This document shows positions 1 through 64,000 of a stretch of DNA of 64,000 nt, piece by piece. The DNA is taken from positions 1 through 64,000 of the forward strand of contig JAPORY010000044.1 of NCBI GenBank assembly GCA_026709985.1, written 5' to 3'. The translations under genes and the position numbers were made by a program. The notes beneath the pieces are model-generated. The model searched no databases. It had not been told where the DNA came from and was given only the letters and a program-made list of their open reading frames with translations. Numbering within the stretch: the first letter of the stretch is position 1; each line of letters opens with the position of its first letter. The DNA is from Aestuariivita sp. (lineage in GTDB: Bacteria > Pseudomonadota > Alphaproteobacteria > Rhodobacterales > Rhodobacteraceae).

Positions 1-695
1 TGGAAAAAATGTGGTTCAAGCCTTAATTTTGTATTGGTGGGTTATATTTCTGTCGTAATTTTTTTCCCATGACTCCACCCCCATTGTTTTTGCAAGCGGC
101 TCAATTATGTATCTTAATCCGCAGGAAGAATTTTCGTTTAATCACAAAAGAAGAAAAAGGGCGATCAATGCCGCCCTGTGTGTTCGTTGATCAAGGTTAG
201 CCTCACGGCATCTGATAAGGCCATTCTGGATAGTAGTTTGTAGAATCGGTACGCCGGTTCAGAGCTGACGTGGCGTAGGATTTCGATTCACCATCGGCGA
301 TGACCGCGAGAATTTTTTCGTCAATCGCAGATAATCAAGCACGGATGGGGTTTGCGCAGCAAGCGATGGCGTCTAGTCGCAAGACTACGATTGCTACAGC
401 CCATCCGTTGATTACAACTAAAGATGGCAAACCGTCGCAAACTACTCATATTTTGTGGTCCTTGCCTTAGTGCGCTCGGTTCGCTCGGTGCGAATGCGGC
501 ATTTGTCTTCATCCCATTTTTGCGAATCGTCCAATTTCGCGTGTAGAACTTCAATTCCAAAAAGGGGGCTAGTATTGGTAAATTTTGCGACCCATAATGA
601 TGAAACTGTGAAGGTCGAATGATTCTAAACTGCCGTAATTCCGGCATCAGCATTTACACTATTGATCGAAGGAACTTGCAAATGGCTCTGGATGA
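1..695. other. No supported gene
   Basis: No reading frame here looks like a protein family I know. A 110-codon minus-strand frame (321-653) is rich in Arg, Ser and His with no domain or convincing ribosome site, and I regard it as chance. The minus strand contains a short A/T-rich stretch at the far left. I see no RNA gene or repeat. Confidence 0.45.
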
Positions 696-1172
696 TCAAT
701 GGCTATCGCTGTGAGCATGACTATGGTCATGACCCGTTTCTTCTCCTGACAAGGTTGTCTTGACTGAAACCATTAAGGTGATCGCCGCCGATTTCTCGAA
801 AGTCAGCGTGATTGGAATCTCCTCTTCCGGCTGCAACTCACGGTTGAGACCCATAAGCATTATGTGATTGCCGCCCGGCATGAGGTTAGCAGATTCATTT
901 TTTGGAATATCAATTCCATCATCTAGGCGTTGCATGCGCATCACGCCATTCGCGTCCTCGGTGTGCGTATGCAATTCAACGCGAGCGGCATAAGGCGACT
1001 CTGCTGACACTAATCGATCGTCTCGCGAGCTTGAATTAAACAGTTCCATATATGCCGCTGCCGTCTTGGGATTAGCAGATAATACATAAGAATTTTCAGT
1101 CGTGATATTTCCCGCTGCAACCCCTGTGAGAGGAAATAACAAAAAGACGAATAGCATGGGGAAAAACGGCAC
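696..1172 (-). CDS. PCu(A)C-type periplasmic copper chaperone
   Basis: Small secreted copper-binding protein of the PCu(A)C (DUF461) family, which carries Cu(I) in the periplasm and supplies it to the CuA centre of cytochrome oxidase. A hydrophobic signal peptide covers about the first 20 residues. It is followed by the family's ordered His/Met ligands: an H-T-H pair near residue 70, Met residues about ten later, and H-x-M in GGNHIM near 105. The C-terminus is His-rich (HDHSHAHSDSH), as in many family members, and may bind extra metal. I place the start at GTG 1172 because AAGGAG (1181-1186) lies eight bases upstream. A GTG at 1181 and an ATG at 1157 are also in frame. No sco or oxidase gene is adjacent. 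The family call is firm; delivery to oxidase is inferred from the family. Confidence 0.85.
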   Translation of the reverse strand: MPFFPMLFVFLLFPLTGVAAGNITTENSYVLSANPKTAAAYMELFNSSSRDDRLVSAESPYAARVELHTHTEDANGVMRMQRLDDGIDIPKNESANLMPGGNHIMLMGLNRELQPEEEIPITLTFEKSAAITLMVSVKTTLSGEETGHDHSHAHSDSH

Positions 1173-1540
1173 CTTAATCACTCCTTATTGCTCCTATGAA
1201 TTGGAAATGCGCTCAAGGCCACTTATGCGGAGGTTAACGAAAGGAAGCATCTAAGACTGACTTGTATAGGTCATCAGATTACATTGGCTGCATTGCCGAC
1301 GCGGGAGAATAGTAGCTTTAAACCCTACGCGCGGTTGTTCCTTGACGATCGTTAAGAATAGCTGCGAAAGCGGACCGTAACCGAAACGTGAAGTTTGTTG
1401 TGTGCCGCTCGCTAGTGGTGATTACTTGACTCGGCATAAAATCTATCAACGTTTGAGTGCAAAAACACCTTTATCGCTCTTCAAACGGGCAGACCCGTCA
1501 TAAGAACGAATTTGCTTTGTTCTGCGGGTGACGAGGTCAG
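1173..1540. other. Intergenic, weak hairpin only
   Basis: No gene is supported. About 45 bases past the ndk stop (minus strand) a short inverted repeat at 1485-1498 (five-base stem, four-base loop) could help end ndk transcription, but it has no clear T-run, so a terminator call is weak. Confidence 0.4.
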
Positions 1541-1963
1541 TTAGACGACCAATTCAAACTCGGCAAAAAAGAACGCAATCTCTATTCTTGCGTTTTCCAA
1601 GGAGTCCGAGCCGTGAACGGAATTCTCCGTAATATTTAACGCGTACTCTGCTCGAATACTACCAGCCTCGGCTTCTTCCGGATTAGTTGCGCCCATCACT
1701 TTTCGGTTTAAAGAAACGGCATCCTCAGCCTGCAAAACCTGCACGACAACTTGTCCCGACGTCATATACTCACATAGTTCGCTGAAAAATGGTCGTTCAG
1801 CATGCACTTCGTAGAATTTAGCGGCTTGTGCTTTCGTCAACAGTAGACGCTTTTGCGCCACCACCTTGAGACCAGATCGCTTCAAATGCTCGTTAATCAC
1901 TCTTGTTAAGTTTCGTCGCGTCGCATCTGGTTTAATGATTGATAGCGTGCGCTGAATACTCAT
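1541..1963 (-). CDS. ndk: Nucleoside diphosphate kinase
   Basis: Transfers the gamma phosphate between nucleoside tri- and diphosphates through a phospho-histidine, balancing cytosolic NTP and dNTP pools. The protein is 140 residues, the usual family length. It opens with the typical SIQRTLSIIKPDA strand containing the active-site Lys. It carries the catalytic His in the NSVHGSDS motif near the C-terminus. The frame is open further upstream (to 2110), but the ATG at 1963 has a good AAGGAGATAT site directly before it and matches the family N-terminus. The 49 extra codons upstream read into the IS605 element end, so they are not coding. The gene lies downstream of, and in the same direction as, tnpB, so read-through from the element could reach it. 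Confidence 0.96.
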   Translation of the reverse strand: MSIQRTLSIIKPDATRRNLTRVINEHLKRSGLKVVAQKRLLLTKAQAAKFYEVHAERPFFSELCEYMTSGQVVVQVLQAEDAVSLNRKVMGATNPEEAEAGSIRAEYALNITENSVHGSDSLENARIEIAFFFAEFELVV

Positions 1964-2035
1964 GAGATATCTCCTTTTGATAGACTTTAGATATATGTCG
2001 TTTAGCGTGTATACTAACAGGGTGAAGTGACTACT

Positions 2036-2055
2036 CCCCGCCCTAAAGGACGGGG
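2036..2055. repeat. IS605 subterminal hairpin, tnpB end
   Basis: Imperfect palindrome reading CCCCGCCC-TAAA-GGACGGGG on the plus strand, with one C/A mismatch in the stem. An almost identical sequence occurs at the other end of the element in the same orientation. In this family such hairpins are the sites recognised by TnpA, and at the tnpB end they form the scaffold end of the omega RNA. Confidence 0.8.
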
Positions 2056-2066
2056 CTTCTTGCTTC

Positions 2067-3236
2067 TTAGGCGACCGAGGGTAATATGCTCGTCTTATGC
2101 CAGCCTCCACAAGCAGAGACGCATAGCCCTGCCGACTTGAGTTTCAAGATACCTTGCTGCCGAATATTCGGGGCCGCGTTGAGATCGCGATCATGCTCGG
2201 TACCACAGGTTGAACAAATCCATTGTCGCACTGACAGCGGTGAGCTTTCGATTTTCGACCCGCAGCAAGAACAGGTTTTGCTCGACGCATACCATGGATC
2301 GATCTTCACCAGATGCTTGCCCGCCCACGCCGCCTTGCAGACCAGTTTGCGGACCAACTCGCCCCAAGACACATCGGCAATATATTTGGCCAGCTTTCGG
2401 TTCTTGAGCAGGTTTTTGACTCGCAGCGTCTCCACGCCGATCGCTTGGCTTTCGTCAATCAGTCGTCGCGACAACTGATGCTGAAAGTCGTTGCGTGTGT
2501 TCGCCGTTTTTTCATGCGCCTTGGCAACCAGCACACGCGCCTTGGTGCGATTGGCGGCGCCGTTCTTTTTGCGCGACAGCGACTTTTGCTTGCGCCGCAA
2601 GTTTTCCGACGCCCGCTTAACGAAGCGGGGGGTTCGCTGCTTTTCTCCCGTGCTGACAACGGCCAGATGCGACAGTCCCAGCTCCATCACAGTGATCTTA
2701 TCGCCCGTAATCACCCGAACCGGCTCCGGCGGAACTTGACGATCATCACACCGGATCGAGGCATCGTATTTCCCCGTTGGCGTACCGGTAACGGTCACCG
2801 TCTTGATCTTGCCAACAAGGGCACGGTGCAATACCGCCCGAACCGTACCAACTTTGGGCAAATACAAGGCCGTGCCATCAACGACCTTCACGCGCCGCGG
2901 GTACGATAGCGCTTGCTTGCCGCGCTTACTCTTAAACCGCGGATAGCCCCCTTGCCGCCGAAAAAACCAGCGAAACGCCGCATCTAAATGGATCACTGAT
3001 TGCTGTAAGGCCTGGCTGTCAGCGGCTTTAAGCCATTGCGTATCCGCGGCCACGTTCAAATCCAAAAGCCGATCCAACAGCATCCTCTTGCTGATGCGCT
3101 CGCTGCTTTCCGACCACGCCGCCTGCCGCCAGTTCAAGGCAAAATTATAAGCCCATCGCATCGCGCCAAACTGAAACGCGAGCGACTGACACTGGTCGGG
3201 CGTCGGATACAAACGGACTTTGGTTGCCTTCAACAT
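2067..3236 (-). CDS. tnpB: TnpB, RNA-guided nuclease homologue with altered RuvC-I residue
   Basis: Full-length TnpB (389 residues) of IS200/IS605 elements, the ancestor-type of Cas12. The order is an N-terminal OrfB_IS605 helix-turn-helix region starting MLKATKVRLYPT, a wedge/REC-like region, then a split RuvC nuclease with a zinc ribbon. The zinc ribbon is visible as C322-x2-C325 and C341-x2-C344. RuvC-II Glu is at 269 (IGVETL) and RuvC-III Asp at 351 (HDRDLNAA). The RuvC-I motif reads VMELG, with Glu185 (codon GAG, 2682-2684) where the family has Asp in the x-I-D-L-G motif. That change would be expected to impair or abolish cleavage, although Glu can sometimes bind metal. The frame is otherwise uninterrupted beside a ruined tnpA, which suggests either recent decay or retention for another role. 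Confidence 0.9.
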   Translation of the reverse strand: MLKATKVRLYPTPDQCQSLAFQFGAMRWAYNFALNWRQAAWSESSERISKRMLLDRLLDLNVAADTQWLKAADSQALQQSVIHLDAAFRWFFRRQGGYPRFKSKRGKQALSYPRRVKVVDGTALYLPKVGTVRAVLHRALVGKIKTVTVTGTPTGKYDASIRCDDRQVPPEPVRVITGDKITVMELGLSHLAVVSTGEKQRTPRFVKRASENLRRKQKSLSRKKNGAANRTKARVLVAKAHEKTANTRNDFQHQLSRRLIDESQAIGVETLRVKNLLKNRKLAKYIADVSWGELVRKLVCKAAWAGKHLVKIDPWYASSKTCSCCGSKIESSPLSVRQWICSTCGTEHDRDLNAAPNIRQQGILKLKSAGLCVSACGGWHKTSILPSVA

Positions 3237-3258
3237 CGGGTCATTCTATCACTCGACT

Positions 3259-3679
3259 ATGGATATCTCAAGCCAATATCGCACCAGTAGACAGTGCGTT
3301 TGCTTTCCCTGTTCACTTGATATTGGTCACCAAATACCGTCGCAATGGACGCTCTGATCTCACAATACCGAACTTGAGACAGATCTTTGACACGGTCGGC
3401 AACGACTTCGAAGCAAAGATGATTGAGTGCGATGGAGAAGACGACCCCATCCCTTTGCTGGTCAGCGATCGGCCAAACGTCTGACGCTCCAAACGGGTCA
3501 ACAGCTTGCAAGGCGTATCCAGCAGGTGTTGACGAACTTTCCGACCTGAAGTCACGGGACGCTATCGCAACGGCGTTCGGTGGTCACCTTCCGACTTTGC
3601 GGCCGCGTGTGGCGGAGCACCCCGCAACGTCATTCGCAAATAGGTCGAAGATCAACGCTCCACTCAAAAGCGGCGCTAA
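3259..3679 (+). pseudogene. tnpA: Decayed IS200/IS605 TnpA (Y1/HUH transposase)
   Basis: Reading across frames gives a recognisable TnpA. The first part is frame 1 from ATG 3259 (MDISSQYR). A frame change near 3300 leads into FPVHLILVTKYRR, then the DGEDD region, VNSLQGVSSR, TGRYRNGV and FAAACGGAP. Three stops interrupt the second frame: TGA at 3482, TGA at 3530 and TAG at 3641. The HUH motif, normally D-D-H-x-H-L-L, reads DDPIPLL, so both catalytic His codons (CAY) have become Pro (CCY). The TAG at 3641 sits where the catalytic Tyr codon is expected (IRK-stop-VEDQ). No active transposase can be made. The assignment rests on motif resemblance across the whole length of the family. Confidence 0.85.
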
Positions 3680-3697
3680 AGAGTTTGCGCCTTATAT

Positions 3698-3717
3698 CCC
3701 CGCCCTAAAAGACGGGG
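3698..3717. repeat. IS605 subterminal hairpin, tnpA end
   Basis: CCCCGCCC-TAAAA-GACGGGG, the partner of the hairpin at 2036-2055, in the same orientation and differing only in the loop region. It lies about 20 bases past the tnpA remnant. It supports the element boundary near 3720-3730. Confidence 0.8.
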
Positions 3718-3730
3718 TTTTACGGCGCGA

Positions 3731-4488
3731 TGGATAAAATTATCTAGCACGCTAGCACGGCACCAAAAGTCTGCGTGGTCGATTATCAACACTCTATTCG
3801 GTATCAATTGCTAAAAACTTGATACCGCTCAATTGTTATACGCACAAGAAGCAATCTATCGCCGGTTGCTAGCCGACAAATAAGGCTGGGTAAAGCCGCG
3901 AAGACGCAAGCTGATGATAATCGCCATTAATTAATTATTTGTTGCCCAGTTGCGGCAATTCAGCAGGCAAGGTCGCAAGAAAAAGTAAAATGCGCTCGGC
4001 GTCTTTAACAAATTCAGCCGTAACTGCTTAACCTCATTTGAGACATCTGGTTCTTTGCGATATTCGTTAATCATGGCGGCGTTTCATTTAAGGGCGATCT
4101 GGATGTCGACGATTTGATGATAGCCGAGGGAGTCAAGTCTTGATATCCAGCAGTAGGCTTGGGCGAAGTGCTGTGTACCAAAAGTGGCACCAAAAGTATC
4201 AACACGTTCTCAGAAAAAATGCTTACACGTCTCAATACATAGGATAGGCCGCACAAAACAAACTCGCTCTCCAGTAGCGGCTGAACAGCCGTTTATCTTT
4301 TAATGGGTCGGACGCTTTTCTTAGTTCGCCCTTTCTCAATGGCAGCGAAATGACCTCCGCAAATTATCGATATGCCTGAACCGTCATGACCATAGTCCAG
4401 ATAGATCAAAAATTCAGCTCATGCCAAAAAATGACGACTTACGGCCGCTTGCCCACTGATTTGATCAAGAATTTCGAGTAGCTTTGCG
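3731..4488. other. Intergenic, possible gene remnant on minus strand
   Basis: No intact gene. On the minus strand, around 3940-4030, one frame gives a short protein-like end (FVKDAERILLFLATLPAEL, then a few residues and a stop), but stops and frame changes lie just upstream. This may be the tail of a lost gene next to the IS element. I cannot name it. Confidence 0.35.
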
Positions 4489-5064
4489 ATGGATCACGTT
4501 GGTCAGTTGATTTTTTTGATCATGCTCGGCATTGCCGTAGTATACTGGTTTTTTGTCACGCACCATCAGAGCATTAATCGAACAGCGCAACAGATTGCCG
4601 CTTGGAGCTTAATATTTGTGGGAGTTATTGCTGCGGTCGCTTTGTGGCAAGATGTTAAAGAAGAAGTTCTTCCGCGCCAGGCGATATCTTACCAGCATGG
4701 AACTGTTGAGGTTCCTCGCTCCCCTGACGGACACTTTTACATGACCCTGCTCGTCAACGGAACGGATATACCTTTCGTCGTCGATACCGGCGCGACAAAG
4801 GTTGTGTTGAGCAAGAAGGATGCGACCCGTTTAGGAATCGATTCTCACAGTTTGGTTTTCCGCAATCGTGCAATGACTGCGAACGGTGAAGTCATGACGG
4901 CGCCAGTCTCACTTGATCGGATCGAAATAGGTGATATCGTCGACCATGACATAGATGCGGCGGTTAACTCAGGAGAACTTGAGCAGTCTCTGCTGGGAAT
5001 GAACTATTTGCAGCTTTGGAAGCGCATTGAACTCCTGCAAGACAAGATGATTCTCATTCGGTGA
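4489..5064 (+). CDS. Membrane-anchored retropepsin-like aspartic protease (TIGR02281 type)
   Basis: A 191-residue protein with two N-terminal hydrophobic segments (about 7-23 and 38-53), followed by a single retropepsin-fold domain. The active-site signature VVDTGATKVVLS has its catalytic Asp at 99. Retropepsins act as dimers, so one Asp motif per chain is expected. The family (clan AA, TIGR02281) is widespread in alpha- and betaproteobacteria, and its substrate is generally unknown. Topology suggests that the protease domain faces the periplasm. The ribosome site before ATG 4489 is weak, but the N-terminus fits the family. It converges with holC, leaving about 40 bases between the stops. Confidence 0.85.
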   Translation: MDHVGQLIFLIMLGIAVVYWFFVTHHQSINRTAQQIAAWSLIFVGVIAAVALWQDVKEEVLPRQAISYQHGTVEVPRSPDGHFYMTLLVNGTDIPFVVDTGATKVVLSKKDATRLGIDSHSLVFRNRAMTANGEVMTAPVSLDRIEIGDIVDHDIDAAVNSGELEQSLLGMNYLQLWKRIELLQDKMILIR

Positions 5065-5106
5065 GACAAAACCTTTCGGCCCACGCTAGTGCTCGTGAGT
5101 CATCAA

Positions 5107-5580
5107 TTATGCTTCAACCTTCATTGTCCATCCGCCCTTTTCTTCGGTCCAATATTGAACCGCACATCCCGAATCTGTTAAGGTCTTCCATTGTCGACGA
5201 GATTGAGAAATCGCTTCATCATTGTTTGCCTCAAATAATATGCAAACACGGCTTAGATCCTTGGCTTCGTCTATCTCAAAGCCTGCCCCATTTACGCAAA
5301 TAAGACAGTCTGGAGAATTGCCGGCGGTGCTCGTTGTCAAAACCACCGGTTGCGCCGACTCATGCAGTTCCCCAGCAAGTCCATGGGGCAAGAAACTGTC
5401 CTCGGGAACCTCCCATAAACTGCGATCAATTTGGTCTACCTGCGATTGCTCCACAAAGCGCACAGCAACCCGCCATTTTTGAGCAAGTGACTTTTTTAAT
5501 AATTGACGCAATGCCCCGGCCAACGAAGATCGAGTGATTCGATAGAAATAGGCCACTCCCATTGTGTTAGTTTCGCTCAT
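5107..5580 (-). CDS. holC: DNA polymerase III subunit chi
   Basis: 157-residue HolC homologue. Chi links the clamp-loader complex to SSB on lagging-strand templates. Features that fit are an N-terminal VAYFYRI strand, a central WRVAVRF and QIDRSLWEVPEDSFLPHG segment typical of chi, and a C-terminal Lys/Trp-rich end. It starts at ATG 5580, fourteen bases inside the pepA 3' end, so the two are translationally coupled. The pepA-holC order is common in proteobacteria. Confidence 0.88.
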   Translation of the reverse strand: MSETNTMGVAYFYRITRSSLAGALRQLLKKSLAQKWRVAVRFVEQSQVDQIDRSLWEVPEDSFLPHGLAGELHESAQPVVLTTSTAGNSPDCLICVNGAGFEIDEAKDLSRVCILFEANNDEAISQSRRQWKTLTDSGCAVQYWTEEKGGWTMKVEA

Positions 5581-7039
5581 ACTTTTGATGAATCAACTTA
5601 TTGATCGCCAACACCCCCCAGCCCGTCGCCCCTGCCGGAGCAAATTTGGTTCCCGCCTTCACTAAGGCGACCCCGGCAATATCAAGATGAATCCAAGGGC
5701 AATCATCCCGAACAAACCGCTGAAGAAACTGCGCAGCCGATATCGCGCCAGCGTCACGACCACCAACATTCTTCATGTCTGCGACCCTAGATTTGAGTAA
5801 CTTGTCGTAATCGTTTCCTAACGGCATACGCCAAGCGCCCTCGCCCTCTTCCGCACTGGCTTTCAAAAACGCATTGCAGAATTGGTCGTGGTTCGAAAAT
5901 ACCCCGGCATTGGAATGGCCCAGGCTGACAATGATAGCACCCGTCAACGTTGCCAAATCAATCATGCCAACGGGGGAGAAGCGTTCTTGAGTATACCACA
6001 TGATATCGCCGAGAACGAGGCGACCTTCAGCATCAGTGTTGATAATTTCAACCGTGTCGCCCTTAAGCGAGGTCACAACATCGCCCGGCCTTGTGGCCTC
6101 GCCAGACGGCATATTTTCAACAAGGCCTACAACGCCTACAACGTTGGCGTGCGCTCGACGCTTGGCCAACGCACACATTACCCCGGCAACAACAGCAGCA
6201 CCGCCCATATCCATGGTCATTTCTTCCATGCCTTCGGCACGTTTTAGGGAAATGCCACCCGTGTCAAAAACAACTCCTTTACCAACTAAGGCCATCGGGG
6301 CATCTTTCTTGGTCGCCCCTTGCCAACGCATTACGACCACTTTGGAATTACTGACAGAACCCTTCCCAACACTGAGCAGCATGTGCATGCCTAGTTCGGC
6401 AAGATCCTTTTCTTCCAATATTTCGACCTTGATGCCGAACTTGGACAAAGCTGACAAACGATGAGAAAATTCATCCGTTGTCAGGTGATTTGCGGGTTCA
6501 TTCACCAGATCGCGTGTTACGATCACGCCAGTGGCCAACGCCTCTAGAGTAACTAAATCCACCTTTGCGAGTTCCGTCTTCGAAAGCTGAATTGAAACAG
6601 CGCCTCGTGTTTTGGTATCTTTGGTCTTATGAGGGTCAAAGCTATAGTCTCGTAGCAGTATGCCCAACGCCAACTCCTCACCCCACCGTCGATTTCCCCA
6701 GAGAACTGTCAAACGGTCCTCACCTTTCCGTTTGACAAGTTCCGCGCCCGCCTCTCTCAAATCAAGGGCGGTCGGCTTATTTGGCACAAAGAGAATGTCG
6801 AGCGCATCGGCCGTCATACCCTTCGGCCAAACAAATGTTTCAACATGAGGAATTTTCATCTTCGCGAATTTAGGACTGTCGATCAGTCGGGTGAGTCCGC
6901 CTTGCATTAGTCGATCAACGTTTTTGGCGATCGCGTCCATTTTTCCAGAAGCGGTAACACACACTGCAACCCGTCCGGCAGTCTTACTTAATACTTCCAT
7001 ATTTAATTCAACGAAATTGAGCTTGGTCAGTTCGGTCAT
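5567..7039 (-). CDS. pepA: Leucyl aminopeptidase (M17)
   Basis: Cytosolic di-metal aminopeptidase that removes N-terminal residues from peptides; in some bacteria PepA also binds DNA. The 490-residue protein has the M17 two-domain layout. The C-terminal catalytic domain shows the metal ligands in GVVFDTGGISLKRAEGMEE, MTMDMGGAA and NTDAEGRLVLGD. I chose ATG 7039 because ATAGGAGAAACT precedes it; a TTG five codons earlier would overlap that site. It is probably the first gene of a pepA-holC operon. The promoter likely lies in the 285-base gap shared with the divergent lptF. Confidence 0.95.
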   Translation of the reverse strand: MTELTKLNFVELNMEVLSKTAGRVAVCVTASGKMDAIAKNVDRLMQGGLTRLIDSPKFAKMKIPHVETFVWPKGMTADALDILFVPNKPTALDLREAGAELVKRKGEDRLTVLWGNRRWGEELALGILLRDYSFDPHKTKDTKTRGAVSIQLSKTELAKVDLVTLEALATGVIVTRDLVNEPANHLTTDEFSHRLSALSKFGIKVEILEEKDLAELGMHMLLSVGKGSVSNSKVVVMRWQGATKKDAPMALVGKGVVFDTGGISLKRAEGMEEMTMDMGGAAVVAGVMCALAKRRAHANVVGVVGLVENMPSGEATRPGDVVTSLKGDTVEIINTDAEGRLVLGDIMWYTQERFSPVGMIDLATLTGAIIVSLGHSNAGVFSNHDQFCNAFLKASAEEGEGAWRMPLGNDYDKLLKSRVADMKNVGGRDAGAISAAQFLQRFVRDDCPWIHLDIAGVALVKAGTKFAPAGATGWGVLAINKLIHQKYERN

Positions 7040-7218
7040 AGTTTCTCCTATCAAGTTGATCCCGTCGGACTTCGAGTAGCGACCTGCACTTTCATAAGTT
7101 CGTCGACATCCAGCACCTTATTCACATAGTCCGGCGTAGATGGAAATTCCCTAACATAAAAAGTGACCTCGTTTGCGTCCGTTAATTGAATCAATTTTGC
7201 CCGGCCTCAAGGTACCGG

Positions 7219-7248
7219 TTTACACTTTATGAATTGCAGAGACATGAT
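7219..7248 (+). promoter_or_regulatory. Candidate promoter for the lptF operon
   Basis: TTTACA at 7219-7224 and CATGAT at 7243-7248, 18 bases apart, about 75 bases before the lptF start. The match to the sigma70-type consensus is partial, so this is only a candidate. Confidence 0.3.
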
Positions 7249-7324
7249 AAGAAGATTTACACTGAGGTTTAACGTCGTTGGTAAGTGCAGTAGTTTGCAC
7301 GGACTCTTGCTCGGAGAAAGTAAC

Positions 7325-8458
7325 GTGACGCAATATGACAGGTACATACTGTCAAGCCTGTTACGGATGTTCGGCCTATTCGCCCTAGTCTTGGTCGGTG
7401 TCTACTGGGTAAATCACGCGGTATCTTTGTTTGACCAGTTGATCGCAGGCGGACACTCGATATTGGTTTTCTTTGAATTATCGGCGCTTGGCTTACCCAG
7501 CCTGATCCGAATCGTGTTGCCAATCGCTGGATTTGCAGCGGCGGTCTACGTAACAAATCGCCTCTCCGAAGAGAGTGAACTGACAGTCATGCAAGCCATA
7601 GGTTCGAGCCCTTGGCGAATTGCGCGCCCGGTGCTGGTTTTCGGGTTACTCGTTGGCAGCATGATGATGATTCTCAGTCATGTTTTGCTTCCGGCAGCAC
7701 TCGCGCAATTGAAACTGCGCGAAATGGAAATCTCGCAATACTCAAGCACACGGTTATTGACCGAAGGCGCATTCTTGCACCCGACTAGCGGTATTACGTT
7801 CTTTATTCACACTATCGAAGACGATGGAACTTTAAAAAACATTTTCTTGTCGGACCGCCGAAATGACGCAGAGGTTGTGACCTACACGGCACTCGAAGCT
7901 TTTTTGTTCCGCAAAGATGACGCTACCACCCTACTCATGTTCGACGGCCTTATACAACGATTGCAGATTGAGGATGCCGAACTCACAACCACGAGTTTCG
8001 AAAACTTTTCGTATGATATCTCTTCACTTCTCGCAACTAAAGCGCAACGCAAGCGTACGATTCGTGAATTAAGTTCGCAGGAATTGATGTTTGATCACGG
8101 TCAAATTGAGCAATTTGAAGGATTTTCGAAGGGATCACTCTTAGAAGAGCTACATCAGAGATTTTCCCGCGCTCTTGTTTGCATTGCAGCGGCGATGATT
8201 GGATTTAGTGCCTTGCAACTCGGATCTTTTTCTCGATTTGTGATTTGGCACCGAGTGGCCCTCGGGGTGATTTTACTCGGAATTATGGAGGCCTTGCGTG
8301 CACCGAGTTCCGCGCCTGTCATTGATCATCCCGAACTGTGGCCCTTAATTTACGCCCCAGCGCTTCTCGGAATCGCAGCCTCAACGCTGTTGTTGTGGCT
8401 ATCGGCACATCCCGATCTGGTGCTCAGAACTACCGGACCAACGGTGAAACAACAATGA
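7325..8458 (+). CDS. lptF: LPS export ABC transporter permease LptF
   Basis: Inner-membrane permease that, with LptG and the LptB ATPase, extracts lipopolysaccharide from the membrane and pushes it along the LptC-LptA-LptD bridge. It has the YjgP/YjgQ layout: three membrane segments in the first ~130 residues, a periplasmic beta-jellyroll (around 130-250), then three further segments. The start is GTG 7325, preceded by GGAGAAAG, giving VTQYDRYIL as expected for LptF. The frame is open 32 codons further upstream, but those codons do not fit the family. It overlaps lptG by ATGA. lptB, lptC and lptA are not in the window. Confidence 0.94.
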   Translation: MTQYDRYILSSLLRMFGLFALVLVGVYWVNHAVSLFDQLIAGGHSILVFFELSALGLPSLIRIVLPIAGFAAAVYVTNRLSEESELTVMQAIGSSPWRIARPVLVFGLLVGSMMMILSHVLLPAALAQLKLREMEISQYSSTRLLTEGAFLHPTSGITFFIHTIEDDGTLKNIFLSDRRNDAEVVTYTALEAFLFRKDDATTLLMFDGLIQRLQIEDAELTTTSFENFSYDISSLLATKAQRKRTIRELSSQELMFDHGQIEQFEGFSKGSLLEELHQRFSRALVCIAAAMIGFSALQLGSFSRFVIWHRVALGVILLGIMEALRAPSSAPVIDHPELWPLIYAPALLGIAASTLLLWLSAHPDLVLRTTGPTVKQQ

Positions 8459-9552
8459 TCTTGCATTGGTATTTTGCCCGCCGATTCATATTTAGTTTGG
8501 CCTTGGTCACCGGCGCACTTGGCGCCTTTATGTCGTTGGTAGAAGTCGTTGAACTCACGCGAAAGTTCCGTAGTAGCGACGTAGAGTTGGTGCAAATTCT
8601 ACAAATTGCGTTGCTGAATTTCCCAGTTGGTATCAATGAAATTCTGCCCCTGATCGTGATTATTGCGACAATCTACCTCTTTGTTCAATTGGCACGATCG
8701 AACGAACTGGTGGTCACGCGTTCTTCTGGACGTTCTGGGTTGCAAGCGTTGCTTGCGCCTCTTTTGGTAGCGACCCTCGTTGGCATAATTGCGGTGACAA
8801 CCTTGAACCCGATCGCGAGCGTAACGTCGGCTCGTGCCGAGCGACTGACAGATTTATATCTGGACGGTGATGTCTCTGTTTTCTCTCTCAGTGCTGAGGG
8901 ATTGTGGATGCGGCAAGGTAGCGTCGACCGGCAAACTGTCATTCACGCAACCAACTATCTCGCCGAGACCGAAATTTATCAGAATCTAACCTTTCTCACC
9001 TATGACGAAGACGGGCGTGCGGCCCGTCGCATCAATGCCGACTCAGCAAAGCTCGTTGAAGGCGCTTGGTCGCTTACTAACGCAAAGATCTGGGACCTTG
9101 ATCGCACCGCGAATCCCGAGAATACCGCTCGCGAATATGCTACGCTTGAGTTGCCCTCTACCTTAACCGCGGCTCGTATTCAAGAAACACTTGGAAATCC
9201 AAAAGCGATATCAATTTGGAACTTGAATCAGACAATTACTCGCTTGGATGCTGCCGGTTTTTCAACAAGCCGCCACCGGATATGGCTTCAATCGGAATTA
9301 AGTCGTCCTTTGTTTTTAATGGCCATGGTTTTGCTCTCGGCCGCATTTACTATGCGCCATACCCGATTCGGTGGGGTCGGGCGGGCGATCGTTTTCTCGA
9401 TCTTGCTCGGCTTTGGTTTACATTTTATCCGTAATTTTGCATTTATCTTGGGTGAAAATGGTCAACTGCCCGCCCTCATTGCGGCCTGGATTCCATCTAT
9501 CGCTGCGACCCTGCTGGCTCTAGGATTCTTGTTGCACACGGAGGATGGTTAA
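8455..9552 (+). CDS. lptG: LPS export ABC transporter permease LptG
   Basis: Second permease of the LPS exporter (365 residues). It shares the YjgP/YjgQ architecture with LptF: N-terminal membrane helices starting MILHWYFARRFIF, a periplasmic jellyroll, and C-terminal helices. The ATG at 8455 overlaps the lptF stop (ATGA), and its stop overlaps the lptD start (TAATG), so the three genes are tightly coupled. The longer upstream frame runs inside lptF and is not needed. Confidence 0.94.
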   Translation: MILHWYFARRFIFSLALVTGALGAFMSLVEVVELTRKFRSSDVELVQILQIALLNFPVGINEILPLIVIIATIYLFVQLARSNELVVTRSSGRSGLQALLAPLLVATLVGIIAVTTLNPIASVTSARAERLTDLYLDGDVSVFSLSAEGLWMRQGSVDRQTVIHATNYLAETEIYQNLTFLTYDEDGRAARRINADSAKLVEGAWSLTNAKIWDLDRTANPENTAREYATLELPSTLTAARIQETLGNPKAISIWNLNQTITRLDAAGFSTSRHRIWLQSELSRPLFLMAMVLLSAAFTMRHTRFGGVGRAIVFSILLGFGLHFIRNFAFILGENGQLPALIAAWIPSIAATLLALGFLLHTEDG

Positions 9553-11681
9553 TGACCCAGATTTGGACGTCTGGAGTGTTCGCAGCTTCGCTTTTCCTGT
9601 TCTTCCCATTTTTCGCATCGGCGCAGGAATCTGCGACTGCAAAAGGTGTAGGGTTAATTGCCGATCGCATTACCTTGTCACAAACTGGCCAACTCGTTGC
9701 TTCTGGGAATGTCGAAGCGGTATATGGGGCCAAGAAGTTGCATGCATCACGGGTTACTTACAATCGTGGAACAGGACAGTTAGGTTTAGAGGGCCCGCTT
9801 CGAATTATTGAAGATGATACAATCACGATATTGGCCGACGAGGGTGAAATCACCGAAGACTTCCGCGAGGGTCTGATGCTCGGCGCAAAGATGATCATTT
9901 CTGAACATACCGAAATATCCTCGCCCAGAGTCGAACGATACGAGGGGCGCTTTTCCCGCTTCTATGACGCAATGGCGACATCTTGCCAAGTTTGCGAGGG
10001 TGAGGCTCCCTTCTGGCAAATTCGCGCAACACGCGTAACCCACGACCAACAGGAAAAACAGCTTTACTTTGAGAATGCGCAATTGCGCATACTTGATCTG
10101 CCCGTCTTATTCCTGCCAACATTGCGACTGCCTGACCCCACCCTTGAACGAGCGACCGGCTTCCTCATTCCGAGCCTGCAAACTACGTCGCAACTCTCCG
10201 CTGGAGTAAAGGTTCCGTATTTCGTGCGTCTTGATGATCACTCAGACCTCACGCTCACGCCTTACTTGTCGGCAAAGACAACCACCTTGAACTTCAACTA
10301 TCGTCATGCATTTTCGCGTGGGCGATTAGAGTTTGAAGGCGCCTTCACGCGCGATGACTTAATGGCGGGGTTAAACCGCGGCTACTTTTTTGGCGCTGGC
10401 GGTTTTGCGTTGCAAGACGGGCATCAACTCTTGTTCGATTTAGAGTGGGCGAGTGACTCGGCTTATCTCTATGACTATCAACTGCCAGAACGTGATCGAC
10501 CGGAAAGTCAAATTGTCCTGACACGGACTCGTCATCACAATTACTATCGGGCTAGTCTAACCCATTTCCAATCACTCCGCGAAGGTGACGTTGAGCGAGA
10601 ATTGCCAACCCTAGTTGCCGACTTGACGTACCAGCAGCGCTATTTTCCGAAACTAATTGGCGGGGAGGTACGGCTTGGAATTTTGAATCATGGTCACCGT
10701 CGACGATCCAAGGCGGATGCGCTTGGACGCGATGTCGCACAAACCTCCGTTGATATGAATTGGTCCCAAGATCGGAGTTTGCCAGCCGGCGTTCGTGCAA
10801 AGCTTATCCTTGGACTATCTGCTGACGTATTTAGAATATGGGACGATCGGCAATTTACCGAGGTGATTTCGCGCACAACGCCAACTGTCGGATTATCGTT
10901 TGGTTTGCCGATGATTCGGGTGAGCGAAAATTCGTCTGATTATATTGAACCCATTGCCCAATTTGGTTGGTCACAGGTTTCTGATGAAATTGTTCCCGAG
11001 GCGAATACAAGTCGCGTCGAGTTTGATCAAGGCAACCTGCTTGCATTATCTCGCTTCCCATCTTATGTGGCACGGGAGGACGGGGCGGCATTTGCCTACG
11101 GATTTTCATGGGAGCGGTATCGTAACTTCGGGCACTTTGGCCTTACCGTTGGGCAAGTTATTCGGGAGACTACCCATTCTGGATTCAGTCAATCCTCTGG
11201 TTTATCTGGTAAGAACTCGGACATCTTGATTGCTGCCCAACTCGTTGCTGACTTCGGCCTAGATCTCTCAGCACGAACAATTCTGGATCAATCCCTGAAG
11301 GCGAACAAATTTGAGTTGCGGGCGGAATGGCGGCGGCGGGATACTGCGGTACGGGCCACATACGTTTCATTGGCCAAAGATCTCGTTGAAAACCGACAAA
11401 ATCAAGAAGCCGAGCTGAACTTATCTCTGGTAAAGAATGTCCGTCGGCATTGGACAACAAATGTAAATTGGCGATATGATGTTGAGGAGTCGCGGATGGC
11501 TGAGGCTGGAGTAGGCTTAACTTATCGAAACGAATGTGTTGAACTTCAAATGGCGCTAAATCGTCGCAATGCTTCGTCGGCCAGTATTGAACCAACGACT
11601 GATTTCGCAGTAAATGTCGTTTTGCATGGGTTTAGTTCAAAAACCGACCCAAGTCGTTATCGAAAATCCTGCCGAGCATAA
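9552..11681 (+). CDS. lptD: LPS assembly outer-membrane protein LptD
   Basis: Outer-membrane barrel that, plugged by LptE, inserts LPS into the outer leaflet. The 709-residue protein begins with a signal peptide (cleavage near FASA-QES) and an OstA-like periplasmic domain of LPS-binding beta strands. It continues with the LptD-specific region containing a Cys-x2-Cys (TSCQVCEG) and FLIPSLQTT, followed by a long barrel rich in alternating aromatic strands. Further Cys residues near the C-terminus (NECVEL and RKSC) could form the inter-domain disulfides known in LptD. The length is typical of alphaproteobacteria. Downstream surA supplies its periplasmic chaperone. Confidence 0.94.
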   Translation: MTQIWTSGVFAASLFLFFPFFASAQESATAKGVGLIADRITLSQTGQLVASGNVEAVYGAKKLHASRVTYNRGTGQLGLEGPLRIIEDDTITILADEGEITEDFREGLMLGAKMIISEHTEISSPRVERYEGRFSRFYDAMATSCQVCEGEAPFWQIRATRVTHDQQEKQLYFENAQLRILDLPVLFLPTLRLPDPTLERATGFLIPSLQTTSQLSAGVKVPYFVRLDDHSDLTLTPYLSAKTTTLNFNYRHAFSRGRLEFEGAFTRDDLMAGLNRGYFFGAGGFALQDGHQLLFDLEWASDSAYLYDYQLPERDRPESQIVLTRTRHHNYYRASLTHFQSLREGDVERELPTLVADLTYQQRYFPKLIGGEVRLGILNHGHRRRSKADALGRDVAQTSVDMNWSQDRSLPAGVRAKLILGLSADVFRIWDDRQFTEVISRTTPTVGLSFGLPMIRVSENSSDYIEPIAQFGWSQVSDEIVPEANTSRVEFDQGNLLALSRFPSYVAREDGAAFAYGFSWERYRNFGHFGLTVGQVIRETTHSGFSQSSGLSGKNSDILIAAQLVADFGLDLSARTILDQSLKANKFELRAEWRRRDTAVRATYVSLAKDLVENRQNQEAELNLSLVKNVRRHWTTNVNWRYDVEESRMAEAGVGLTYRNECVELQMALNRRNASSASIEPTTDFAVNVVLHGFSSKTDPSRYRKSCRA

Positions 11682-11700
11682 ATTCACGTAGAAGAAAAGA

Positions 11701-12894
11701 ATGAAACATCAAACCGCAACAGTCGCCGTCACTTGTATTTTTTTGGCGATATCACAATCGACTTCAGCTATTGAATTTACCCCAGCTCTATTGGTCAATG
11801 ATCAAGCAATCACCCGATACGAACTTGACCAACGGGCCCTATTTCTGCAAGCTCTGGGCACATCTGGAAATCCGAGACAAGAAGCTCGCTCCATCTTGAT
11901 TGAAGAAAGACTGAAGGAAGCAGAGTTCGAAAGTGCGGGGATTGAGGTTACCGCCGAGCAAATAGAACGCGGCATGTTAGAATTTGCCAGCCGCGCCAAT
12001 CTTACGAGCGAGGAATTTATCGCGGCGTTACAAAATGCTGGGGTAGCTGAGTTGACCTTTCGCCAATTCATTGAGAATGGCGTTGGCTGGCGTGAGTTTA
12101 TTCGCCAACGTTTTTTAGCTCGCGCTCGACCAACCGACGAAGAGATTGATCGAGCGTTGGCGGCGGATGATGGTATTGGCGGCTTAACGGTCCTCTTGTC
12201 AGAAATCATTCTTCCTATCAACGCAGCTGAGATTGAAGACGTTCGCGCTCAAGCCGAGACGATTGCGCAGATTGCCTCAATTGAAGAATTTTCAGATGCC
12301 GCGAGACAGTTTTCCGCCGCAACATCAGCAGTCGATGGCGGCCAGCTTAACTGGATGCAGCTTTCTGACCAGCCAGCGCGGCTTCGCCCGCAGATTCTTG
12401 CGCTCGCTCCAGGTCAAGTGACAGATCCAATCATTTTGCCAAATTCGATATTACTCTATCAACTGCGGGATATGCGGGAAACGACAGCCGCGTCGCGAGA
12501 TTTTTCCGCAATAGATTATGCAACCTTTACAATCAAAAACGCTTCCGTCTCTAATATTCTGGCCCTAGTTGATACCTGTGATGACCTCTATGGAATTGCT
12601 CGTGATACCTCACCAGAAGCTTTGTCGCGTGAGGTTTTGCCGCCGGAAGAGATTCCCAACGATATTGCTCCCGTTCTTGCAGACCTAGATGCCGATGAAT
12701 TCGCGATTTTGCCACCCCCTGACGGAGATGAAGGGAGTCGATTATTGATGCTATGCGGTAGAACCGCCGCAATAAACCAAGCGGCGGCACGCGATGACAT
12801 AGCCGATGCCCTTCTCCAGCAGCGGCTCACGGCATTTGCCGCAAGTTACCTTGATCAACTGCTTGCGAATGCATTGATCATCGAAAATGACTAG
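11701..12894 (+). CDS. surA: Periplasmic chaperone / peptidyl-prolyl isomerase SurA
   Basis: 397-residue exported protein with a signal peptide (to about residue 23), a SurA N-terminal helical domain (PALLVNDQAITRYELDQR onward), and one recognisable parvulin-type domain (around 165-265, ending in DGGQLNWM...LAPGQVTDPI). SurA escorts unfolded barrel proteins, including LptD, to the BAM complex. The C-terminal part after residue 270 is less like E. coli SurA, as is usual in alphaproteobacteria. It starts 20 bases after lptD, preceded by GAAGAAAAGA. It overlaps pdxA by eight bases. Confidence 0.9.
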   Translation: MKHQTATVAVTCIFLAISQSTSAIEFTPALLVNDQAITRYELDQRALFLQALGTSGNPRQEARSILIEERLKEAEFESAGIEVTAEQIERGMLEFASRANLTSEEFIAALQNAGVAELTFRQFIENGVGWREFIRQRFLARARPTDEEIDRALAADDGIGGLTVLLSEIILPINAAEIEDVRAQAETIAQIASIEEFSDAARQFSAATSAVDGGQLNWMQLSDQPARLRPQILALAPGQVTDPIILPNSILLYQLRDMRETTAASRDFSAIDYATFTIKNASVSNILALVDTCDDLYGIARDTSPEALSREVLPPEEIPNDIAPVLADLDADEFAILPPPDGDEGSRLLMLCGRTAAINQAAARDDIADALLQQRLTAFAASYLDQLLANALIIEND

Positions 12895-13855
12895 TGCCCC
12901 TATCGTTCTTACATGCGGTGACCCAGCTGGCATCGGGCCGGAATTGATTGGGGAGACTTGGCGCACCCTGTGCGATGAGATCGTCTTTTATGTTATCGGT
13001 GACGCTGCGCATATCCCAAGAAATCATCCAATCGTACGCATTGACAAACCTGAACAGGCGAATAACGCGATGTCCTGTGGGATACCGGTATTGCACTACG
13101 ATTTTAGTTGCGCTTCGCGTCCCGGAACACCTGACCCGAGAAATGCTCCCGATATTGTTTCGGTCATCAATCGTGCAGTTGATGATGTCACGTCTGGTCG
13201 TGCGTGCGCAATGACAACAATGCCGATTGCCAAAAGTATACTGATTGCGGGCGCCAACTTTTGCCACACGGGGCATACCGACTACTTAGCCGATAAGACT
13301 AATGCATCGAATGTTGCGATGATGTTGGTTGGCCCCGACTTGCGGGTCGTTCCGACAACCATTCATATCCCGCTCTCGCAAGTACCTGAACACTTAACGC
13401 CGCAGAAACTTCAGGCTACTCTAGAGGTGACAATCCACGGGCTACGAGAGTACTTTGGTATAAAAGAACCGCGGCTTGTGGTGTCGGGTCTTAATCCCCA
13501 TGCCGGCGAGGACGGAAAACTCGGCACTGAGGAAGTCGAGTGGATTAACGCGGTGATCAAGAATTTCTGCGATACGTCTACCACTGTTACTGGGCCGCAT
13601 TCGGCTGATAGTTTATTTCATACGAGAGCGCGTCAGACTTATGATGCGGCAATCATGATGTATCATGACCAAGCCTTGATCCCGGTAAAGACACTATACT
13701 TCGACTGTGCTGTGAATCTGACGCTCGGACTACCCTTTGTTCGAACATCTCCTGATCACGGTACCGCCTTTGACATCGCGGGGCAAGGGAAAGCCAGCGC
13801 CGCCAGTGCGATCGCCGCGATCCGATTAGCCAAGCAACTCGTTGATCGGACTTGA
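12887..13855 (+). CDS. pdxA: 4-hydroxythreonine-4-phosphate dehydrogenase
   Basis: NAD-dependent, metal-requiring enzyme of the DXP-dependent pyridoxal phosphate pathway. It oxidises 4-phosphohydroxy-threonine, and the product is then condensed with DXP by PdxJ. The 322-residue length is normal. Visible hallmarks are the opening [15 protein letters not shown], the metal-ligand His in [32 protein letters not shown] and the closing [14 protein letters not shown]. The ATG at 12887 lies inside the end of surA. The surA-pdxA-ksgA order is conserved in many proteobacteria. Confidence 0.96.
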
Positions 13856-14724
13856 GTACCCTCGACTCACTCCCGCCATTGCGAGAGGTTATCGCGACCT
13901 ACGGATTATCGGCTAAGAAATCTCTCGGTCAGAACTTTCTGCTTGATCTCAATTTAACCGCTAGCATTGCGCGTCTAGTCGGCGACTTGCACAATAGCGA
14001 TATCTTCGAGGTGGGAGCCGGGCCCGGTGGCTTAACGCGCGCTTTACTTGCCTTAGGTGCGAGAAAGGTTCTTGCCGTCGAGAAGGATCGTCGATTCATT
14101 CCGGCATTGGAGCAAATTAGGAGTGTTTACTCACATCGCCTTGAGGTTGCATGCGCGGACGCCCTTGAGGTATCTCCGACAATGTTTTTGCGATCTCCCA
14201 TAAAGATCGTCGCGAACCTGCCATATAATATTGGCACTCGCCTGTTTGTTAACTGGCTCGAAAGCAGCGATTGGCCGCCAGCGTGGGCTAGTATGACATT
14301 AATGTTTCAGCGCGAAGTTGCCGAGCGCATTGTCGCTCAACCGGGATCCAAGGCGTATGGCAGACTTTCTATTCTATCGCAGTGGCGATGCGATACGCAT
14401 ATTGTGAAGATTGTGCCGCCGAAAGCCTTTTCACCAACTCCTCGTGTAGCGAGCGCTATCGTTTCAGTTTATCCCCTATCCGAACCGCGTTACCCCGCCG
14501 AACTAGCCGCCTTAACCGAACTTGTGCGTTTGGCATTTCGGCATCGGCGTAAGATGCTCAGCACCACTCTAAAGAACTTACCGTTAGAACTTCCCAAAGA
14601 CTTATTATGTGCTGGGATCCAACCGACTCAACGGCCTGAAGAGGTGACATTAGAACAATATTGCAAACTTGCTACATTCTTACAGTGTCGTAGCGCCTTT
14701 ATCTGGAAAACTTCTGCACCCTGA
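13852..14724 (+). CDS. ksgA: 16S rRNA dimethyladenosine transferase
   Basis: SAM-dependent enzyme that dimethylates two adjacent adenosines in helix 45 of 16S rRNA during 30S maturation. Features include [11 protein letters not shown] at the N-terminus, the SAM motif [12 protein letters not shown], the catalytic NLPYNIG motif and a C-terminal helical domain. I start it at TTG 13852, which overlaps the pdxA stop as TTGA and gives [13 protein letters not shown]. No ATG lies close enough to replace it. It is probably the last gene of the operon. Confidence 0.94.
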
Positions 14725-15509
14725 CGCAGTGAATTTTTTCATATCAGTTGAAACTTTGGCTTTGCGAGACGCTATTGCAGTCGCAATTACAACAAGAGCA
14801 AGTATATTATGCCAGTATTCGAAAAGGAGTCTCCAACTGCAATCGTTCAAGTCGCCAAAAGTTATTCCTACTGCCCGGCAAAAAACTTCGGAGTCGACTC
14901 AGGATAAGTAGCTCATGGTTGGTCGGTCTTTAATCATTGTCAAATTGTTGAATCAGTCGCCAACGAAATTATTCGACGAATAGTTGACGCGAGGCACCTG
15001 TTCCTATCGGAGTCCGCTTTGCTCATGGCAACATACGATAACGGCAAAGTTTGCCCGAATTTTGGCAACAAAATTATACGCACTTGCTCGTTACCCCACA
15101 TTCCCAATATGAACCCGGACCTAGAACAAAACTGGGGTGGTCATACCGATGGAAGCCTGTTGACTGTTCAAAATCTGGGGGTGCCAAAATATATACCATA
15201 CAAGATTCGCGCCCTATCAAATGAGAGTCCAACCTCAGGAGTTACGCCGTTACGACTCTCTGGCTTTACATTTCAAACGCCGACTTTGGTGAAAAAGATG
15301 GCGAGGTCCGCGCTTGCCACTTGGCCGTGATCATTATCAAGAATTAGGCAATGCCGGCGTTCGATTGATCGGGGGCAAACGCCGCAGCCTTGTAATCCTA
15401 GCATTTGAACGGTAGGATCTCTCCTTATCACCGTGAACTGCATCAACCATTGCGTTCAGCGGTTGAATCAGCATCCTTAATGAGCCTTGATAAAGAACAC
15501 TGAGGGTTG
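14725..15509. other. Intergenic with no supported gene
   Basis: About 785 bases between ksgA and the ABC permeases. A 103-codon plus-strand frame (15019-15330) has no recognisable domain and poor coding character. The spot is where a peptide-binding protein gene might be expected for the downstream transporter, but I see no binding-protein motif in any frame. Confidence 0.4.
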
Positions 15510-16562
15510 ATGGGAATATTTGTCCTGAAAAGAATCGGCGTGATGTTTCTGACCGCGCTTTGTTTGACGTTTGTCGTATTCTTTATCACCAATCTTTATC
15601 CTAATCTCGAAAAAATTGCCAAGACCCAAGGCAACTTTCGAATGTCGGAAGCCGAAGTTGAACGCTACCTTGCGGCCAATGGCTATAGCCAGCCAATATT
15701 GTTGAAATATGCCCAATGGGTTGGCATTGCACCCGGGTGGATAACGGAAATTGATGAGGGGGTTCGGGGTCGTTGTTTCATCGGGACTGTTTCGTCGGTA
15801 GAAAAACCAACCTCTCGCCAATATTGTGGTGTTCTGCAAGGCTATTGGGGGCATTCGACTGTCTTTAAGGAAGACGTTGGGCCGTTGGTCATCGAACGTT
15901 TAGCCTTAACCGGCAAACTGATGTTTTGGGTGCTGCTATTGATGCTGCCGTCAGCGCTTTTGGTCGGGGTATTGGCCGGGATGCGCGAAGGATCCAAGAC
16001 TGATAGATCATTATCAGCATTCTCAATTGTTACCACGGCAACGCCAGAATATGTTTCTGGTGTAATTTTTATTGCCGTATTCGCGTCCTCGGCGGTTGGA
16101 CTGAAGTGGTTCAAAGGCACTGCGACAGCAGCGATGGAGGATGCCAGCTTTGCGAATTTTTTTCTTCCTGTATTCACGATTGCGCTTTACGGCATGGGAT
16201 ATATTGCGCGTATGACCCGAGCATCTATGACTGAGGTGATGACGGCGCAATTCATACGCACAGCGAGGCTCAAGGGCGTATCCTTTCGAGCAATCGTGCT
16301 GAAGCACGCCCTGCGAAACGCCTTGATCGCACCTTTTACCGTCATTATGCTGCAATTTCCATGGCTACTTAACGGTGTAGTCATCGTTGAAACTCTATTC
16401 AATTATAAGGGGTTTGGCTGGCTGTTAGTACAAGCGGCTGGAAATAACGACATTGAGTTGTTGCTAGCCGTGTCGGTGGTTTCAGTTGTTGTTGTTCTTG
16501 TAACGCAACTCATCTCCGATATCGGCTACGCATTCCTCAACCCTCGAATTGCGATATCGTGA
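15510..16562 (+). CDS. Oligopeptide-type ABC transporter permease (DppB/YejB-like)
   Basis: First membrane subunit of a peptide-type importer, 350 residues. It has TM1 near residues 8-30, then a long periplasmic loop (about 30-130) containing two Cys (GRCFIG and QYCGVL) that could form a disulfide. Five further helices follow, with the EAA coupling loop at TARLKGVSFRAIVLKHALRNAL. That loop is longer than in ordinary DppB but resembles larger YejB-like permeases. The start is ATG 15510, as the TTG just before it is weaker. The next permease begins ten bases after its stop. The substrate is unknown. Confidence 0.85.
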   Translation: MGIFVLKRIGVMFLTALCLTFVVFFITNLYPNLEKIAKTQGNFRMSEAEVERYLAANGYSQPILLKYAQWVGIAPGWITEIDEGVRGRCFIGTVSSVEKPTSRQYCGVLQGYWGHSTVFKEDVGPLVIERLALTGKLMFWVLLLMLPSALLVGVLAGMREGSKTDRSLSAFSIVTTATPEYVSGVIFIAVFASSAVGLKWFKGTATAAMEDASFANFFLPVFTIALYGMGYIARMTRASMTEVMTAQFIRTARLKGVSFRAIVLKHALRNALIAPFTVIMLQFPWLLNGVVIVETLFNYKGFGWLLVQAAGNNDIELLLAVSVVSVVVVLVTQLISDIGYAFLNPRIAIS

Positions 16563-16572
16563 GGGGTCAACG

Positions 16573-17766
16573 ATGGAGCCGTTGAGTTGGGGAACAATCG
16601 TTGGATTAATCCTTTGGCGATTATTACCCGTTTGGCTCGCGCTGGCGATTCTGCTCTCGGTGTCGGCGTTCTATAAACGCCGACTTGGCCTCTACGGAAA
16701 GCTCTATGATAGTCCGATTGGTCTATTTGGGTTTTCGCTTGTCGCTTTTTGGGTGTTTGTGGGTCTTTTTGGTGCATTTGACCTCATTATTACCCATGAT
16801 CCGCTAACGCAGATTTCTGGCATGAAAAACAAACCCCCTGGGACTGCGGTTGCGAGCGCGTCAAGCGATGATTTCGGCTATTACTTGCTTGGCGGTGACA
16901 ATCTTGCCCGCGATGTCTTTAGCCGTGTGGTTAAGGGCGCTTGGATTGTGATTCAGATTGCTCCGTTGGCAACCTTATTCGCCTTCATGGTCGGCATTAC
17001 GCTTGGCTTACCAGCAGGATATTTCGGCAGACGACTAGATGTCGCCCTATCGTTTTTGTCGAATCTGATTCTCGCCTTCCCGGTAATCTTGTTATTTTAT
17101 CTCTTGGTGACGCCCGAAGTAATTGCCACTGGTCTTCCAAGTTACATGGCTACAGTACTGTTTATCTTCCCTATTATTTTTTCAGCAATACTTCTCAATT
17201 CGCGCTTTCATACCCGACCGAAACTAAGAACACCGCTTCTCGTCGTTGTGTTGGGATTATTTTTGTGGCTTTACACCTCGCTCATATCAGAACCGGGTTC
17301 GGCAATTCAGATTTTGCCAAAATTCGTAGACCTATTTGATATTTCCGGTGGGGTTCTAGTGGTCTTTGTGTCGGTTGTATTTGTCAACGCGCCTACAGTC
17401 TTTCGAATCGTGCGCAGCTTGGCACTTGACATCAAAACCAGAGATTATGTTGCAGCCGCACAGACCCGTGGAGAAGGGTCTTGGTATATTATGCTGTGGG
17501 AGATTTTGCCAAACGCACGCGGGCCGCTGATCGTCGATTTTTGTCTCCGAATCGGCTATACGATAATCCTGCTAGGAACGCTCGGGTTCTTTGGGCTTGG
17601 CCTACCCCCTGAATCTCCCGACTGGGGCACTACGATCAACGGTGGCCGAAAGTTACTTTCGATTTATCTTCATCCAGCATTACCGCCCGCCTTTGCGTTG
17701 TTATCACTCGTGCTCGGCCTTAACCTGCTCGCCGACGGACTGCGCGAAGAATCCTTGAAGGATTAA
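16573..17766 (+). CDS. Oligopeptide-type ABC transporter permease (DppC-like, enlarged)
   Basis: Second membrane subunit, 397 residues, about a hundred more than a usual DppC. An extra N-terminal helix (about 6-30) precedes the OppC-like N-terminal segment (SPIGLFGFSL). The core transport domain is interrupted by additional hydrophobic stretches around 190-260. The EAA loop is DYVAAAQTRGEGSWYIM...ILPNARGPL near 300. ATG 16573 follows GAGGGGTC. With the preceding permease and the following fused ATPase it forms one transporter. The enlargement is unusual and may reflect a particular substrate class, but I cannot say which. Confidence 0.85.
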   Translation: MEPLSWGTIVGLILWRLLPVWLALAILLSVSAFYKRRLGLYGKLYDSPIGLFGFSLVAFWVFVGLFGAFDLIITHDPLTQISGMKNKPPGTAVASASSDDFGYYLLGGDNLARDVFSRVVKGAWIVIQIAPLATLFAFMVGITLGLPAGYFGRRLDVALSFLSNLILAFPVILLFYLLVTPEVIATGLPSYMATVLFIFPIIFSAILLNSRFHTRPKLRTPLLVVVLGLFLWLYTSLISEPGSAIQILPKFVDLFDISGGVLVVFVSVVFVNAPTVFRIVRSLALDIKTRDYVAAAQTRGEGSWYIMLWEILPNARGPLIVDFCLRIGYTIILLGTLGFFGLGLPPESPDWGTTINGGRKLLSIYLHPALPPAFALLSLVLGLNLLADGLREESLKD

Positions 17767-17814
17767 CCTCCCAATATCCGAGCATAGTATACAGCGACCC
17801 ACGATGAAAGACTG

Positions 17815-19902
17815 ATGAGTACTCAAACGCCTTGTAGCGGTCCAATTCTCGAGATTGACAAGCTATCGATTTCATTTTTCTCGCGCTCGCGTGAGAACGC
17901 AGCTGTTTCTGACTTCTCACTTTCGATTCGATCTGGTGAAGCCGTTGGACTCGTTGGAGAAAGCGGTTGCGGGAAATCAACAGTTGCCCTCGGAATTATG
18001 CAGGATTTGGGCCAGAATGGTCGTATCGTCGGGGGCAGTATCAAGTTCAAAGGTTGCGACTTACAAGCAATGTCAGCGACTGAACTTCGCAAAATTCGCG
18101 GTAATGAGATCGCAATGATTTATCAAGAACCGATGGCATCGTTAAACCCCGCTATGCGGGTTGGTGAGCAACTGATCGAAGTGCCAATGATACACGACAC
18201 TGTATCTCGTTCCGAAGCGATTCGCCGCGCTCGCGAAGTCCTGATTGATGTGAAGTTACCAGACCCTGAACGCATCCTAAGGAGCTATCCGCATCAGATT
18301 TCTGGTGGTCAGCAACAGCGCATTGTTATCGCGATGGCTTTAATGTCGAAGCCCGACCTGCTGATTTTAGACGAACCTACGACTGCTCTTGATGTGACAG
18401 TAGAAGCTGCGGTTGTTGATCTCGTTCGGGAACTAGGTGCGAAATACGGCACTTCGATGTTATTTATTTCGCATAATCTCGGTCTGATTCTTGAGACCTG
18501 CGATCAGGTCTGTGTGATGTATTCTGGCGAAGCGGTCGAGCGGGGCTCTGTTGAGGATGTCTTTGATGCGATGCGACATCCTTACACACAGGCATTATTT
18601 CGCTCAATCCCTTTGCCGGATGCTGATAAAATTTCTCGTCCCTTGGTCGCCATTCCGGGCAATTTTCCGTTGCCGCACGAACGACCACCGGGCTGCAACT
18701 TCGGACCGCGATGTACCTACTTTGAACCTGGCAATTGCGACTCGCACCAAATTCCCATGGCTTCGGTGACGAACCAGACCGCTCATACAACGCGTTGTGT
18801 TCGTCACGACGCGATTGATTGGGAGGCCGACGTTGCGAGCGACGCTACAGGATCACAAGCTAAAGTCGGGGATGTGGTTTTGCGGATTGATGATTTAAAG
18901 AAGTACTACGAAACTGCTTCCAACTCTTTGTTTTCTCGTGACAATAAGAAAGTTATCAAGGCGAACGAAACTCTGAGTTTTGAAGCTAGAGAGTCGGAGA
19001 CGCTGGCGATTGTTGGCGAATCGGGCTGTGGCAAATCGACTTTCGCAAAAGTCCTTACCGGACTTGAGTCTGCGACCGGCGGAAAGATTTATTTTGACGA
19101 GCGCAGCATTGAAAAAATACCTATTGCGACGCGCGATAAAGAGACCGTTGGTCAGATACAAATGGTGTTTCAGAATCCTTTCGATACTCTCAATCCCTCA
19201 ATGTCCGTGGGTCGTCAAATCATTCGGGCATTAGAGGTTTTTGCGGTGGGATCGAATGATAAAGATCGACGCCATAAAATGTTAGAGTTGCTTGATCTCG
19301 TGAAGTTGCCGCGGTCTTTCGCTGAGCGAATGCCACGACAACTGTCGGGCGGGCAAAAGCAGCGCGTTGGTATCGCGCGCGCATTTGCGGGCGGTGCACG
19401 CGTCGTTGTTGCCGACGAGCCGGTCTCGGCACTTGATGTATCAGTTCAGGCGGCGGTAACTGATTTATTGATGGAGATTCAACGAGAGCAAAAGACGACA
19501 TTACTATTTATTTCGCATGATCTGTCCATTGTTCGCTATCTTTCAGATCGGGTAATGGTGATGTATCTCGGTCATGTAGTTGAACTCGGTGACACTAATC
19601 AGGTATTCGCGCCACCTTACCATCCCTACACCGAAGCTCTGCTGTCGGCGGTGCCGATCGCCGACACTTCGGTGGAAAAAAACCACATTGTTTTGGACGG
19701 AGAAATCCCGTCAGCGATTAACCCCCCGTCGGGCTGCCCGTTCCAGACGCGCTGCCACTGGAAACAGGCAGTTCAAGATAATCTTTGTGAGCATGAGGTT
19801 CCGCCGATTCGCGATCTGGCACCAGGTCATCAAGTCAAGTGCCATCTCTCAACAGAAAAATTCGCAGAAATGACGCCGGTGATAAGGCTGGCTGGCGAAT
19901 AA
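17815..19902 (+). CDS. Fused two-domain oligopeptide ABC transporter ATPase (DppD-DppF type)
   Basis: A 695-residue protein with two complete ATPase domains in tandem. The first has GESGCGKST near 45, signature SGGQQQR and Walker B LLILDEPTTALD. The second has GESGCGKST near 400, LSGGQKQR and VVADEPVSALD. Each ends with the oligopeptide-transporter C-terminal Cys motif (CNFGPRCTYFEPGNC and CPFQTRCHWKQ). In related proteins this motif binds the substrate-side helices, and in some an iron-sulfur cluster. Fusion of both ATPases is seen in Yej- and Gsi-type importers. The domains are separate in sequence, not duplicates of one another. The binding protein must be encoded elsewhere, or be lost. 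Confidence 0.93.
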   Translation: MSTQTPCSGPILEIDKLSISFFSRSRENAAVSDFSLSIRSGEAVGLVGESGCGKSTVALGIMQDLGQNGRIVGGSIKFKGCDLQAMSATELRKIRGNEIAMIYQEPMASLNPAMRVGEQLIEVPMIHDTVSRSEAIRRAREVLIDVKLPDPERILRSYPHQISGGQQQRIVIAMALMSKPDLLILDEPTTALDVTVEAAVVDLVRELGAKYGTSMLFISHNLGLILETCDQVCVMYSGEAVERGSVEDVFDAMRHPYTQALFRSIPLPDADKISRPLVAIPGNFPLPHERPPGCNFGPRCTYFEPGNCDSHQIPMASVTNQTAHTTRCVRHDAIDWEADVASDATGSQAKVGDVVLRIDDLKKYYETASNSLFSRDNKKVIKANETLSFEARESETLAIVGESGCGKSTFAKVLTGLESATGGKIYFDERSIEKIPIATRDKETVGQIQMVFQNPFDTLNPSMSVGRQIIRALEVFAVGSNDKDRRHKMLELLDLVKLPRSFAERMPRQLSGGQKQRVGIARAFAGGARVVVADEPVSALDVSVQAAVTDLLMEIQREQKTTLLFISHDLSIVRYLSDRVMVMYLGHVVELGDTNQVFAPPYHPYTEALLSAVPIADTSVEKNHIVLDGEIPSAINPPSGCPFQTRCHWKQAVQDNLCEHEVPPIRDLAPGHQVKCHLSTEKFAEMTPVIRLAGE

Positions 19903-19912
19903 CACCGACAAC

Positions 19913-19936
19913 ACCGCTTTAGTCCTTAGAAGCGGT
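19913..19936 (+). terminator. Possible hairpin after the ABC operon
   Basis: ACCGCTT and AAGCGGT form a seven-base stem around a ten-base loop just after the ATPase stop. There is no T-run, so intrinsic termination is uncertain. Confidence 0.3.
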
Positions 19937-20000
19937 CTACGGTAATATTCCTTACCAACAGATGAGCAAAAAGACAGTTGCCCGAACCCTTCACGGCAAA

Positions 20001-20585
20001 TCAACTGTCGCCAAGAATCACTTTGATATAGTTTCTCGTCTCGTTATAGGGGGGCACGCCGCGGTGATCCTTCACAGCGTTCGGCCCCGCATTGTAAGCG
20101 GCGAGCGCGAGGCGCCAAGAGCCGAACTCTTGGTATTGCAGGGCCAAATAGCGAGCACCGCCGTCTAAGTTTTGATAAGGATCGTGCGCATCGACCTGCA
20201 AGTACCGCGCCGTTTGCGGCATCAGTTGTGCGAGGCCAACTGCACCTTTATGCGAGACAGCATTCGGATCCCAGTTTGATTCTTGTTGGACGAGGCGCAA
20301 AAAAAGGTCTTCCGGGATATGATGTCGCCACGCGGCATCTCGTGCCATCTGAAGATACACTCCTCGATAGTCGCCAGTGTAAGCTGGAAGGTGCCAGCTT
20401 CCGGGAATATTGAGATGCCGCTCCAATCGAACCAACCGCGCAGGCTGATTCTTGATGCGAGTTTCAATCACGCGGGTTTGGGATCCAAAAATGGCCTTTT
20501 TGTTTTTTTCAATAAAAATATCCGCAGCGGTTACTACCGGGAAACTCAAAGCAAATAAGATAGAAGAAACTATAACTAAGTGCAT
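20001..20585 (-). CDS. Lytic transglycosylase (SLT domain)
   Basis: 194-residue exported peptidoglycan lyase. It has a signal peptide to about residue 21, then a short linker and an SLT goose-lysozyme-like domain (about 75-190). The catalytic Glu102 is in LVQQESNWDP, followed by KGAVGLAQLMP, the LAAYNAGPNAV motif and YNETRNYIKVIL. Such enzymes cut the glycan backbone to give 1,6-anhydro-muropeptides during growth or for insertion of machines. There is no membrane anchor beyond the signal. It is monocistronic and converges with the ABC operon. Confidence 0.92.
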   Translation of the reverse strand: MHLVIVSSILFALSFPVVTAADIFIEKNKKAIFGSQTRVIETRIKNQPARLVRLERHLNIPGSWHLPAYTGDYRGVYLQMARDAAWRHHIPEDLFLRLVQQESNWDPNAVSHKGAVGLAQLMPQTARYLQVDAHDPYQNLDGGARYLALQYQEFGSWRLALAAYNAGPNAVKDHRGVPPYNETRNYIKVILGDS

Positions 20586-20771
20586 AGTTCAATACTCAAC
20601 ACTATTCCTTCACCGTGACTTTACCGGTTCGATATGGGTAACATATTGCGTTCTTCGCATACACTCGGTATTGCAACGAAATGCTCCCTATCGACTGCAA
20701 TTGCGATTGGTACTCTTGGTTCAAGAGGCTCACCCCCCGTCACATAAGACATTCAGGAAAGGAAATCAAAG

Positions 20772-21251
20772 ATGGCTGGATCAGTCAACAAAGTTATTCT
20801 CATTGGCAATCTAGGGCGTGACCCAGAAGTACGAACTTTCCAAAATGGTGGCAGAATCTGCAATTTGAATTTGGCAACTTCGGAAAGTTGGAAAGATCGG
20901 AATACGAACGAGCGAAGAGAACGTACTGAATGGCATCGCGTAACAATAGCTAGTGATAGCCTCGTCGGTCTGGCTGAGCAATACCTCCGTAAGGGCTCCA
21001 AAGTTTATGTAGAGGGAAAACTCGAAACCCGAAAGTGGCAAGATCAGTCGGGGCAAGATCGCTATTCAACCGAAGTGGTGATTCGTCCCTATGGCGGGAG
21101 TCTCCAATTTCTCGATCCTCGTGGCGATCGCCCCGCCGACAGTTCGCAATTTGATCAAAGCCCTTCTCAGAGTAACTTTGACGACAATGGTCCCGCCGGA
21201 ACGAATGATTCAAGTCAACCGATATACGAAGATGACGAGATTCCATTCTAA
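20772..21251 (+). CDS. ssb: Single-stranded DNA-binding protein
   Basis: 159 residues. An OB-fold (about 5-110) starts with [19 protein letters not shown] and carries the usual Trp/Phe strands, followed by a Gln/Ser/Asp-rich flexible tail ending DDEIPF. That acidic tip is the partner-docking site for proteins such as HolC (also encoded in this window), RecO and PriA. The ATG is preceded by CAGGAAAGGAAATCAAAG. It appears to be transcribed alone. Confidence 0.96.
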
Positions 21252-21591
21252 CCGGTTACTTGGCATTATTGCTTCGTATGAAAGTTATCGCCGCTATTTT
21301 TGCCATAATTATCAGAGAGTTCTCCAGTCTAACTCATGTTCGTGCACAACATCTATTACCGAATGTAGAGAAAGCTGAATTTTGTAGGACATTCATGCAG
21401 CAACCCTGATCAGTCGCCGCGACAAAATGTCATGGCGCCGCATGCGAAGGAAGGCGAGCGATTGAACGGGGAGTCGTCAAACAGCATTTTGACCGAGGCT
21501 ACGCCTTGCTGACCAGCGAGAAATACCGAACGCTTGGGTCGGTAGTTTAGCTTCTTGGGGTAACATTTTTCGATTTATTTCGGTATAGATT
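21252..21591. other. Intergenic, no gene seen
   Basis: Gap between the convergent ssb and aroB. A perfect ten-base palindrome TAACCGGTTA lies directly at the ssb stop, without a T-run. I see nothing else. Confidence 0.4.
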
Positions 21592-22707
21592 CTAAAGCTT
21601 TGCGCCGAGGTGATCGTTTAATAACCCCATAAGTTCCGCTTGTGGTACCTCGTCGGTTACAAATGTTGCGCCAATTCCGTGGGGAAGAACAAACCTTAGC
21701 CGGCCATCAACGACCTTTTTATCTTGCCACATCAATGAAATTAAGGTCTCAGCGGACGGCAGGTCGCCGGGGATGTCTGATAACCGGCTTTTTAATCCCA
21801 TACGATCAAAATGACGACGAACGCGCTGGGGCGCCTCTCGGTTGCCGAGACCAAGCCGCGCCGACAGTTCAAATGCCAATGCACAACCGATGGTCACCCC
21901 CTCGCCATGCAAGAGCCGGCTCGAATAACCCGTTGCTGTTTCCAAAGCGTGACCAAAGGTATGACCAAGGTTTAATAACACTCGCCGGTCACCCTCCCTC
22001 TCATCCTCTTCGACTACTTGAGCTTTTGTCGTGACTGACCACTCGATAGCGCGAATTCTTGCATCTTCGTCGCCGCTGGCAAATGCAGGTCCGTTTTCCT
22101 CAAGCCACCAGAAAAACTCTTCGTCGCCCAGCAAACCATATTTTGCCACTTCGCCGTACCCTGCGAGCAGCTGACGCTCGGGAAGCGAGTCGAGGGTATC
22201 AACGTCTATCAAGACCAATGACGGTTGGTGAAAAGCGCCAATGAGGTTTTTGCCTTGCGTTGAGTTGATTCCAGTTTTTCCTCCGACAGAACTATCGACT
22301 TGGGCAAGCAACGTGGTGGGAATTTGAATATAATTGACTCCCCGCCGCAATATGGCAGCGGCAAATCCCGCTAAGTCACCGATCACTCCGCCGCCAAGCG
22401 CAATTACGAGATCGTTGCGTTCAACCTGTTGGTCGAGAAGCCATTCGACACTTCGAATTAAATTTGACCAGTTCTTTTCGGCCTCACCTGATGGCAGTGC
22501 CAAATACGCCACCTCTATGCCCGCTTCGACTAGAATACTACTTAAATCGTCGACATAGAGCGCCTCTACAACTTCATCTGTCAAGATATAGACCCGTTGC
22601 CGACGCAAAAACGGCGCGATCAATTTTGGCGTACTGGAAATCAATCCTGCTTCGATTTCGATGCGATAGCTTCTTGAGCCAAGATCAAGGGAAACAGCTT
22701 GTGTCAT
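21592..22707 (-). CDS. aroB: 3-dehydroquinate synthase
   Basis: NAD- and metal-dependent cyclisation of DAHP to 3-dehydroquinate, second step of the shikimate pathway. The 371-residue protein has the Rossmann part with GGGVIGDLAGFAAA and the IPTTLLAQVDSSVGGKTGIN signature, followed by the helical metal-binding half (GEVAKYGLL, NLGHTFGHALE and LHGEGV). The ATG at 22707 overlaps the aroK stop (ATGA), showing co-translation of the two shikimate enzymes. Confidence 0.96.
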   Translation of the reverse strand: MTQAVSLDLGSRSYRIEIEAGLISSTPKLIAPFLRRQRVYILTDEVVEALYVDDLSSILVEAGIEVAYLALPSGEAEKNWSNLIRSVEWLLDQQVERNDLVIALGGGVIGDLAGFAAAILRRGVNYIQIPTTLLAQVDSSVGGKTGINSTQGKNLIGAFHQPSLVLIDVDTLDSLPERQLLAGYGEVAKYGLLGDEEFFWWLEENGPAFASGDEDARIRAIEWSVTTKAQVVEEDEREGDRRVLLNLGHTFGHALETATGYSSRLLHGEGVTIGCALAFELSARLGLGNREAPQRVRRHFDRMGLKSRLSDIPGDLPSAETLISLMWQDKKVVDGRLRFVLPHGIGATFVTDEVPQAELMGLLNDHLGAKL

Positions 22708-23249
22708 GATCGGCAAAACATCATTGGATATGCAGCTGTCATTCGGTCCAAAATGAGGTCAACGGTGGCTTGAACTGTGAGTATACTGTCAACCGGAATG
22801 GTGAGATCAGCCGTTGCATAACAGGGCACTCTTTCATGGTATAGCTTTTGCAGCGTGAACTTGGGATCTGCGGTCATAAGCAGAGGGCGAACCGTATCGT
22901 CGTCCTGTATTCTTTCGTACAGTAAACTCAATTCTGCCGACAAGTATATTGAGATTGCCTCCTGTGCGATTAAGTAGCGATTGTTCTCTGCCATGAATAT
23001 CCCGCCTCCGGTTGCGATAATACATGGGGATATTGAGAGGATTCTACGCAGCGTCATTCGTTCTTGTTCGCGAAAATAGGTCTCTCCCTTCTGCTCAAAA
23101 ATCTGAGCTACGGGCAGTTGTTGGATCTTTTCGATTTCATGATCCGTATCAAAGAAGGGTACTTGGAGGTGCTCGGCGAGACGTGCACCTACCGTCGTCT
23201 TTCCCGCTCCCATCATCCCGACTAGAACCACCGACTTACTCAATTGCAT
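22704..23249 (-). CDS. aroK: Shikimate kinase
   Basis: Phosphorylates shikimate at O3. The 181-residue P-loop protein has GMMGAGKT at 11-18, the shikimate-binding DTDHEIEK region, the ATGGGIF strand and the lid Arg region (DDDTVRPLL). It is first of the aroK-aroB pair. In many alphaproteobacteria this pair sits next to xerD and a CorC-type gene, as here, although a squalene synthase-like gene has been placed between them. Confidence 0.95.
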   Translation of the reverse strand: MQLSKSVVLVGMMGAGKTTVGARLAEHLQVPFFDTDHEIEKIQQLPVAQIFEQKGETYFREQERMTLRRILSISPCIIATGGGIFMAENNRYLIAQEAISIYLSAELSLLYERIQDDDTVRPLLMTADPKFTLQKLYHERVPCYATADLTIPVDSILTVQATVDLILDRMTAAYPMMFCRS

Positions 23250-23550
23250 TTGAAGGTCGTCGCATTGTTAATTTTTACTCATGCCAATCTTTGGATTTCT
23301 CGGAGAACTTTTTGATCGGGAAATTCAGGCGCCGGGACTTTGTCACTTGCGCAACGGATAGGTAAATCAGGGCGAAGGTTCTTGTTAGGTGAGCGAGGAT
23401 ATTGTTGCATTGCAAATTAATGATCGGTCGCTATCGGCGCTATGGGTATCAATACGATATCGTCGGAGAACGAAGAAACACTACGCCATTTGTGCCGCCG
23501 GTCTCGATTATCATGTCAGGAAGCATTACTGTCTTACCAACGACTAACGC
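23250..23550. other. Intergenic, no supported gene
   Basis: A 52-codon plus-strand frame beginning GTG 23389 and ending 23547 has a basic, somewhat protein-like sequence, but it lacks a ribosome site and family resemblance. I do not call it a gene. Confidence 0.35.
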
Positions 23551-24606
23551 TCAGTTTAAGGAGTAAGCGTTGCCCTTGGGTAAACCACGACTAAGAGCAG
23601 CAAACAAAATTCTTAAGGCAAAATTATATCGAGCCAATAGATTGGTCGTGAGAATAACGGCTTTGACACTGCGCCGCGAGATTTTGACGTCGTCGCCTTT
23701 GGAAAACACCGGCCTTGTGTGAATACTTCTCAGCGTCAGTACTGCCATTCCAAGTGCCCACAAACAGTGGCGGCGGATACCAATCTCTGAGGCGGGGATC
23801 AACATGACATATCGTAAGGCATTATCGAGATTTTGCTGTGCGATGGCGATCAATTCTCGAATACCCGTTACCATTTTTGGATTATCTTGACCATTGACGA
23901 CCGACTTAAGTTCAACACCGGTTTTTTCAAAAATATCTCGCGGTAACCAGCAAGCGCCCCGCCGCCGATCATCCCACATGTCCTTGAGGATATTGGTCAT
24001 TTGCAACCCTTGACCGAACGAAGCGGCCAAAGCAAAAAGGCGGTCTCGACGCGAGGAAATATCTGCTGAATGTGCGCAAAACAAATCGGTCAGCATTTCG
24101 CCCACCACCCCAGCGACGACATAGCAGTATTGGCCCATTGTATCAAGATCTTTGAGCCCCTCAAGGCCGGCATTGCGTTGGAATTCCATCATACCACGCG
24201 TCATTATTCGTACGCAGCGCTCAATCGCATTTCGCTGGGTTTCAGTGAAGCTGTGGGTGAGAAAGATGACCTTCGGCGTATTTGTGACCAAATCATGTTC
24301 GCCGGAACTTGCCGAGGACGAAAGTGCATTTTGTAACGCTTGTGCAAATTCGGCTGGATCGTCATCACCGGCAATCACCGCAATTAACCGCTCCCCGAGT
24401 TCAGTCTTTTGCTCAGACGGAAGTAACGTTTCATCCTCAATTGTATCGGCAAGTCGACAGAGCAGGTAAGCATTCCCGACTGTTTCTCGCAATGGACTCG
24501 GAAGCTGCGGAATCGTCAAGGCAAACGTTCGAGATACATCTTCTAGAATTTGATTTTGGTAAGTAACACAATCCTGTAAATTGAATGGTTTTACTTCCTC
24601 CGTCAT
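23551..24606 (-). CDS. Squalene/phytoene synthase family, squalene synthase-like
   Basis: A 351-residue trans-isoprenyl head-to-head synthase. The first Asp-rich motif is DTIED at 54-58 and the second is NILKDMWDD around 205-213. The segment [17 protein letters not shown] closely resembles the YC-x-VAG-x-VG motif of eukaryote-type squalene synthases rather than HpnC or HpnD. There are hydrophobic stretches near the C-terminus (around 290-340). It likely joins two farnesyl diphosphates; phytoene synthase is the alternative. The start at ATG 24606 has GGAGG ten bases upstream, and a TTG start eight codons earlier is unnecessary. No squalene-hopene cyclase or carotenoid gene is nearby, so the pathway is not shown by context. 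Confidence 0.85.
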
Positions 24607-25532
24607 CTGATCGCCTCCAATTCCAAACATAATCTCTTCTGGAGAATACTACACAACAGAGCCTATAGCATCAGGTGCTTTCCAGATATTACCTGATAAT
24701 TCCTGCAATCAAGGATCTCCTCTCTAAGTCGAAAAATTACCTCGACAAACTTTCCTATGTAACGGAGCACCAGAAATATTATAAACGGATTTTCGAAAAT
24801 GACATTCAGCTGTGAAGCAGAAATTACTACTAGTGTGCAATTTCTCGCACGTAGCCGCAATTTACCTTGCACTTGATGGAAAGCTTATCGAATTCTTACG
24901 ATTCTTTGCGATAGTATGCCTGATCTGCGCTTCCGTTCATTTGGTTAACGTATTGCCGGATAACTGCAAGCTGCACGTACGGGTTGATTTTTGATCCTGT
25001 GAACACTTTGATTTCTTTTGTGATTTGGGTTGTTGCCAATAACGATTACAATTGCGTCAAATATTTCTTGAAACAATCGTTCTCTTGAAATCGCAACACT
25101 ACCGTTAGTTTGGTTTTATCGGTTTAGACGACGCTTTCCCTTCACTGATCTGGCCTTTGCATTCAATTTACGTTTCGTCATCACTTCGGGGCACATTCAT
25201 CCAAACATTCTCGCTCTCCGTTGCGTTAGTTTATCAAAGGCCCTTGGCTTATTCACTGGAACCAACTCATCAATATTCGTGGCGCTTCATTTCCTTGAAA
25301 ATAGTTTTTGATTGTGGTCAAATGCCGACCACGGCATCGAATATGAACTGTAATTTGTGCGATGGCGGCGGAACCGCTCAGCGCCCCTCATTTTACTTTG
25401 CTGCCTATGTTGGATGTGCGATCCACTCAATAGCCAAATTAGGTCAGGCTTCATTTTCGCTAAAATGTAATGTAGTAGCTTCTGACGGGTCAATAGCTGG
25501 CATTATTATCAATTATATTGCAGGAATGTCAA
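24607..25532. other. Long gene-poor gap
   Basis: About 925 bases with A/T-rich stretches. Frames of 60-142 codons (24812-24994 and 25157-25585) lack ribosome sites and domain features, and the larger one overlaps the real small gene at 25533. No RNA gene is recognised. Confidence 0.4.
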
Positions 25533-25697
25533 ATGAAACGAGTCATGCTTTCTTTGGGAATATTGATCATCGTTGCGGTCGGTAGCTTACTCGGGTACAC
25601 GTACATCGGCCCGTATTTTGGTGCAGATTTTTCAGCCCCCGTCGAAGAAGTAAGGATCCCTATTGTCCTTGATAGCACTTCTCTAGAGGGCCAGTAA
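25533..25697 (+). CDS. Small single-pass membrane or exported peptide, 54 residues
   Basis: A short frame starting MKRVMLSLGILIIVAVG and ending SLEGQ. It has one N-terminal hydrophobic segment (about 4-24) that could be a signal peptide or anchor, then a mildly acidic tail containing PVEEVRIPIVLD. A good ribosome site (AGGA, eight bases before the ATG) supports translation. It lies upstream of xerD in the region where alphaproteobacteria often carry small uncharacterised membrane proteins. I do not recognise a named family. It is too short for many gene finders, so it is easy to miss. Confidence 0.6.
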   Translation: MKRVMLSLGILIIVAVGSLLGYTYIGPYFGADFSAPVEEVRIPIVLDSTSLEGQ

Positions 25698-26148
25698 CGA
25701 TTACGGCTATTAGCCTGATCGCAACATTTCTGCGGTCGCAATAGTGATGATCTAGCAACATCAAAAACTGTTACTTGGAAAAGACTATGTGCTTTTGCAG
25801 TAAAACCATTAATCGTTCACCGAATTTCATTCTCTTTGTTTGACTTTGTATCGAATTGTGGTGCTGTCTAAAGGCAATAAAAGTAAGTTCCGAAATGAAG
25901 ACTTGTTTTCTCAACAGTGGCAAACAATAATTCGAGCAAAACAGTTCTTGACAAATTTTTAAATCTCATTGGTTACATTGATCGTGAAAAGGCGCGATCC
26001 GTGGCCCGTCTGCAGAAGATGTCATCAAGATATTCCTGTGTGCTCAATCGAAATAGTTCAATTCAATGGAAGTCGGTTTTCTATCTCGTGCTCACAAATT
26101 ATTTTAACACACCAAGTATTTCCTTGGTCCGTGGTTTCTGAGTCGGCC
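25698..26148. other. Leader region of xerD
   Basis: About 450 bases before xerD. The xerD frame stays open back to 25969, but those 60 codons do not resemble a tyrosine recombinase N-terminus. I see no other gene. Confidence 0.4.
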
Positions 26149-27090
26149 ATGTTAGATGCTCGGTCTTGGATTGCAGCATTTCTAGACGCCCATGTTGCGG
26201 AATTCGGGGCGTCGGAAAATACGCAGCTTGCCTATGGGCGAGACCTAAACGACTTTGCCAATTGGATAGATCGGAGTGATCAAACGCTTGCCGAGGTATC
26301 AACCAAGAAAATTGAGCACTATTTGATTGATTGCGCCGAACGAGGTTTTTCTGCAAGCACTCGCGCCCGAAGGCTCTCAGCAATTAAGCAATTCTACCGC
26401 TTTGTTTTCGAAGAAGGATGGCGAACAGATAATCCCGCGATCCCTGTTTCTGGCGTTAAAATTCCACAATCACTCCCGAAAGTCCTTGATCAAGAACAAG
26501 TCGAAAAACTTCTCTTGACCGCTCGTAGTCACGGCAAAACCGAAGTGGAGCGTTGTCGAAATATCTGCCTTATGGAAGTGCTCTACGCGACTGGTTTGCG
26601 AGTATCGGAGCTATTATCGCTACCAGTTACAACAGTCCGCGGGGGTCCCGAAATGTTGCTCGTCGTGGGAAAAGGCAAAAAAGAACGCCTAGTTCCATTG
26701 TCTCAGACGGCAAAGGCTGCCCTAGCCGACTGGCTTAAGGTCCGTGACAATATTGAAAAAAGGAGAGCTGACAGCGGCGCAAAATCGTCGAAGTTTTTAT
26801 TTCCGTCGAGAGCCAAGTCAGGTTACTTGACCCGACAGCAATTCTACTTGTCAATCAAGGCCCTCGCCCTCAGGGCTGGGGTACCAATTGAATTAGTCTC
26901 GCCGCATTCGCTACGGCACGCTTTCGCCACCCACCTACTGTCCAACGGTGCTGATCTAAGATCGATTCAAGAAATGCTCGGGCACGCCGATTTAAATACC
27001 ACCGAAATCTACACTCATGTTCAGCAACAAAAATTGCTTGAACTGGTGGTAGAGCATCATCCATTAGCGAAGTCTGATGAATCCGCATAA
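26149..27090 (+). CDS. xerD: Tyrosine recombinase XerD
   Basis: Site-specific recombinase that, with XerC, resolves chromosome dimers at dif under FtsK control. The 313-residue protein has a core-binding SAM-like domain (about 5-90) and a catalytic domain. Visible active-site residues are R151 (ATGLRVSELL), K175 (VGKGKKER), H253 and R256 (SPHSLRHAFATHLL), H279 (LGHADLNTTEIY) and nucleophile Y288. I chose ATG 26149 (MLDARSWIAAFLD) as it fits the XerD N-terminus; the ribosome site is weak. Position next to aroK/aroB supports XerD over XerC or a phage integrase. Confidence 0.92.
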   Translation: MLDARSWIAAFLDAHVAEFGASENTQLAYGRDLNDFANWIDRSDQTLAEVSTKKIEHYLIDCAERGFSASTRARRLSAIKQFYRFVFEEGWRTDNPAIPVSGVKIPQSLPKVLDQEQVEKLLLTARSHGKTEVERCRNICLMEVLYATGLRVSELLSLPVTTVRGGPEMLLVVGKGKKERLVPLSQTAKAALADWLKVRDNIEKRRADSGAKSSKFLFPSRAKSGYLTRQQFYLSIKALALRAGVPIELVSPHSLRHAFATHLLSNGADLRSIQEMLGHADLNTTEIYTHVQQQKLLELVVEHHPLAKSDESA

Positions 27091-27301
27091 CCCAACTTCA
27101 TAAACTAAACTGATTTTGTGATTCTCGTCTGCTTTGCGAAATCTCACCGAGGCGTCCCATAAAATCGCGAAAAGCTCTTTCGATTGTCAGTTTCATTTAG
27201 CGTAAGCAAATTATACATGATATGCTGACTCTATAAATGTCGTATCCGCTTAACCGTTCCCGTTGACAAACGAAACTACTTATCAGACATTCATAGCTGA
27301 T

Positions 27302-28675
27302 ATGGACTTCACCCAAATATCTGCACAAATCAGCACCATACTTCTCACCCTCGGCGCGGAGGTCAATTTAGACGGAGCATTCTGGGCGGTTTGCGGCATA
27401 ATTCTATTGTTAATGGTGCTTTCGGGATTTTTTTCAGGTTCGGAAACCGCACTGACCGCAGCATCGCGCGGAAAACTTCGCGCCCACGCCGATAAAGGGT
27501 CTCGCGGTGCTGCTCGAGCCCTTAGCATTACCGAAGATACCGAACGCCTCATCGGCGCCGTGTTGCTTGGAAATAATCTGGTCAATATCTTCGCAGCGTC
27601 GCTCGCGGGTGCTATGTTTACTCGCGCATTCGGTGAAAGTGGCGTTGCAATGGCAACGCTTATCATGACTTTTCTGGTACTCATCTTTGCAGAAGTTCTA
27701 CCAAAGACGTACGCGATAACGAATGCAGAGAAAGCTGCCGCCGCCGTTTCCCTGCCCATTAGTCTCTTTGTAAGACTATTCTCCCCGATCGTCGCAGCGG
27801 TGCGGATTCTTGTCCGTGGTATACTGCGCGTTTTCGGCGTACAAACAGATCCTACTAGTCAGATTATGGCGGTGCGCGAGGAAATCGCTGGTGCATTAAC
27901 ACTTGGTCATTCCGAAGGTTTGGTCGAGAAAGAGGATCGTGACCGCATCCTCGGCGCGTTGGATTTGTCCGAAAGAACCGTTGACGAAGTCATGTTACAT
28001 CGCTCGGGAATTGAAATGATCAATGCCGACGACCCTAGCGATGCTGTCTTGCAACAATGTCTGCAAAGCAATCACACCCGCCTGCCCGTCTACAAAGACG
28101 AACCCGAAAACATCATTGGTCTTATTCATGCAAAGGAACTCCTAAGATCATTTAATAAACTGATTGATGATTCAAGTAATCCTAAGGATGCCTGGAAAAA
28201 CTTTAAGATAGAAGACGTCCTTCGAACGCCCTACTTCATCCCGGAAACCACAGCGCTTGATGTGCAAATGCGGCGATTTCTGCGTCGCCGCACCCATTTC
28301 GCACTTGTGGTAGACGAGTATGGATCTTTACAGGGACTGATTACTCTGGAAGATATCTTGGAGGAAATCGTTGGAGAAATAACAGATGAGTTTGATCCTG
28401 ATGCGACAGTTCCGATTTATCAAGATGACGACGGCGCTTTTGTGGTCGAGGGCACAATGACCATTCGCGACTTGAACCGTGAAACAGATTGGACACTCCC
28501 CGACAATGAAGCCAATACAGTCGCTGGTTTAGTTATTCATGAGGCGCAAACAATACCGCAACCCAAGCAAGTTTTTTCCTTTCACGGTTTCCAGTTCGAA
28601 ATATTGGCGCGAGAGGGAAATCGTATCGCGAAGTTAAAAATCCAGCCACGGGAAACCCCAGTTGGTCCCGCGTAA
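27302..28675 (+). CDS. CorC/HlyC-family membrane protein with DUF21 and CBS domains
   Basis: A 457-residue protein with an N-terminal DUF21 membrane domain of about four helices (residues ~20-190, GSETALTAASRG conserved). A pair of CBS domains (about 205-350) follows, then a CorC_HlyC transporter-associated domain at the C-terminus. Relatives act in Mg2+ export or regulation (CorC/MgpA type). The frame is open from TTG 27263, but I prefer ATG 27302; neither has a strong ribosome site. It follows xerD, as in other alphaproteobacteria. Confidence 0.88.
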   Translation: MDFTQISAQISTILLTLGAEVNLDGAFWAVCGIILLLMVLSGFFSGSETALTAASRGKLRAHADKGSRGAARALSITEDTERLIGAVLLGNNLVNIFAASLAGAMFTRAFGESGVAMATLIMTFLVLIFAEVLPKTYAITNAEKAAAAVSLPISLFVRLFSPIVAAVRILVRGILRVFGVQTDPTSQIMAVREEIAGALTLGHSEGLVEKEDRDRILGALDLSERTVDEVMLHRSGIEMINADDPSDAVLQQCLQSNHTRLPVYKDEPENIIGLIHAKELLRSFNKLIDDSSNPKDAWKNFKIEDVLRTPYFIPETTALDVQMRRFLRRRTHFALVVDEYGSLQGLITLEDILEEIVGEITDEFDPDATVPIYQDDDGAFVVEGTMTIRDLNRETDWTLPDNEANTVAGLVIHEAQTIPQPKQVFSFHGFQFEILAREGNRIAKLKIQPRETPVGPA

Positions 28676-28792
28676 CAACACTCAGTCAATTTAAGCGTAA
28701 ATGATCCAATGGCGAATTGTAGTTGGCCTGCGACTTTCATCGGGTTGCTGATATCTCGCGCAATTGAGCCATCACAAAGTTAGAATATAAAG

Positions 28793-29389
28793 ATGCTGTC
28801 AATCTTGATCCTTGCTGCCGGCCAATCTCGAAGAATGCGCGGCCGAGATAAACACCTCGAACTGGTTGACAATATTCCTTGTACTGAACTGATCGCACGC
28901 CAAGCAATTGCTACTGGTTTAGACGTAAGGATTGTCGTTCCCGATCTTATTGGAGAACGCGCAAGGGCTCTAAGTGGATACCACTTAGTACCGTCGCCAA
29001 ACACACAGAATGGAATGGCCTGCTCATTGAAGTCTGGTCTAGAATCGCTTCCGAACAATGTAAGTGCGGTCATCATTTTGCTCGGAGACATGCCAGAAAT
29101 TACCCAATCCGATCTTCAACAAATCACCGAGACTTTTGATCAAGTCGACAAAGGGATTATCCAATCCACCACATTCAGCGGAGAGCCAGGTCACCCCGTT
29201 CTCATATGTCGGCGTTACTTCCCAGAGTTAATGGAATTAACTGGCGATCAAGGCGCGAAAAAGGTAATTCAAGCCCATTCCGATGACATTTATTACCTGC
29301 GCCTAGAGGGAAATCGGGCGCACAACGATTTGGACTCTCCTGAACAATGGGAAGAGTGGCGACGGTGCCACGCCATGCCCACGCTATAG
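28793..29389 (+). CDS. MobA-like NTP transferase domain protein
   Basis: 198-residue Rossmann-like nucleotidyltransferase. LILAAGQSRRMRGRDK at the N-terminus is the nucleotide-binding loop, and LLGDMPEI is the metal-binding Asp motif. HPVLICRRYFPEL and a final NDLDSPEQW also match the MocA/MobA-like group. Members add CMP or GMP to molybdopterin or activate sugars. Without xdh or mo-cofactor genes nearby, the exact reaction is open; MocA (molybdopterin cytidylyltransferase) is the best guess. It appears to be a single gene. Confidence 0.8.
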   Translation: MLSILILAAGQSRRMRGRDKHLELVDNIPCTELIARQAIATGLDVRIVVPDLIGERARALSGYHLVPSPNTQNGMACSLKSGLESLPNNVSAVIILLGDMPEITQSDLQQITETFDQVDKGIIQSTTFSGEPGHPVLICRRYFPELMELTGDQGAKKVIQAHSDDIYYLRLEGNRAHNDLDSPEQWEEWRRCHAMPTL

Positions 29390-29635
29390 ATCGCGAAACA
29401 ATTGAAAAATCTTTGATGAGAATAACCATAGTCTATTGAGCAACGGCCCTACACATCCATGCAAGTTACCACTACGAACCCAACATTCTAGATGACCATT
29501 GGGCCGTTTCGCAATTCATTTATACCTTGGAGGGATCTTCAGTGGCAGCTTGCGAGGATTTTTTGCAGCAACCAACCTCACGCGAGTCCCGCTTCAAGTC
29601 CTGCACAACACGGTTGCCGAGAAGATCAACGCTCA

Positions 29636-29947
29636 CTATTTTGTTGATCGTTCGCCCACGCCCCAAGGCTTTACGCCAGTATGTAGAGCCGCTCGACCAA
29701 TCATGTGAGCCGCGATTGGCGCCGTGAGCAATAGAAACAAAATAACCAATACCGACTTGATAACAACACTTGGCTCAGAAAAATGCACCGCAACACCTGC
29801 CATAATTAGACCCGAGGCAAGCGTTCCCACTTTCGTCGATGCATGCATACGAATATAGACATCAGGCATTCTCACGATCCCTATTCCCGCAAATAAGGAA
29901 AAAAAGCCGCCAAGTACCAAGAGAAGTGCCGCAATAATATCAATCAT
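29636..29947 (-). CDS. mnhG: Mrp Na+/H+ antiporter subunit G
   Basis: 103-residue, three-helix subunit of the Mrp complex; its PhaG_MnhG family motif FAGIGIVRMPDVYIRMHASTK is clear. The ATG overlaps the mnhF stop (ATGA). It is last gene of the seven-gene operon. Confidence 0.93.
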   Translation of the reverse strand: MIDIIAALLLVLGGFFSLFAGIGIVRMPDVYIRMHASTKVGTLASGLIMAGVAVHFSEPSVVIKSVLVILFLLLTAPIAAHMIGRAALHTGVKPWGVGERSTK

Positions 29948-30243
29948 TTTTCGCCCTCGCGTTGCAGTTGTTGCAGATGTTCCCGATCAGCAAAACGCGC
30001 GAGCGCTACCGTTGCGAGAAATCCCACAAGTGCCAATACAAGTGCCACATCCAAGAAGGCAGAATTACCCGACTGAATAGCAGCCAAGCCACAAAATGAT
30101 ACGATCGCTACCGTCATCATATCTAATGCGACAACACGATCCGGCAAACTAGGACCACGAATCAGCCGCACGAAAGCCAGAAGAACAGTGGCAAAAACGA
30201 GCAAGAAACCGAGAATTATCGCAACACCTAAAATCTCACCCAA
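29944..30243 (-). CDS. mnhF: Mrp Na+/H+ antiporter subunit F
   Basis: 99-residue protein with three membrane helices. It contains the MrpF motif RGPSLPDRVVALDMMTV. It overlaps mnhE by eight bases and mnhG by four. MrpF is required for assembly of the active complex. Confidence 0.93.
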   Translation of the reverse strand: MGEILGVAIILGFLLVFATVLLAFVRLIRGPSLPDRVVALDMMTVAIVSFCGLAAIQSGNSAFLDVALVLALVGFLATVALARFADREHLQQLQREGEK

Positions 30244-30727
30244 TGTCTCGTTCTCCTAAAGCATCAATAACCCATCGCTCCATACCGTCCTTCAATTGAC
30301 GACAAACCGCTTCGGGATCGTCAGCAAACATGGCATGCAATTGTAGTGTTTTGCGGTCGTCTGATACCTCAATTGATAAGGTGCCAGGCGTCAGCGAAAT
30401 AAGATTTGTAACAAGCAAAATTCCAGCATCTGATTTAACAGATAGAGGCATTTCGATTATCGCTGGGCAAGCAAGATGTTCTGGGGTCAATATATCCCGC
30501 AGCACGATGACTGACGACGCAATCAACTCATAATGAAACAACACGATTAATTTGATCCAATACCACACACGGAGAAAGTATGTCGATTGACTCCCCGTCA
30601 ATGGCTGTAAGATCCAGAGAACCGCGTATCCCAAAACTAAGCCACTACCGAGCGTCAAAGCGTCAAAACTCGCAAAGAAAAACGACCAAGAAATCGCAAA
30701 TAAGAGATTTACAGCTAAGATATTCAC
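30236..30727 (-). CDS. mnhE: Mrp Na+/H+ antiporter subunit E
   Basis: 163-residue MrpE. Two or three N-terminal helices are followed by a cytoplasmic domain with the family motif LVTNLISLTPGTLSIEV. It is spaced three bases from mnhD. It stabilises the complex and is not homologous to complex I subunits. Confidence 0.93.
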   Translation of the reverse strand: MNILAVNLLFAISWSFFFASFDALTLGSGLVLGYAVLWILQPLTGSQSTYFLRVWYWIKLIVLFHYELIASSVIVLRDILTPEHLACPAIIEMPLSVKSDAGILLVTNLISLTPGTLSIEVSDDRKTLQLHAMFADDPEAVCRQLKDGMERWVIDALGERDIG

Positions 30728-30730
30728 CGT

Positions 30731-32221
30731 TCACCCCAATACAGTCGCGATATAAGCCGAAGGATCAAGCAGCTGCTTTGCCGCTGTCTCCGCAAATACG
30801 ACAAAAGCATCAGGAGCAACTCCCAAAATCACGGTCATTGTCGCTAAACAGGCAATCGGAAAGAGATAGGCTGTCAGCGCTCCGCGCTCAATACGATCAA
30901 GCGTCGGTTGTCGGTCATCGGGATGCCGCTTCCAGAAAACCTCCGCCCAAATCTTGGTCATTGAGTAAATTGTAAGCAAGCCAACAAGCAGGGCAACTGC
31001 GGCGATGACCCAGCCACTAACATCAATCGCGGCCTTGATCAGAATATACTTTGCCCAAAAACCAGACAATGGTGGAAACCCTGCCAAAGAAAAGGCTGGG
31101 ATGAAGAAAAATAGCGCAAGCAGCGGTGCTGACTTGTATAAGCCACCAATCTTGCTCAACTGGGTTGAGCCAGTGACGTGATTCACAACTCCGGCAACAA
31201 GAAAAAGGTTGGCCTTAACTAGGATGTGATGCACCAGATAAAAGACAGCCCCAGCAATTGCCAACGGCGTCATGATTGCTAGTCCCATAATCATATACCC
31301 GATCTGACTAACAATATGGAACGATAGGATCTTTCGGATATCATGCTGCGCGGCAGCGCCCAAGACTCCCGTCACCATGGTGAACCCGGCGACCCATAAC
31401 AAAATAGTATGCGTAAACCCAACATCATTTACAAAGACCAAAGTAAACATACGAATCATTGCGTACACACCGACCTTGGTTAGCAGGCCAGCAAAAACAG
31501 CACTAACGGCGAAAGCGGGCGTGTGGTAGGACGCGGGCAACCAGAAAAATAACGGGAAAACAGCGGCTTTCACCCCAAATGCAATCATAAATATAATCGC
31601 AATCACTGTGACTAACCCCGTGTTCTCCAAATCCTGAACTACGATCGCAAGGTCCGCCAGATTCAATGTACCGGTAATCCCATACAACAATCCAATTCCC
31701 GACAGGAATAATATTGTTGAGACGAGATTGAGCGTGACATATTTTACGCCCCCATCAATCTGGGCGCGGCTACCGCCCAAAACCAACAGACCGAACGACG
31801 CGATCAGCATCACTTCAAACCAAACATATAAGTTGAATAAATCACCCGTGAGAAAGGCGCCGATTACCCCACCAATCAAGACATTAAACAATGCATGATA
31901 GCCAAGCTGCTCTAGTCGAGTACCGATGTCAGCTAGCGCATATATCGAAACCGCAAACGCCGTTATCGCGGTGATACACACCATCGCCGCACTTAGGTAA
32001 TCAGCAACCAACGTAATCCCGAAAGGCGCTGCCCACCCGCCCATCTGTCCTGCTATAATTCCCTGTTCAATAACCTGAAATAGCAAAATAAAGGCGGCAA
32101 TCAGTAATAGGAGATTGCCAGCACAACTGATCCGTCGTCCAAGCGGGTTCCGCCGAAGCAGGAATGTAATCACCGCAGTCAAGAAAGGTAGAATGAGCGG
32201 GGTGGCTATGTACCAACTCAT
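30731..32221 (-). CDS. mnhD: Mrp Na+/H+ antiporter subunit D
   Basis: 496-residue NuoM/NuoN-like subunit with about fourteen helices. It contains key charged residues within the membrane (for instance the Lys of GVKAAVFPLFFWLPASYHTP and the Glu of WFEVMLIASFG). It shares ancestry with the proton channels of complex I. The start overlaps the mnhC stop by four bases. Confidence 0.95.
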   Translation of the reverse strand: MSWYIATPLILPFLTAVITFLLRRNPLGRRISCAGNLLLLIAAFILLFQVIEQGIIAGQMGGWAAPFGITLVADYLSAAMVCITAITAFAVSIYALADIGTRLEQLGYHALFNVLIGGVIGAFLTGDLFNLYVWFEVMLIASFGLLVLGGSRAQIDGGVKYVTLNLVSTILFLSGIGLLYGITGTLNLADLAIVVQDLENTGLVTVIAIIFMIAFGVKAAVFPLFFWLPASYHTPAFAVSAVFAGLLTKVGVYAMIRMFTLVFVNDVGFTHTILLWVAGFTMVTGVLGAAAQHDIRKILSFHIVSQIGYMIMGLAIMTPLAIAGAVFYLVHHILVKANLFLVAGVVNHVTGSTQLSKIGGLYKSAPLLALFFFIPAFSLAGFPPLSGFWAKYILIKAAIDVSGWVIAAVALLVGLLTIYSMTKIWAEVFWKRHPDDRQPTLDRIERGALTAYLFPIACLATMTVILGVAPDAFVVFAETAAKQLLDPSAYIATVLG

Positions 32222-32583
32222 GTTTCGAAGTTTTCTCGTGGTTCAGCCACGCGCATCTGATCTGAAAACAAGGTTCCAAGCGTCGAGTAGGTTCGGAACA
32301 TCAGCACGAGAGCAAACGCAAACAATCCAAAACCGATAACAATAGCCGTCAGCACCAACGCTTGCGGTAAAGCGTTGGCGACAATGCCTGCTGGCGCAAG
32401 CGCACCCTCGACGATAAGCGGCGGCGCACCGACAATCAATCGTCCACCCACGAAAATGATTAGGTTCGCCGCGTTTGAGATCAGAACCAGACCAAAAATG
32501 AAACGCAAGACATTCCTCGAGAGCATGAGGTACACGGACGTGCCGACCAAAAATCCAATCGCCAGTGCGAGAAGCGCTTCCAT
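32218..32583 (-). CDS. mnhC: Mrp Na+/H+ antiporter subunit C
   Basis: 121-residue NuoK-like three-helix subunit (FLVGTSVYLMLSRNVLRFIFG opening, ALVLTAIVIGFG at the end). It sits two bases after mnhB and overlaps mnhD. Confidence 0.94.
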   Translation of the reverse strand: MEALLALAIGFLVGTSVYLMLSRNVLRFIFGLVLISNAANLIIFVGGRLIVGAPPLIVEGALAPAGIVANALPQALVLTAIVIGFGLFAFALVLMFRTYSTLGTLFSDQMRVAEPRENFET

Positions 32584-32585
32584 AC

Positions 32586-33005
32586 CTATATCTCCTCCTC
32601 CATTGCGAAGAGTAAGGTCAACACTGAGCCGAACACGACCAAGTAGACGCCGATATCAAAAACCAACACTGTTGAAATCGGCAACCCTTTTTCAACCTCA
32701 TTGCCACCGAGAAATAACCATTGACCAGTGAACAAGTCATCACCAAAGATCGCCGCCACTAGCCCCGCAAGCAAGGCAATACCCAAACCCACCATCGCAA
32801 TGCTTTGCGGCTCAACTCGCAGGGCTAACCGTGCATCTTTCGTGCCGCTAGCGATCGCAAACAATATAAAACCCGTGGCTCCTGTCAAACCGCCAATAAA
32901 GCCGCCACCAGGTTCGTTATGGCCGCGAAGCAGCATGTAAATTGAAAAAATTAGCAATAAACCAGCAAGGTATCGGGCACCAGCTTTCAAAATTACTGAA
33001 TTCAT
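32586..33005 (-). CDS. mnhB: Mrp Na+/H+ antiporter subunit B
   Basis: 139-residue MnhB protein, four helices. The characteristic [13 protein letters not shown] loop is present, along with [15 protein letters not shown]. It begins three bases after mnhA. In some bacteria this unit is fused to MrpA; here it is separate. Confidence 0.94.
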
Positions 33006-33008
33006 CTA

Positions 33009-35279
33009 TTACCTCTTCTGCTTACTCTGCGCGGTTACGCGCAGCAGTGCATAAGCCGATAGGGCCGCAACGGCGACAACAACAACTTCGCCGAACGTAT
33101 CCAAAGCTCGAAAATCAACCAGAATGACATTTACGATGTTGCGCCCAAAGGCTTCTGGCCAACTCACTGTTTCGAAATAATCGGTTACCCGCCGATCAAA
33201 TGGCTGCGATACAACTGCCAGAACAATGAACGACACTAGGGTTCCAACGCCAACAGCTAAGGCCGCGTCATAGATTCGACTTCGGGAGCGCTCTACATCA
33301 AGCCTCGGTAAACGCAAGAGAGCAACGGCGACCAGGACAACGACAAGAGTTTCAACCAGTAATTGCGTGATCGCAACGTCAGGGGCCGAAAATACGATAA
33401 AGATCATTGCCACCCCAATGCCAACGACGCCGAGTGCTGCCATTGCTGTTATGCGTGAGGTCGTAACTGTCGTTACGGCAGCGCCGCCCACGACCAACAG
33501 GATAACAGCTGCACCTTGTAGTGAAATTTTCGCCATATTCGGAAAACGGAAGTCTATCCCTCCGTATAGAATTGCCAAAGTTAACCCGGCCCAAACGGTC
33601 GCGAACGTCGCAAACAGATAGTGGTGTAGTAACCCAGGTTGGATGAGGCGGGTCTGCCAAAAAGCAACTAACTTTAATGCACCGAGAAAATGATCCCAAC
33701 CGCGGTCAAAGGACGGCAATTGAGCGAGAATATCTGACAATTGAGCCCTAAGAAACTGATGCTGCCAATACAGCAAGAGGCCAGTGATAACCGTGAGTAG
33801 TGATAAAATGAGCGGCAGGTTGACACCCGCCCAAAGGGTTAGTTTTTTCGTATCCTCAATACTGCCAAGGAGACTTGCGACGGTCGGCGCAACTAATGAG
33901 CGTTCGAGAACATCGGGATACAGACCAAACGCTGTGCCCAAAACCGCCAAAATTAAGGGTCCAATGACCATCTGCCATGGTGCTTCACGCGGACTTCTTG
34001 GTAACGACGCCTTGCGATTTTGCCAAAATGGCCGAAAAGCAACAATACCAGCAACTGTAAACATCAAGGCATTAGCGGCCAATACAGCACCCGCAACTAA
34101 TACGGGTTCTGAGGCTACCCCCAAGGCCCCGGCGTACTTGAGTTCCTTGCCGATGAATCCCAAGAAGGGTGGAAACCCCGCCATAGACATTGCCGCGAGC
34201 GCCGCAGCAACTGTGGTGATGGGCATATAGCGCCCTAGCCCTCCCAGCACATCCGCATCGCGTGTCCCAGTGGTATGATCAATACAGCCAACCACCAAAA
34301 ATAAACTAGCTTTGTATAGCGAATGAACGATTAAGAAGGTCGCGAATGCGGTCATAGCATAACCTGATTCCTGCCCTAAGAATAAGGTTAAAGTGCCAAG
34401 CGCCATAAGGGTTGTATACGCTAACGCTAGTTTGAGGTCGGTTTGCCGGATTGCCAAAATGCTAGCGAGAACCGCTGTAACCGCACCAAAAATCGTCAGC
34501 GTCCAAAGCCATAGTTCGGTACCCGCAAACCCGGGATGCAACCGCGCCATCAAATAGACTCCAGCTTTGACCATGGTGGCCGAGTGCAAGAATGACGACA
34601 CGGGCGTGGGAGCGGCCATGGCGTTGGGCAGCCAAAAATGAAATGGAAATTGTGCTGACTTTGTAAAAGTTCCTGCCAAAATCAAAAGCAGAATGAGTTC
34701 ATAGGCGCCACTAGACTGAATTTTGTCACTTTGGTCCAAGATTTCAGATAGTTCAAAGCTACCAATTGTTAATCCGAGCAAAATGAATCCGGCCAACATT
34801 GCTAGTGCGCCGGCCCCAGTGACAAAAAGAGCCTGTAAGGCGGAACGACGACCGTTTGCTGTTTCATGGCCGAAGCCAATGAGTAGGTAGGATGTGATCG
34901 TTGTCAATTCCCAAAAAATGAAGAGCAAAATGAGATTGTCAGCCAACACAAGACCAAGCATCGAAAGCATAAATGCAAAGAGAAACATTACGAAGCGCGA
35001 AAAATGTGCGTGTCTTGATAGATAAGTGTTGGAGTAGAGGAAGACTAATGAACCGATACCGCTGATCAACAAAGCAAAGGTTAACGAGAGTCCATCAAGC
35101 ACAAATGAGAAGCTGATCCCTAAACTAGGTACCCAACCAAACTCCGAGCGAATGACCAGACCCTCGGCGATTTGTGGAACAAATCCAAGAAACCATAAGA
35201 ATAGAACTGAAGACATCAGGACCGGGAGAATCCCAATAATCAGTGCACTCCGATCTTCCGTGCGTTCTTGTTGATCCAT
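33009..35279 (-). CDS. mnhA: Mrp Na+/H+ antiporter subunit A
   Basis: 756-residue large subunit. A NuoL-like antiporter domain (about 1-500) holds the conserved FTKSAQFPFHFWLPNAMAAPTP and HSATMVKAGVYL motifs. A DUF4040-type helix bundle (APDVAITQLLVETLVVV near 640) and a C-terminal MrpB-N/MbhE-like part follow. The Mrp complex exchanges Na+ for H+, giving salt and alkali tolerance; this fits a marine or saline habitat. Start is ATG 35279 or the adjoining GTG 35282; GGAG lies 9-12 bases upstream. First gene of the mnhABCDEFG operon. Confidence 0.94.
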   Translation of the reverse strand: MDQQERTEDRSALIIGILPVLMSSVLFLWFLGFVPQIAEGLVIRSEFGWVPSLGISFSFVLDGLSLTFALLISGIGSLVFLYSNTYLSRHAHFSRFVMFLFAFMLSMLGLVLADNLILLFIFWELTTITSYLLIGFGHETANGRRSALQALFVTGAGALAMLAGFILLGLTIGSFELSEILDQSDKIQSSGAYELILLLILAGTFTKSAQFPFHFWLPNAMAAPTPVSSFLHSATMVKAGVYLMARLHPGFAGTELWLWTLTIFGAVTAVLASILAIRQTDLKLALAYTTLMALGTLTLFLGQESGYAMTAFATFLIVHSLYKASLFLVVGCIDHTTGTRDADVLGGLGRYMPITTVAAALAAMSMAGFPPFLGFIGKELKYAGALGVASEPVLVAGAVLAANALMFTVAGIVAFRPFWQNRKASLPRSPREAPWQMVIGPLILAVLGTAFGLYPDVLERSLVAPTVASLLGSIEDTKKLTLWAGVNLPLILSLLTVITGLLLYWQHQFLRAQLSDILAQLPSFDRGWDHFLGALKLVAFWQTRLIQPGLLHHYLFATFATVWAGLTLAILYGGIDFRFPNMAKISLQGAAVILLVVGGAAVTTVTTSRITAMAALGVVGIGVAMIFIVFSAPDVAITQLLVETLVVVLVAVALLRLPRLDVERSRSRIYDAALAVGVGTLVSFIVLAVVSQPFDRRVTDYFETVSWPEAFGRNIVNVILVDFRALDTFGEVVVVAVAALSAYALLRVTAQSKQKR

Positions 35280-36113
35280 CACAGAAACAAACTCCCAAAG
35301 ATCACTCTCATAAGCGACGCATAGATCTTGGAATGACGATCACATTTTTGGCCTTCAACGTAAGCGTTGAGTTCTCAATGTCACCATACATTCTTTACCC
35401 ATTTCTTTATAGGGCAAACAAAGTAATGGCAAACATTGCATCTAGGCGCTTAAGCGAAAATCGCATTGGCTTGGCATGAGAACATGTTCTTGGCAGCAAC
35501 TCGCAGGGAGAACTCAACGCCAAGGAGGTTGCGGACGATAGCGTCGCAATTTTCGAGATTCAAGGTTACGCTCATTTGGCAATCAGCCAACGATGATCGG
35601 TGAAGCAATCTCTTTAGTTTCGTCAACAACACCTTGTAGTCTCAATAAAAATTTTGAAAAGCGTCTTGGCAACACGCAAAGTTAGGGTATGGAGGCGGTC
35701 TTCTTTCAACAAAAGAATTCTCGGCGGGCACCAATATATTGAAGATGCAACGACCGATCAGTCTGTAGGTGCCGCCGAGTTGCACTCATCAAATGCTACG
35801 CATTCTATACCGTTGATAACACAAAATAGGTAAAGAAATTGAGGCTAATACATTGAAATCACGCAGTTGTTTCGAGATAAAATCTTACCAAAATAGAGCA
35901 AAAGGATTGAAAATAGTGACAAGGCAGCATCAAGGGCGCTACGCTAGCGCTTCCTCAAAATTCACTGAATAATCCTCTACCAACTTTTGGAAATTTTGGG
36001 AATGAAAATGCGAATACAGACCAAATTAGCTCAACTCCCTGTTTAGTGATTTTTTTCGATTCGGTGAATTTATCGTGGCGCACGATGTCAAGATGTCTGA
36101 ACTTAAGGAAGAT
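35280..36113. other. Gene-poor gap before tRNA-Thr
   Basis: No intact gene. On the plus strand at about 35490-35600 one frame shows a protein-like run (GELNAKEVADDSVAIFEIQ and on to a stop), but a stop lies just upstream. It may be a remnant. No attachment-site copy of the neighbouring tRNA end is seen. Confidence 0.35.
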
Positions 36114-36189
36114 TGGTGCCCCCACGCGGACTTGAACCACGAACCTACTGATTACAAATCAGTTGCTCTACCAGTTGAGCTATAGGGGC
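36114..36189 (-). tRNA. tRNA-Thr (anticodon UGU)
   Basis: Folds as a full cloverleaf on the minus strand, 76 bases including an encoded CCA. The acceptor pairs GCCCCTA with TGGGGGC; the D-arm is GCTC/GAGC. The anticodon stem ACTGA/TCAGT encloses loop TTTGTAA, giving anticodon UGU, and the T-arm CGTGG/CCGCG carries TTCAAGT. UGU reads ACA and other Thr codons. Confidence 0.95.
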
Positions 36190-37076
36190 ACGCTTCATAC
36201 AGCATATCTCCTAGAATCGACGCAAAGCGCATTCTAAGATCGGGCAATTGAGGTGCCAATTTGGTGCCTTATCGGGTTTCAACTCGTCAACTGAATAATT
36301 ATCGTGGCAAAATTTGCAAATCTAGTTACCCAAGATAGGTTTAGAGACACAACAGATTTCGCTATGGGTACTCAAGAGTTGACACAGCGATTAGCGCTAA
36401 TTTGCAATTCACTCAGTGTCAACTTCAAAGCGTCTGACAACAAGTATTTTTTTCTGCACACTGAGTTATCCTAGCGAATTGACCATCCAGTGTCTGAGCG
36501 CAAACGCTCAATCGAAAATAGATACCCTGATTTGACGACCAAGAAGAGCGTCTTTCGTGCGATCAAGATATCCCCGCTCGGATGACCAGCGGATAGGCTT
36601 TATTAGGAATAATATCTCTAATCTCAGGGGGTTTGTCCAGATGTTTCTAACTGGGGGAGTTGCAATTTCAGAAAACATTCGATCAAATTTTGGTAACTGT
36701 TGATGCCGCAAAATTAGCGAATTAAAGAGAATCCCTGTTATTTGCATGAAGCTCTTGAAATGATAATCACAATAGTTATTGCTTTGAGCGAGGCTGCGGT
36801 TTGGACTGTTTATGATTGGAATGAGCGAGGCAAGATACCGGCGATTATTCCGCGAGGAAAAAACTCAGTGGATTAAAATCGCATTGACCTCGAGGCTGGA
36901 ACAAAGACGGACGTAGGCTGTTTTCTAGCTTGGACTGAGGAATATCGCTTGACTATTGACGCATCTTGGTGCCATCAAAGGTAATGCTGGTTAGGTATGC
37001 CACCGACAAGCAACTTGATAATCTCACTCGGACGCAGTTTGTTTTAATTGTCTCTAAGTTCGCAAGGATTCCCTAT
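36190..37076. other. Gene-poor gap, possible transposase relic and repeat copy
   Basis: No intact gene. Around 36780-36880 a plus-strand frame reads TVYDWNERGKIPAIIPRGKN before a stop. This is loosely like the GAYD...IPPRKN stretch of IS5/IS4-type DDE transposases, so it may be a worn fragment. One copy of an imperfect repeat lies at 36441-36513. The frame of the next gene is open back to TTG 36966 but is not typical there. Confidence 0.35.
36441..36513. repeat. Imperfect repeat copy A flanking the DUF1640-like gene
   Basis: Resembles 37972-38044 in the same orientation. Shared blocks include TTTTTTCTG followed by ACACT, then GAATTGACC, TGAGC and GCTCAA with similar spacing. Aligned by eye only; the second copy is partly diverged. 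Confidence 0.5.
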
Positions 37077-37655
37077 ATGGCGCAGCTCGCCTATGACACT
37101 CTAGCCATCGCCAGAGAACTTGAGCGCGACTTCGACTTTCAGCCGAAGCAAGCAGAAGGGACGGCAAGAGTTATTCATCGCCATTTGGTCGGCAATGTCG
37201 CGACGAAAGAAGATATTGAATCCGTCACGGACGCCATTGAAGCCGTTAAGACCGATCTCGTAGCCGTTAAGACCGATCTAGAATCCGTTAAGACCGATCT
37301 AGAATCCGTAAAAACCGAAATCGCAGTCGTTAAGGCCGAAGTAGCTTCCCTTAAGGCCAATACTGCATCTAAGGCCGACCTAGAATCCTTAGAGGGTAGA
37401 GTTGCGTCCAAAGCCGATCTCGAATCCTTAGAGGGCAGAGTTGCGTCCAAAGCCGATCTCGAATCCGCCAAAACCGAAATCGCAGCCGTTAAGGCCGAAA
37501 TTGCAGCCGTTAAGGCCCACATTGCATCCTTTGAAGACAAACTCTTGTCCGTTAAGGACGACCTTGGTGCGTTCAAGGCCGAGATCGTACGCTGGACAAC
37601 TACCCTATTAATAAGTTGCACCGGTCTCATCATTGCCGCAATCGCACTTCTCTAA
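37077..37655 (+). CDS. DUF1640/CCDC90-like coiled-coil protein with C-terminal membrane anchor
   Basis: A 192-residue protein. An N-terminal helical part (MAQLAYDTLAIARELE, then FQPKQAEGTARVIHRHL) resembles the start of DUF1640 proteins. A long coiled coil made of seven-residue units of type xVKTDLE follows, then two 13-residue units SLEGRVASKADLE. The chain ends in a hydrophobic helix (TTTLLISCTGLIIAAIALL). The repeats are also clear at DNA level, so the length may vary by slippage. Relatives include the mitochondrial uniporter regulator MCUR1 and many bacterial proteins of unknown role. I start at ATG 37077 because AAGGA lies nine bases before it. The anchor would place the coil in the cytoplasm. 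Confidence 0.75.
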   Translation: MAQLAYDTLAIARELERDFDFQPKQAEGTARVIHRHLVGNVATKEDIESVTDAIEAVKTDLVAVKTDLESVKTDLESVKTEIAVVKAEVASLKANTASKADLESLEGRVASKADLESLEGRVASKADLESAKTEIAAVKAEIAAVKAHIASFEDKLLSVKDDLGAFKAEIVRWTTTLLISCTGLIIAAIALL

Positions 37656-38380
37656 TCGAAGCCCCAACCTGTGATTTTTCATGCTCAGCGCAGCGGAGTC
37701 CAAGTTCATGGAGATTTCGTGAGACGAAAACTTCCCAGATCGCCTTTGACAGCGCCCTGGTAATTACCGGAGGCGAAGTTCAAGATAAGAATAGGGGCCC
37801 GTGAGAATTGAATTGCTGACGACTTGACGACCAACAATTTCAAAAATTGTGAAAGTTAATTGTCCCTTGGCACAAGACGGATAGATTGGCCGTTTGTAAC
37901 TCATTTTTCCGAGAATAGACTTTCTAGGCGAGTGCAGACCCGCCCTACCGGTTCATCATTTTGTCACTCGATAAGTCGTTTTTTCTGTACACTCATTTCG
38001 CTTCGGAGAATTGACCGTTCGAGTATTTGAGCCCCAATGCTCAAGCTTTGCTTCACGGCGGCAGACAGATAAATTTCCTGAAAAATCCATACCCGAACCG
38101 CCTTTTCTGCAGTCGACGGACTGAAGATAACGGTCTTGAATAACTCCGAGGTTATAATAGCGAGCGTCTTGGTCGCATCATTCCGCATAAACTTGGTAGA
38201 ATGGGGTTTGTTGTATCATGAACGCTGACCAAGTAAACTCCATTCTGATTTTGTCGTATTTTGACATTTGACGCTGTCGTCTTGTGTTGTCCTTGAGACT
38301 TGGCTCCTAGCCCGTTAACAATCGACTAAGCGGGGTCGACTGATAGTTGTGCAAATAACCGAACTAGGGATCCGTATCGT
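37656..38380. other. Gene-poor gap with repeat copy B
   Basis: No supported gene. A 74-codon minus-strand frame (37964-38188) spans the second copy of the imperfect repeat, and its relation to coding is unclear. Further upstream on that strand, frames are broken. Confidence 0.35.
37972..38044. repeat. Imperfect repeat copy B flanking the DUF1640-like gene
   Basis: Partner of 36441-36513, same orientation, about 1.5 kb apart, with the DUF1640-like gene between them. Confidence 0.5.
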
Positions 38381-38605
38381 ATGCTTCATGAATTCCTACT
38401 GTGGTTCGGTAGCACCCTTGTCATTATCGGAGTGGGCTTCCTATTCTGGTCTGTCGTCCGTGTAATCCGAGTTTATCGACGCGACCGTAGCGATGCGCTG
38501 CTGTTTCGTGCCGGAATAAAATCCGCTGTAAAAATCAATTTGATGGCAATCGTTATTTCGGTTTTGGGCTTGCTAACAGTCGTTGCCGGAATTATCTTAC
38601 AGTAG
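38381..38605 (+). CDS. Small two-helix membrane protein, 74 residues
   Basis: Begins MLHEFLLWFGSTLVIIG. It has two hydrophobic segments (about 4-27 and 50-73) joined by a basic loop (VYRRDRSDALLFRAGIK), which should lie in the cytoplasm. There is a weak ribosome-site match (AGGG) before the ATG. It ends about 110 bases before the TIGR01244-type gene and may share its transcript. I do not recognise a named family. Confidence 0.65.
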   Translation: MLHEFLLWFGSTLVIIGVGFLFWSVVRVIRVYRRDRSDALLFRAGIKSAVKINLMAIVISVLGLLTVVAGIILQ

Positions 38606-38714
38606 CGGAAAATCTGCCGTTTCCTCGCAATGTCGCTATCCGAAACTAAAGAAAAAGTAAGAAACGCACGAGCGAACCGACTTGCCCGTACAAATGGACT
38701 CAGAATCTTTAGTC

Positions 38715-39155
38715 ATGACCTTTTCATATATTAACGAGAAATATGCCGTGTCGCCGCAGCTTGAGATCAAGGATCTGCCCGCTATTACTGCGGCGGGTTT
38801 TACGCGCATAATCTGCAACCGCCCTGATGAAGAAGTCGCTGAACCGCAAAAGGCGCAAGTTTTCCGGCTAGAAGCCGAAAAAGTTGGGATCGAGTTTTTT
38901 GAGTTGCCCCTCGTTTACGGTAACATGACCCCTACTAAGGTCAATGAACAACGAACGCTAATTGAGCAAGCCAACGGTTCCGTTTTGGCATATTGTGCCT
39001 CGGGAACTCGCAGCACTGTGATCTGGGCACTCGGCGAAGCAGCCTCGGGCATTGAGGTATCCGAAACTCTATCCGCCACACAACGGGCGGGATACGATCT
39101 GACAAAAATGCGCGAAACGCTCCAATGTGCATTTGACGCAGGTCAAAAAAGTTAG
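38715..39155 (+). CDS. TIGR01244-family phosphatase-like protein (DUF442)
   Basis: A 146-residue protein of the beta-lactamase-hydrolase-like/DUF442 group, related to dual-specificity phosphatases. The N-terminal core YAVSPQLEIKDLPAITAAGFTRIICNRPDEE is typical, and the active loop is CASGTRS (Cys-x2-Gly-x-Arg). Homologues are stand-alone or fused to sulfur dioxygenases and are linked to sulfide metabolism; here it stands alone. I start at ATG 38715 by family alignment; ATG 38694 is in frame too. Confidence 0.85.
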   Translation: MTFSYINEKYAVSPQLEIKDLPAITAAGFTRIICNRPDEEVAEPQKAQVFRLEAEKVGIEFFELPLVYGNMTPTKVNEQRTLIEQANGSVLAYCASGTRSTVIWALGEAASGIEVSETLSATQRAGYDLTKMRETLQCAFDAGQKS

Positions 39156-39390
39156 TGTTACGCAGCACATAAACCACACTGACAAGGGCATTGAAATTCC
39201 AACGCTAGTGATACCGCATAAGTGCCAGCAGGGAAGATAATGCAAGCAGGTATCGCCGAATGACGAGTGTCGGTCACTCGCAAAAGCTTCCCTCTAGTTC
39301 GCTTGCTCGTCATTAAGCCATCGTGTGCGGGCGATCTAACTCGTTTCGGTTGCTGGGACAAATTCTAGACCCTGAGATGTCGGCGTTTTG

Positions 39391-42072
39391 CTAATTCTTG
39401 CTGAGCCCGACAGCCTTCGGGTGAACAATTTGGAATATCCCTCCCGTTTCACGGTGCAAATACCGAATTTCACCACCTAAACGTGTCATAATCTCGCGAC
39501 AGATCGGTAACCCCAGGCCGGCTCCACCCGTTTCATTTGTATTGACCCGTGCGAATTTTTCAAACATCGTTGGACGAACCGAGTCAGGAACACCTTGCCC
39601 ATTGTCGCAAAATTCGATTATGAGATCTCTTTTCGTATCATCCACTTGAATGGTGAGTTCAGGCTCCGGCGCGTTACAATACTTACGAGCATTCTCAATC
39701 ATATTGATAAACACCTGAGCCAATCGATCATGATCGGAACGCAGAGTGACGCGTTCGCTCTCAAGAGAGCGCCTCACGGCAATGGACGATTCTGGGCCGA
39801 TCAGCGCCGCTCTGACAGCGCGATCAAGAGTTTCTTTCAATTGGCCGTCACGAATATTGAGCGTAACCTGACCACTTTCTAAAACGCTCAGATTTAGCAA
39901 GTCATCCAAGAGGCGTGTCAAGCGCAGTGACTCCTCGTTGATGATATCGGCATAGCGTTTCTTTTCAGCCGCATTAAGATTTTTCTCGTCTCTCAATATC
40001 TCTGAAAAGGTTCGAATAGACGTCATCGGAGTACGCAACTCATGACTGATCTGGCTCAAGAAATTATCCTTTTGTAGCGACAGTTCGGTCAGCTTTGCGT
40101 TGGCCTCACGCAATTGATTAGCGGTTTTTTCAAGCTCAGCTGACTTGATTTCTAGTGCACTTGAATACTCAAGGATTCGTGCACTCTCGTCAGCAACCGC
40201 CAATAGATCTTCTACCGATAACATAGCCCCATCAAGGGCTCGTCCAACCATTGCGTGCGCAGTGGCGCCACCTACCGAACCCGCTAATTCCCGCTCTAAT
40301 TCGTGTATAAAGGACGGGGTTGGTGTCGGTATGTCTCCAGTATCACCCTGTCGCTCTGCCTCTCGTTGAAAGAACGCACGTGCCTGATCCGATCCTAGAA
40401 TACGCTGCGACATTATCATCAGATTCTCGCTATTCGCAATTGAGCCAACCCAATCCTTCTGCCTTATCGTATTACTTGGAAAATCGATAAATTGAGCAGC
40501 CTGAAGCTGCTCCATCGGTTTGGGCACCGTTGCGAGCGATATCCCCACAAATGCGAATGAATTTAACGATAGACTCAACAGCACCGCATGCGTGATAGGA
40601 TCAAAGTCAACAAGCCCAAATAGCGCTTGCGGACGCAGCCATTCTAACCCCCACGGTCCATCATTAAGGACCGATACCGAGATCAATCCATCGAAACCAA
40701 TGCCGGGAAGGAGCAAAGTCCATGCCCAAACTGAAAACCCGACGAGTAATCCGGTCAAGGCCCCTGCTCGCGTCGCACCCCGCCAAAATAGGCCGCCGAT
40801 CAACGATGGAAAAATTTGTGCAATACCAACAAAGGCAATAAGTCCAATTGAGGCTAAAGCTGTTCCCCCGCCCGATAGACGGTAATAAAAATAACCCAGA
40901 CCAAGAATAACCCCTATAGAGGTTCGACGCGCAAACAAAACAATCCGACGGACGTCACCAGATATTGCCGCACGGTCGTTACGACGCGACAAGTAAAGCG
41001 GGAGCACTGCGTGGTTAGAAATCATAATTGCGAGAGCAATTGCTGAAACAATGACCATCGACGTTGCAGCCGAAAACCCTCCGAGAAATGCTATGACGGC
41101 GAGTCCGTTCTGACCCTGCGACAATGGCAAACTCAAAACAAACAAATCGGGATTCGACCCCGACGGCAGCACGTCGAGACCAACGACCGCAATCGGAATG
41201 ACAAAAAGACTGATTAGACACAAATAAAGCGGAAAGGACCAGGCGGCGATTCGAAGATGCTCTTCGTCCTCGTTTTCTACCACCATCATCTGAAACATGC
41301 GAGGCAAACAAATGATTGACGCCGCCGAAACCATCGTGATCGCAATCCAGCGGCCAGTATCAGGCCGCCATTCAGCAAGTTTGGAACTGTCAATTCGCGC
41401 TAAAGTTTCACCAATTCCGCCAGAAATCTCCCAAACAACAAAGGCACCAACTGCCAATAACGCGACAAGCTTGACCACAGCTTCGAGTGCGACAGCAACC
41501 ACAACCCCATGGTGGCGCTCGTTGGCATCCAATTTGCGCGTGCCAAATAATATTGTGAACGCCGCAAGCCCGATTGCAACCCAGAGGGCTGTCATATGCT
41601 GTTGGGTATTGATGCTCTCGTCAGCGCTGTAGAAAACCGAAAGCGATAGCGTAATTGATTGAAGTTGAAGGGCAATATACGGGGTTACGCTGACAACACA
41701 GAGTGCTGTTACGACCATTCCAAGAATATTGGATTTGCCGTATCGCGATGAGATCAGGTCTGCGATTGATGTCACGCGTTGGCGACGCCCGACGATTACT
41801 AGGTGCCTTAAGATCCACCACCAGCCGATCATGACCAAAGTCGGTCCCAGATAAATGGTTATGTACTCTAAACCAGATCGGGCCGCATAACCGACCGCTC
41901 CATAGAGCGTCCATCCCGTGCAATATACCGATAAAGACAGCGTATATACCCAAGGTGAAGCGATCCACGCAACGCGACCAGTTGTCGAAGCCCTCTCTGC
42001 CCAAAAAGCAACGACAAAGAGAAGGAGGGCATAACTAAATGAAATCAGTATGATGAAATCGAGTGATGGCAT
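39391..42072 (-). CDS. Symporter-histidine kinase fusion (CbrA-like sensor)
   Basis: An 893-residue membrane sensor. The first ~560 residues are a sodium:solute symporter-like domain of about thirteen helices. A short linker with a coiled coil follows, then a HisKA domain with the H-box SQISHELRTPMTS and an HATPase_c domain with INMIENARKY (N-box), DNGQGVP (G1) and GAGLGLPICR (G2). Such proteins (CbrA group) couple transport or binding of a nutrient to phosphorylation of a response regulator. There is no receiver domain at the end. ATG 42072 is one base after the preceding gene's stop. The CheY-like regulator and the two-helix protein are encoded directly upstream, so these are probable partners. 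The solute is unknown. Confidence 0.9.
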   Translation of the reverse strand: MPSLDFIILISFSYALLLFVVAFWAERASTTGRVAWIASPWVYTLSLSVYCTGWTLYGAVGYAARSGLEYITIYLGPTLVMIGWWWILRHLVIVGRRQRVTSIADLISSRYGKSNILGMVVTALCVVSVTPYIALQLQSITLSLSVFYSADESINTQQHMTALWVAIGLAAFTILFGTRKLDANERHHGVVVAVALEAVVKLVALLAVGAFVVWEISGGIGETLARIDSSKLAEWRPDTGRWIAITMVSAASIICLPRMFQMMVVENEDEEHLRIAAWSFPLYLCLISLFVIPIAVVGLDVLPSGSNPDLFVLSLPLSQGQNGLAVIAFLGGFSAATSMVIVSAIALAIMISNHAVLPLYLSRRNDRAAISGDVRRIVLFARRTSIGVILGLGYFYYRLSGGGTALASIGLIAFVGIAQIFPSLIGGLFWRGATRAGALTGLLVGFSVWAWTLLLPGIGFDGLISVSVLNDGPWGLEWLRPQALFGLVDFDPITHAVLLSLSLNSFAFVGISLATVPKPMEQLQAAQFIDFPSNTIRQKDWVGSIANSENLMIMSQRILGSDQARAFFQREAERQGDTGDIPTPTPSFIHELERELAGSVGGATAHAMVGRALDGAMLSVEDLLAVADESARILEYSSALEIKSAELEKTANQLREANAKLTELSLQKDNFLSQISHELRTPMTSIRTFSEILRDEKNLNAAEKKRYADIINEESLRLTRLLDDLLNLSVLESGQVTLNIRDGQLKETLDRAVRAALIGPESSIAVRRSLESERVTLRSDHDRLAQVFINMIENARKYCNAPEPELTIQVDDTKRDLIIEFCDNGQGVPDSVRPTMFEKFARVNTNETGGAGLGLPICREIMTRLGGEIRYLHRETGGIFQIVHPKAVGLSKN

Positions 42073-42073
42073 C

Positions 42074-42379
42074 TCACTGTTCTTCGTGATCACCCGCAAT
42101 CGTCGATTCGTCCTTTACCGTCGCTCGACTCGACACTCTACCGGCCCATAGGGTGAGGAAAATCACCAAAAACCAAACGCCAAAGATATAAATCACACCG
42201 GTCGACAAGGCGAGGGAGACGGTCGGAAAATCATTCCCATACTGATAGGACGGTGACCAGAAAAGCGGTGCAAAAAAGAGCGCCAGCGCAAGAATTGGCA
42301 ACATCCTAATTCGGTCGATCGCCCGTTGTCGACGATATCGGTTCTCTTCTGGCGATGGTTTTGAGGACACGTTTTTCAC
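42074..42379 (-). CDS. Small two-helix membrane protein in sensor-symporter operon
   Basis: 101 residues. A basic N-terminus (ENRYRRQRAIDRIR) leads to two membrane segments (about 27-43 and 55-80) and a charged tail. Size, position and topology resemble small subunits of sodium symporters (DUF485/DUF4212 type), which precede the symporter gene. It overlaps the response regulator gene by four bases and ends one base before the sensor, so it should be made in step with both. It is likely an accessory subunit of the symporter-like sensor domain, but that is inferred from context only. Confidence 0.75.
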   Translation of the reverse strand: MKNVSSKPSPEENRYRRQRAIDRIRMLPILALALFFAPLFWSPSYQYGNDFPTVSLALSTGVIYIFGVWFLVIFLTLWAGRVSSRATVKDESTIAGDHEEQ

Positions 42380-42756
42380 GGCTTGGCAGCTGAGTTCGCA
42401 AGGTCATTGACTGTCTGCAGCAATTCAGCGTTTGAAAATGGTTTTGTCATAAATCGGGTAGCACCGGCCTTCTCCGCTAACTTGCGATCACGTTGCTGCC
42501 CGCGGGCCGTCAGCATCAATACTGGCAGTCCTTTGGTTTCACTATTGCCACGCAAGCACTTCAGGATTTCTAACCCAGAACAATCTGGCAACATCATATC
42601 AAGGATCACGACATCGGGGCCGACTTGCGAAATTTTTTCGACAGCATTGACGCCCTTTCCGTGCGTATGCACGGACCAACCGTCACGTGACAATAAGAAG
42701 CGCATCGCTTCCATGATGTTCTGCTCATCTTCTATCAGCAGCACCGTGCCAACCAT
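42376..42756 (-). CDS. CheY-like response regulator receiver protein
   Basis: A 126-residue single receiver domain. It has acidic pocket E9/D10, phospho-acceptor D53 (VVILDMMLPD), T83 (LMLTARG) and K105 (FMTKPFS). No output domain is attached, so it should act by protein contact or pass the phosphate on. It is the first gene of the operon with the two-helix protein and the symporter-kinase, hence the likely partner of that kinase. Confidence 0.93.
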   Translation of the reverse strand: MVGTVLLIEDEQNIMEAMRFLLSRDGWSVHTHGKGVNAVEKISQVGPDVVILDMMLPDCSGLEILKCLRGNSETKGLPVLMLTARGQQRDRKLAEKAGATRFMTKPFSNAELLQTVNDLANSAAKP

Positions 42757-42952
42757 TCGATAAGCCCTCCCCGCTAAATGCTCTCGCTTCCTCTCAACGA
42801 TGGATCACTAACAGCTTTGTTTCCTTATTTGAAGAAGGGAGCAAGCAAACGCAGAACGGTAGCAACCTCGTCTTTGGCCTAACTTGAACTGAACCTGGAT
42901 TGGAAAATTGGGACATTACATTTTTTGCAAAAAAAATCGCTGAATACACTTG

Positions 42953-42965
42953 CCCCCCCCCCCCC
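42953..42965. repeat. Homopolymer of 13 C
   Basis: An uninterrupted run of 13 cytosines, followed by AATTTGGAGTACC, about 78 bases upstream of the pentapeptide-repeat gene. Runs of this length are slippage-prone. It could lie in a promoter or leader, or be a sequencing uncertainty. Confidence 0.9.
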
Positions 42966-43042
42966 AATTTGGAGTACCAAAGGGAATCGCACGTCTAAAT
43001 TTTTGTGCACGTCCTTATTTTAGCTAGGTTAATGAATTAGTT

Positions 43043-44173
43043 ATGGCGAATTCCGATTCTATACTTGGTCTGACTCCACGAAGTGTCAAGACGATCCGTT
43101 TCATCCTTTCAATCCTTGGATTTTTTGGATTACTTGCTGGACTGGGAGGAACTGTGCTTACGCTTCAAGAGCAAGAGAAGCAGCAGCGGATCCAAATCAG
43201 TGCAGCAATCGCAAATACCGCGGCACAAGGAATTGACGAAATAACGTCGCCTTTTATCCATTACGGTCTTCATCAGATGTATGAGCAGGAATTTCCCATG
43301 AGAGGGATTACTGCGTCGGGAACGCTGTTCTTAATGGCAGAATTCGAGAATGTAAGTTGGCATGATGTCCGCATGGACAAAGTTGAATTCGCCTGCAATG
43401 ATCAGGCTTATGACAGAATTGATGACTGGGACGAGGATGATCCCAAAAATCCCTTTTGTGCTCGGCTGAAAGGTGCCGACTTTACTGGGGCGTATCTCCG
43501 CAAAGCCCGTTGGGATTCAGCGGATCTGCGTGACGCGAAGTTCACCTCTGCGGATTTAACGGAGGCTCAAATCCTCGATTCTGTCGCGACGAACGCAAAG
43601 TTCCTCGAAGGCGTACAGCTGCGCGGGATCACAATCAAGAATTCTGACTTCACGAAAGCAAAGTTCAGTCCGGAGGCGAAACTCAATTGCACCGTGATGA
43701 ATGAGGAGTGCGCTTTGCTGCAACGATCTGACTTTACCTCGGCAGTAATGAACGATGTTCTGTTCAGGGGTGTTGAGATCAATCGGGTCGACTTTTCCAA
43801 TGCACCAATGGAGAAGGTGGAGTTTGACTGCGAACGCGAGCGCAACGGCAAGCACCCATGTACAACCCTGAAAGAGGTTTGTTTCGCAAGCACCAATCTT
43901 GCCAGAGCCGTCTTCGAAAACACCAAAATAGAGAATGTTGATTTCACTGGGGCTGATTTGAAGAACGCTCGGTTCAAAAATGTCGAATTCGATGACGTCG
44001 TTCTGTCTGAAGAGCAAGAAGCAACCGCAAAGTTTGATCCAATCAGCCTTATGAGCTTGCGTAATGCCCGCAGAAATCAACTTAGTTCAAGGAATGCCGG
44101 CGAAGTTCCGTGTAGTCTTGAATGGAGCCGTCATATTAAGGCATGGAAAAATCGATTTGGACTGGATGACTGA
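43043..44173 (+). CDS. Membrane-anchored pentapeptide-repeat protein
   Basis: 376 residues. An N-terminal helix (around 17-41) is followed by a helical linker (LQEQEKQQRIQISAAI). A region from about 90 to 310 is rich in A(D/N)(L/F)xx repeats such as GADFTGAYLRKARWDSADLRDAKFTSADL and VDFTGADLKNARFKNVEF. It should form a right-handed quadrilateral beta-helix. Cys residues recur in the repeat insertions (FACND, FCARL, LNCTV and others), which is unusual. The C-terminal tail is basic. No function can be named; pentapeptide proteins range from gyrase protection to membrane scaffolds. It is followed at 39 bases by the gene for a secreted protein, so a two-gene unit is likely. Confidence 0.85.
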   Translation: MANSDSILGLTPRSVKTIRFILSILGFFGLLAGLGGTVLTLQEQEKQQRIQISAAIANTAAQGIDEITSPFIHYGLHQMYEQEFPMRGITASGTLFLMAEFENVSWHDVRMDKVEFACNDQAYDRIDDWDEDDPKNPFCARLKGADFTGAYLRKARWDSADLRDAKFTSADLTEAQILDSVATNAKFLEGVQLRGITIKNSDFTKAKFSPEAKLNCTVMNEECALLQRSDFTSAVMNDVLFRGVEINRVDFSNAPMEKVEFDCERERNGKHPCTTLKEVCFASTNLARAVFENTKIENVDFTGADLKNARFKNVEFDDVVLSEEQEATAKFDPISLMSLRNARRNQLSSRNAGEVPCSLEWSRHIKAWKNRFGLDD

Positions 44174-44259
44174 ACAAATTAATCAAAATATTACTAGAAA
44201 AAGAGGAGTACCATGAACCCAATAAAAGAACTTTTCTAGCTGCGACCCTCGTCTGTCTG

Positions 44260-45141
44260 ATGGCTTTTCCTGCATCGTCCTCGGACCCGGGTGTCGCTGA
44301 GATGCAGGCAGTCCTTGAGAAGTGCAGTTTTGATCCGGACCCAGTGGATGGGTTATGGGGTGGTAAGACCGTGCGTGCCGCTCTGGATTATGTTCGTGCG
44401 CATGGTGGGTCGCCGGTGTCAGGTGATCAATCAAGCCTCATGGCACAGGTGGATGGCTTCCGTGTTGGTGACCAAGGGCTCTGCCCCGCGGATCACGCAG
44501 CGACTGGACCAGTCAAAGAGGAGGAGAGTGTGCCAGAACAGGTTCAACAGCAGGAACCGGAAATTACGGGAGAAGCCCGTGACCTGATTGCGCAAATCAA
44601 GACGGAATTGGACGGGAAATCAGCTACCATCTATGATCCTAATCCTGGATCAAGCGGTTGGAGCCAAAGCACGGGCAGCTTAGATATAAACGATAACTGG
44701 ATCAGGTACACAGATACCGTAGAATTTTCGGATGGGAAAGCGGTGGAAACATGGAGTGCCAACCTACTAAACTTGGGACCACCCTCAGAAACGGATATAA
44801 ATGAAATCATTGCGGACGGTGGAAGAGGGTTCATAAAGTTTCCATGCCTCGCTACAGCAGGTGAATGTGGAAAGCGACACTCTGCTAGACGTGATGGATC
44901 AGCATATGATTTTCCGCCGCAACCGGATTTTTTTATTGACAACTGGAATTTCCACCTAAAAATTGATACACTGAAAGTCATTGGCCTAATCGAACGATTA
45001 GCCGCCAGCAGCGGACAAAACACGCAGGATAGAACAACACCCCAATGCTACGAGTGGATAGACCTTGGCAGCATAGCGGACCGGTGCCTGGCGCAACGCG
45101 TACGGCAGAATCTCCCAAGGATTAAAAGCGGGCGGTCTTAG
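44260..45141 (+). CDS. Secreted protein with peptidoglycan-binding-like domain; start region frameshifted
   Basis: The open frame from ATG 44260 codes 293 residues: a Cys-containing PG_binding_1-like motif (EMQAVLEKCSFDPDPVDGLWGG) near residues 10-45, an acidic linker, then a C-terminal region (about 100-280) that I do not recognise, with several Cys. The true start is probably ATG 44213, which has a strong AGAGGAG site, but that frame stops after eight codons. Changing frame by one base just after it would give a typical signal peptide (KRTFLAATLVCLMAFPASS) that leads straight into the long frame. A one-base loss is therefore the simplest explanation; it may be real or an assembly error. As it stands, export is in doubt. 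Confidence 0.7.
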   Translation: MAFPASSSDPGVAEMQAVLEKCSFDPDPVDGLWGGKTVRAALDYVRAHGGSPVSGDQSSLMAQVDGFRVGDQGLCPADHAATGPVKEEESVPEQVQQQEPEITGEARDLIAQIKTELDGKSATIYDPNPGSSGWSQSTGSLDINDNWIRYTDTVEFSDGKAVETWSANLLNLGPPSETDINEIIADGGRGFIKFPCLATAGECGKRHSARRDGSAYDFPPQPDFFIDNWNFHLKIDTLKVIGLIERLAASSGQNTQDRTTPQCYEWIDLGSIADRCLAQRVRQNLPRIKSGRS

Positions 45142-45147
45142 TAAAGC

Positions 45148-45381
45148 GTGGAACCGCGTCGAGTTAGCGAAAACTTTCAAGCCTCGCACAAGCATTGCTT
45201 AACAAACAACGAATTTGCTAAAGATGATGCCTTGCGTAACATGGTTGTTGTCGGAAGAAAGGTAGAGGACGTCGCGGTTGAACGCCAACGCATTTTTGAC
45301 TATTTTCAAGGGAAGGTGAATGAATGCCAAGCCGAGTTTAGGCGAAGGTTTGAAGCGAACGAAGCACGAATGTGTAGCTGA
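45148..45381 (+). CDS. Possible small protein, 77 residues
   Basis: A frame from GTG 45148, or ATG 45241, with a charged, partly helical sequence (ERQRIFDYFQGKVNECQAEFRRRFEANEAR) and two Cys. It lies six bases after the preceding gene's stop. No ribosome site is convincing and no family is recognised. It may be a third gene of the unit or chance. Confidence 0.3.
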   Translation: MEPRRVSENFQASHKHCLTNNEFAKDDALRNMVVVGRKVEDVAVERQRIFDYFQGKVNECQAEFRRRFEANEARMCS

Positions 45382-45424
45382 TTATGACTCAAAGTTGACG
45401 GTCACTTAAACGGAGTCGAGCACA

Positions 45425-46699
45425 CTATCGACGTGCCTTACAGTCCGTAAGCGGACAAACTAGGCATGTTGTACCGACCTCCATGGCCTTATCGTTTGAA
45501 AGGAACTCGTGTGGCACAATCAACATGCTCGACCGATAGACGGGATCGGCCGAGTAGTTGAGCGGCACGTGCGAATAGGCAACGGCATAACAGGTAAAGC
45601 ACTCAGCTCGACTTCCCATTTGTCTTACAACCCGCTTTAACGGCTGATGTGGACGAGAAAAAGCCGCGTATATCGGCCATATAGGGCAAGATGAGCCATA
45701 CCGCGAAACAGCAAAACCCTCAACTGGTTTGTAGGATAAAATCGAGCCAGAGGCATCGCACACCAACAGTCCGATACTCGTTCCCAAAGCAGTTTCGGGC
45801 ATCGCCACCAGACGCCGAAACATAACCTGCATAGAAACCGCAAAACGCTCACTCAGAGCGGCAGGATCAAGACCAAAGTGCTGCAAAGCCTCCAGCATTG
45901 CCGCTAAGGGTATCACGCGGGCATCGGCACGATACTGTTCTAAATACCCCTTTACCAGCTTGCGAGCAGTCTCGCTCTTCCATTCGCCGTAACCATCAAT
46001 AACGTCTTGCTCGGTGCATGATTCCTGCTCCAATTCTGAAAAATGATACTGACGAGAAGTTAGAAAATTCTCCATTTCGTCGACTGGCAGGGTAAGTGAC
46101 TCGCGATCCGCTTGCGATTGTTCGAGATAATCCACCAGTGATTTCGCACTTGCAGCAAGCCTTAAGCTATCCTCGTTCAAGTTGCGATGAAAGCGCGACA
46201 CCCAAACCGGGTCTAGATCGGACTGTTGTACAAGAATGGCAGACGTCGATCGGATTGAGGTGACAACTGATAACACCTCATGTAAAGCTGAACCCAGTTG
46301 TGGATCGTGCCGAATCCGATCCGAGAAAATTTCCACCATCTGTTCAAGCTCAAGTAGACGTCTTCGGCTTGTGGCTAAAATTTGCGCCCACCCTGGAAAA
46401 CGCCCGACGAACTCGGTCATTGAGTCGATCTCGGCTTCGAAATGACGCGCATTGGCCGCTGCCTCTAATAAACTGACCGTAACAGACGCTTTTGCCCCCT
46501 CAGCCAAAGCTGCAACATCAACTGCCAGCGCCCGTGCGATCGCGTTCAAACATTTGCCACCGATCCGTCTTCGATTGTGCTCAATCAAGCTAAGATAAGG
46601 AGCCGAAATCCCGACCATCTGCGCGAGCTCAGATTGGTTCATACCAGCCCGTCGACGATGTTCTCGGATTCGGCTACCCGTCAGCCCATCATCAATCAA
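45425..46699 (-). CDS. XRE-family regulator with DUF2083 (ScfR/RamB-like)
   Basis: A 424-residue regulator. An N-terminal helix-turn-helix (about 8-63: IREHRRRAGMNQSELAQMVGISAPYLSLIEHNRRR) is followed by a long helical middle and a DUF2083-type C-terminal region. The C-terminal part has a Cys cluster (CFTCYAV around 370, and CLVCPLTDC at the end), which may bind a metal or iron-sulfur centre. Related proteins (RamB, PrpR, ScfR) control acyl-CoA, propionate or acetate metabolism. It is divergent from the ABC importer operon, so it probably controls that operon. ATG 46699. Confidence 0.85.
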   Translation of the reverse strand: MIDDGLTGSRIREHRRRAGMNQSELAQMVGISAPYLSLIEHNRRRIGGKCLNAIARALAVDVAALAEGAKASVTVSLLEAAANARHFEAEIDSMTEFVGRFPGWAQILATSRRRLLELEQMVEIFSDRIRHDPQLGSALHEVLSVVTSIRSTSAILVQQSDLDPVWVSRFHRNLNEDSLRLAASAKSLVDYLEQSQADRESLTLPVDEMENFLTSRQYHFSELEQESCTEQDVIDGYGEWKSETARKLVKGYLEQYRADARVIPLAAMLEALQHFGLDPAALSERFAVSMQVMFRRLVAMPETALGTSIGLLVCDASGSILSYKPVEGFAVSRYGSSCPIWPIYAAFSRPHQPLKRVVRQMGSRAECFTCYAVAYSHVPLNYSADPVYRSSMLIVPHEFLSNDKAMEVGTTCLVCPLTDCKARR

Positions 46700-46754
46700 T
46701 GCTAAAACCCTCCGCTTAATCCTGCGCCATTTGCTGCAGTGCGACGTAACACAA

Positions 46755-46801
46755 TTTACAATATTTACATATATTCTTAACCAACAATTACAAAATAGTA
46801 A
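46755..46801. promoter_or_regulatory. Candidate operator region, TTTAC repeats
   Basis: An A/T-rich segment in the shared upstream region of the regulator and importer. TTTAC occurs at 46755-46759 and again at 46764-46768, and TTAC-(6)-GTAA is an inverted repeat at 46788-46801. Such repeats suit a dimeric HTH regulator. This is a prediction by eye. Confidence 0.4.
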
Positions 46802-46926
46802 ATTTTTGAGAAATACGTATTGATGCTCTTAAATAGAGAGGCCAATCTCGACGCTATTGAGATCAGTTGCGCTGCTCAACTGACTGCGGTCAATGCGTGA
46901 GCGCTTTAACATTTTAGGAGGAACTT

Positions 46927-48273
46927 ATGACGAAATCTCATGTCACGCGTCGTGGCATTCTTAAGAGCGGTACAGTGGCCGGAGCTGGTCTTGCCGTACC
47001 CACTATTTTTTCGGCAACGGATGCCTCGGCCTTTACCAACGAGCCTACCGGTGATTCGGTCGTACTCGGTTTTAACGTGCCACAAACCGGTCCCTACGCG
47101 GATGAAGGGGCTGACGAACTGCGTGCGTATGAATTAGCCGTGGAACATCTTAACGGTGAAGGCGACGGCGGAATGATGAGCACCTTTTCTTCAAAGGCAC
47201 TCTCCGGCAACGGCATCCTTGGTAAGAAAGTTACCTACGTCACTGGCGATACACAAACCAAGTCAGACGCAGCGAGGGCAAGCGCCAAGTCGATGATTGA
47301 AAAGGACGGCGCCATAATGATTACCGGGGGATCATCCTCGGGCGTTGCGGTTGCGGTTCAAGCGCTCTGCCAAGAAGCTGGCATAATCTTTATGGCTGGC
47401 TTGACCCATTCCAATGATACCACCGGCAAAGACAAAAGAGCCAACGGTTTCCGTCACTTCTTCAACTCTTACATGTCAGGCGCTGCTCTGGCACCAGTGC
47501 TTTCAGCAGCGTATGGAAATGACCGCAAGGCCTATCACCTAACCGCTGACTATAACTGGGGGTATACCACCGAAGAGGCGATAACGAGTTCAACCGAGGC
47601 CTTGGGTTGGGAGACAGTCAACGCAGTCAAGACCCCGCTGACGGAAACCGACTTTTCCGCATATATTGCACCCGTGCTGCAATCTGGCGCCGATGTGTTG
47701 GTTCTCAATCACTACGGCGGGAACATGGTTAACTCCTTGACCAATGCCGTTCAGTTCGGACTTCGCGATAAGCAAGTTAATGGCAAGAACTTTGAAGTGG
47801 TTGTACCATTGTATTCACGCCTCATGGCGAAGGGTGCTGGCGCCAACGTTAAGGGAATTTTTGGTTCCACCAATTGGCACTGGTCGCTTTCGGACGCTGG
47901 CTCACAAGCTTTCGTCAAATCTTTCGGTACCAAGTATGGCTTCCCGCCCTCACAGGCAGCACATACCTGCTATGTGCAGGCGATACTCTATGCAGATGCT
48001 GTGCAACGAGCTGGCTCATTTAACCCATGCGCGGTGGTTGAAGCCCTTGAAGGCTTTGAGTTTGATGGAATGGGTAATGGCCCAACGCTCTATCGCGCCG
48101 ATGATCACCAGTGCTTCAAGGACGTATTGGTCGTGAAAGGAAAGGAAAACCCAAGTTCCGAATTCGACTTACTTGAGATCGTTGAGGTGACCCCAGTTGA
48201 TCAGGTAATCTACCCACCGGACCACCCGCAATTTGCTGGCGGAGCGCTCGGCACCTGTAATCCAGGAGCTTAG
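46927..48273 (+). CDS. ABC transporter substrate-binding protein, amide/branched-chain type
   Basis: A 448-residue binding protein of the Peripla_BP_6/LivK fold. The N-terminus is Tat-like (THVTRRGILKSG followed by a hydrophobic stretch and DASA), so it may be exported folded. The mature part starts VVLGFNVPQTGPYADEGADEL, typical of the family. The ribosome site AGGAGGAACTT is strong. It is the first gene of a complete importer. The substrate cannot be read from sequence: amino acids, urea or short-chain amides are candidates, and the DUF2083 regulator nearby hints at organic acids or amides. Confidence 0.9.
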   Translation: MTKSHVTRRGILKSGTVAGAGLAVPTIFSATDASAFTNEPTGDSVVLGFNVPQTGPYADEGADELRAYELAVEHLNGEGDGGMMSTFSSKALSGNGILGKKVTYVTGDTQTKSDAARASAKSMIEKDGAIMITGGSSSGVAVAVQALCQEAGIIFMAGLTHSNDTTGKDKRANGFRHFFNSYMSGAALAPVLSAAYGNDRKAYHLTADYNWGYTTEEAITSSTEALGWETVNAVKTPLTETDFSAYIAPVLQSGADVLVLNHYGGNMVNSLTNAVQFGLRDKQVNGKNFEVVVPLYSRLMAKGAGANVKGIFGSTNWHWSLSDAGSQAFVKSFGTKYGFPPSQAAHTCYVQAILYADAVQRAGSFNPCAVVEALEGFEFDGMGNGPTLYRADDHQCFKDVLVVKGKENPSSEFDLLEIVEVTPVDQVIYPPDHPQFAGGALGTCNPGA

Positions 48274-48297
48274 GCGTCATCAAAGTTTCAAGGATTG

Positions 48298-48324
48298 GCT
48301 TCGTCCACATCTTCTGGACGAAGC
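48298..48324 (+). terminator. Intercistronic hairpin after the binding-protein gene
   Basis: A perfect ten-base stem (GCTTCGTCCA / TGGACGAAGC) with a seven-base loop, 25 bases after the binding-protein stop and 30 before the permease gene, with no T-run. Such hairpins commonly make a binding-protein transcript more abundant by partial termination or 3' protection. Confidence 0.75.
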
Positions 48325-48354
48325 GGTCCCTAAAACCACAGGTAGGAAAAGCGC

Positions 48355-49386
48355 ATGGACGCCATCATCCTGCAGATTATGAACGGTTTGGACAAAGGGT
48401 CAGCCTATGCACTGATCGCTCTCGGCCTCACCTTGATATTCGGCACGCTGGGAGTCGTAAATTTTGCGCACGGCGCTCTCTTCATGATCGGTGCCTTTTG
48501 TGCCGTCACCCTGAGTCGATTGTTAACCCTCAGCCATGAGGTAATCGACGAAACCAGAACCGACTTTCTCGGAAATCCGCTAAAGGTTGATGTGCCTTAC
48601 TTATACGACTTTTTCGGTACCGATGTTGGCAATGTCCTGATTGATTGGTCAGTCCCGCTCTCTATCATTTTTGCTTTTCCGATCATGATTGCCTTCGGCG
48701 TCATCATGGAACGCGGCCTGATCAAACATTTCTACAAGCGTCCTCACGCTGACCAAATTCTTGTAACGTTCGGCCTCGCAATTGTCCTGCAAGAAGTGAT
48801 CAAGTACTTCTTTGGGGCTAATCCGATCCCAACCCCCGCCCCTGCTGCCTTTGTCGGTAGCTTCGATTTCGGGGCGCTGTTGGGCTTTAATGCCAACCAA
48901 ATCATTTATCCGTATTGGCGCCTTGTCTACTTCCTGTTCGCGATCATCGTCATTGGGGTAGTCTTCGCGTTCCTACATTTGACAACGTTTGGAATGGTTG
49001 TCCGTGCCGGCATGGCAGACCGAGAAACTGTCGGATTACTCGGCATCAATATTGATCGCCGCTTCACCATAATGTTTGGGCTTGCAGCCGCCGTCGCAGG
49101 ACTGGCAGGCGTGATGTATACGCCCATCAACTCGCCCAATTACCACATGGGTATGGATTTCCTCGTGCTTAGCTTCGTCGTTGTCGTCGTCGGTGGGATG
49201 GGTAGCCTATCAGGCGCAGTCTTGGCTGGGTTCCTGCTTGGAATCCTGCAGAGTTTTGCCTCAATGGCAATCGTTATTGAAATGATCCCCGGTATCAATC
49301 AGGTCATCATTTATCTTGTGGCCATTATCATTCTGCTCACGCGCCCACGGGGCTTGATGGGCAAGAAGGGCGTCATGGAGGAATGA
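48355..49386 (+). CDS. Branched-chain-type ABC permease LivH-like
   Basis: 343 residues, around eight helices. The signature segments NGLDKGSAYALIALGLTLIFG and VVVVVGGMGSLSGAV match the LivH family. It pairs with the LivM-like subunit that starts three bases downstream. AGGTAGGAAA precedes ATG 48355. Confidence 0.93.
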   Translation: MDAIILQIMNGLDKGSAYALIALGLTLIFGTLGVVNFAHGALFMIGAFCAVTLSRLLTLSHEVIDETRTDFLGNPLKVDVPYLYDFFGTDVGNVLIDWSVPLSIIFAFPIMIAFGVIMERGLIKHFYKRPHADQILVTFGLAIVLQEVIKYFFGANPIPTPAPAAFVGSFDFGALLGFNANQIIYPYWRLVYFLFAIIVIGVVFAFLHLTTFGMVVRAGMADRETVGLLGINIDRRFTIMFGLAAAVAGLAGVMYTPINSPNYHMGMDFLVLSFVVVVVGGMGSLSGAVLAGFLLGILQSFASMAIVIEMIPGINQVIIYLVAIIILLTRPRGLMGKKGVMEE

Positions 49387-49389
49387 GCA

Positions 49390-50595
49390 ATGTTTGGGCT
49401 TACAAAAACCGACTTTAACCTCCTCTTGATTATCGCCATCTTGGTGCTACTCGCACCGTTCCTGCTTAATCCTTTCCCAGAAGGGTCGAAACTCGCGCAA
49501 TTCAATGGCGGTTATCCCGACCTGATGCAACGCTTTGTCATTTTTGGCATATTTGCAATCGGTTTCAATATTCTCTTCGGGCTGACTGGCTACTTAAGCT
49601 TTGGTCACGCGGCTTTCTTGGGCGTCGGTTCCTATTCCGCCGTGTGGATGTTTAAACTTCTCAGCATGAACATCATTCCCGCAATTCTGCTGGCGGTTAT
49701 TGTCGCGGGTATTTTTGCCCTAGTCATCGGGTATGTGTCGCTCCGTCGATCTGGGATTTATTTCTCCATTTTAACGCTAGCTTTTGCGCAAATGTCATTT
49801 GCATTGGCTTACTCCGTTTTGACGCCGATCACTGGCGGCGAAACCGGCTTGCAATTGGCCCTAGATGACCCTCGAGTTCTTGGGATACAAGTGACAGAGC
49901 AAGGAAACATTCCGGTACCGAGTTTGTTCGGATTGGAAATGCGCAGTTCGGCCGAATTAGCACTCGGACCATGGTTATTTACCTTTAATGTTGGCTATTA
50001 TGTATGTGCCTTGATCATGATGGCATCCTTCTATTTGGCGATCCGAATTTTTCGTTCGCCGTTCGGCATGATGCTTAGAGCCATTAAATCTAATCAACAA
50101 CGGCTGAATTATACCGGGCTGAACTCTCGCCCATATACCCTGGCGGCTTTCGTCATATCCGGAATGTACGCTGGCCTTGCTGGCGGGTTGATGGCATCAA
50201 TGGACCCGCTTGCTGGCGCTGAACGCATGTTTTGGACCGCAAGCGGCGAAGTTGTACTGATGACGATATTGGGCGGCGCTGGAACGCTAATCGGTCCCGT
50301 GCTCGGCGCTGGTATGATAAAATACATGGAAAATATTATTTCCAAAATCAACTCCGCCATTTTGCACGAATGGTTCTATTGGCTACCAGCAGGGTTAGAA
50401 GATTTTATGGTCGCCGTCGTCTATCCCTTCATCGGGAAGGGCTGGCACTTGACCCTCGGCATTATCTTTATGGCCGTTGTTATTTTTCTGCCCGGCGGGC
50501 TCGTTGAGGGCGGTCAACGCTTACTGAACTTAATTCGCCGACGCAAATCATCGTCCGCCGAACCCGCTAAAGATAATCTGACACCACCTGCATAA
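49390..50595 (+). CDS. Branched-chain-type ABC permease LivM-like
   Basis: 401 residues. Family core [16 protein letters not shown] and [16 protein letters not shown], and the coupling loop near [17 protein letters not shown], are clear. The charged C-terminal tail is cytoplasmic. GGAGGAATGAGCA precedes ATG 49390, overlapping the livH end. Confidence 0.93.
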
Positions 50596-50608
50596 GGAAC
50601 GTTCGTCC

Positions 50609-51364
50609 ATGAGTATGCTTGATGTCAGAAATGTCGGAAAACGATTTGGTGGTTTACAGGCTCTGTCTGACGTAAACCTTAGCATCGCTGAAAACACTGT
50701 GCACGCGATTATCGGCCCCAACGGAGCCGGAAAATCGACTCTTCTGAACTGTTTTGTGGGTAAATTAATCCCCGACACCGGATCTGTGATGTTTGACGGT
50801 CAATCGGTGCTCGGGCGCTCGCCGCACGAAATTAACCAACTTGGGATCTCGCGGGTATTTCAAACACCAGAGATTTTTGGCGATCTGACGATCATGGAAA
50901 ATATGATGATTCCCTGTTTTGCCAAGAGAGATGGTTCCTTTGAACTCAATGCACTTTCGGCAATCTCACGCCAAAAAGACATCATCGAACACGCCGAAGT
51001 GGTGCTTGAGGATATGAATATGGCCGACAAGCGCGATCTAACCGCAGCGACCATGTCTCGTGGCGATAAGCGACGGTTGGAAATCGGCATGTGCCTTTGC
51101 CAAGATCCTAAACTCTTGCTACTCGACGAGCCAACTGCTGGGATGGCCCGCGCCGACACCAACAAAACTATCGACCTATTGCAAGAGATACGCGATAAAC
51201 GAAAGGTAACGATTGCAATTATCGAACACGATATGCACGTTGTGTTTTCCTTGGCTGAGCGGATCACGGTTCTGGCACAAGGGTCACCGCTAGTCGAAGA
51301 TACACCTGAGAATATCAAGGGACACCCGAAAGTTCGCGAAGCGTACCTCGGGGAAAGCGTCTAA
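50609..51364 (+). CDS. ABC transporter ATPase LivG-like
   Basis: 251 residues with Walker A GPNGAGKST, the signature region (TMSRGDKRRLEIGMCL, where the usual LSGG is replaced by MSRGD), Walker B LLLLDEPTAGMA and the switch His in IIEHDMHVV. First of two ATPases of this importer. Confidence 0.93.
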   Translation: MSMLDVRNVGKRFGGLQALSDVNLSIAENTVHAIIGPNGAGKSTLLNCFVGKLIPDTGSVMFDGQSVLGRSPHEINQLGISRVFQTPEIFGDLTIMENMMIPCFAKRDGSFELNALSAISRQKDIIEHAEVVLEDMNMADKRDLTAATMSRGDKRRLEIGMCLCQDPKLLLLDEPTAGMARADTNKTIDLLQEIRDKRKVTIAIIEHDMHVVFSLAERITVLAQGSPLVEDTPENIKGHPKVREAYLGESV

Positions 51365-51376
51365 AGGAACAGAATA

Positions 51377-52132
51377 GTGGATCCCAAACCGGACTTTTCT
51401 CGAAACCAGAACACGGCCACTACCGCCCCAGCTTATTTGTCGGTTTGGGACGTCCATGCGTACTATGGCGAAAGCTACATTGTGCAAGGAATCTCGTTTA
51501 ATGTGCACGAAGGAGAAATTCTTGCCTTGCTCGGGCGTAATGGCGCCGGCAAGACCTCGACCCTGCGCTCAATTGCTCGCTTGGATAGTCCACAGGTCAC
51601 GCATGGTGAAATCTGGCTTGATCACCAACCGCTGCATACCGCTTCATCTTTTCAAGCGGCAACATTCGGGCTTGGGCTGGTGCCAGAGGATCGTCGAATC
51701 ATACCGGGATTAACCGTTGAAGAAAATATCAAATTAGCTCAAATTACCCCGCCAATTGGGTGGTCACTCGAACGACTGTATGAACTATTCCCGCGCTTGG
51801 GAGAGCGGCGTAATCAGGAAGGCACGACCCTCTCGGGCGGAGAGCAGCAGATGCTATCGATTGCGCGTGCACTCGCTCGCGATATCAAAGTCCTACTGCT
51901 TGATGAGCCTTACGAAGGCCTAGCGCCCGTCATCGTTGATGAAATTGAAAAAACTCTTGTCCATATTAAACAACAAGGTATGACCACCGTCATCGTCGAG
52001 CAGAATGCTGTTCGCGCTTTAGAACTTGCAGACCGTGCGGTTATACTTGATACGGGTGGTATTGTTTTTGACGGAACGGCATCCGAAGTCTTGGCGAATG
52101 ATGAACTGCGAGCAGAATATCTCGCAATCTAG
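51377..52132 (+). CDS. ABC transporter ATPase LivF-like
   Basis: 251 residues with Walker A GRNGAGKTS, signature LSGGEQQML, Walker B VLLLDEPYEGLAPV and a switch region VIVEQNAVRALE typical of LivF. The GTG start at 51377 follows AAAGGAACAGAATA. Second ATPase and probably last gene of the operon. Confidence 0.93.
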   Translation: MDPKPDFSRNQNTATTAPAYLSVWDVHAYYGESYIVQGISFNVHEGEILALLGRNGAGKTSTLRSIARLDSPQVTHGEIWLDHQPLHTASSFQAATFGLGLVPEDRRIIPGLTVEENIKLAQITPPIGWSLERLYELFPRLGERRNQEGTTLSGGEQQMLSIARALARDIKVLLLDEPYEGLAPVIVDEIEKTLVHIKQQGMTTVIVEQNAVRALELADRAVILDTGGIVFDGTASEVLANDELRAEYLAI

Positions 52133-52193
52133 TATTTTAAATTTCTTGTTGTTTCTTGACATCGCACTCGAATTGCGCACTCGCTGGCTCAAT

Positions 52194-52215
52194 TGACAGC
52201 ATACTGTCATTTTTG
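52194..52215 (+). terminator. Probable terminator of the importer operon
   Basis: TGACAG-CATA-CTGTCA, a six-base stem with a four-base loop at 52194-52209, followed directly by five T. It lies 60 bases past the LivF-like stop. A short stem makes it moderate in strength. Confidence 0.5.
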
Positions 52216-52245
52216 AACTGCGACAAAGCCGGCGCTGAAAATCAT

Positions 52246-52275
52246 TTGCATTCCTCACACAAATTACCATAATCT
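52246..52275 (+). promoter_or_regulatory. Candidate promoter for accB-accC
   Basis: TTGCAT at 52246-52251 and TAATCT at 52270-52275, spaced 18 bases, about 70 bases before accB. A reasonable sigma70-like match, not proved. Confidence 0.35.
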
Positions 52276-52346
52276 ATACGCCTTGATACCAGCCTCGTAA
52301 CGATGGCCCACTTACCCTGATTGGCTTTTGGAAAACAACGGAACTC

Positions 52347-52838
52347 ATGGTAAACCAGTCGCAATCTGACGATATCGCGTTCATCGAAGCACTTGCTGAA
52401 CTGTTACGAACGCATGATCTTTCGGACCTTGAAGTTGAGCGAGAACTCGGCGCTAACGAGTGCATACGCGTTTCCCTTAGCCGAGACATTAAGAGTACTG
52501 CCGACCTTTCTACCGAATTTGTTCCCCATACAGTGCCTCAAGGTAATGCTCTAGGGGAAAGGCTTGATCAACCTAACGATGCTCTGGAACAAATCACCAG
52601 TCACCCGGGCGCTGTTACCTCACCGATGGTCGGAACAGTTTATCTTCAGCCTGAACCCGACGCACCCGCATTTATTGATGTCGGGGATCAAGTCAAGAAG
52701 GGCGATACTCTGGTAATCGTCGAGGCAATGAAGACGATGAACCAAATACCAGCACCCGAGAGTGGAGAAGTCAAACAAATACTCGTAGAGGATGGCGAGG
52801 CGGTTGAGTATGGGACGCCTTTGGTCATTATCCAATAG
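52347..52838 (+). CDS. accB: Acetyl-CoA carboxylase biotin carboxyl carrier protein
   Basis: A 163-residue protein. The C-terminal biotinyl domain (about 90-163) holds the VEAMKTMN motif with the biotinylated Lys129. The N-terminal part is a short helix followed by a Pro-poor flexible linker; it docks on AccC. Biotin on AccB carries CO2 from AccC to the carboxyltransferase for fatty acid synthesis. accC follows at 12 bases. aroQ, which often comes first in alphaproteobacteria, is not adjacent here. Confidence 0.96.
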
Positions 52839-52850
52839 CGTGCCGATAAA

Positions 52851-54209
52851 GTGTTCAACAAAATCCTAATTGCCAATCGGGGTGAGATTGCTCTTCGAGT
52901 CGTAAGGGCCGCTCGTGAAATGGGCATTGCGACGGTTGCAGTGCATTCAACCGTTGACGCCGATGCGATGCATGTCCGTATGGCCGATGAAAGCGTTTGT
53001 ATCGGCCCCCCACCAAGCGCCGGAAGCTACTTGTCCGCCGCTGCTATCATGTCGGCTTGCGAAATTAGCGGTTCTGAAGCTATTCATCCGGGTTACGGGT
53101 TCTTAAGTGAGAACCCCTTATTTGCTGAGGTGGCCGCCGACCACGACATTACGTTCATCGGGCCGAGTGCCGAGCATATCAAAATTATGGGCGACAAGAT
53201 CACAGCGAAACGCTCCATGAAGGAACTCGGCGTACCCTGCGTGCCGGGTTCTGACGGAAGTATTGATACGATTGACGACGCATATGAGTTTTGCGACGAG
53301 ATCGGCTTTCCAGTGATCATTAAAGCAACCGCAGGTGGTGGCGGCCGCGGTATGAAGGTGGTCAAGCACCAATCAGAACTCACAAACGCCTTTAACACCG
53401 CTCGCGGTGAATGTCGCGCTGCTTTCGGCAATGATCAAGTGTATATTGAAAAATACTTAGAGAACCCTCGGCATATTGAGATACAAATTTTCGGCGACGG
53501 GCAAGGAAATGCCGTACATATTGGCGAGCGCGACTGCTCGCTGCAGCGTCGCCATCAAAAAGTTTTCGAAGAAGCCCCGAGTGCCGCAATATCATCCGAA
53601 GCTCGTGATACAATTGGACGTCTCTGCGCCGAAGCTGTAGCAGCAATAAAATATGCAGGAGCTGGAACGATTGAGTTCCTATATGATCAAGGGGAGTTCT
53701 ACTTCATCGAAATGAATACCCGCCTGCAGGTCGAGCATCCGGTTACTGAGGCCATCTTCGGAATAGACTTGGTTCGTGAGCAAATTCGCGTAGCGGCGGG
53801 TTTACCACTTTCGTTTACGCAAGAGAATCTTGAGATAAATGGTCACGCTATTGAAGTTCGCATCAATGCTGAAAAATTTCCTGAGTTCTCACCATGTCCG
53901 GGCCGCATTACACAATATCACGCACCAGGCGGGTTGGGGGTGAGAATGGATAGTGCTCTTTATGACGGTTATAGTGTTCCAGGACATTATGACTCGCTGA
54001 TTGCCAAATTGATTGTTCACGGTCGTGATCGCAAAGAAGCACTTGCAAGGCTGGATCGAGCGTTGAGCGAGTTAATTATTGACGGAATTGATACGACAAT
54101 CCCGTTGTTTCATGCGCTGCTCAAAGAGCCAGATATTCATTCTGGAAACTACACAATCAATTGGTTGGAGCACTGGCTTCAAACAAATCGAGCCGACTCA
54201 GCGGCCTAA
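52851..54209 (+). CDS. accC: Acetyl-CoA carboxylase biotin carboxylase
   Basis: 452-residue ATP-grasp enzyme that carboxylates biotin on AccB with bicarbonate and ATP. It opens with FNKILIANRGEIALRVVRAA. The glycine-rich lid GGGGRGMKVV, the HIGERDCSLQRRHQK stretch and the catalytic MNTRLQVEHPVTE are present, followed by the C-terminal domain. GTG 52851 is the only start near the accB stop. The length is standard. Confidence 0.97.
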   Translation: MFNKILIANRGEIALRVVRAAREMGIATVAVHSTVDADAMHVRMADESVCIGPPPSAGSYLSAAAIMSACEISGSEAIHPGYGFLSENPLFAEVAADHDITFIGPSAEHIKIMGDKITAKRSMKELGVPCVPGSDGSIDTIDDAYEFCDEIGFPVIIKATAGGGGRGMKVVKHQSELTNAFNTARGECRAAFGNDQVYIEKYLENPRHIEIQIFGDGQGNAVHIGERDCSLQRRHQKVFEEAPSAAISSEARDTIGRLCAEAVAAIKYAGAGTIEFLYDQGEFYFIEMNTRLQVEHPVTEAIFGIDLVREQIRVAAGLPLSFTQENLEINGHAIEVRINAEKFPEFSPCPGRITQYHAPGGLGVRMDSALYDGYSVPGHYDSLIAKLIVHGRDRKEALARLDRALSELIIDGIDTTIPLFHALLKEPDIHSGNYTINWLEHWLQTNRADSAA

Positions 54210-54578
54210 TGAGGCCAGACCACCATAGACGCTGTTCTTCCACTGAGAATTACGCGAAAACTGTAGCGGGCACGACGCTCAATTAATATATCGCCAACGT
54301 TATCATGATGTTTACCAATGTCTTGCCATGACTTCTTAAGGCGCAACAAGTGATGGATTTCGGTAAGTCAGGGCATGATTAGTTTGGCAACTAGCGTCTT
54401 CTTGTGCTTGATCATCGCACGGTGAAGCGTCAGTCCATCAGCAATCACGCCACTGTAGCCGAGAACGGATAGCCAAGGTTTTCATCAAGTTAAATTTCTC
54501 TACAAACCGACAGGTCCGTGCAAGTGACACCTTTTGTCTTTGGCTCTGACCGTCTTGTTTTGAATTACACAGTTCCGT
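54210..54578. pseudogene. Possible gene remnant, minus strand
   Basis: On the minus strand, one frame is protein-like for about 30 residues (SVLGYSGVIADGLTLHRAM and on), meets a stop, and then continues protein-like for about 55 residues ending TASMVVWPH just at the accC stop. This may be a broken gene or insertion-sequence relic. I do not recognise the protein, and chance cannot be excluded. No other gene is seen. Confidence 0.3.
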
Positions 54579-55226
54579 TTGGAGCCAATTAAGAAGGTGA
54601 CTCTCTCCCCCGAAAATCTGCTTCTCGCCTACTCTATCGGGCTATTTCCGATGGCCGACGATAAGAATCAACGGATAAGATGGTATAACCCCGACCCACG
54701 GGCGATTTTGCCAATCGGCGGCTTTCGGATGTCGCGATCACTTCGCCGCACCATAAAAAAGGCAGACTTTGGCGTCACGGTAAACGCCGACTTCCCGGCA
54801 ATCCTTGCTGGTTGTGCTGATCGAGAAACAACATGGATCAGTGCTGAACTAAAACAGATCTATCAGGAGTTGCATACGACAGGATACGCGCATTCGCTTG
54901 AAGTATGGCAGGATGGGCAGGTTTCTGGCGGCGTGTATGGTGTTGCTCTCGGTGCCGCATTCTTTGCAGAAAGCATGTTTTCCAAACGTCGGGATGCCTC
55001 AAAAATTGCCTTGGCTTATCTGGTTGATCGCCTTGAGGATTGTGGTTTTGTTCTGCTTGATACGCAGTTTTTGACACCGCATCTCGCTTCTCTTGGTGGA
55101 ATTGAGATCAGTCGCGAGCAATACCTGATATCTTTGGTATCAGCGATTAGACGGTCGGCAGATTTTATCACGTCGCCCGTCGCTGCTCCTCACGAGGTCG
55201 TGCAACGCAAGACCCAGATGTCGTAA
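54579..55226 (+). CDS. aat: Leucyl/phenylalanyl-tRNA-protein transferase
   Basis: Adds Leu or Phe to N-terminal Lys or Arg of proteins, creating N-degrons for ClpS-ClpAP. 215 residues. The motifs LLLAYSIGLFPMAD, RWYNPDPRAILP, GVYGVALGAAFFAESMFS and LLDTQFLTPHLASLGG are all diagnostic. The start is probably TTG 54579. Its 3' end overlaps that of the convergent DUF2155 gene by 37 bases. The order accB-accC-aat-DUF2155 is widespread in alphaproteobacteria. Confidence 0.95.
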   Translation: MEPIKKVTLSPENLLLAYSIGLFPMADDKNQRIRWYNPDPRAILPIGGFRMSRSLRRTIKKADFGVTVNADFPAILAGCADRETTWISAELKQIYQELHTTGYAHSLEVWQDGQVSGGVYGVALGAAFFAESMFSKRRDASKIALAYLVDRLEDCGFVLLDTQFLTPHLASLGGIEISREQYLISLVSAIRRSADFITSPVAAPHEVVQRKTQMS

Positions 55227-55636
55227 CGCGCATGGTCAAGCGCATTGAGCGCTGGCGATGATGCAATCATCCATCCCGCAAATTTTTCTTCGTCCCGATC
55301 CTGAATAACGAGATATGCAAAAGCATCCCCCGATTCGTTGTCCACTGGATAACGACACTGACTAAGGTTGACCGACAGTTCAAAGACCTGAGCTTGTTGA
55401 CCAACGTTAATCGCGACATCAACGGTTTCGCCACTGACTTTGTCGAGTGCCCGCAATACGGCGCCCGAACCGTTTGTGCCGAGCGCACGCTCGGGCGTTT
55501 GTCGCGGTGGCGAACTTTCGGTTGTGCTATCGGGAACTTCCACCGGCGGTAGCGGGGTTACATCAATTTCTTGCGCACGACTCGCGATAGCCCCACCGAA
55601 TACAATGACGAAGGTAAGTAACCAGATCATTCTCAC
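55190..55636 (-). CDS. DUF2155 domain protein, exported
   Basis: 148 residues: signal peptide (to about 21), a Pro/Ser-rich linker, then a DUF2155 beta domain (about 60-148) containing ALDKVSGET, LSVNLSQCRYP and FAGWMIASSPALNALDH. Its two Cys (SQC and LRC at the end) may form a disulfide. Periplasmic, conserved across alphaproteobacteria, role unknown. It starts inside the mlaD stop region, so it is coupled to mlaD. Confidence 0.88.
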   Translation of the reverse strand: MRMIWLLTFVIVFGGAIASRAQEIDVTPLPPVEVPDSTTESSPPRQTPERALGTNGSGAVLRALDKVSGETVDVAINVGQQAQVFELSVNLSQCRYPVDNESGDAFAYLVIQDRDEEKFAGWMIASSPALNALDHARYDIWVLRCTTS

Positions 55637-56088
55637 TTTGGTGAGTCGTCATTGTCGACAAAACGCATCATCAGATTGAGTAAACTTACCGGACTTTGCG
55701 TATCAAGTATCTCATCGCCAGCCGCCAAATACATGAGTGATCCACCGGGCAAAATCTCAACGAAATTTCCACCAAAAAGACCTTCCAAAGTCACTATAGC
55801 CGCGCTATCCTCGGGAATGTCGACGTCATTTTGCACCCGAAATTTAGCGTCGATACGATAGTTTTCTGGGTTGAGGGAAATATCTGTAACCGAGCCGATT
55901 TTTATTCCTGACAAACGTATATCTGTCCCCACTGAGACGCCCTCTAGGGACCGAAAACTCGCGGTCAACTCATAACCTGACCGGCTGTTCGTTACGCCGG
56001 TTACCTGCCCCGCATAAATCATAAAAGCGGCGGCAATCGCAACCACCAAGGCTCCCGTGGCAACTTCAATCTTTGAATAGTTTGCCAT
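55633..56088 (-). CDS. mlaD: MlaD-type lipid-transport protein
   Basis: 151 residues: one N-terminal membrane helix (about 8-30), then a single MCE/MlaD beta domain (GYELTASFRSLEGVSVGTDIRLSGIKIG). It forms the hexameric periplasmic ring of the MlaFEDB complex, which moves phospholipid to keep outer-membrane asymmetry. mlaE and mlaF are not in the window, so the gene is separated from the usual cluster. It overlaps the DUF2155 gene by four bases. Confidence 0.92.
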   Translation of the reverse strand: MANYSKIEVATGALVVAIAAAFMIYAGQVTGVTNSRSGYELTASFRSLEGVSVGTDIRLSGIKIGSVTDISLNPENYRIDAKFRVQNDVDIPEDSAAIVTLEGLFGGNFVEILPGGSLMYLAAGDEILDTQSPVSLLNLMMRFVDNDDSPK

Positions 56089-56094
56089 CTCTAC

Positions 56095-56484
56095 CTATTG
56101 ATCACTCGGCAACCAAGCTTCGTAATCCTTGTGTGCCTTGGGTGCCTCTTTTCTAATAGACCCCGCAGGGGCGTACGCTCTTGCTGTTCCCGTTAAATTC
56201 TCGACATGCGGCTTTTGCCAATCTTTCCGCGGGAGTGGCTGGTCACTTGGCGGCGTATCCCAAGTGCGATGCAACCAGCCGTGCCATTCAGGGTTCACGC
56301 GACTAGCCTCGGTTTCACCGCTATAGATTACCCAGCGACGACGATCATCTTTGGTGCGATAGTACACGTTCCCCTGTTCATCGCCACCAACTTTGATACC
56401 CTTGCGCCAGGTGTAAAACTGCGTGTTGAGCGTTTGACAATCCCACCAAGTCAACGCCCGTTTGATAAAGTTCAAGACCTTCAT
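56095..56484 (-). CDS. NADH:ubiquinone oxidoreductase NDUFA12 subunit
   Basis: A 129-residue member of the 17.2 kDa (NDUFA12) family, an accessory subunit of complex I shared by mitochondria and alphaproteobacteria. Conserved parts seen are KVGGDEQGNVYYRTKDDRRRWVIYSG and PEWHGWLHRTWDTPPSD. It binds the peripheral arm near the quinone site. It lies apart from nuo genes, as is normal, and six bases before mlaD. Confidence 0.94.
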   Translation of the reverse strand: MKVLNFIKRALTWWDCQTLNTQFYTWRKGIKVGGDEQGNVYYRTKDDRRRWVIYSGETEASRVNPEWHGWLHRTWDTPPSDQPLPRKDWQKPHVENLTGTARAYAPAGSIRKEAPKAHKDYEAWLPSDQ

Positions 56485-56551
56485 GCTGCATTCCTGCGTG
56501 ATTTAGCGTGCGGGACTGCCTTTGGTACGATAACCACTCATACTCACCCGT

Positions 56552-56929
56552 TCATGCATTTGGCGCCAACGCAGTCACTTCAATTTCTATGCGGTATCGT
56601 CGATGCACCAAATTACATTCGATCATTGTTACCGCTGGCGGGTTGGCACCAAAGGTTTCCGATAATAATGGCCAAAGGCGTTCGAACTCTTTTCTATTTT
56701 CGAGCATATAGGTCACTCGGACGACTTGATCTAGGCCACTTCCAGCTTCCTCTAATGCTGCCTTAATTGCATCCAAGGCAGATTTACACTGTCCGATGAC
56801 ATCGCGTGGTATATCATCGCCCTGAGCGGTGGTGCCGGCGACATGAACAAATCCACCTGCGACCACGGCGCGGCAATAGCCTACCTTGTCTTCGTAAATT
56901 CCGCCCGACTTAATTCGTCGAATAGTCAT
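56552..56929 (-). CDS. RidA/YjgF-family protein lacking the canonical Arg
   Basis: 125 residues of the RidA fold (YCRAVVAGGFVHVAGTT start; VVRVTYMLENRKEFE middle; IEIEVTALA end). RidA hydrolyses reactive imines and uses an Arg in the P-A-R segment. Here the equivalent reads NPPAVTMIEC, without that Arg, so imine deaminase activity is doubtful and it belongs to another subgroup. It lies between clpX and the NDUFA12 gene. Confidence 0.85.
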   Translation of the reverse strand: MTIRRIKSGGIYEDKVGYCRAVVAGGFVHVAGTTAQGDDIPRDVIGQCKSALDAIKAALEEAGSGLDQVVRVTYMLENRKEFERLWPLLSETFGANPPAVTMIECNLVHRRYRIEIEVTALAPNA

Positions 56930-56975
56930 ACGTTCAGGCTTCTTAATGTTGTGTCTATACCATCAGCGACGTTAC

Positions 56976-58235
56976 TTAACTGGCACTCGCTTCGGTCCGA
57001 GCATCCGAATAAATCAATAGCGGGCCGGCATCTGAATTCACGGTTTCCTTGTTGATAACGACTTTTGTGACGTTATCAAGACTGGGTAATTCAAACATCG
57101 TGTCAAGCAAGATATCTTCAATGATGGACCGTAGCCCTCGTGCCCCAGTCTTTCTCTTGATCGCAAGCTTTGCAATCGCTTGAAGGGCTTCGTCTGTGAA
57201 GATAAGTTCTGTATCTTCAAGTTCAAAAAGACGTTGGAACTGTTTCACTAAGGCATTTTTTGGCTCAATCAAGATGCTGATGAGTGCTGTTTCATCCAAG
57301 TCTTCGAGGGTAGCAAAAACTGGCAACCTGCCGACGAATTCTGGAATAAGCCCGAACTTGAGCAAATCTTCGGGTTCGATATCCTTAAAGATCTCCCCCG
57401 AGTTGCGATCATCGGGATCAAGGATAGTTGCGCCGAAACCGAGGGAAGACCCGCGTCCGCGCTGCGAAATTATTCGGTCAAGTCCCGCAAATGCACCGCC
57501 GCAAATAAACAAAATATTCGTTGTATCGACCTGCATGAATTCCTGTTGCGGGTGCTTTCGCCCACCTTGAGGCGGAACCGAGGCCACGGTTCCTTCAATC
57601 AGCTTGAGTAACGCTTGTTGCACGCCCTCGCCAGAAACATCACGTGTGATCGACGGATTTTCTGACTTGCGAGTGATTTTGTCGACTTCATCAATATAGA
57701 CGATCCCGCGCTGTGCTTTCTCAACATTGTATTCGCTAGCCTGCAGAAGCTTGAGAATGATGTTTTCGACGTCCTCTCCGACATAGCCAGCTTCGGTGAG
57801 CGTCGTCGCATCTGCCATGGTAAAGGGCACATCAAGAATGCGTGCGAGCGTTTGGGCAAGCAAAGTCTTTCCGCAACCTGTGGGTCCAATAAGCAATATG
57901 TTGGATTTTGCTAGTTCAATGTCACTGCTGCGTTGCTTTTCGTCATTTAGCCGCTTGTAGTGGTTGTGTACCGCAACCGAAAGTACGCGTTTTGCGCGAT
58001 CTTGGCCAATAACATAGTCGTCAAGGACCTCACAGATATCGACCGGTTTTGGAACGCCGCTGCTCGACTTCTTTTTATTTGCACGATTTTCTTCTTGAAT
58101 GATCTCCGTGCACAGTTCGATACATTCATCGCAAATATAAACGGTAGGTCCAGCAATGAGTTTCCTGACCTCGTGCTGGCTTTTTCCGCAAAAGCTGCAA
58201 AATAGAGTATTGTCACTGCTTTGTTTGCCTGCCAT
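56976..58235 (-). CDS. clpX: ATP-dependent Clp protease ATPase subunit ClpX
   Basis: 419-residue AAA+ unfoldase that feeds ssrA-tagged and other substrates to ClpP. The N-terminal zinc-binding domain shows Cys at 13, 16, 35 and 38. Walker A GPTGCGKT is at 117-124 and Walker [10 protein letters not shown] near 182. The ClpP-contact loop reads SLGFGA. It follows clpP with a 136-base gap, in keeping with its own or a shared promoter. Confidence 0.98.
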
Positions 58236-58371
58236 GGCTCTTTATCGCCTCTGTTCTAGCCCGTTAGATCTAATGATGATTCTGTACCAGCGGCTCTAAG
58301 TGGCTATTGACGACCGGGCTTGCTCTCGTCCGAGAAGAGCACCACCTTTGTCTGCCTTATTTTCTCTTATT

Positions 58372-58998
58372 TCAAGCCTTGTCGTCTTCAACAGTGCGGT
58401 TCGTTACAATTTTGTCAATATGTCCCCACGCCAGTGCCTCAGCCGGAGACATGAAATTATCACGATCAAGTGCTTTCTCTACCGACTTTTTCGTCTGGCC
58501 GGTGTGTTTGACATATATTTCGTGCAAGCGTTCTTTTAATTTTTGGGTTTCAGCGGCGTGAATCATGATGTCGGACGCCTGTCCTTGAAAGCCACCTGAG
58601 GGTTGATGCACCATAATTCGGCTGTTTGGCAAAGAATATCGTAGACCGGGCTCACCCCCAACGAGGAGCAACGAGCCCATTGATGCTGCTTGTCCGACAA
58701 CTAGAGTTGAAACCTTAGGCCGAATGTATTGCATGGTGTCGTAGATTGATAGGCCACTCGTAACCACACCGCCTGGAGAATTGATATAGACAGAAATTTC
58801 TTTTTTGGGATTCTCGGCTTCGAGGTGCAGCAGTTGCGCGACAACAAGATGGCTCATGCCGTCATGTATCGGCCCATTGACGAATACGATTCTTTCTTTG
58901 AGCAGACGCGAGAAAATGTCGTAGGCGCGCTCGCCACGACTGGTTTGCTCGACGACCATAGGCACGAGGTTGCTAAACGTTTCGCCGGGATCAAACAT
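58372..58998 (-). CDS. clpP: ATP-dependent Clp protease proteolytic subunit
   Basis: 208-residue serine peptidase that forms the two-ring chamber used by ClpX and ClpA. The catalytic triad is Ser106 ([10 protein letters not shown]), His131 (IMVHQPS) and Asp near 180 (LDRDNFMS). [20 protein letters not shown] is typical. ATG 58998 gives [19 protein letters not shown] with a short propeptide; ATG thirteen codons later (MVVEQT) could also be used. The longer frame upstream is not family-like. Confidence 0.97.
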
Positions 58999-59204
58999 GG
59001 CTACATACCTGCATGAGTTGGAATGCCAAACCAATTAGCGTCTGATGCGCTCTTATATCGGCTCTTGTCGAACTGCAAGGGTATTTCGTTGCGAATAGCG
59101 GGTAAAGGAATTTGCAAGAATTACCGCACTTTGCACGATGAGTATTTCTGTTTAATGACAAAAACGAATCCGACCGAAGGCAAATGCAGATCAGCAGGGA
59201 AAGG

Positions 59205-60608
59205 CTATGTTGGACGTGCTTTAAGGCGTACACGCAAATTGCGCGGAGTCATTGTGAAGGTCAAATGCTCCTGTACGCCAGCAATATCACCCTCTGGCTC
59301 CATTTGAAAGTTTTGACAGAACATGGCGAGAACCGCGCGAAATTGTAACATTGCCAAACTACGCCCCGGACATACCCTCGGACCGCCCCCAAACGGCGTA
59401 AATGCGCGTCGATTGTGCATGCCGGTCCGCTCGCTCGGAGCCTTTAGCCAACGTGACAAGTCAAAACTTTTGCTGTCGGCAAAACTTTCCTCGCTGACTG
59501 CAATATGTCGCGCCAAGACAAAAATGGGAGTTGCTTTCGGAATCAAATATCCCAGCAATTCGATATCCTCCACCGGTTCCACCGTGTGCAACGGTGCGAC
59601 TGGCGTCAAACGCATAGACTCATTGCAAAAGGCATCCATGAGCGGCAGCTTTGCCGCTTGATCAAAACTAGATAGCGAATTGTCGGCGCCCAAGAGCGCT
59701 TCAACCTCTTCTCGCATACGCAAGAACGCGTCAGGATATATCAAGCCAAAATAAAGTGCCCAAGCGATACTATTGGCAGTCGTATCTTCACCCGCGAGCA
59801 ATATATTGCTAACATTTGCGAAAATCTCGGCTTCCGAAAACCCCGATGCTTCATCGTGTACGGCTGCGAGTAGAGCTTCCAAAAAATTCGTTGGGTGAGT
59901 AAATCTTGTTTGATCTGCTTGCATGCGTTTTCGGGTATGGTGGACAATTTCAGCAACTTCACCCTCTAGCGCAACCAAAGCGCGGTCCAAAGCGCGATCA
60001 GCAGGCAGACGAAAATAGCGCCACCACGGGAATGGCGCATTAATCCGCCGCAAGAGTATTGGAAAGACCTTGTCAAGGTGACGCTGGATGGTGGGCCCCG
60101 AGGTCTCAAGGGTATTAGCATCAAGATCAAACGCAAGTCGCATCGTTACATCAACCGTAAATCGTATCAATTCTTCGGTAACGTTTACAACACGAGATTG
60201 CTCCGCTGCTTGCTGCCACCGCGATTGTAAACGGCCAACATATACCATCAATTTTGGAAAAAAATCTTCCAACTTGGCACGGTTAAGAGCCGCATCTACA
60301 ATTTGACGCTGCCGCTTCCAATCATCACCGTTAGCGGTAAACACACCGTCCAAGCGCATCTCTGCAGCAACCGACGATAAGGCTGTCAGGCGCTGAAATT
60401 TTTGGGGGCGTTGGCGAAGAATTTGTTGAAACAACTCGCGATCGGAAATCACGCACATCACGCGAGGACCGATCTTAATCCGATAAATCGGACCAAATGC
60501 ATCGGCCCACTCTTCAAAAATTCTGTGCAGACGCACAAAACGTATTTTGTGTAGGTGCCCGAGCACGGGTAGTTCTTTAGGACTAGGCAAATCAGAAATT
60601 GCCTTCAT
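59205..60608 (-). CDS. Cytochrome P450
   Basis: 467-residue heme monooxygenase. The heme-binding loop FTPFGGGPRVCPGRS has the Cys ligand at 413, the oxygen-activating I-helix is AGEDTTAN (272-279), and the K-helix ExxR is E330-SMR333. The loose N-terminus lacks a membrane anchor, so the enzyme should be soluble. It resembles long P450s acting on fatty acids, terpenoids or sterols. No ferredoxin or reductase gene is adjacent. Substrate unknown; the squalene synthase-like gene elsewhere in the window is too far to imply a link. Confidence 0.94.
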   Translation of the reverse strand: MKAISDLPSPKELPVLGHLHKIRFVRLHRIFEEWADAFGPIYRIKIGPRVMCVISDRELFQQILRQRPQKFQRLTALSSVAAEMRLDGVFTANGDDWKRQRQIVDAALNRAKLEDFFPKLMVYVGRLQSRWQQAAEQSRVVNVTEELIRFTVDVTMRLAFDLDANTLETSGPTIQRHLDKVFPILLRRINAPFPWWRYFRLPADRALDRALVALEGEVAEIVHHTRKRMQADQTRFTHPTNFLEALLAAVHDEASGFSEAEIFANVSNILLAGEDTTANSIAWALYFGLIYPDAFLRMREEVEALLGADNSLSSFDQAAKLPLMDAFCNESMRLTPVAPLHTVEPVEDIELLGYLIPKATPIFVLARHIAVSEESFADSKSFDLSRWLKAPSERTGMHNRRAFTPFGGGPRVCPGRSLAMLQFRAVLAMFCQNFQMEPEGDIAGVQEHLTFTMTPRNLRVRLKARPT

Positions 60609-61120
60609 CTCAAGCGCACCTTTAAATTACGAATAGCCAACTTGTATGCGATCTTCATTTTACTCATGAGCATTGGTATTCGATCAAACCAAGGAAACAA
60701 CTAGTTCGTACTAACATTTCCGCAATCGCTTCTATGCGTCTTGCGACCATTCCCATACAGTTTGTCCGCAGTATGGTACTCACGAGTCAAACAGCCAAAG
60801 CGCGATGGACGCTACCAGAACAAAAAACTGAGGTATCAATCAAAGATCGGGAAAAAGCCAAAAAGGGCACAGAACTCGACCCGACTGATCGGGTATTGAT
60901 TATTGGATGCAGCGTGTTTATCGGCAACGGTTTGGTACCGATTAGAGTGTGTCCATGGAAGGCTTTCAGCTTCATAAATAAGGATTCACGCGTCACTAAC
61001 ACACCCAAAACGCTCCTCTCTCGGCCCGTTTGAGCGATCTAATCAGCCTTGAACGCTAATCCCTGCCGTTCACAACGAGAGGTTGTGCCCCCTACGCAAA
61101 GTGCCCTTTTCAAACTCACA
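60609..61120. other. Intergenic between P450 and zapA
   Basis: No supported gene. Opposed frames of 99 codons (60734-61033) and 73 codons (60787-61008) have no known domain. In many alphaproteobacteria the region after zapA encodes 6S RNA on the same strand, but I could not find a convincing fold or conserved end here. Confidence 0.4.
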
Positions 61121-61525
61121 TCAAATCTTGGAACCCGAAGACATCTTTTCTAATGAAGCCGCTAGCGACTCGGTTCGTGCGGCAATTTCTGCTAGGGCTT
61201 CATTAACACTATCAGAAAAAACGGCGCCTTCATTAGCCGGTGGCTTGACCGCAGCCGCAGCTTTGAGCCGTTTGATTTCTGATTCACGCTCCGTGAGAGT
61301 CGATCGCTCGACCTCCAGGGCCTTCTCCCCCCGCAAAAGCCGATCGGCCAGCATGAGCCCTGCAATCAAAATCTCACGATTCCCTGACGGGCTCGCCTCT
61401 CCCCCCTTCAGGATTTCGATTTCGCTGTCCAATCGCATTGCAGCGGCGTGAAGACCTTCTTCCTCACCGTCGCCGCAATTGATTTTGAAGTCACGGCCAC
61501 CGACTTTTATCATCACTTGCGGCAT
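61121..61525 (-). CDS. zapA: Cell division protein ZapA
   Basis: A 134-residue FtsZ-bundling protein. The N-terminal globular part has the family opening VMIKVGGRDFKINCGDGEEEGL, then helix AAAMRLDSEIEIL. The C-terminal coiled coil contains NREILIAGLMLADRLL. It begins at the last base of the upstream coiled-coil gene's stop, so the two are coupled. Confidence 0.92.
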   Translation of the reverse strand: MPQVMIKVGGRDFKINCGDGEEEGLHAAAMRLDSEIEILKGGEASPSGNREILIAGLMLADRLLRGEKALEVERSTLTERESEIKRLKAAAAVKPPANEGAVFSDSVNEALAEIAARTESLAASLEKMSSGSKI

Positions 61526-62025
61526 TATTTTTCCTTTTCTGCATCGCGTTCATTATCAACCTGCAATAGCGGAGAAAGCTGGTCGATGAGGGTGGTCATC
61601 TGGGCAATATCTGCTGCCCGCTCTGATCGTAATCCCTCCAATTCAGCAGAAAATGAAGCGTTTACTAACTCAGCATCTCCCACCAACTCTTGATTGGCCT
61701 CCCGCAACGCGGCGACAAGTTCTCGTAACTGCAAATTTGATTCGCGTAGTCTTTGAATTTCGTCATTGTGCTGAATAATCGTTGCTTGCTGAGCATCTGC
61801 ACTGTTTTTTGTGCCTTCTTCGCTCTGCGTATCTTGAAGTTTCTCCAATTGCTCCTTGAGGGTGAGGTTCTCTTTCTCGGTTTTTTCGAGTGCAGCCTGC
61901 AATTGCGCAACAGCGATCGGATCATCCACCGACTCAACCTTTAGTCCCGACTCCACTTGCGATTGGATTCGATCCAACGCTGAAATTACGCGATTTAGGA
62001 GTTCTTCGGTCTGTCTCATTGCCAT
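61525..62025 (-). CDS. Coiled-coil protein upstream of zapA
   Basis: A 166-residue protein starting MAMRQTEELLNRVISALDRIQ, with long heptad helices (about 35-100 and 110-160). It resembles the small coiled-coil proteins of alphaproteobacteria that lie next to zapA. A role beside ZapA in Z-ring assembly is likely from context only. I chose ATG 62025 over the earlier ATG 62046 because AGGG precedes it at about eight bases. Confidence 0.75.
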   Translation of the reverse strand: MAMRQTEELLNRVISALDRIQSQVESGLKVESVDDPIAVAQLQAALEKTEKENLTLKEQLEKLQDTQSEEGTKNSADAQQATIIQHNDEIQRLRESNLQLRELVAALREANQELVGDAELVNASFSAELEGLRSERAADIAQMTTLIDQLSPLLQVDNERDAEKEK

Positions 62026-63133
62026 TTTGTCGACCCTGACTCGCAAGCCCTATTGAATTTGACCGAAGCCAGCTGCCCTGCAAATAACTGCCTCTGTGAC
62101 GTTAGCGAGTAGTGAGCCAATTCAATCTTCCCATTTCGATCTCCTCTTGCACAATCTTGATGACCCAGGCATCCGCAGCACGATCCGCGGGCCATTATGA
62201 CCGATTTAGAATCAAAGCACCATGCGACTCGTAAGCGCTTACGATAAAGCATTCAGTCTTTCGTTAAGGCGGCAGAAATTGACAAATGCCACGTCGCCCA
62301 AATTTTATCAGTCATGATTGCGTCGATCACGGCGGTTGCTCCCGCTACCGTGCATTGGACGAATAAAGATGTTTACTGTTCGACACAAGAAAAGCCTTGT
62401 TCTAACCCTTAGACCCCATGTTATAATTGAACCTCCGATTGCATTTGAACAGATCATACCCATTCTTGGCGGATTCCTAAAGTCCTAGATCTGATCAAAA
62501 TCTAGTATTCTACCGCCAAATATATTGTCTCAATCGTTTCTCTTGATACTCGCATGACAAAAAATCCGCTCTGCGCAACATACTACAATTGTGTCGGAAA
62601 ACTGATGTTCACAGAAACAGAAAGGCTCGACCGCCTTCGAAACATCAGCCGAGAATTCCGATCAGAAAGCCACTTGCCATGACATCTCTTCGCCATTTGC
62701 TGCTATCAGACCACATGACCAACACAGTTTTGGAGAAATGCTGACCACAGACGATCGTGTGCTTCGGAAAACACCATTCGCTTTTCTGTCTCTTGACATG
62801 TTCTTGCTATGAACAATAAATCCCAACTTCGAACCGCATTGAGGCGGCAGGAGCAGCGGATCGAAACATTAGCAGGACACTTTCGTGCCATTTGCTTCTC
62901 TGAGCAAAGTGCGGGCACGGCTGCCGCGAAAAACATGAACCAAAAAATACCGAACTATATCGGTCTAGACTCAAACTTTTCTGTCTATCAAAATTCGCTT
63001 AAACTGCTGAGTTTATCTTAAAGGTAATCGTTTGACTTCCTGCCCTCTCAGTTACTTCGTCAAAACAATAACCCGTTCGCCTGCCGCAGCAAAAAATCCT
63101 TATTCATCATTCGCAATCTCGGGAACTAGTCGT
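62026..63133. other. Long gene-poor gap between zapA pair and tkt
   Basis: About 1.1 kb with no supported gene on either strand. A 70-codon plus frame at 62809-63021 has no ribosome site or known domain. The divergent promoters of tkt and the zapA pair must lie here, but I do not see clear elements. Confidence 0.4.
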
Positions 63134-64000
63134 TTGAGCCTTGATACTCTTCGCCGCACAAACCCCGATCATTGGTATCGGGCTGCGGCTATTCGTGCGT
63201 TAACTCTTGATGCTATCTCAGCCGCCAGTTCGGGCCACTCGGGAATGCCAATGGGCATGGCCGATGTCGCAACTGTTTTGTTCGAGAAATACCTCAAATT
63301 TTACGCCTCTGAGCCGCTATGGCCTGATCGTGACCGATTTATTCTTTCGGCTGGACACGGTTCGATGTTGCTCTATGCCCTTCTATATCTGACGGGCTCA
63401 CCGCACATTACATTGCAGGAGATCAAGAATTTCCGCCAATTGGGGGCACGAACTGCGGGCCACCCAGAATGCACTTTATCACCAGGAATTGAAACAACGA
63501 CGGGGCCGCTCGGTCAAGGCCTAGCCAATGCTATTGGATTCGCGATTGCCGAAGAAAAGCTCCGTTCAGATTGGGGTAACGAACTTGTCGATCACTGGAC
63601 CTATGTGATCGCTGGCGATGGATGCTTGATGGAAGGCATCAGCCAAGAAGCCATATCGCTCGCGGGGCATCAAAAATTAGCAAAATTGATTGTATTTTGG
63701 GATGACAACAAAATTACGATTGATGGCGCTGTCTCGCTGTCCGACAAAACTGATCAACTTGATCGCTTCCGAGCGTCACGATGGCACGTTCAAAATATTG
63801 ATGGTCATAATCTCGAAGAAATTTCAAAAGCGATAGCGACGGCGCGAAACGCTACACAACCTTCGTTGATCGCCTGCCGTACCCATATCGCGCTTGGGCA
63901 TGCCGCCCAAGATACGGCGAAAGGCCATGGAGCACTCACTGACCAGCAAGAAATTGAAGAGGCAAAGGTCGCCTATGGCTGGACCGCGGCGCCCTTTGAA
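63134..64000 (+). CDS. tkt: Transketolase, N-terminal part (continues beyond window)
   Basis: The first 289 codons of transketolase, which moves two-carbon ketol units in the pentose phosphate pathway with thiamine diphosphate. Seen are SGHSGMPMGMADVATVLF, SAGHGSMLLYALLYLTG and the ThDP-binding GDGCLMEG...DDNKITIDG. The start is probably TTG 63134 (LSLDTLRRTNPDHWYRAAAIRA); the next ATG is far inside the conserved region. The 3' part lies outside the window. Confidence 0.94.
   Translation, partial: MSLDTLRRTNPDHWYRAAAIRALTLDAISAASSGHSGMPMGMADVATVLFEKYLKFYASEPLWPDRDRFILSAGHGSMLLYALLYLTGSPHITLQEIKNFRQLGARTAGHPECTLSPGIETTTGPLGQGLANAIGFAIAEEKLRSDWGNELVDHWTYVIAGDGCLMEGISQEAISLAGHQKLAKLIVFWDDNKITIDGAVSLSDKTDQLDRFRASRWHVQNIDGHNLEEISKAIATARNATQPSLIACRTHIALGHAAQDTAKGHGALTDQQEIEEAKVAYGWTAAPFE

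What the first reader, a model, noticed from the sequence alone, without database searches (positions are those of the whole stretch)
2067..3236. TnpB with Glu in place of the first RuvC catalytic Asp
The RuvC-I motif reads VMELG (codon GAG at 2682-2684) where TnpB proteins have Asp. RuvC-II Glu269, RuvC-III Asp351 and the zinc Cys residues are all kept, and the frame is open for all 389 codons. TnpB-derived proteins with damaged RuvC sites have been described as RNA-guided repressors. This copy could be an early or partial case, or simply a dead transposon gene.
Basis: partly seen in the sequence, partly recalled or inferred. Interest (0 to 1): 0.65.

Follow-up and report, generated by a model that had tools for sequence, protein, structure and literature searches.

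The report
Decaying IS605 transposon with mutated TnpB
This is one copy of an old bacterial jumping gene that has stopped moving, and the unusual amino acid in its nuclease (TnpB) is a one-off change in a decaying gene, so it is ordinary rather than a new RNA-guided gene switch.

Summary
In detail: the 389-codon minus-strand tnpB (2067-3236) has GAG (Glu185) at 2682-2684, where ISDra2 TnpB has its RuvC-I Asp. The repressor reading is not supported.

All 159 aligned relatives (21-68% identical) have Asp there; Glu is a lone variant. The window copy also has Val183 (Gly in 158 of 159) and 8 lone departures at 97 columns otherwise invariant in its 16 nearest relatives (others 0-4; Fisher p=0.001). 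Its terminal-branch dN/dS is 0.38 against 0.095 in relatives (LRT 12.2), not distinguishable from 1 (LRT 2.7).

The element's transposase gene tnpA is dead: both HUH histidines read proline, the catalytic Tyr codon is a stop, and there are two more stops. The genome holds four other tnpB remnants, three other tnpA remnants and several short non-autonomous derivatives, but no intact tnpA was found. The two congeneric genomes lack tnpB. The omega-RNA scaffold is largely kept, but the guide has no second match in the genome.

Most likely this is a stranded IS200/IS605 element whose tnpB is in early decay. Exaptation is not fully excluded, because the frame is still open.

The parts
2027..3737 (-). 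IS200/IS605-family element, about 1.7 kb, with divergent tnpB (-) and tnpA (+)
   Evidence: Similarity to unrelated insertion sites stops at 2027 (universal right end '...GGGGAG[CT]AGTCAC') and at about 3737-3740 (left end next to TTATCC)
2067..3236 (-). tnpB, 389 aa, open frame
2682..2684 (-). GAG, Glu185 in place of the RuvC-I catalytic Asp
2688..2690 (-). GTG, Val183 in place of a near-invariant Gly two residues before the catalytic position
2430..2432 (-). Glu269, RuvC-II catalytic residue, kept
2184..2186 (-). Asp351, RuvC-III catalytic residue, kept
3305..3655 (+). tnpA (Y1 transposase) pseudogene
   Evidence: PF01797 65.4 bits over model positions 5-121 with 3 in-frame stops; read against an intact TnpA
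3446..3454 (+). HUH motif lost: Pro-Ile-Pro (CCC ATC CCT) where intact TnpA has His-Val-His
3641..3643 (+). TAG stop at the catalytic Tyr codon of tnpA; further in-frame stops at 3482-3484 and 3530-3532
   Evidence: coordinates read
2027..2138 (-). omega-RNA scaffold (overlaps the tnpB 3' end), largely intact
2007..2026 (-). predicted guide TTCACCCTGTTAGTATACAC, host DNA beside the right end
   Evidence: no second site in the genome
3732..3737 (-). TTATCC at the left end, shared by copies at different sites; likely target site / TAM

Best explanation
This is a stranded copy of an IS200/IS605-family transposon. Its transposase gene tnpA has been destroyed, no intact replacement was found in the genome, and the whole element family there survives as fragments and small non-autonomous derivatives. 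With the element immobile, selection on tnpB has relaxed. The Asp-to-Glu change at RuvC-I, together with the Gly-to-Val change beside it and other changes at invariant positions, is decay that has not yet broken the frame. SHOWN: the lone-variant status of Glu185, the tnpA lesions, the remnants in the genome, the raised dN/dS and the largely intact omega-RNA scaffold. INFERRED: that the Glu185/Val183 TnpB is inactive or weak as a nuclease, and that the copy has no host function.
For: Asp at the position in 80 of 80 relatives and in 79 of 79 further relatives from viral contigs. Val183 is Gly in 158 of 159. There are 8 lone deviations at 97 otherwise invariant columns, against 0-4 in each of 16 relatives (pooled 27 of 1433, Fisher p=0.0011). 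Codon model: omega of the window branch 0.38, background 0.095; LRT against background 12.2, against omega=1 2.7. Changes polarised on the window branch are 9, 10 and 9 of 241, 269 and 150 sites at codon positions 1, 2 and 3, and the window branch departs about as fast in tnpB (0.087-0.096) as in the dead tnpA (0.068-0.108). tnpA has HUH His-Val-His to Pro-Ile-Pro, the catalytic Tyr codon to TAG, and two more stops. All other tnpA matches in the genome are fragments, and four other tnpB remnants are fragmentary or frameshifted. No TnpB match in the two congeneric genomes.
Against: The tnpB frame is fully open. With the number of substitutions estimated on its branch (about 64-73), the chance of no stop codon under pure neutrality is only about 5-6%, and omega of 0.38 is below 1 though not significantly. 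So tnpB was probably constrained for part of the branch, or is still weakly constrained. The other catalytic residues, the zinc cysteines and the omega-RNA scaffold are kept.
Confidence: 0.88

Rival explanations
1. Early TldR-like exaptation: the protein has lost cleavage but keeps RNA-guided DNA binding, and represses a host or mobile-element target.
For: A RuvC-I catalytic residue is changed while the frame, RuvC-II/III residues, zinc site and omega-RNA scaffold are kept. tnpA is lost while the tnpB frame survives. TnpB domestication by RuvC inactivation is known (PMC13418256), and Cas12m2 with a non-canonical RuvC triad silences without cutting (PMC10442227).
Against: Lone variant with no clade that shares it; absent from the two congeners; relaxed rather than purifying selection. 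The 20-nt guide has no other site in the genome at up to 3 mismatches, and TTAT plus a 10-nt seed has none. The element ends and a decayed tnpA are still present. Its sites of change are spread over the protein, not confined to the nuclease centre. The adjacent genes are ordinary (ndk, aspartyl protease, holC, pepA).
Confidence: 0.05
2. The Glu variant is still an active or partly active nuclease, and the gene is a functional TnpB that merely tolerates Glu.
For: Glu is also acidic, and the other catalytic residues are kept. The frame is open and omega is below 1.
Against: No Glu in 159 relatives spanning 21-68% identity. The longer side chain and Val183 both lie in the first RuvC strand. No catalytic measurement of this substitution in TnpB was found in the text of the papers read.
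Confidence: 0.05
3. Sequencing or assembly error at the motif.
For: The genome is a 121-contig draft.
Against: Two separate codons differ (183 and 185), without an indel, in a frame that is otherwise open, and unusual changes occur all along the gene.
Confidence: 0.02

Closest known systems
IS200/IS605-family TnpB (structural reference ISDra2 TnpB, PDB 8bf8)
   Same: Aligned over residues 3-379 with E about 2e-67; HTH, OrfB and zinc-finger domains; RuvC-II Glu and RuvC-III Asp; omega-RNA at the right end
   Different: Glu replaces the RuvC-I Asp; Val replaces the preceding Gly; tnpA is a pseudogene
TldR, TnpB-like nuclease-dead repressors (PMC13418256 and the work it cites)
   Same: A RuvC catalytic residue is altered while the RNA-binding and DNA-binding parts and the guide scaffold are largely kept
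   Different: No conserved clade, no associated cargo gene, no identifiable guide target, relaxed selection, element ends and tnpA remnant still present
Decaying IS605 elements and PATE-like derivatives in Halanaerobium hydrogeniformans (PMC7290912)
   Same: Many broken tnpA copies paired with tnpB, recombined remnants, and short ends-only derivatives that keep the left end, the last part of tnpB and the right end
   Different: A different host and sub-family; here most tnpB copies are fragments as well
Pseudomonadales MAG 277c_35 element (L007/L064) and IMG/VR element (L054)
   Same: Closest tnpB relatives found, 65-73% identical in the matched pieces, same right end and same scaffold
   Different: Canonical Asp at RuvC-I

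Membership tests
IS200/IS605 TnpB | OrfB_IS605 and Cas12f1-like TNB (zinc finger) domains | tested here: met
   Pfam above cut-off; PDB TnpB match
IS200/IS605 TnpB | Complete Asp-Glu-Asp RuvC triad | tested here: not met
   Glu-Glu-Asp; Asp at RuvC-I in 159 of 159 relatives
IS200/IS605 TnpB | omega-RNA scaffold ending at the right end, with guide beyond it | tested here: met
   Scaffold conserved with compensatory pairs in 10 sequences, e.g. AU to GC in the closing stem; expression not tested
IS200/IS605 mobile element | Functional Y1 HUH transposase | tested here: not met
   HUH to Pro-Ile-Pro, catalytic Tyr to stop, three stops in all; no intact copy found elsewhere in the genome
TldR repressor | RuvC inactivating change conserved across a clade of orthologues | tested here: not met
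   Lone variant; no TnpB match in the two congeners
TldR repressor | Purifying selection on the gene | tested here: not met
   omega 0.38 against 0.095 in relatives; not different from 1
TldR repressor | Guide matches a second genomic site, typically a promoter | tested here: not met
   No other site at up to 3 mismatches in 20 nt, none with TTAT plus 10-nt seed; targets outside this genome not testable
TldR repressor | Stable association with a non-transposon gene | tested here: inconclusive
   Neighbours are housekeeping genes; the element is absent from the syntenic ndk locus of congener G001, so an association could not be assessed over several genomes
TldR repressor | RNA-guided DNA binding without cleavage | not testable with these tools
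   Needs protein and RNA experiments

The most novel reading that the evidence does not exclude
A very young, single-lineage TnpB exaptation caught before fixation: the Glu185/Val183 protein binds omega-RNA (its own or that of the genome's standalone derivatives) and blocks rather than cuts its targets.
Probability: 0.05. Interest if true: 0.5.

Novelty: new member of a known kind. Interest (0 to 1): 0.12.

Why it matters
It matters little as it stands. It shows that an altered RuvC residue in an open tnpB frame is not by itself a sign of a repressor: conservation across orthologues, selection on the branch and a guide target must be checked first. If the exaptation reading were true, it would show the first step of the TnpB-to-repressor transition.

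Tried and rejected
Glu as a conserved clade feature: rejected, 159 of 159 relatives have Asp. A frameshift or gene-conversion origin of 'VMEL': the codons GTG ATG GAG CTG align base for base with GGN-NTN-GAY-NTG of relatives without indels, so point changes suffice. A guide target elsewhere in the genome: none. Own-genome copies sharing Glu: only the C24 copy spans the site, and there the codon reads Ser with Gly183 kept, so the changes are independent. A shared early death of tnpA: the C24 copy has different lesions (Gln-Val-Tyr at HUH, Cys at the Tyr position), so each copy decayed on its own after insertion. PADLOC hits to Cas12f/Cas12u models reflect shared TnpB ancestry only. The single-sequence fold of the omega-RNA region is not more stable than shuffles (z about -1); the comparative fold is the better support. 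Structure prediction was not run, since the alignment to solved TnpB already places the residue.

Full report
What is there. The minus-strand ORF 2067-3236 encodes a 389-residue TnpB. Residue 185 is Glu, codon GAG at 2682-2684, and the alignment to ISDra2 TnpB (PDB 8bf8) puts it on the RuvC-I catalytic Asp. RuvC-II Glu269, RuvC-III Asp351 and the four zinc cysteines are kept.

The element. BLAST against related elements at other sites shows where homology stops: at 2027 on the tnpB 3' side, with the universal right end GGGGAG[CT]AGTCAC, and at about 3737 on the other side, next to TTATCC. A tnpA gene runs divergently on the plus strand (PF01797, 3305-3655). Compared with an intact TnpA (Methylovirgula plasmid), its His-Val-His reads Pro-Ile-Pro, its catalytic Tyr codon is TAG at 3641-3643, and there are two further in-frame stops at 3482 and 3530. 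It cannot code for a working transposase.

The rest of the genome. Four other tnpB remnants are present (contigs C24, C76, C100, C68); all are fragments or carry stops, and they group with the window copy in a nucleotide tree, although the nodes inside that group are weakly supported (28-60%). Three other tnpA matches are fragments. The assembly is a 121-contig draft, so an intact copy in a gap cannot be excluded. At least five copies of a roughly 300-bp derivative (four with a recognisable TTATCC left end or part of it), and three ends-only sequences of about 50 bp, carry the same right end. Such non-autonomous derivatives are known for IS605 elements (PMC7290912).

Is Glu conserved? No. All 80 relatives aligned from bacterial genomes, plasmids and a virus contig have Asp, as have 79 more from IMG/VR. 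Gly183, two residues before, is Val in the window and Gly in 158 of 159. Among the 17 closest sequences, the window copy has 8 lone departures at 97 otherwise invariant columns; every other member has 0 to 4. Pooled, that is 8 of 97 against 27 of 1433 (Fisher p=0.0011). The columns of related sequences are not fully independent, so this p-value is a guide only.

Selection. In a codon model with the tree fixed, the window's terminal branch has omega 0.38, against 0.095 for functional relatives (LRT 12.2) and 0.71 for the fragment copies; omega=1 for the window branch is not rejected (LRT 2.7). Changes on the window branch, polarised by relatives, fall almost evenly on the three codon positions: 9, 10 and 9 of 241, 269 and 150 sites. 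The window branch departs about as fast in tnpB as in the dead tnpA. On the other side, the frame has no stop, which under full neutrality for the whole branch has only about 5-6% chance. The fair reading is strong relaxation, with neutrality for part of the branch; this is not proof of complete neutrality.

omega-RNA and guide. The scaffold is shared by ten elements and folds into a common structure with some compensatory pairs; the window version differs from the others at few places. The guide would be the host DNA at 2026-2007 (minus). It has no second match in the genome at up to 3 mismatches, nor has TTAT followed within 3 bases by its first 10 bases. Expression was not testable.

Orthologues. 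The two other genomes of the genus have no TnpB match. In one of them ndk is followed by an ABC-F ATPase gene, the aspartyl protease, holC and pepA, with no element. In the window the element and non-coding DNA stand between ndk and the protease instead.

Conclusion. The evidence fits a stranded, decaying IS200/IS605 element. The D-to-E change is best read as one of several decay changes. Whether the Glu protein cuts DNA was not tested. A young repressor is not formally excluded, but nothing specific supports it.

Noticed in passing
own genome C49:24604-24711 (-), C18:52041-52151, C72:13621-13731, C28:96857-96966, C75:318-426; loci L136-L140: A roughly 300-bp repeat family that keeps a short tnpB remnant (a RuvC-II region reading VATL) joined to a nearly complete omega-RNA scaffold and right end, inserted at different sites: non-autonomous elements that could supply guide RNAs in trans.
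   Followed up: partly
own genome C12:3966-3997 (-), C69:14227-14258, C17:30023-30049 (-); loci L142-L144: Ends-only sequences of about 50 bp: TTATCC, left-end start, one hairpin, right end AGTCAC. They look like minimal PATE-like insertions.
   Followed up: partly
L177 (IMGVR_UViG_3300012344_000001): A viral-contig TnpB whose RuvC-III Asp is Gly (DRGINAA) while RuvC-I Asp and RuvC-II Glu are kept; a better place to look for a nuclease-dead TnpB than the window copy.
   Followed up: no
window 3740-4488 compared with L154:2661-4505: The ABC-F ATPase gene that lies between ndk and the aspartyl protease in congener G001 is missing from this position in the window (no match above background there); the element may be linked to its loss.
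   Followed up: partly
window 16141-16317 (-): Rfam RF02647 Cis52_sRNA (described from Ruegeria), 91.8 bits, well above the gathering score.
   Followed up: no
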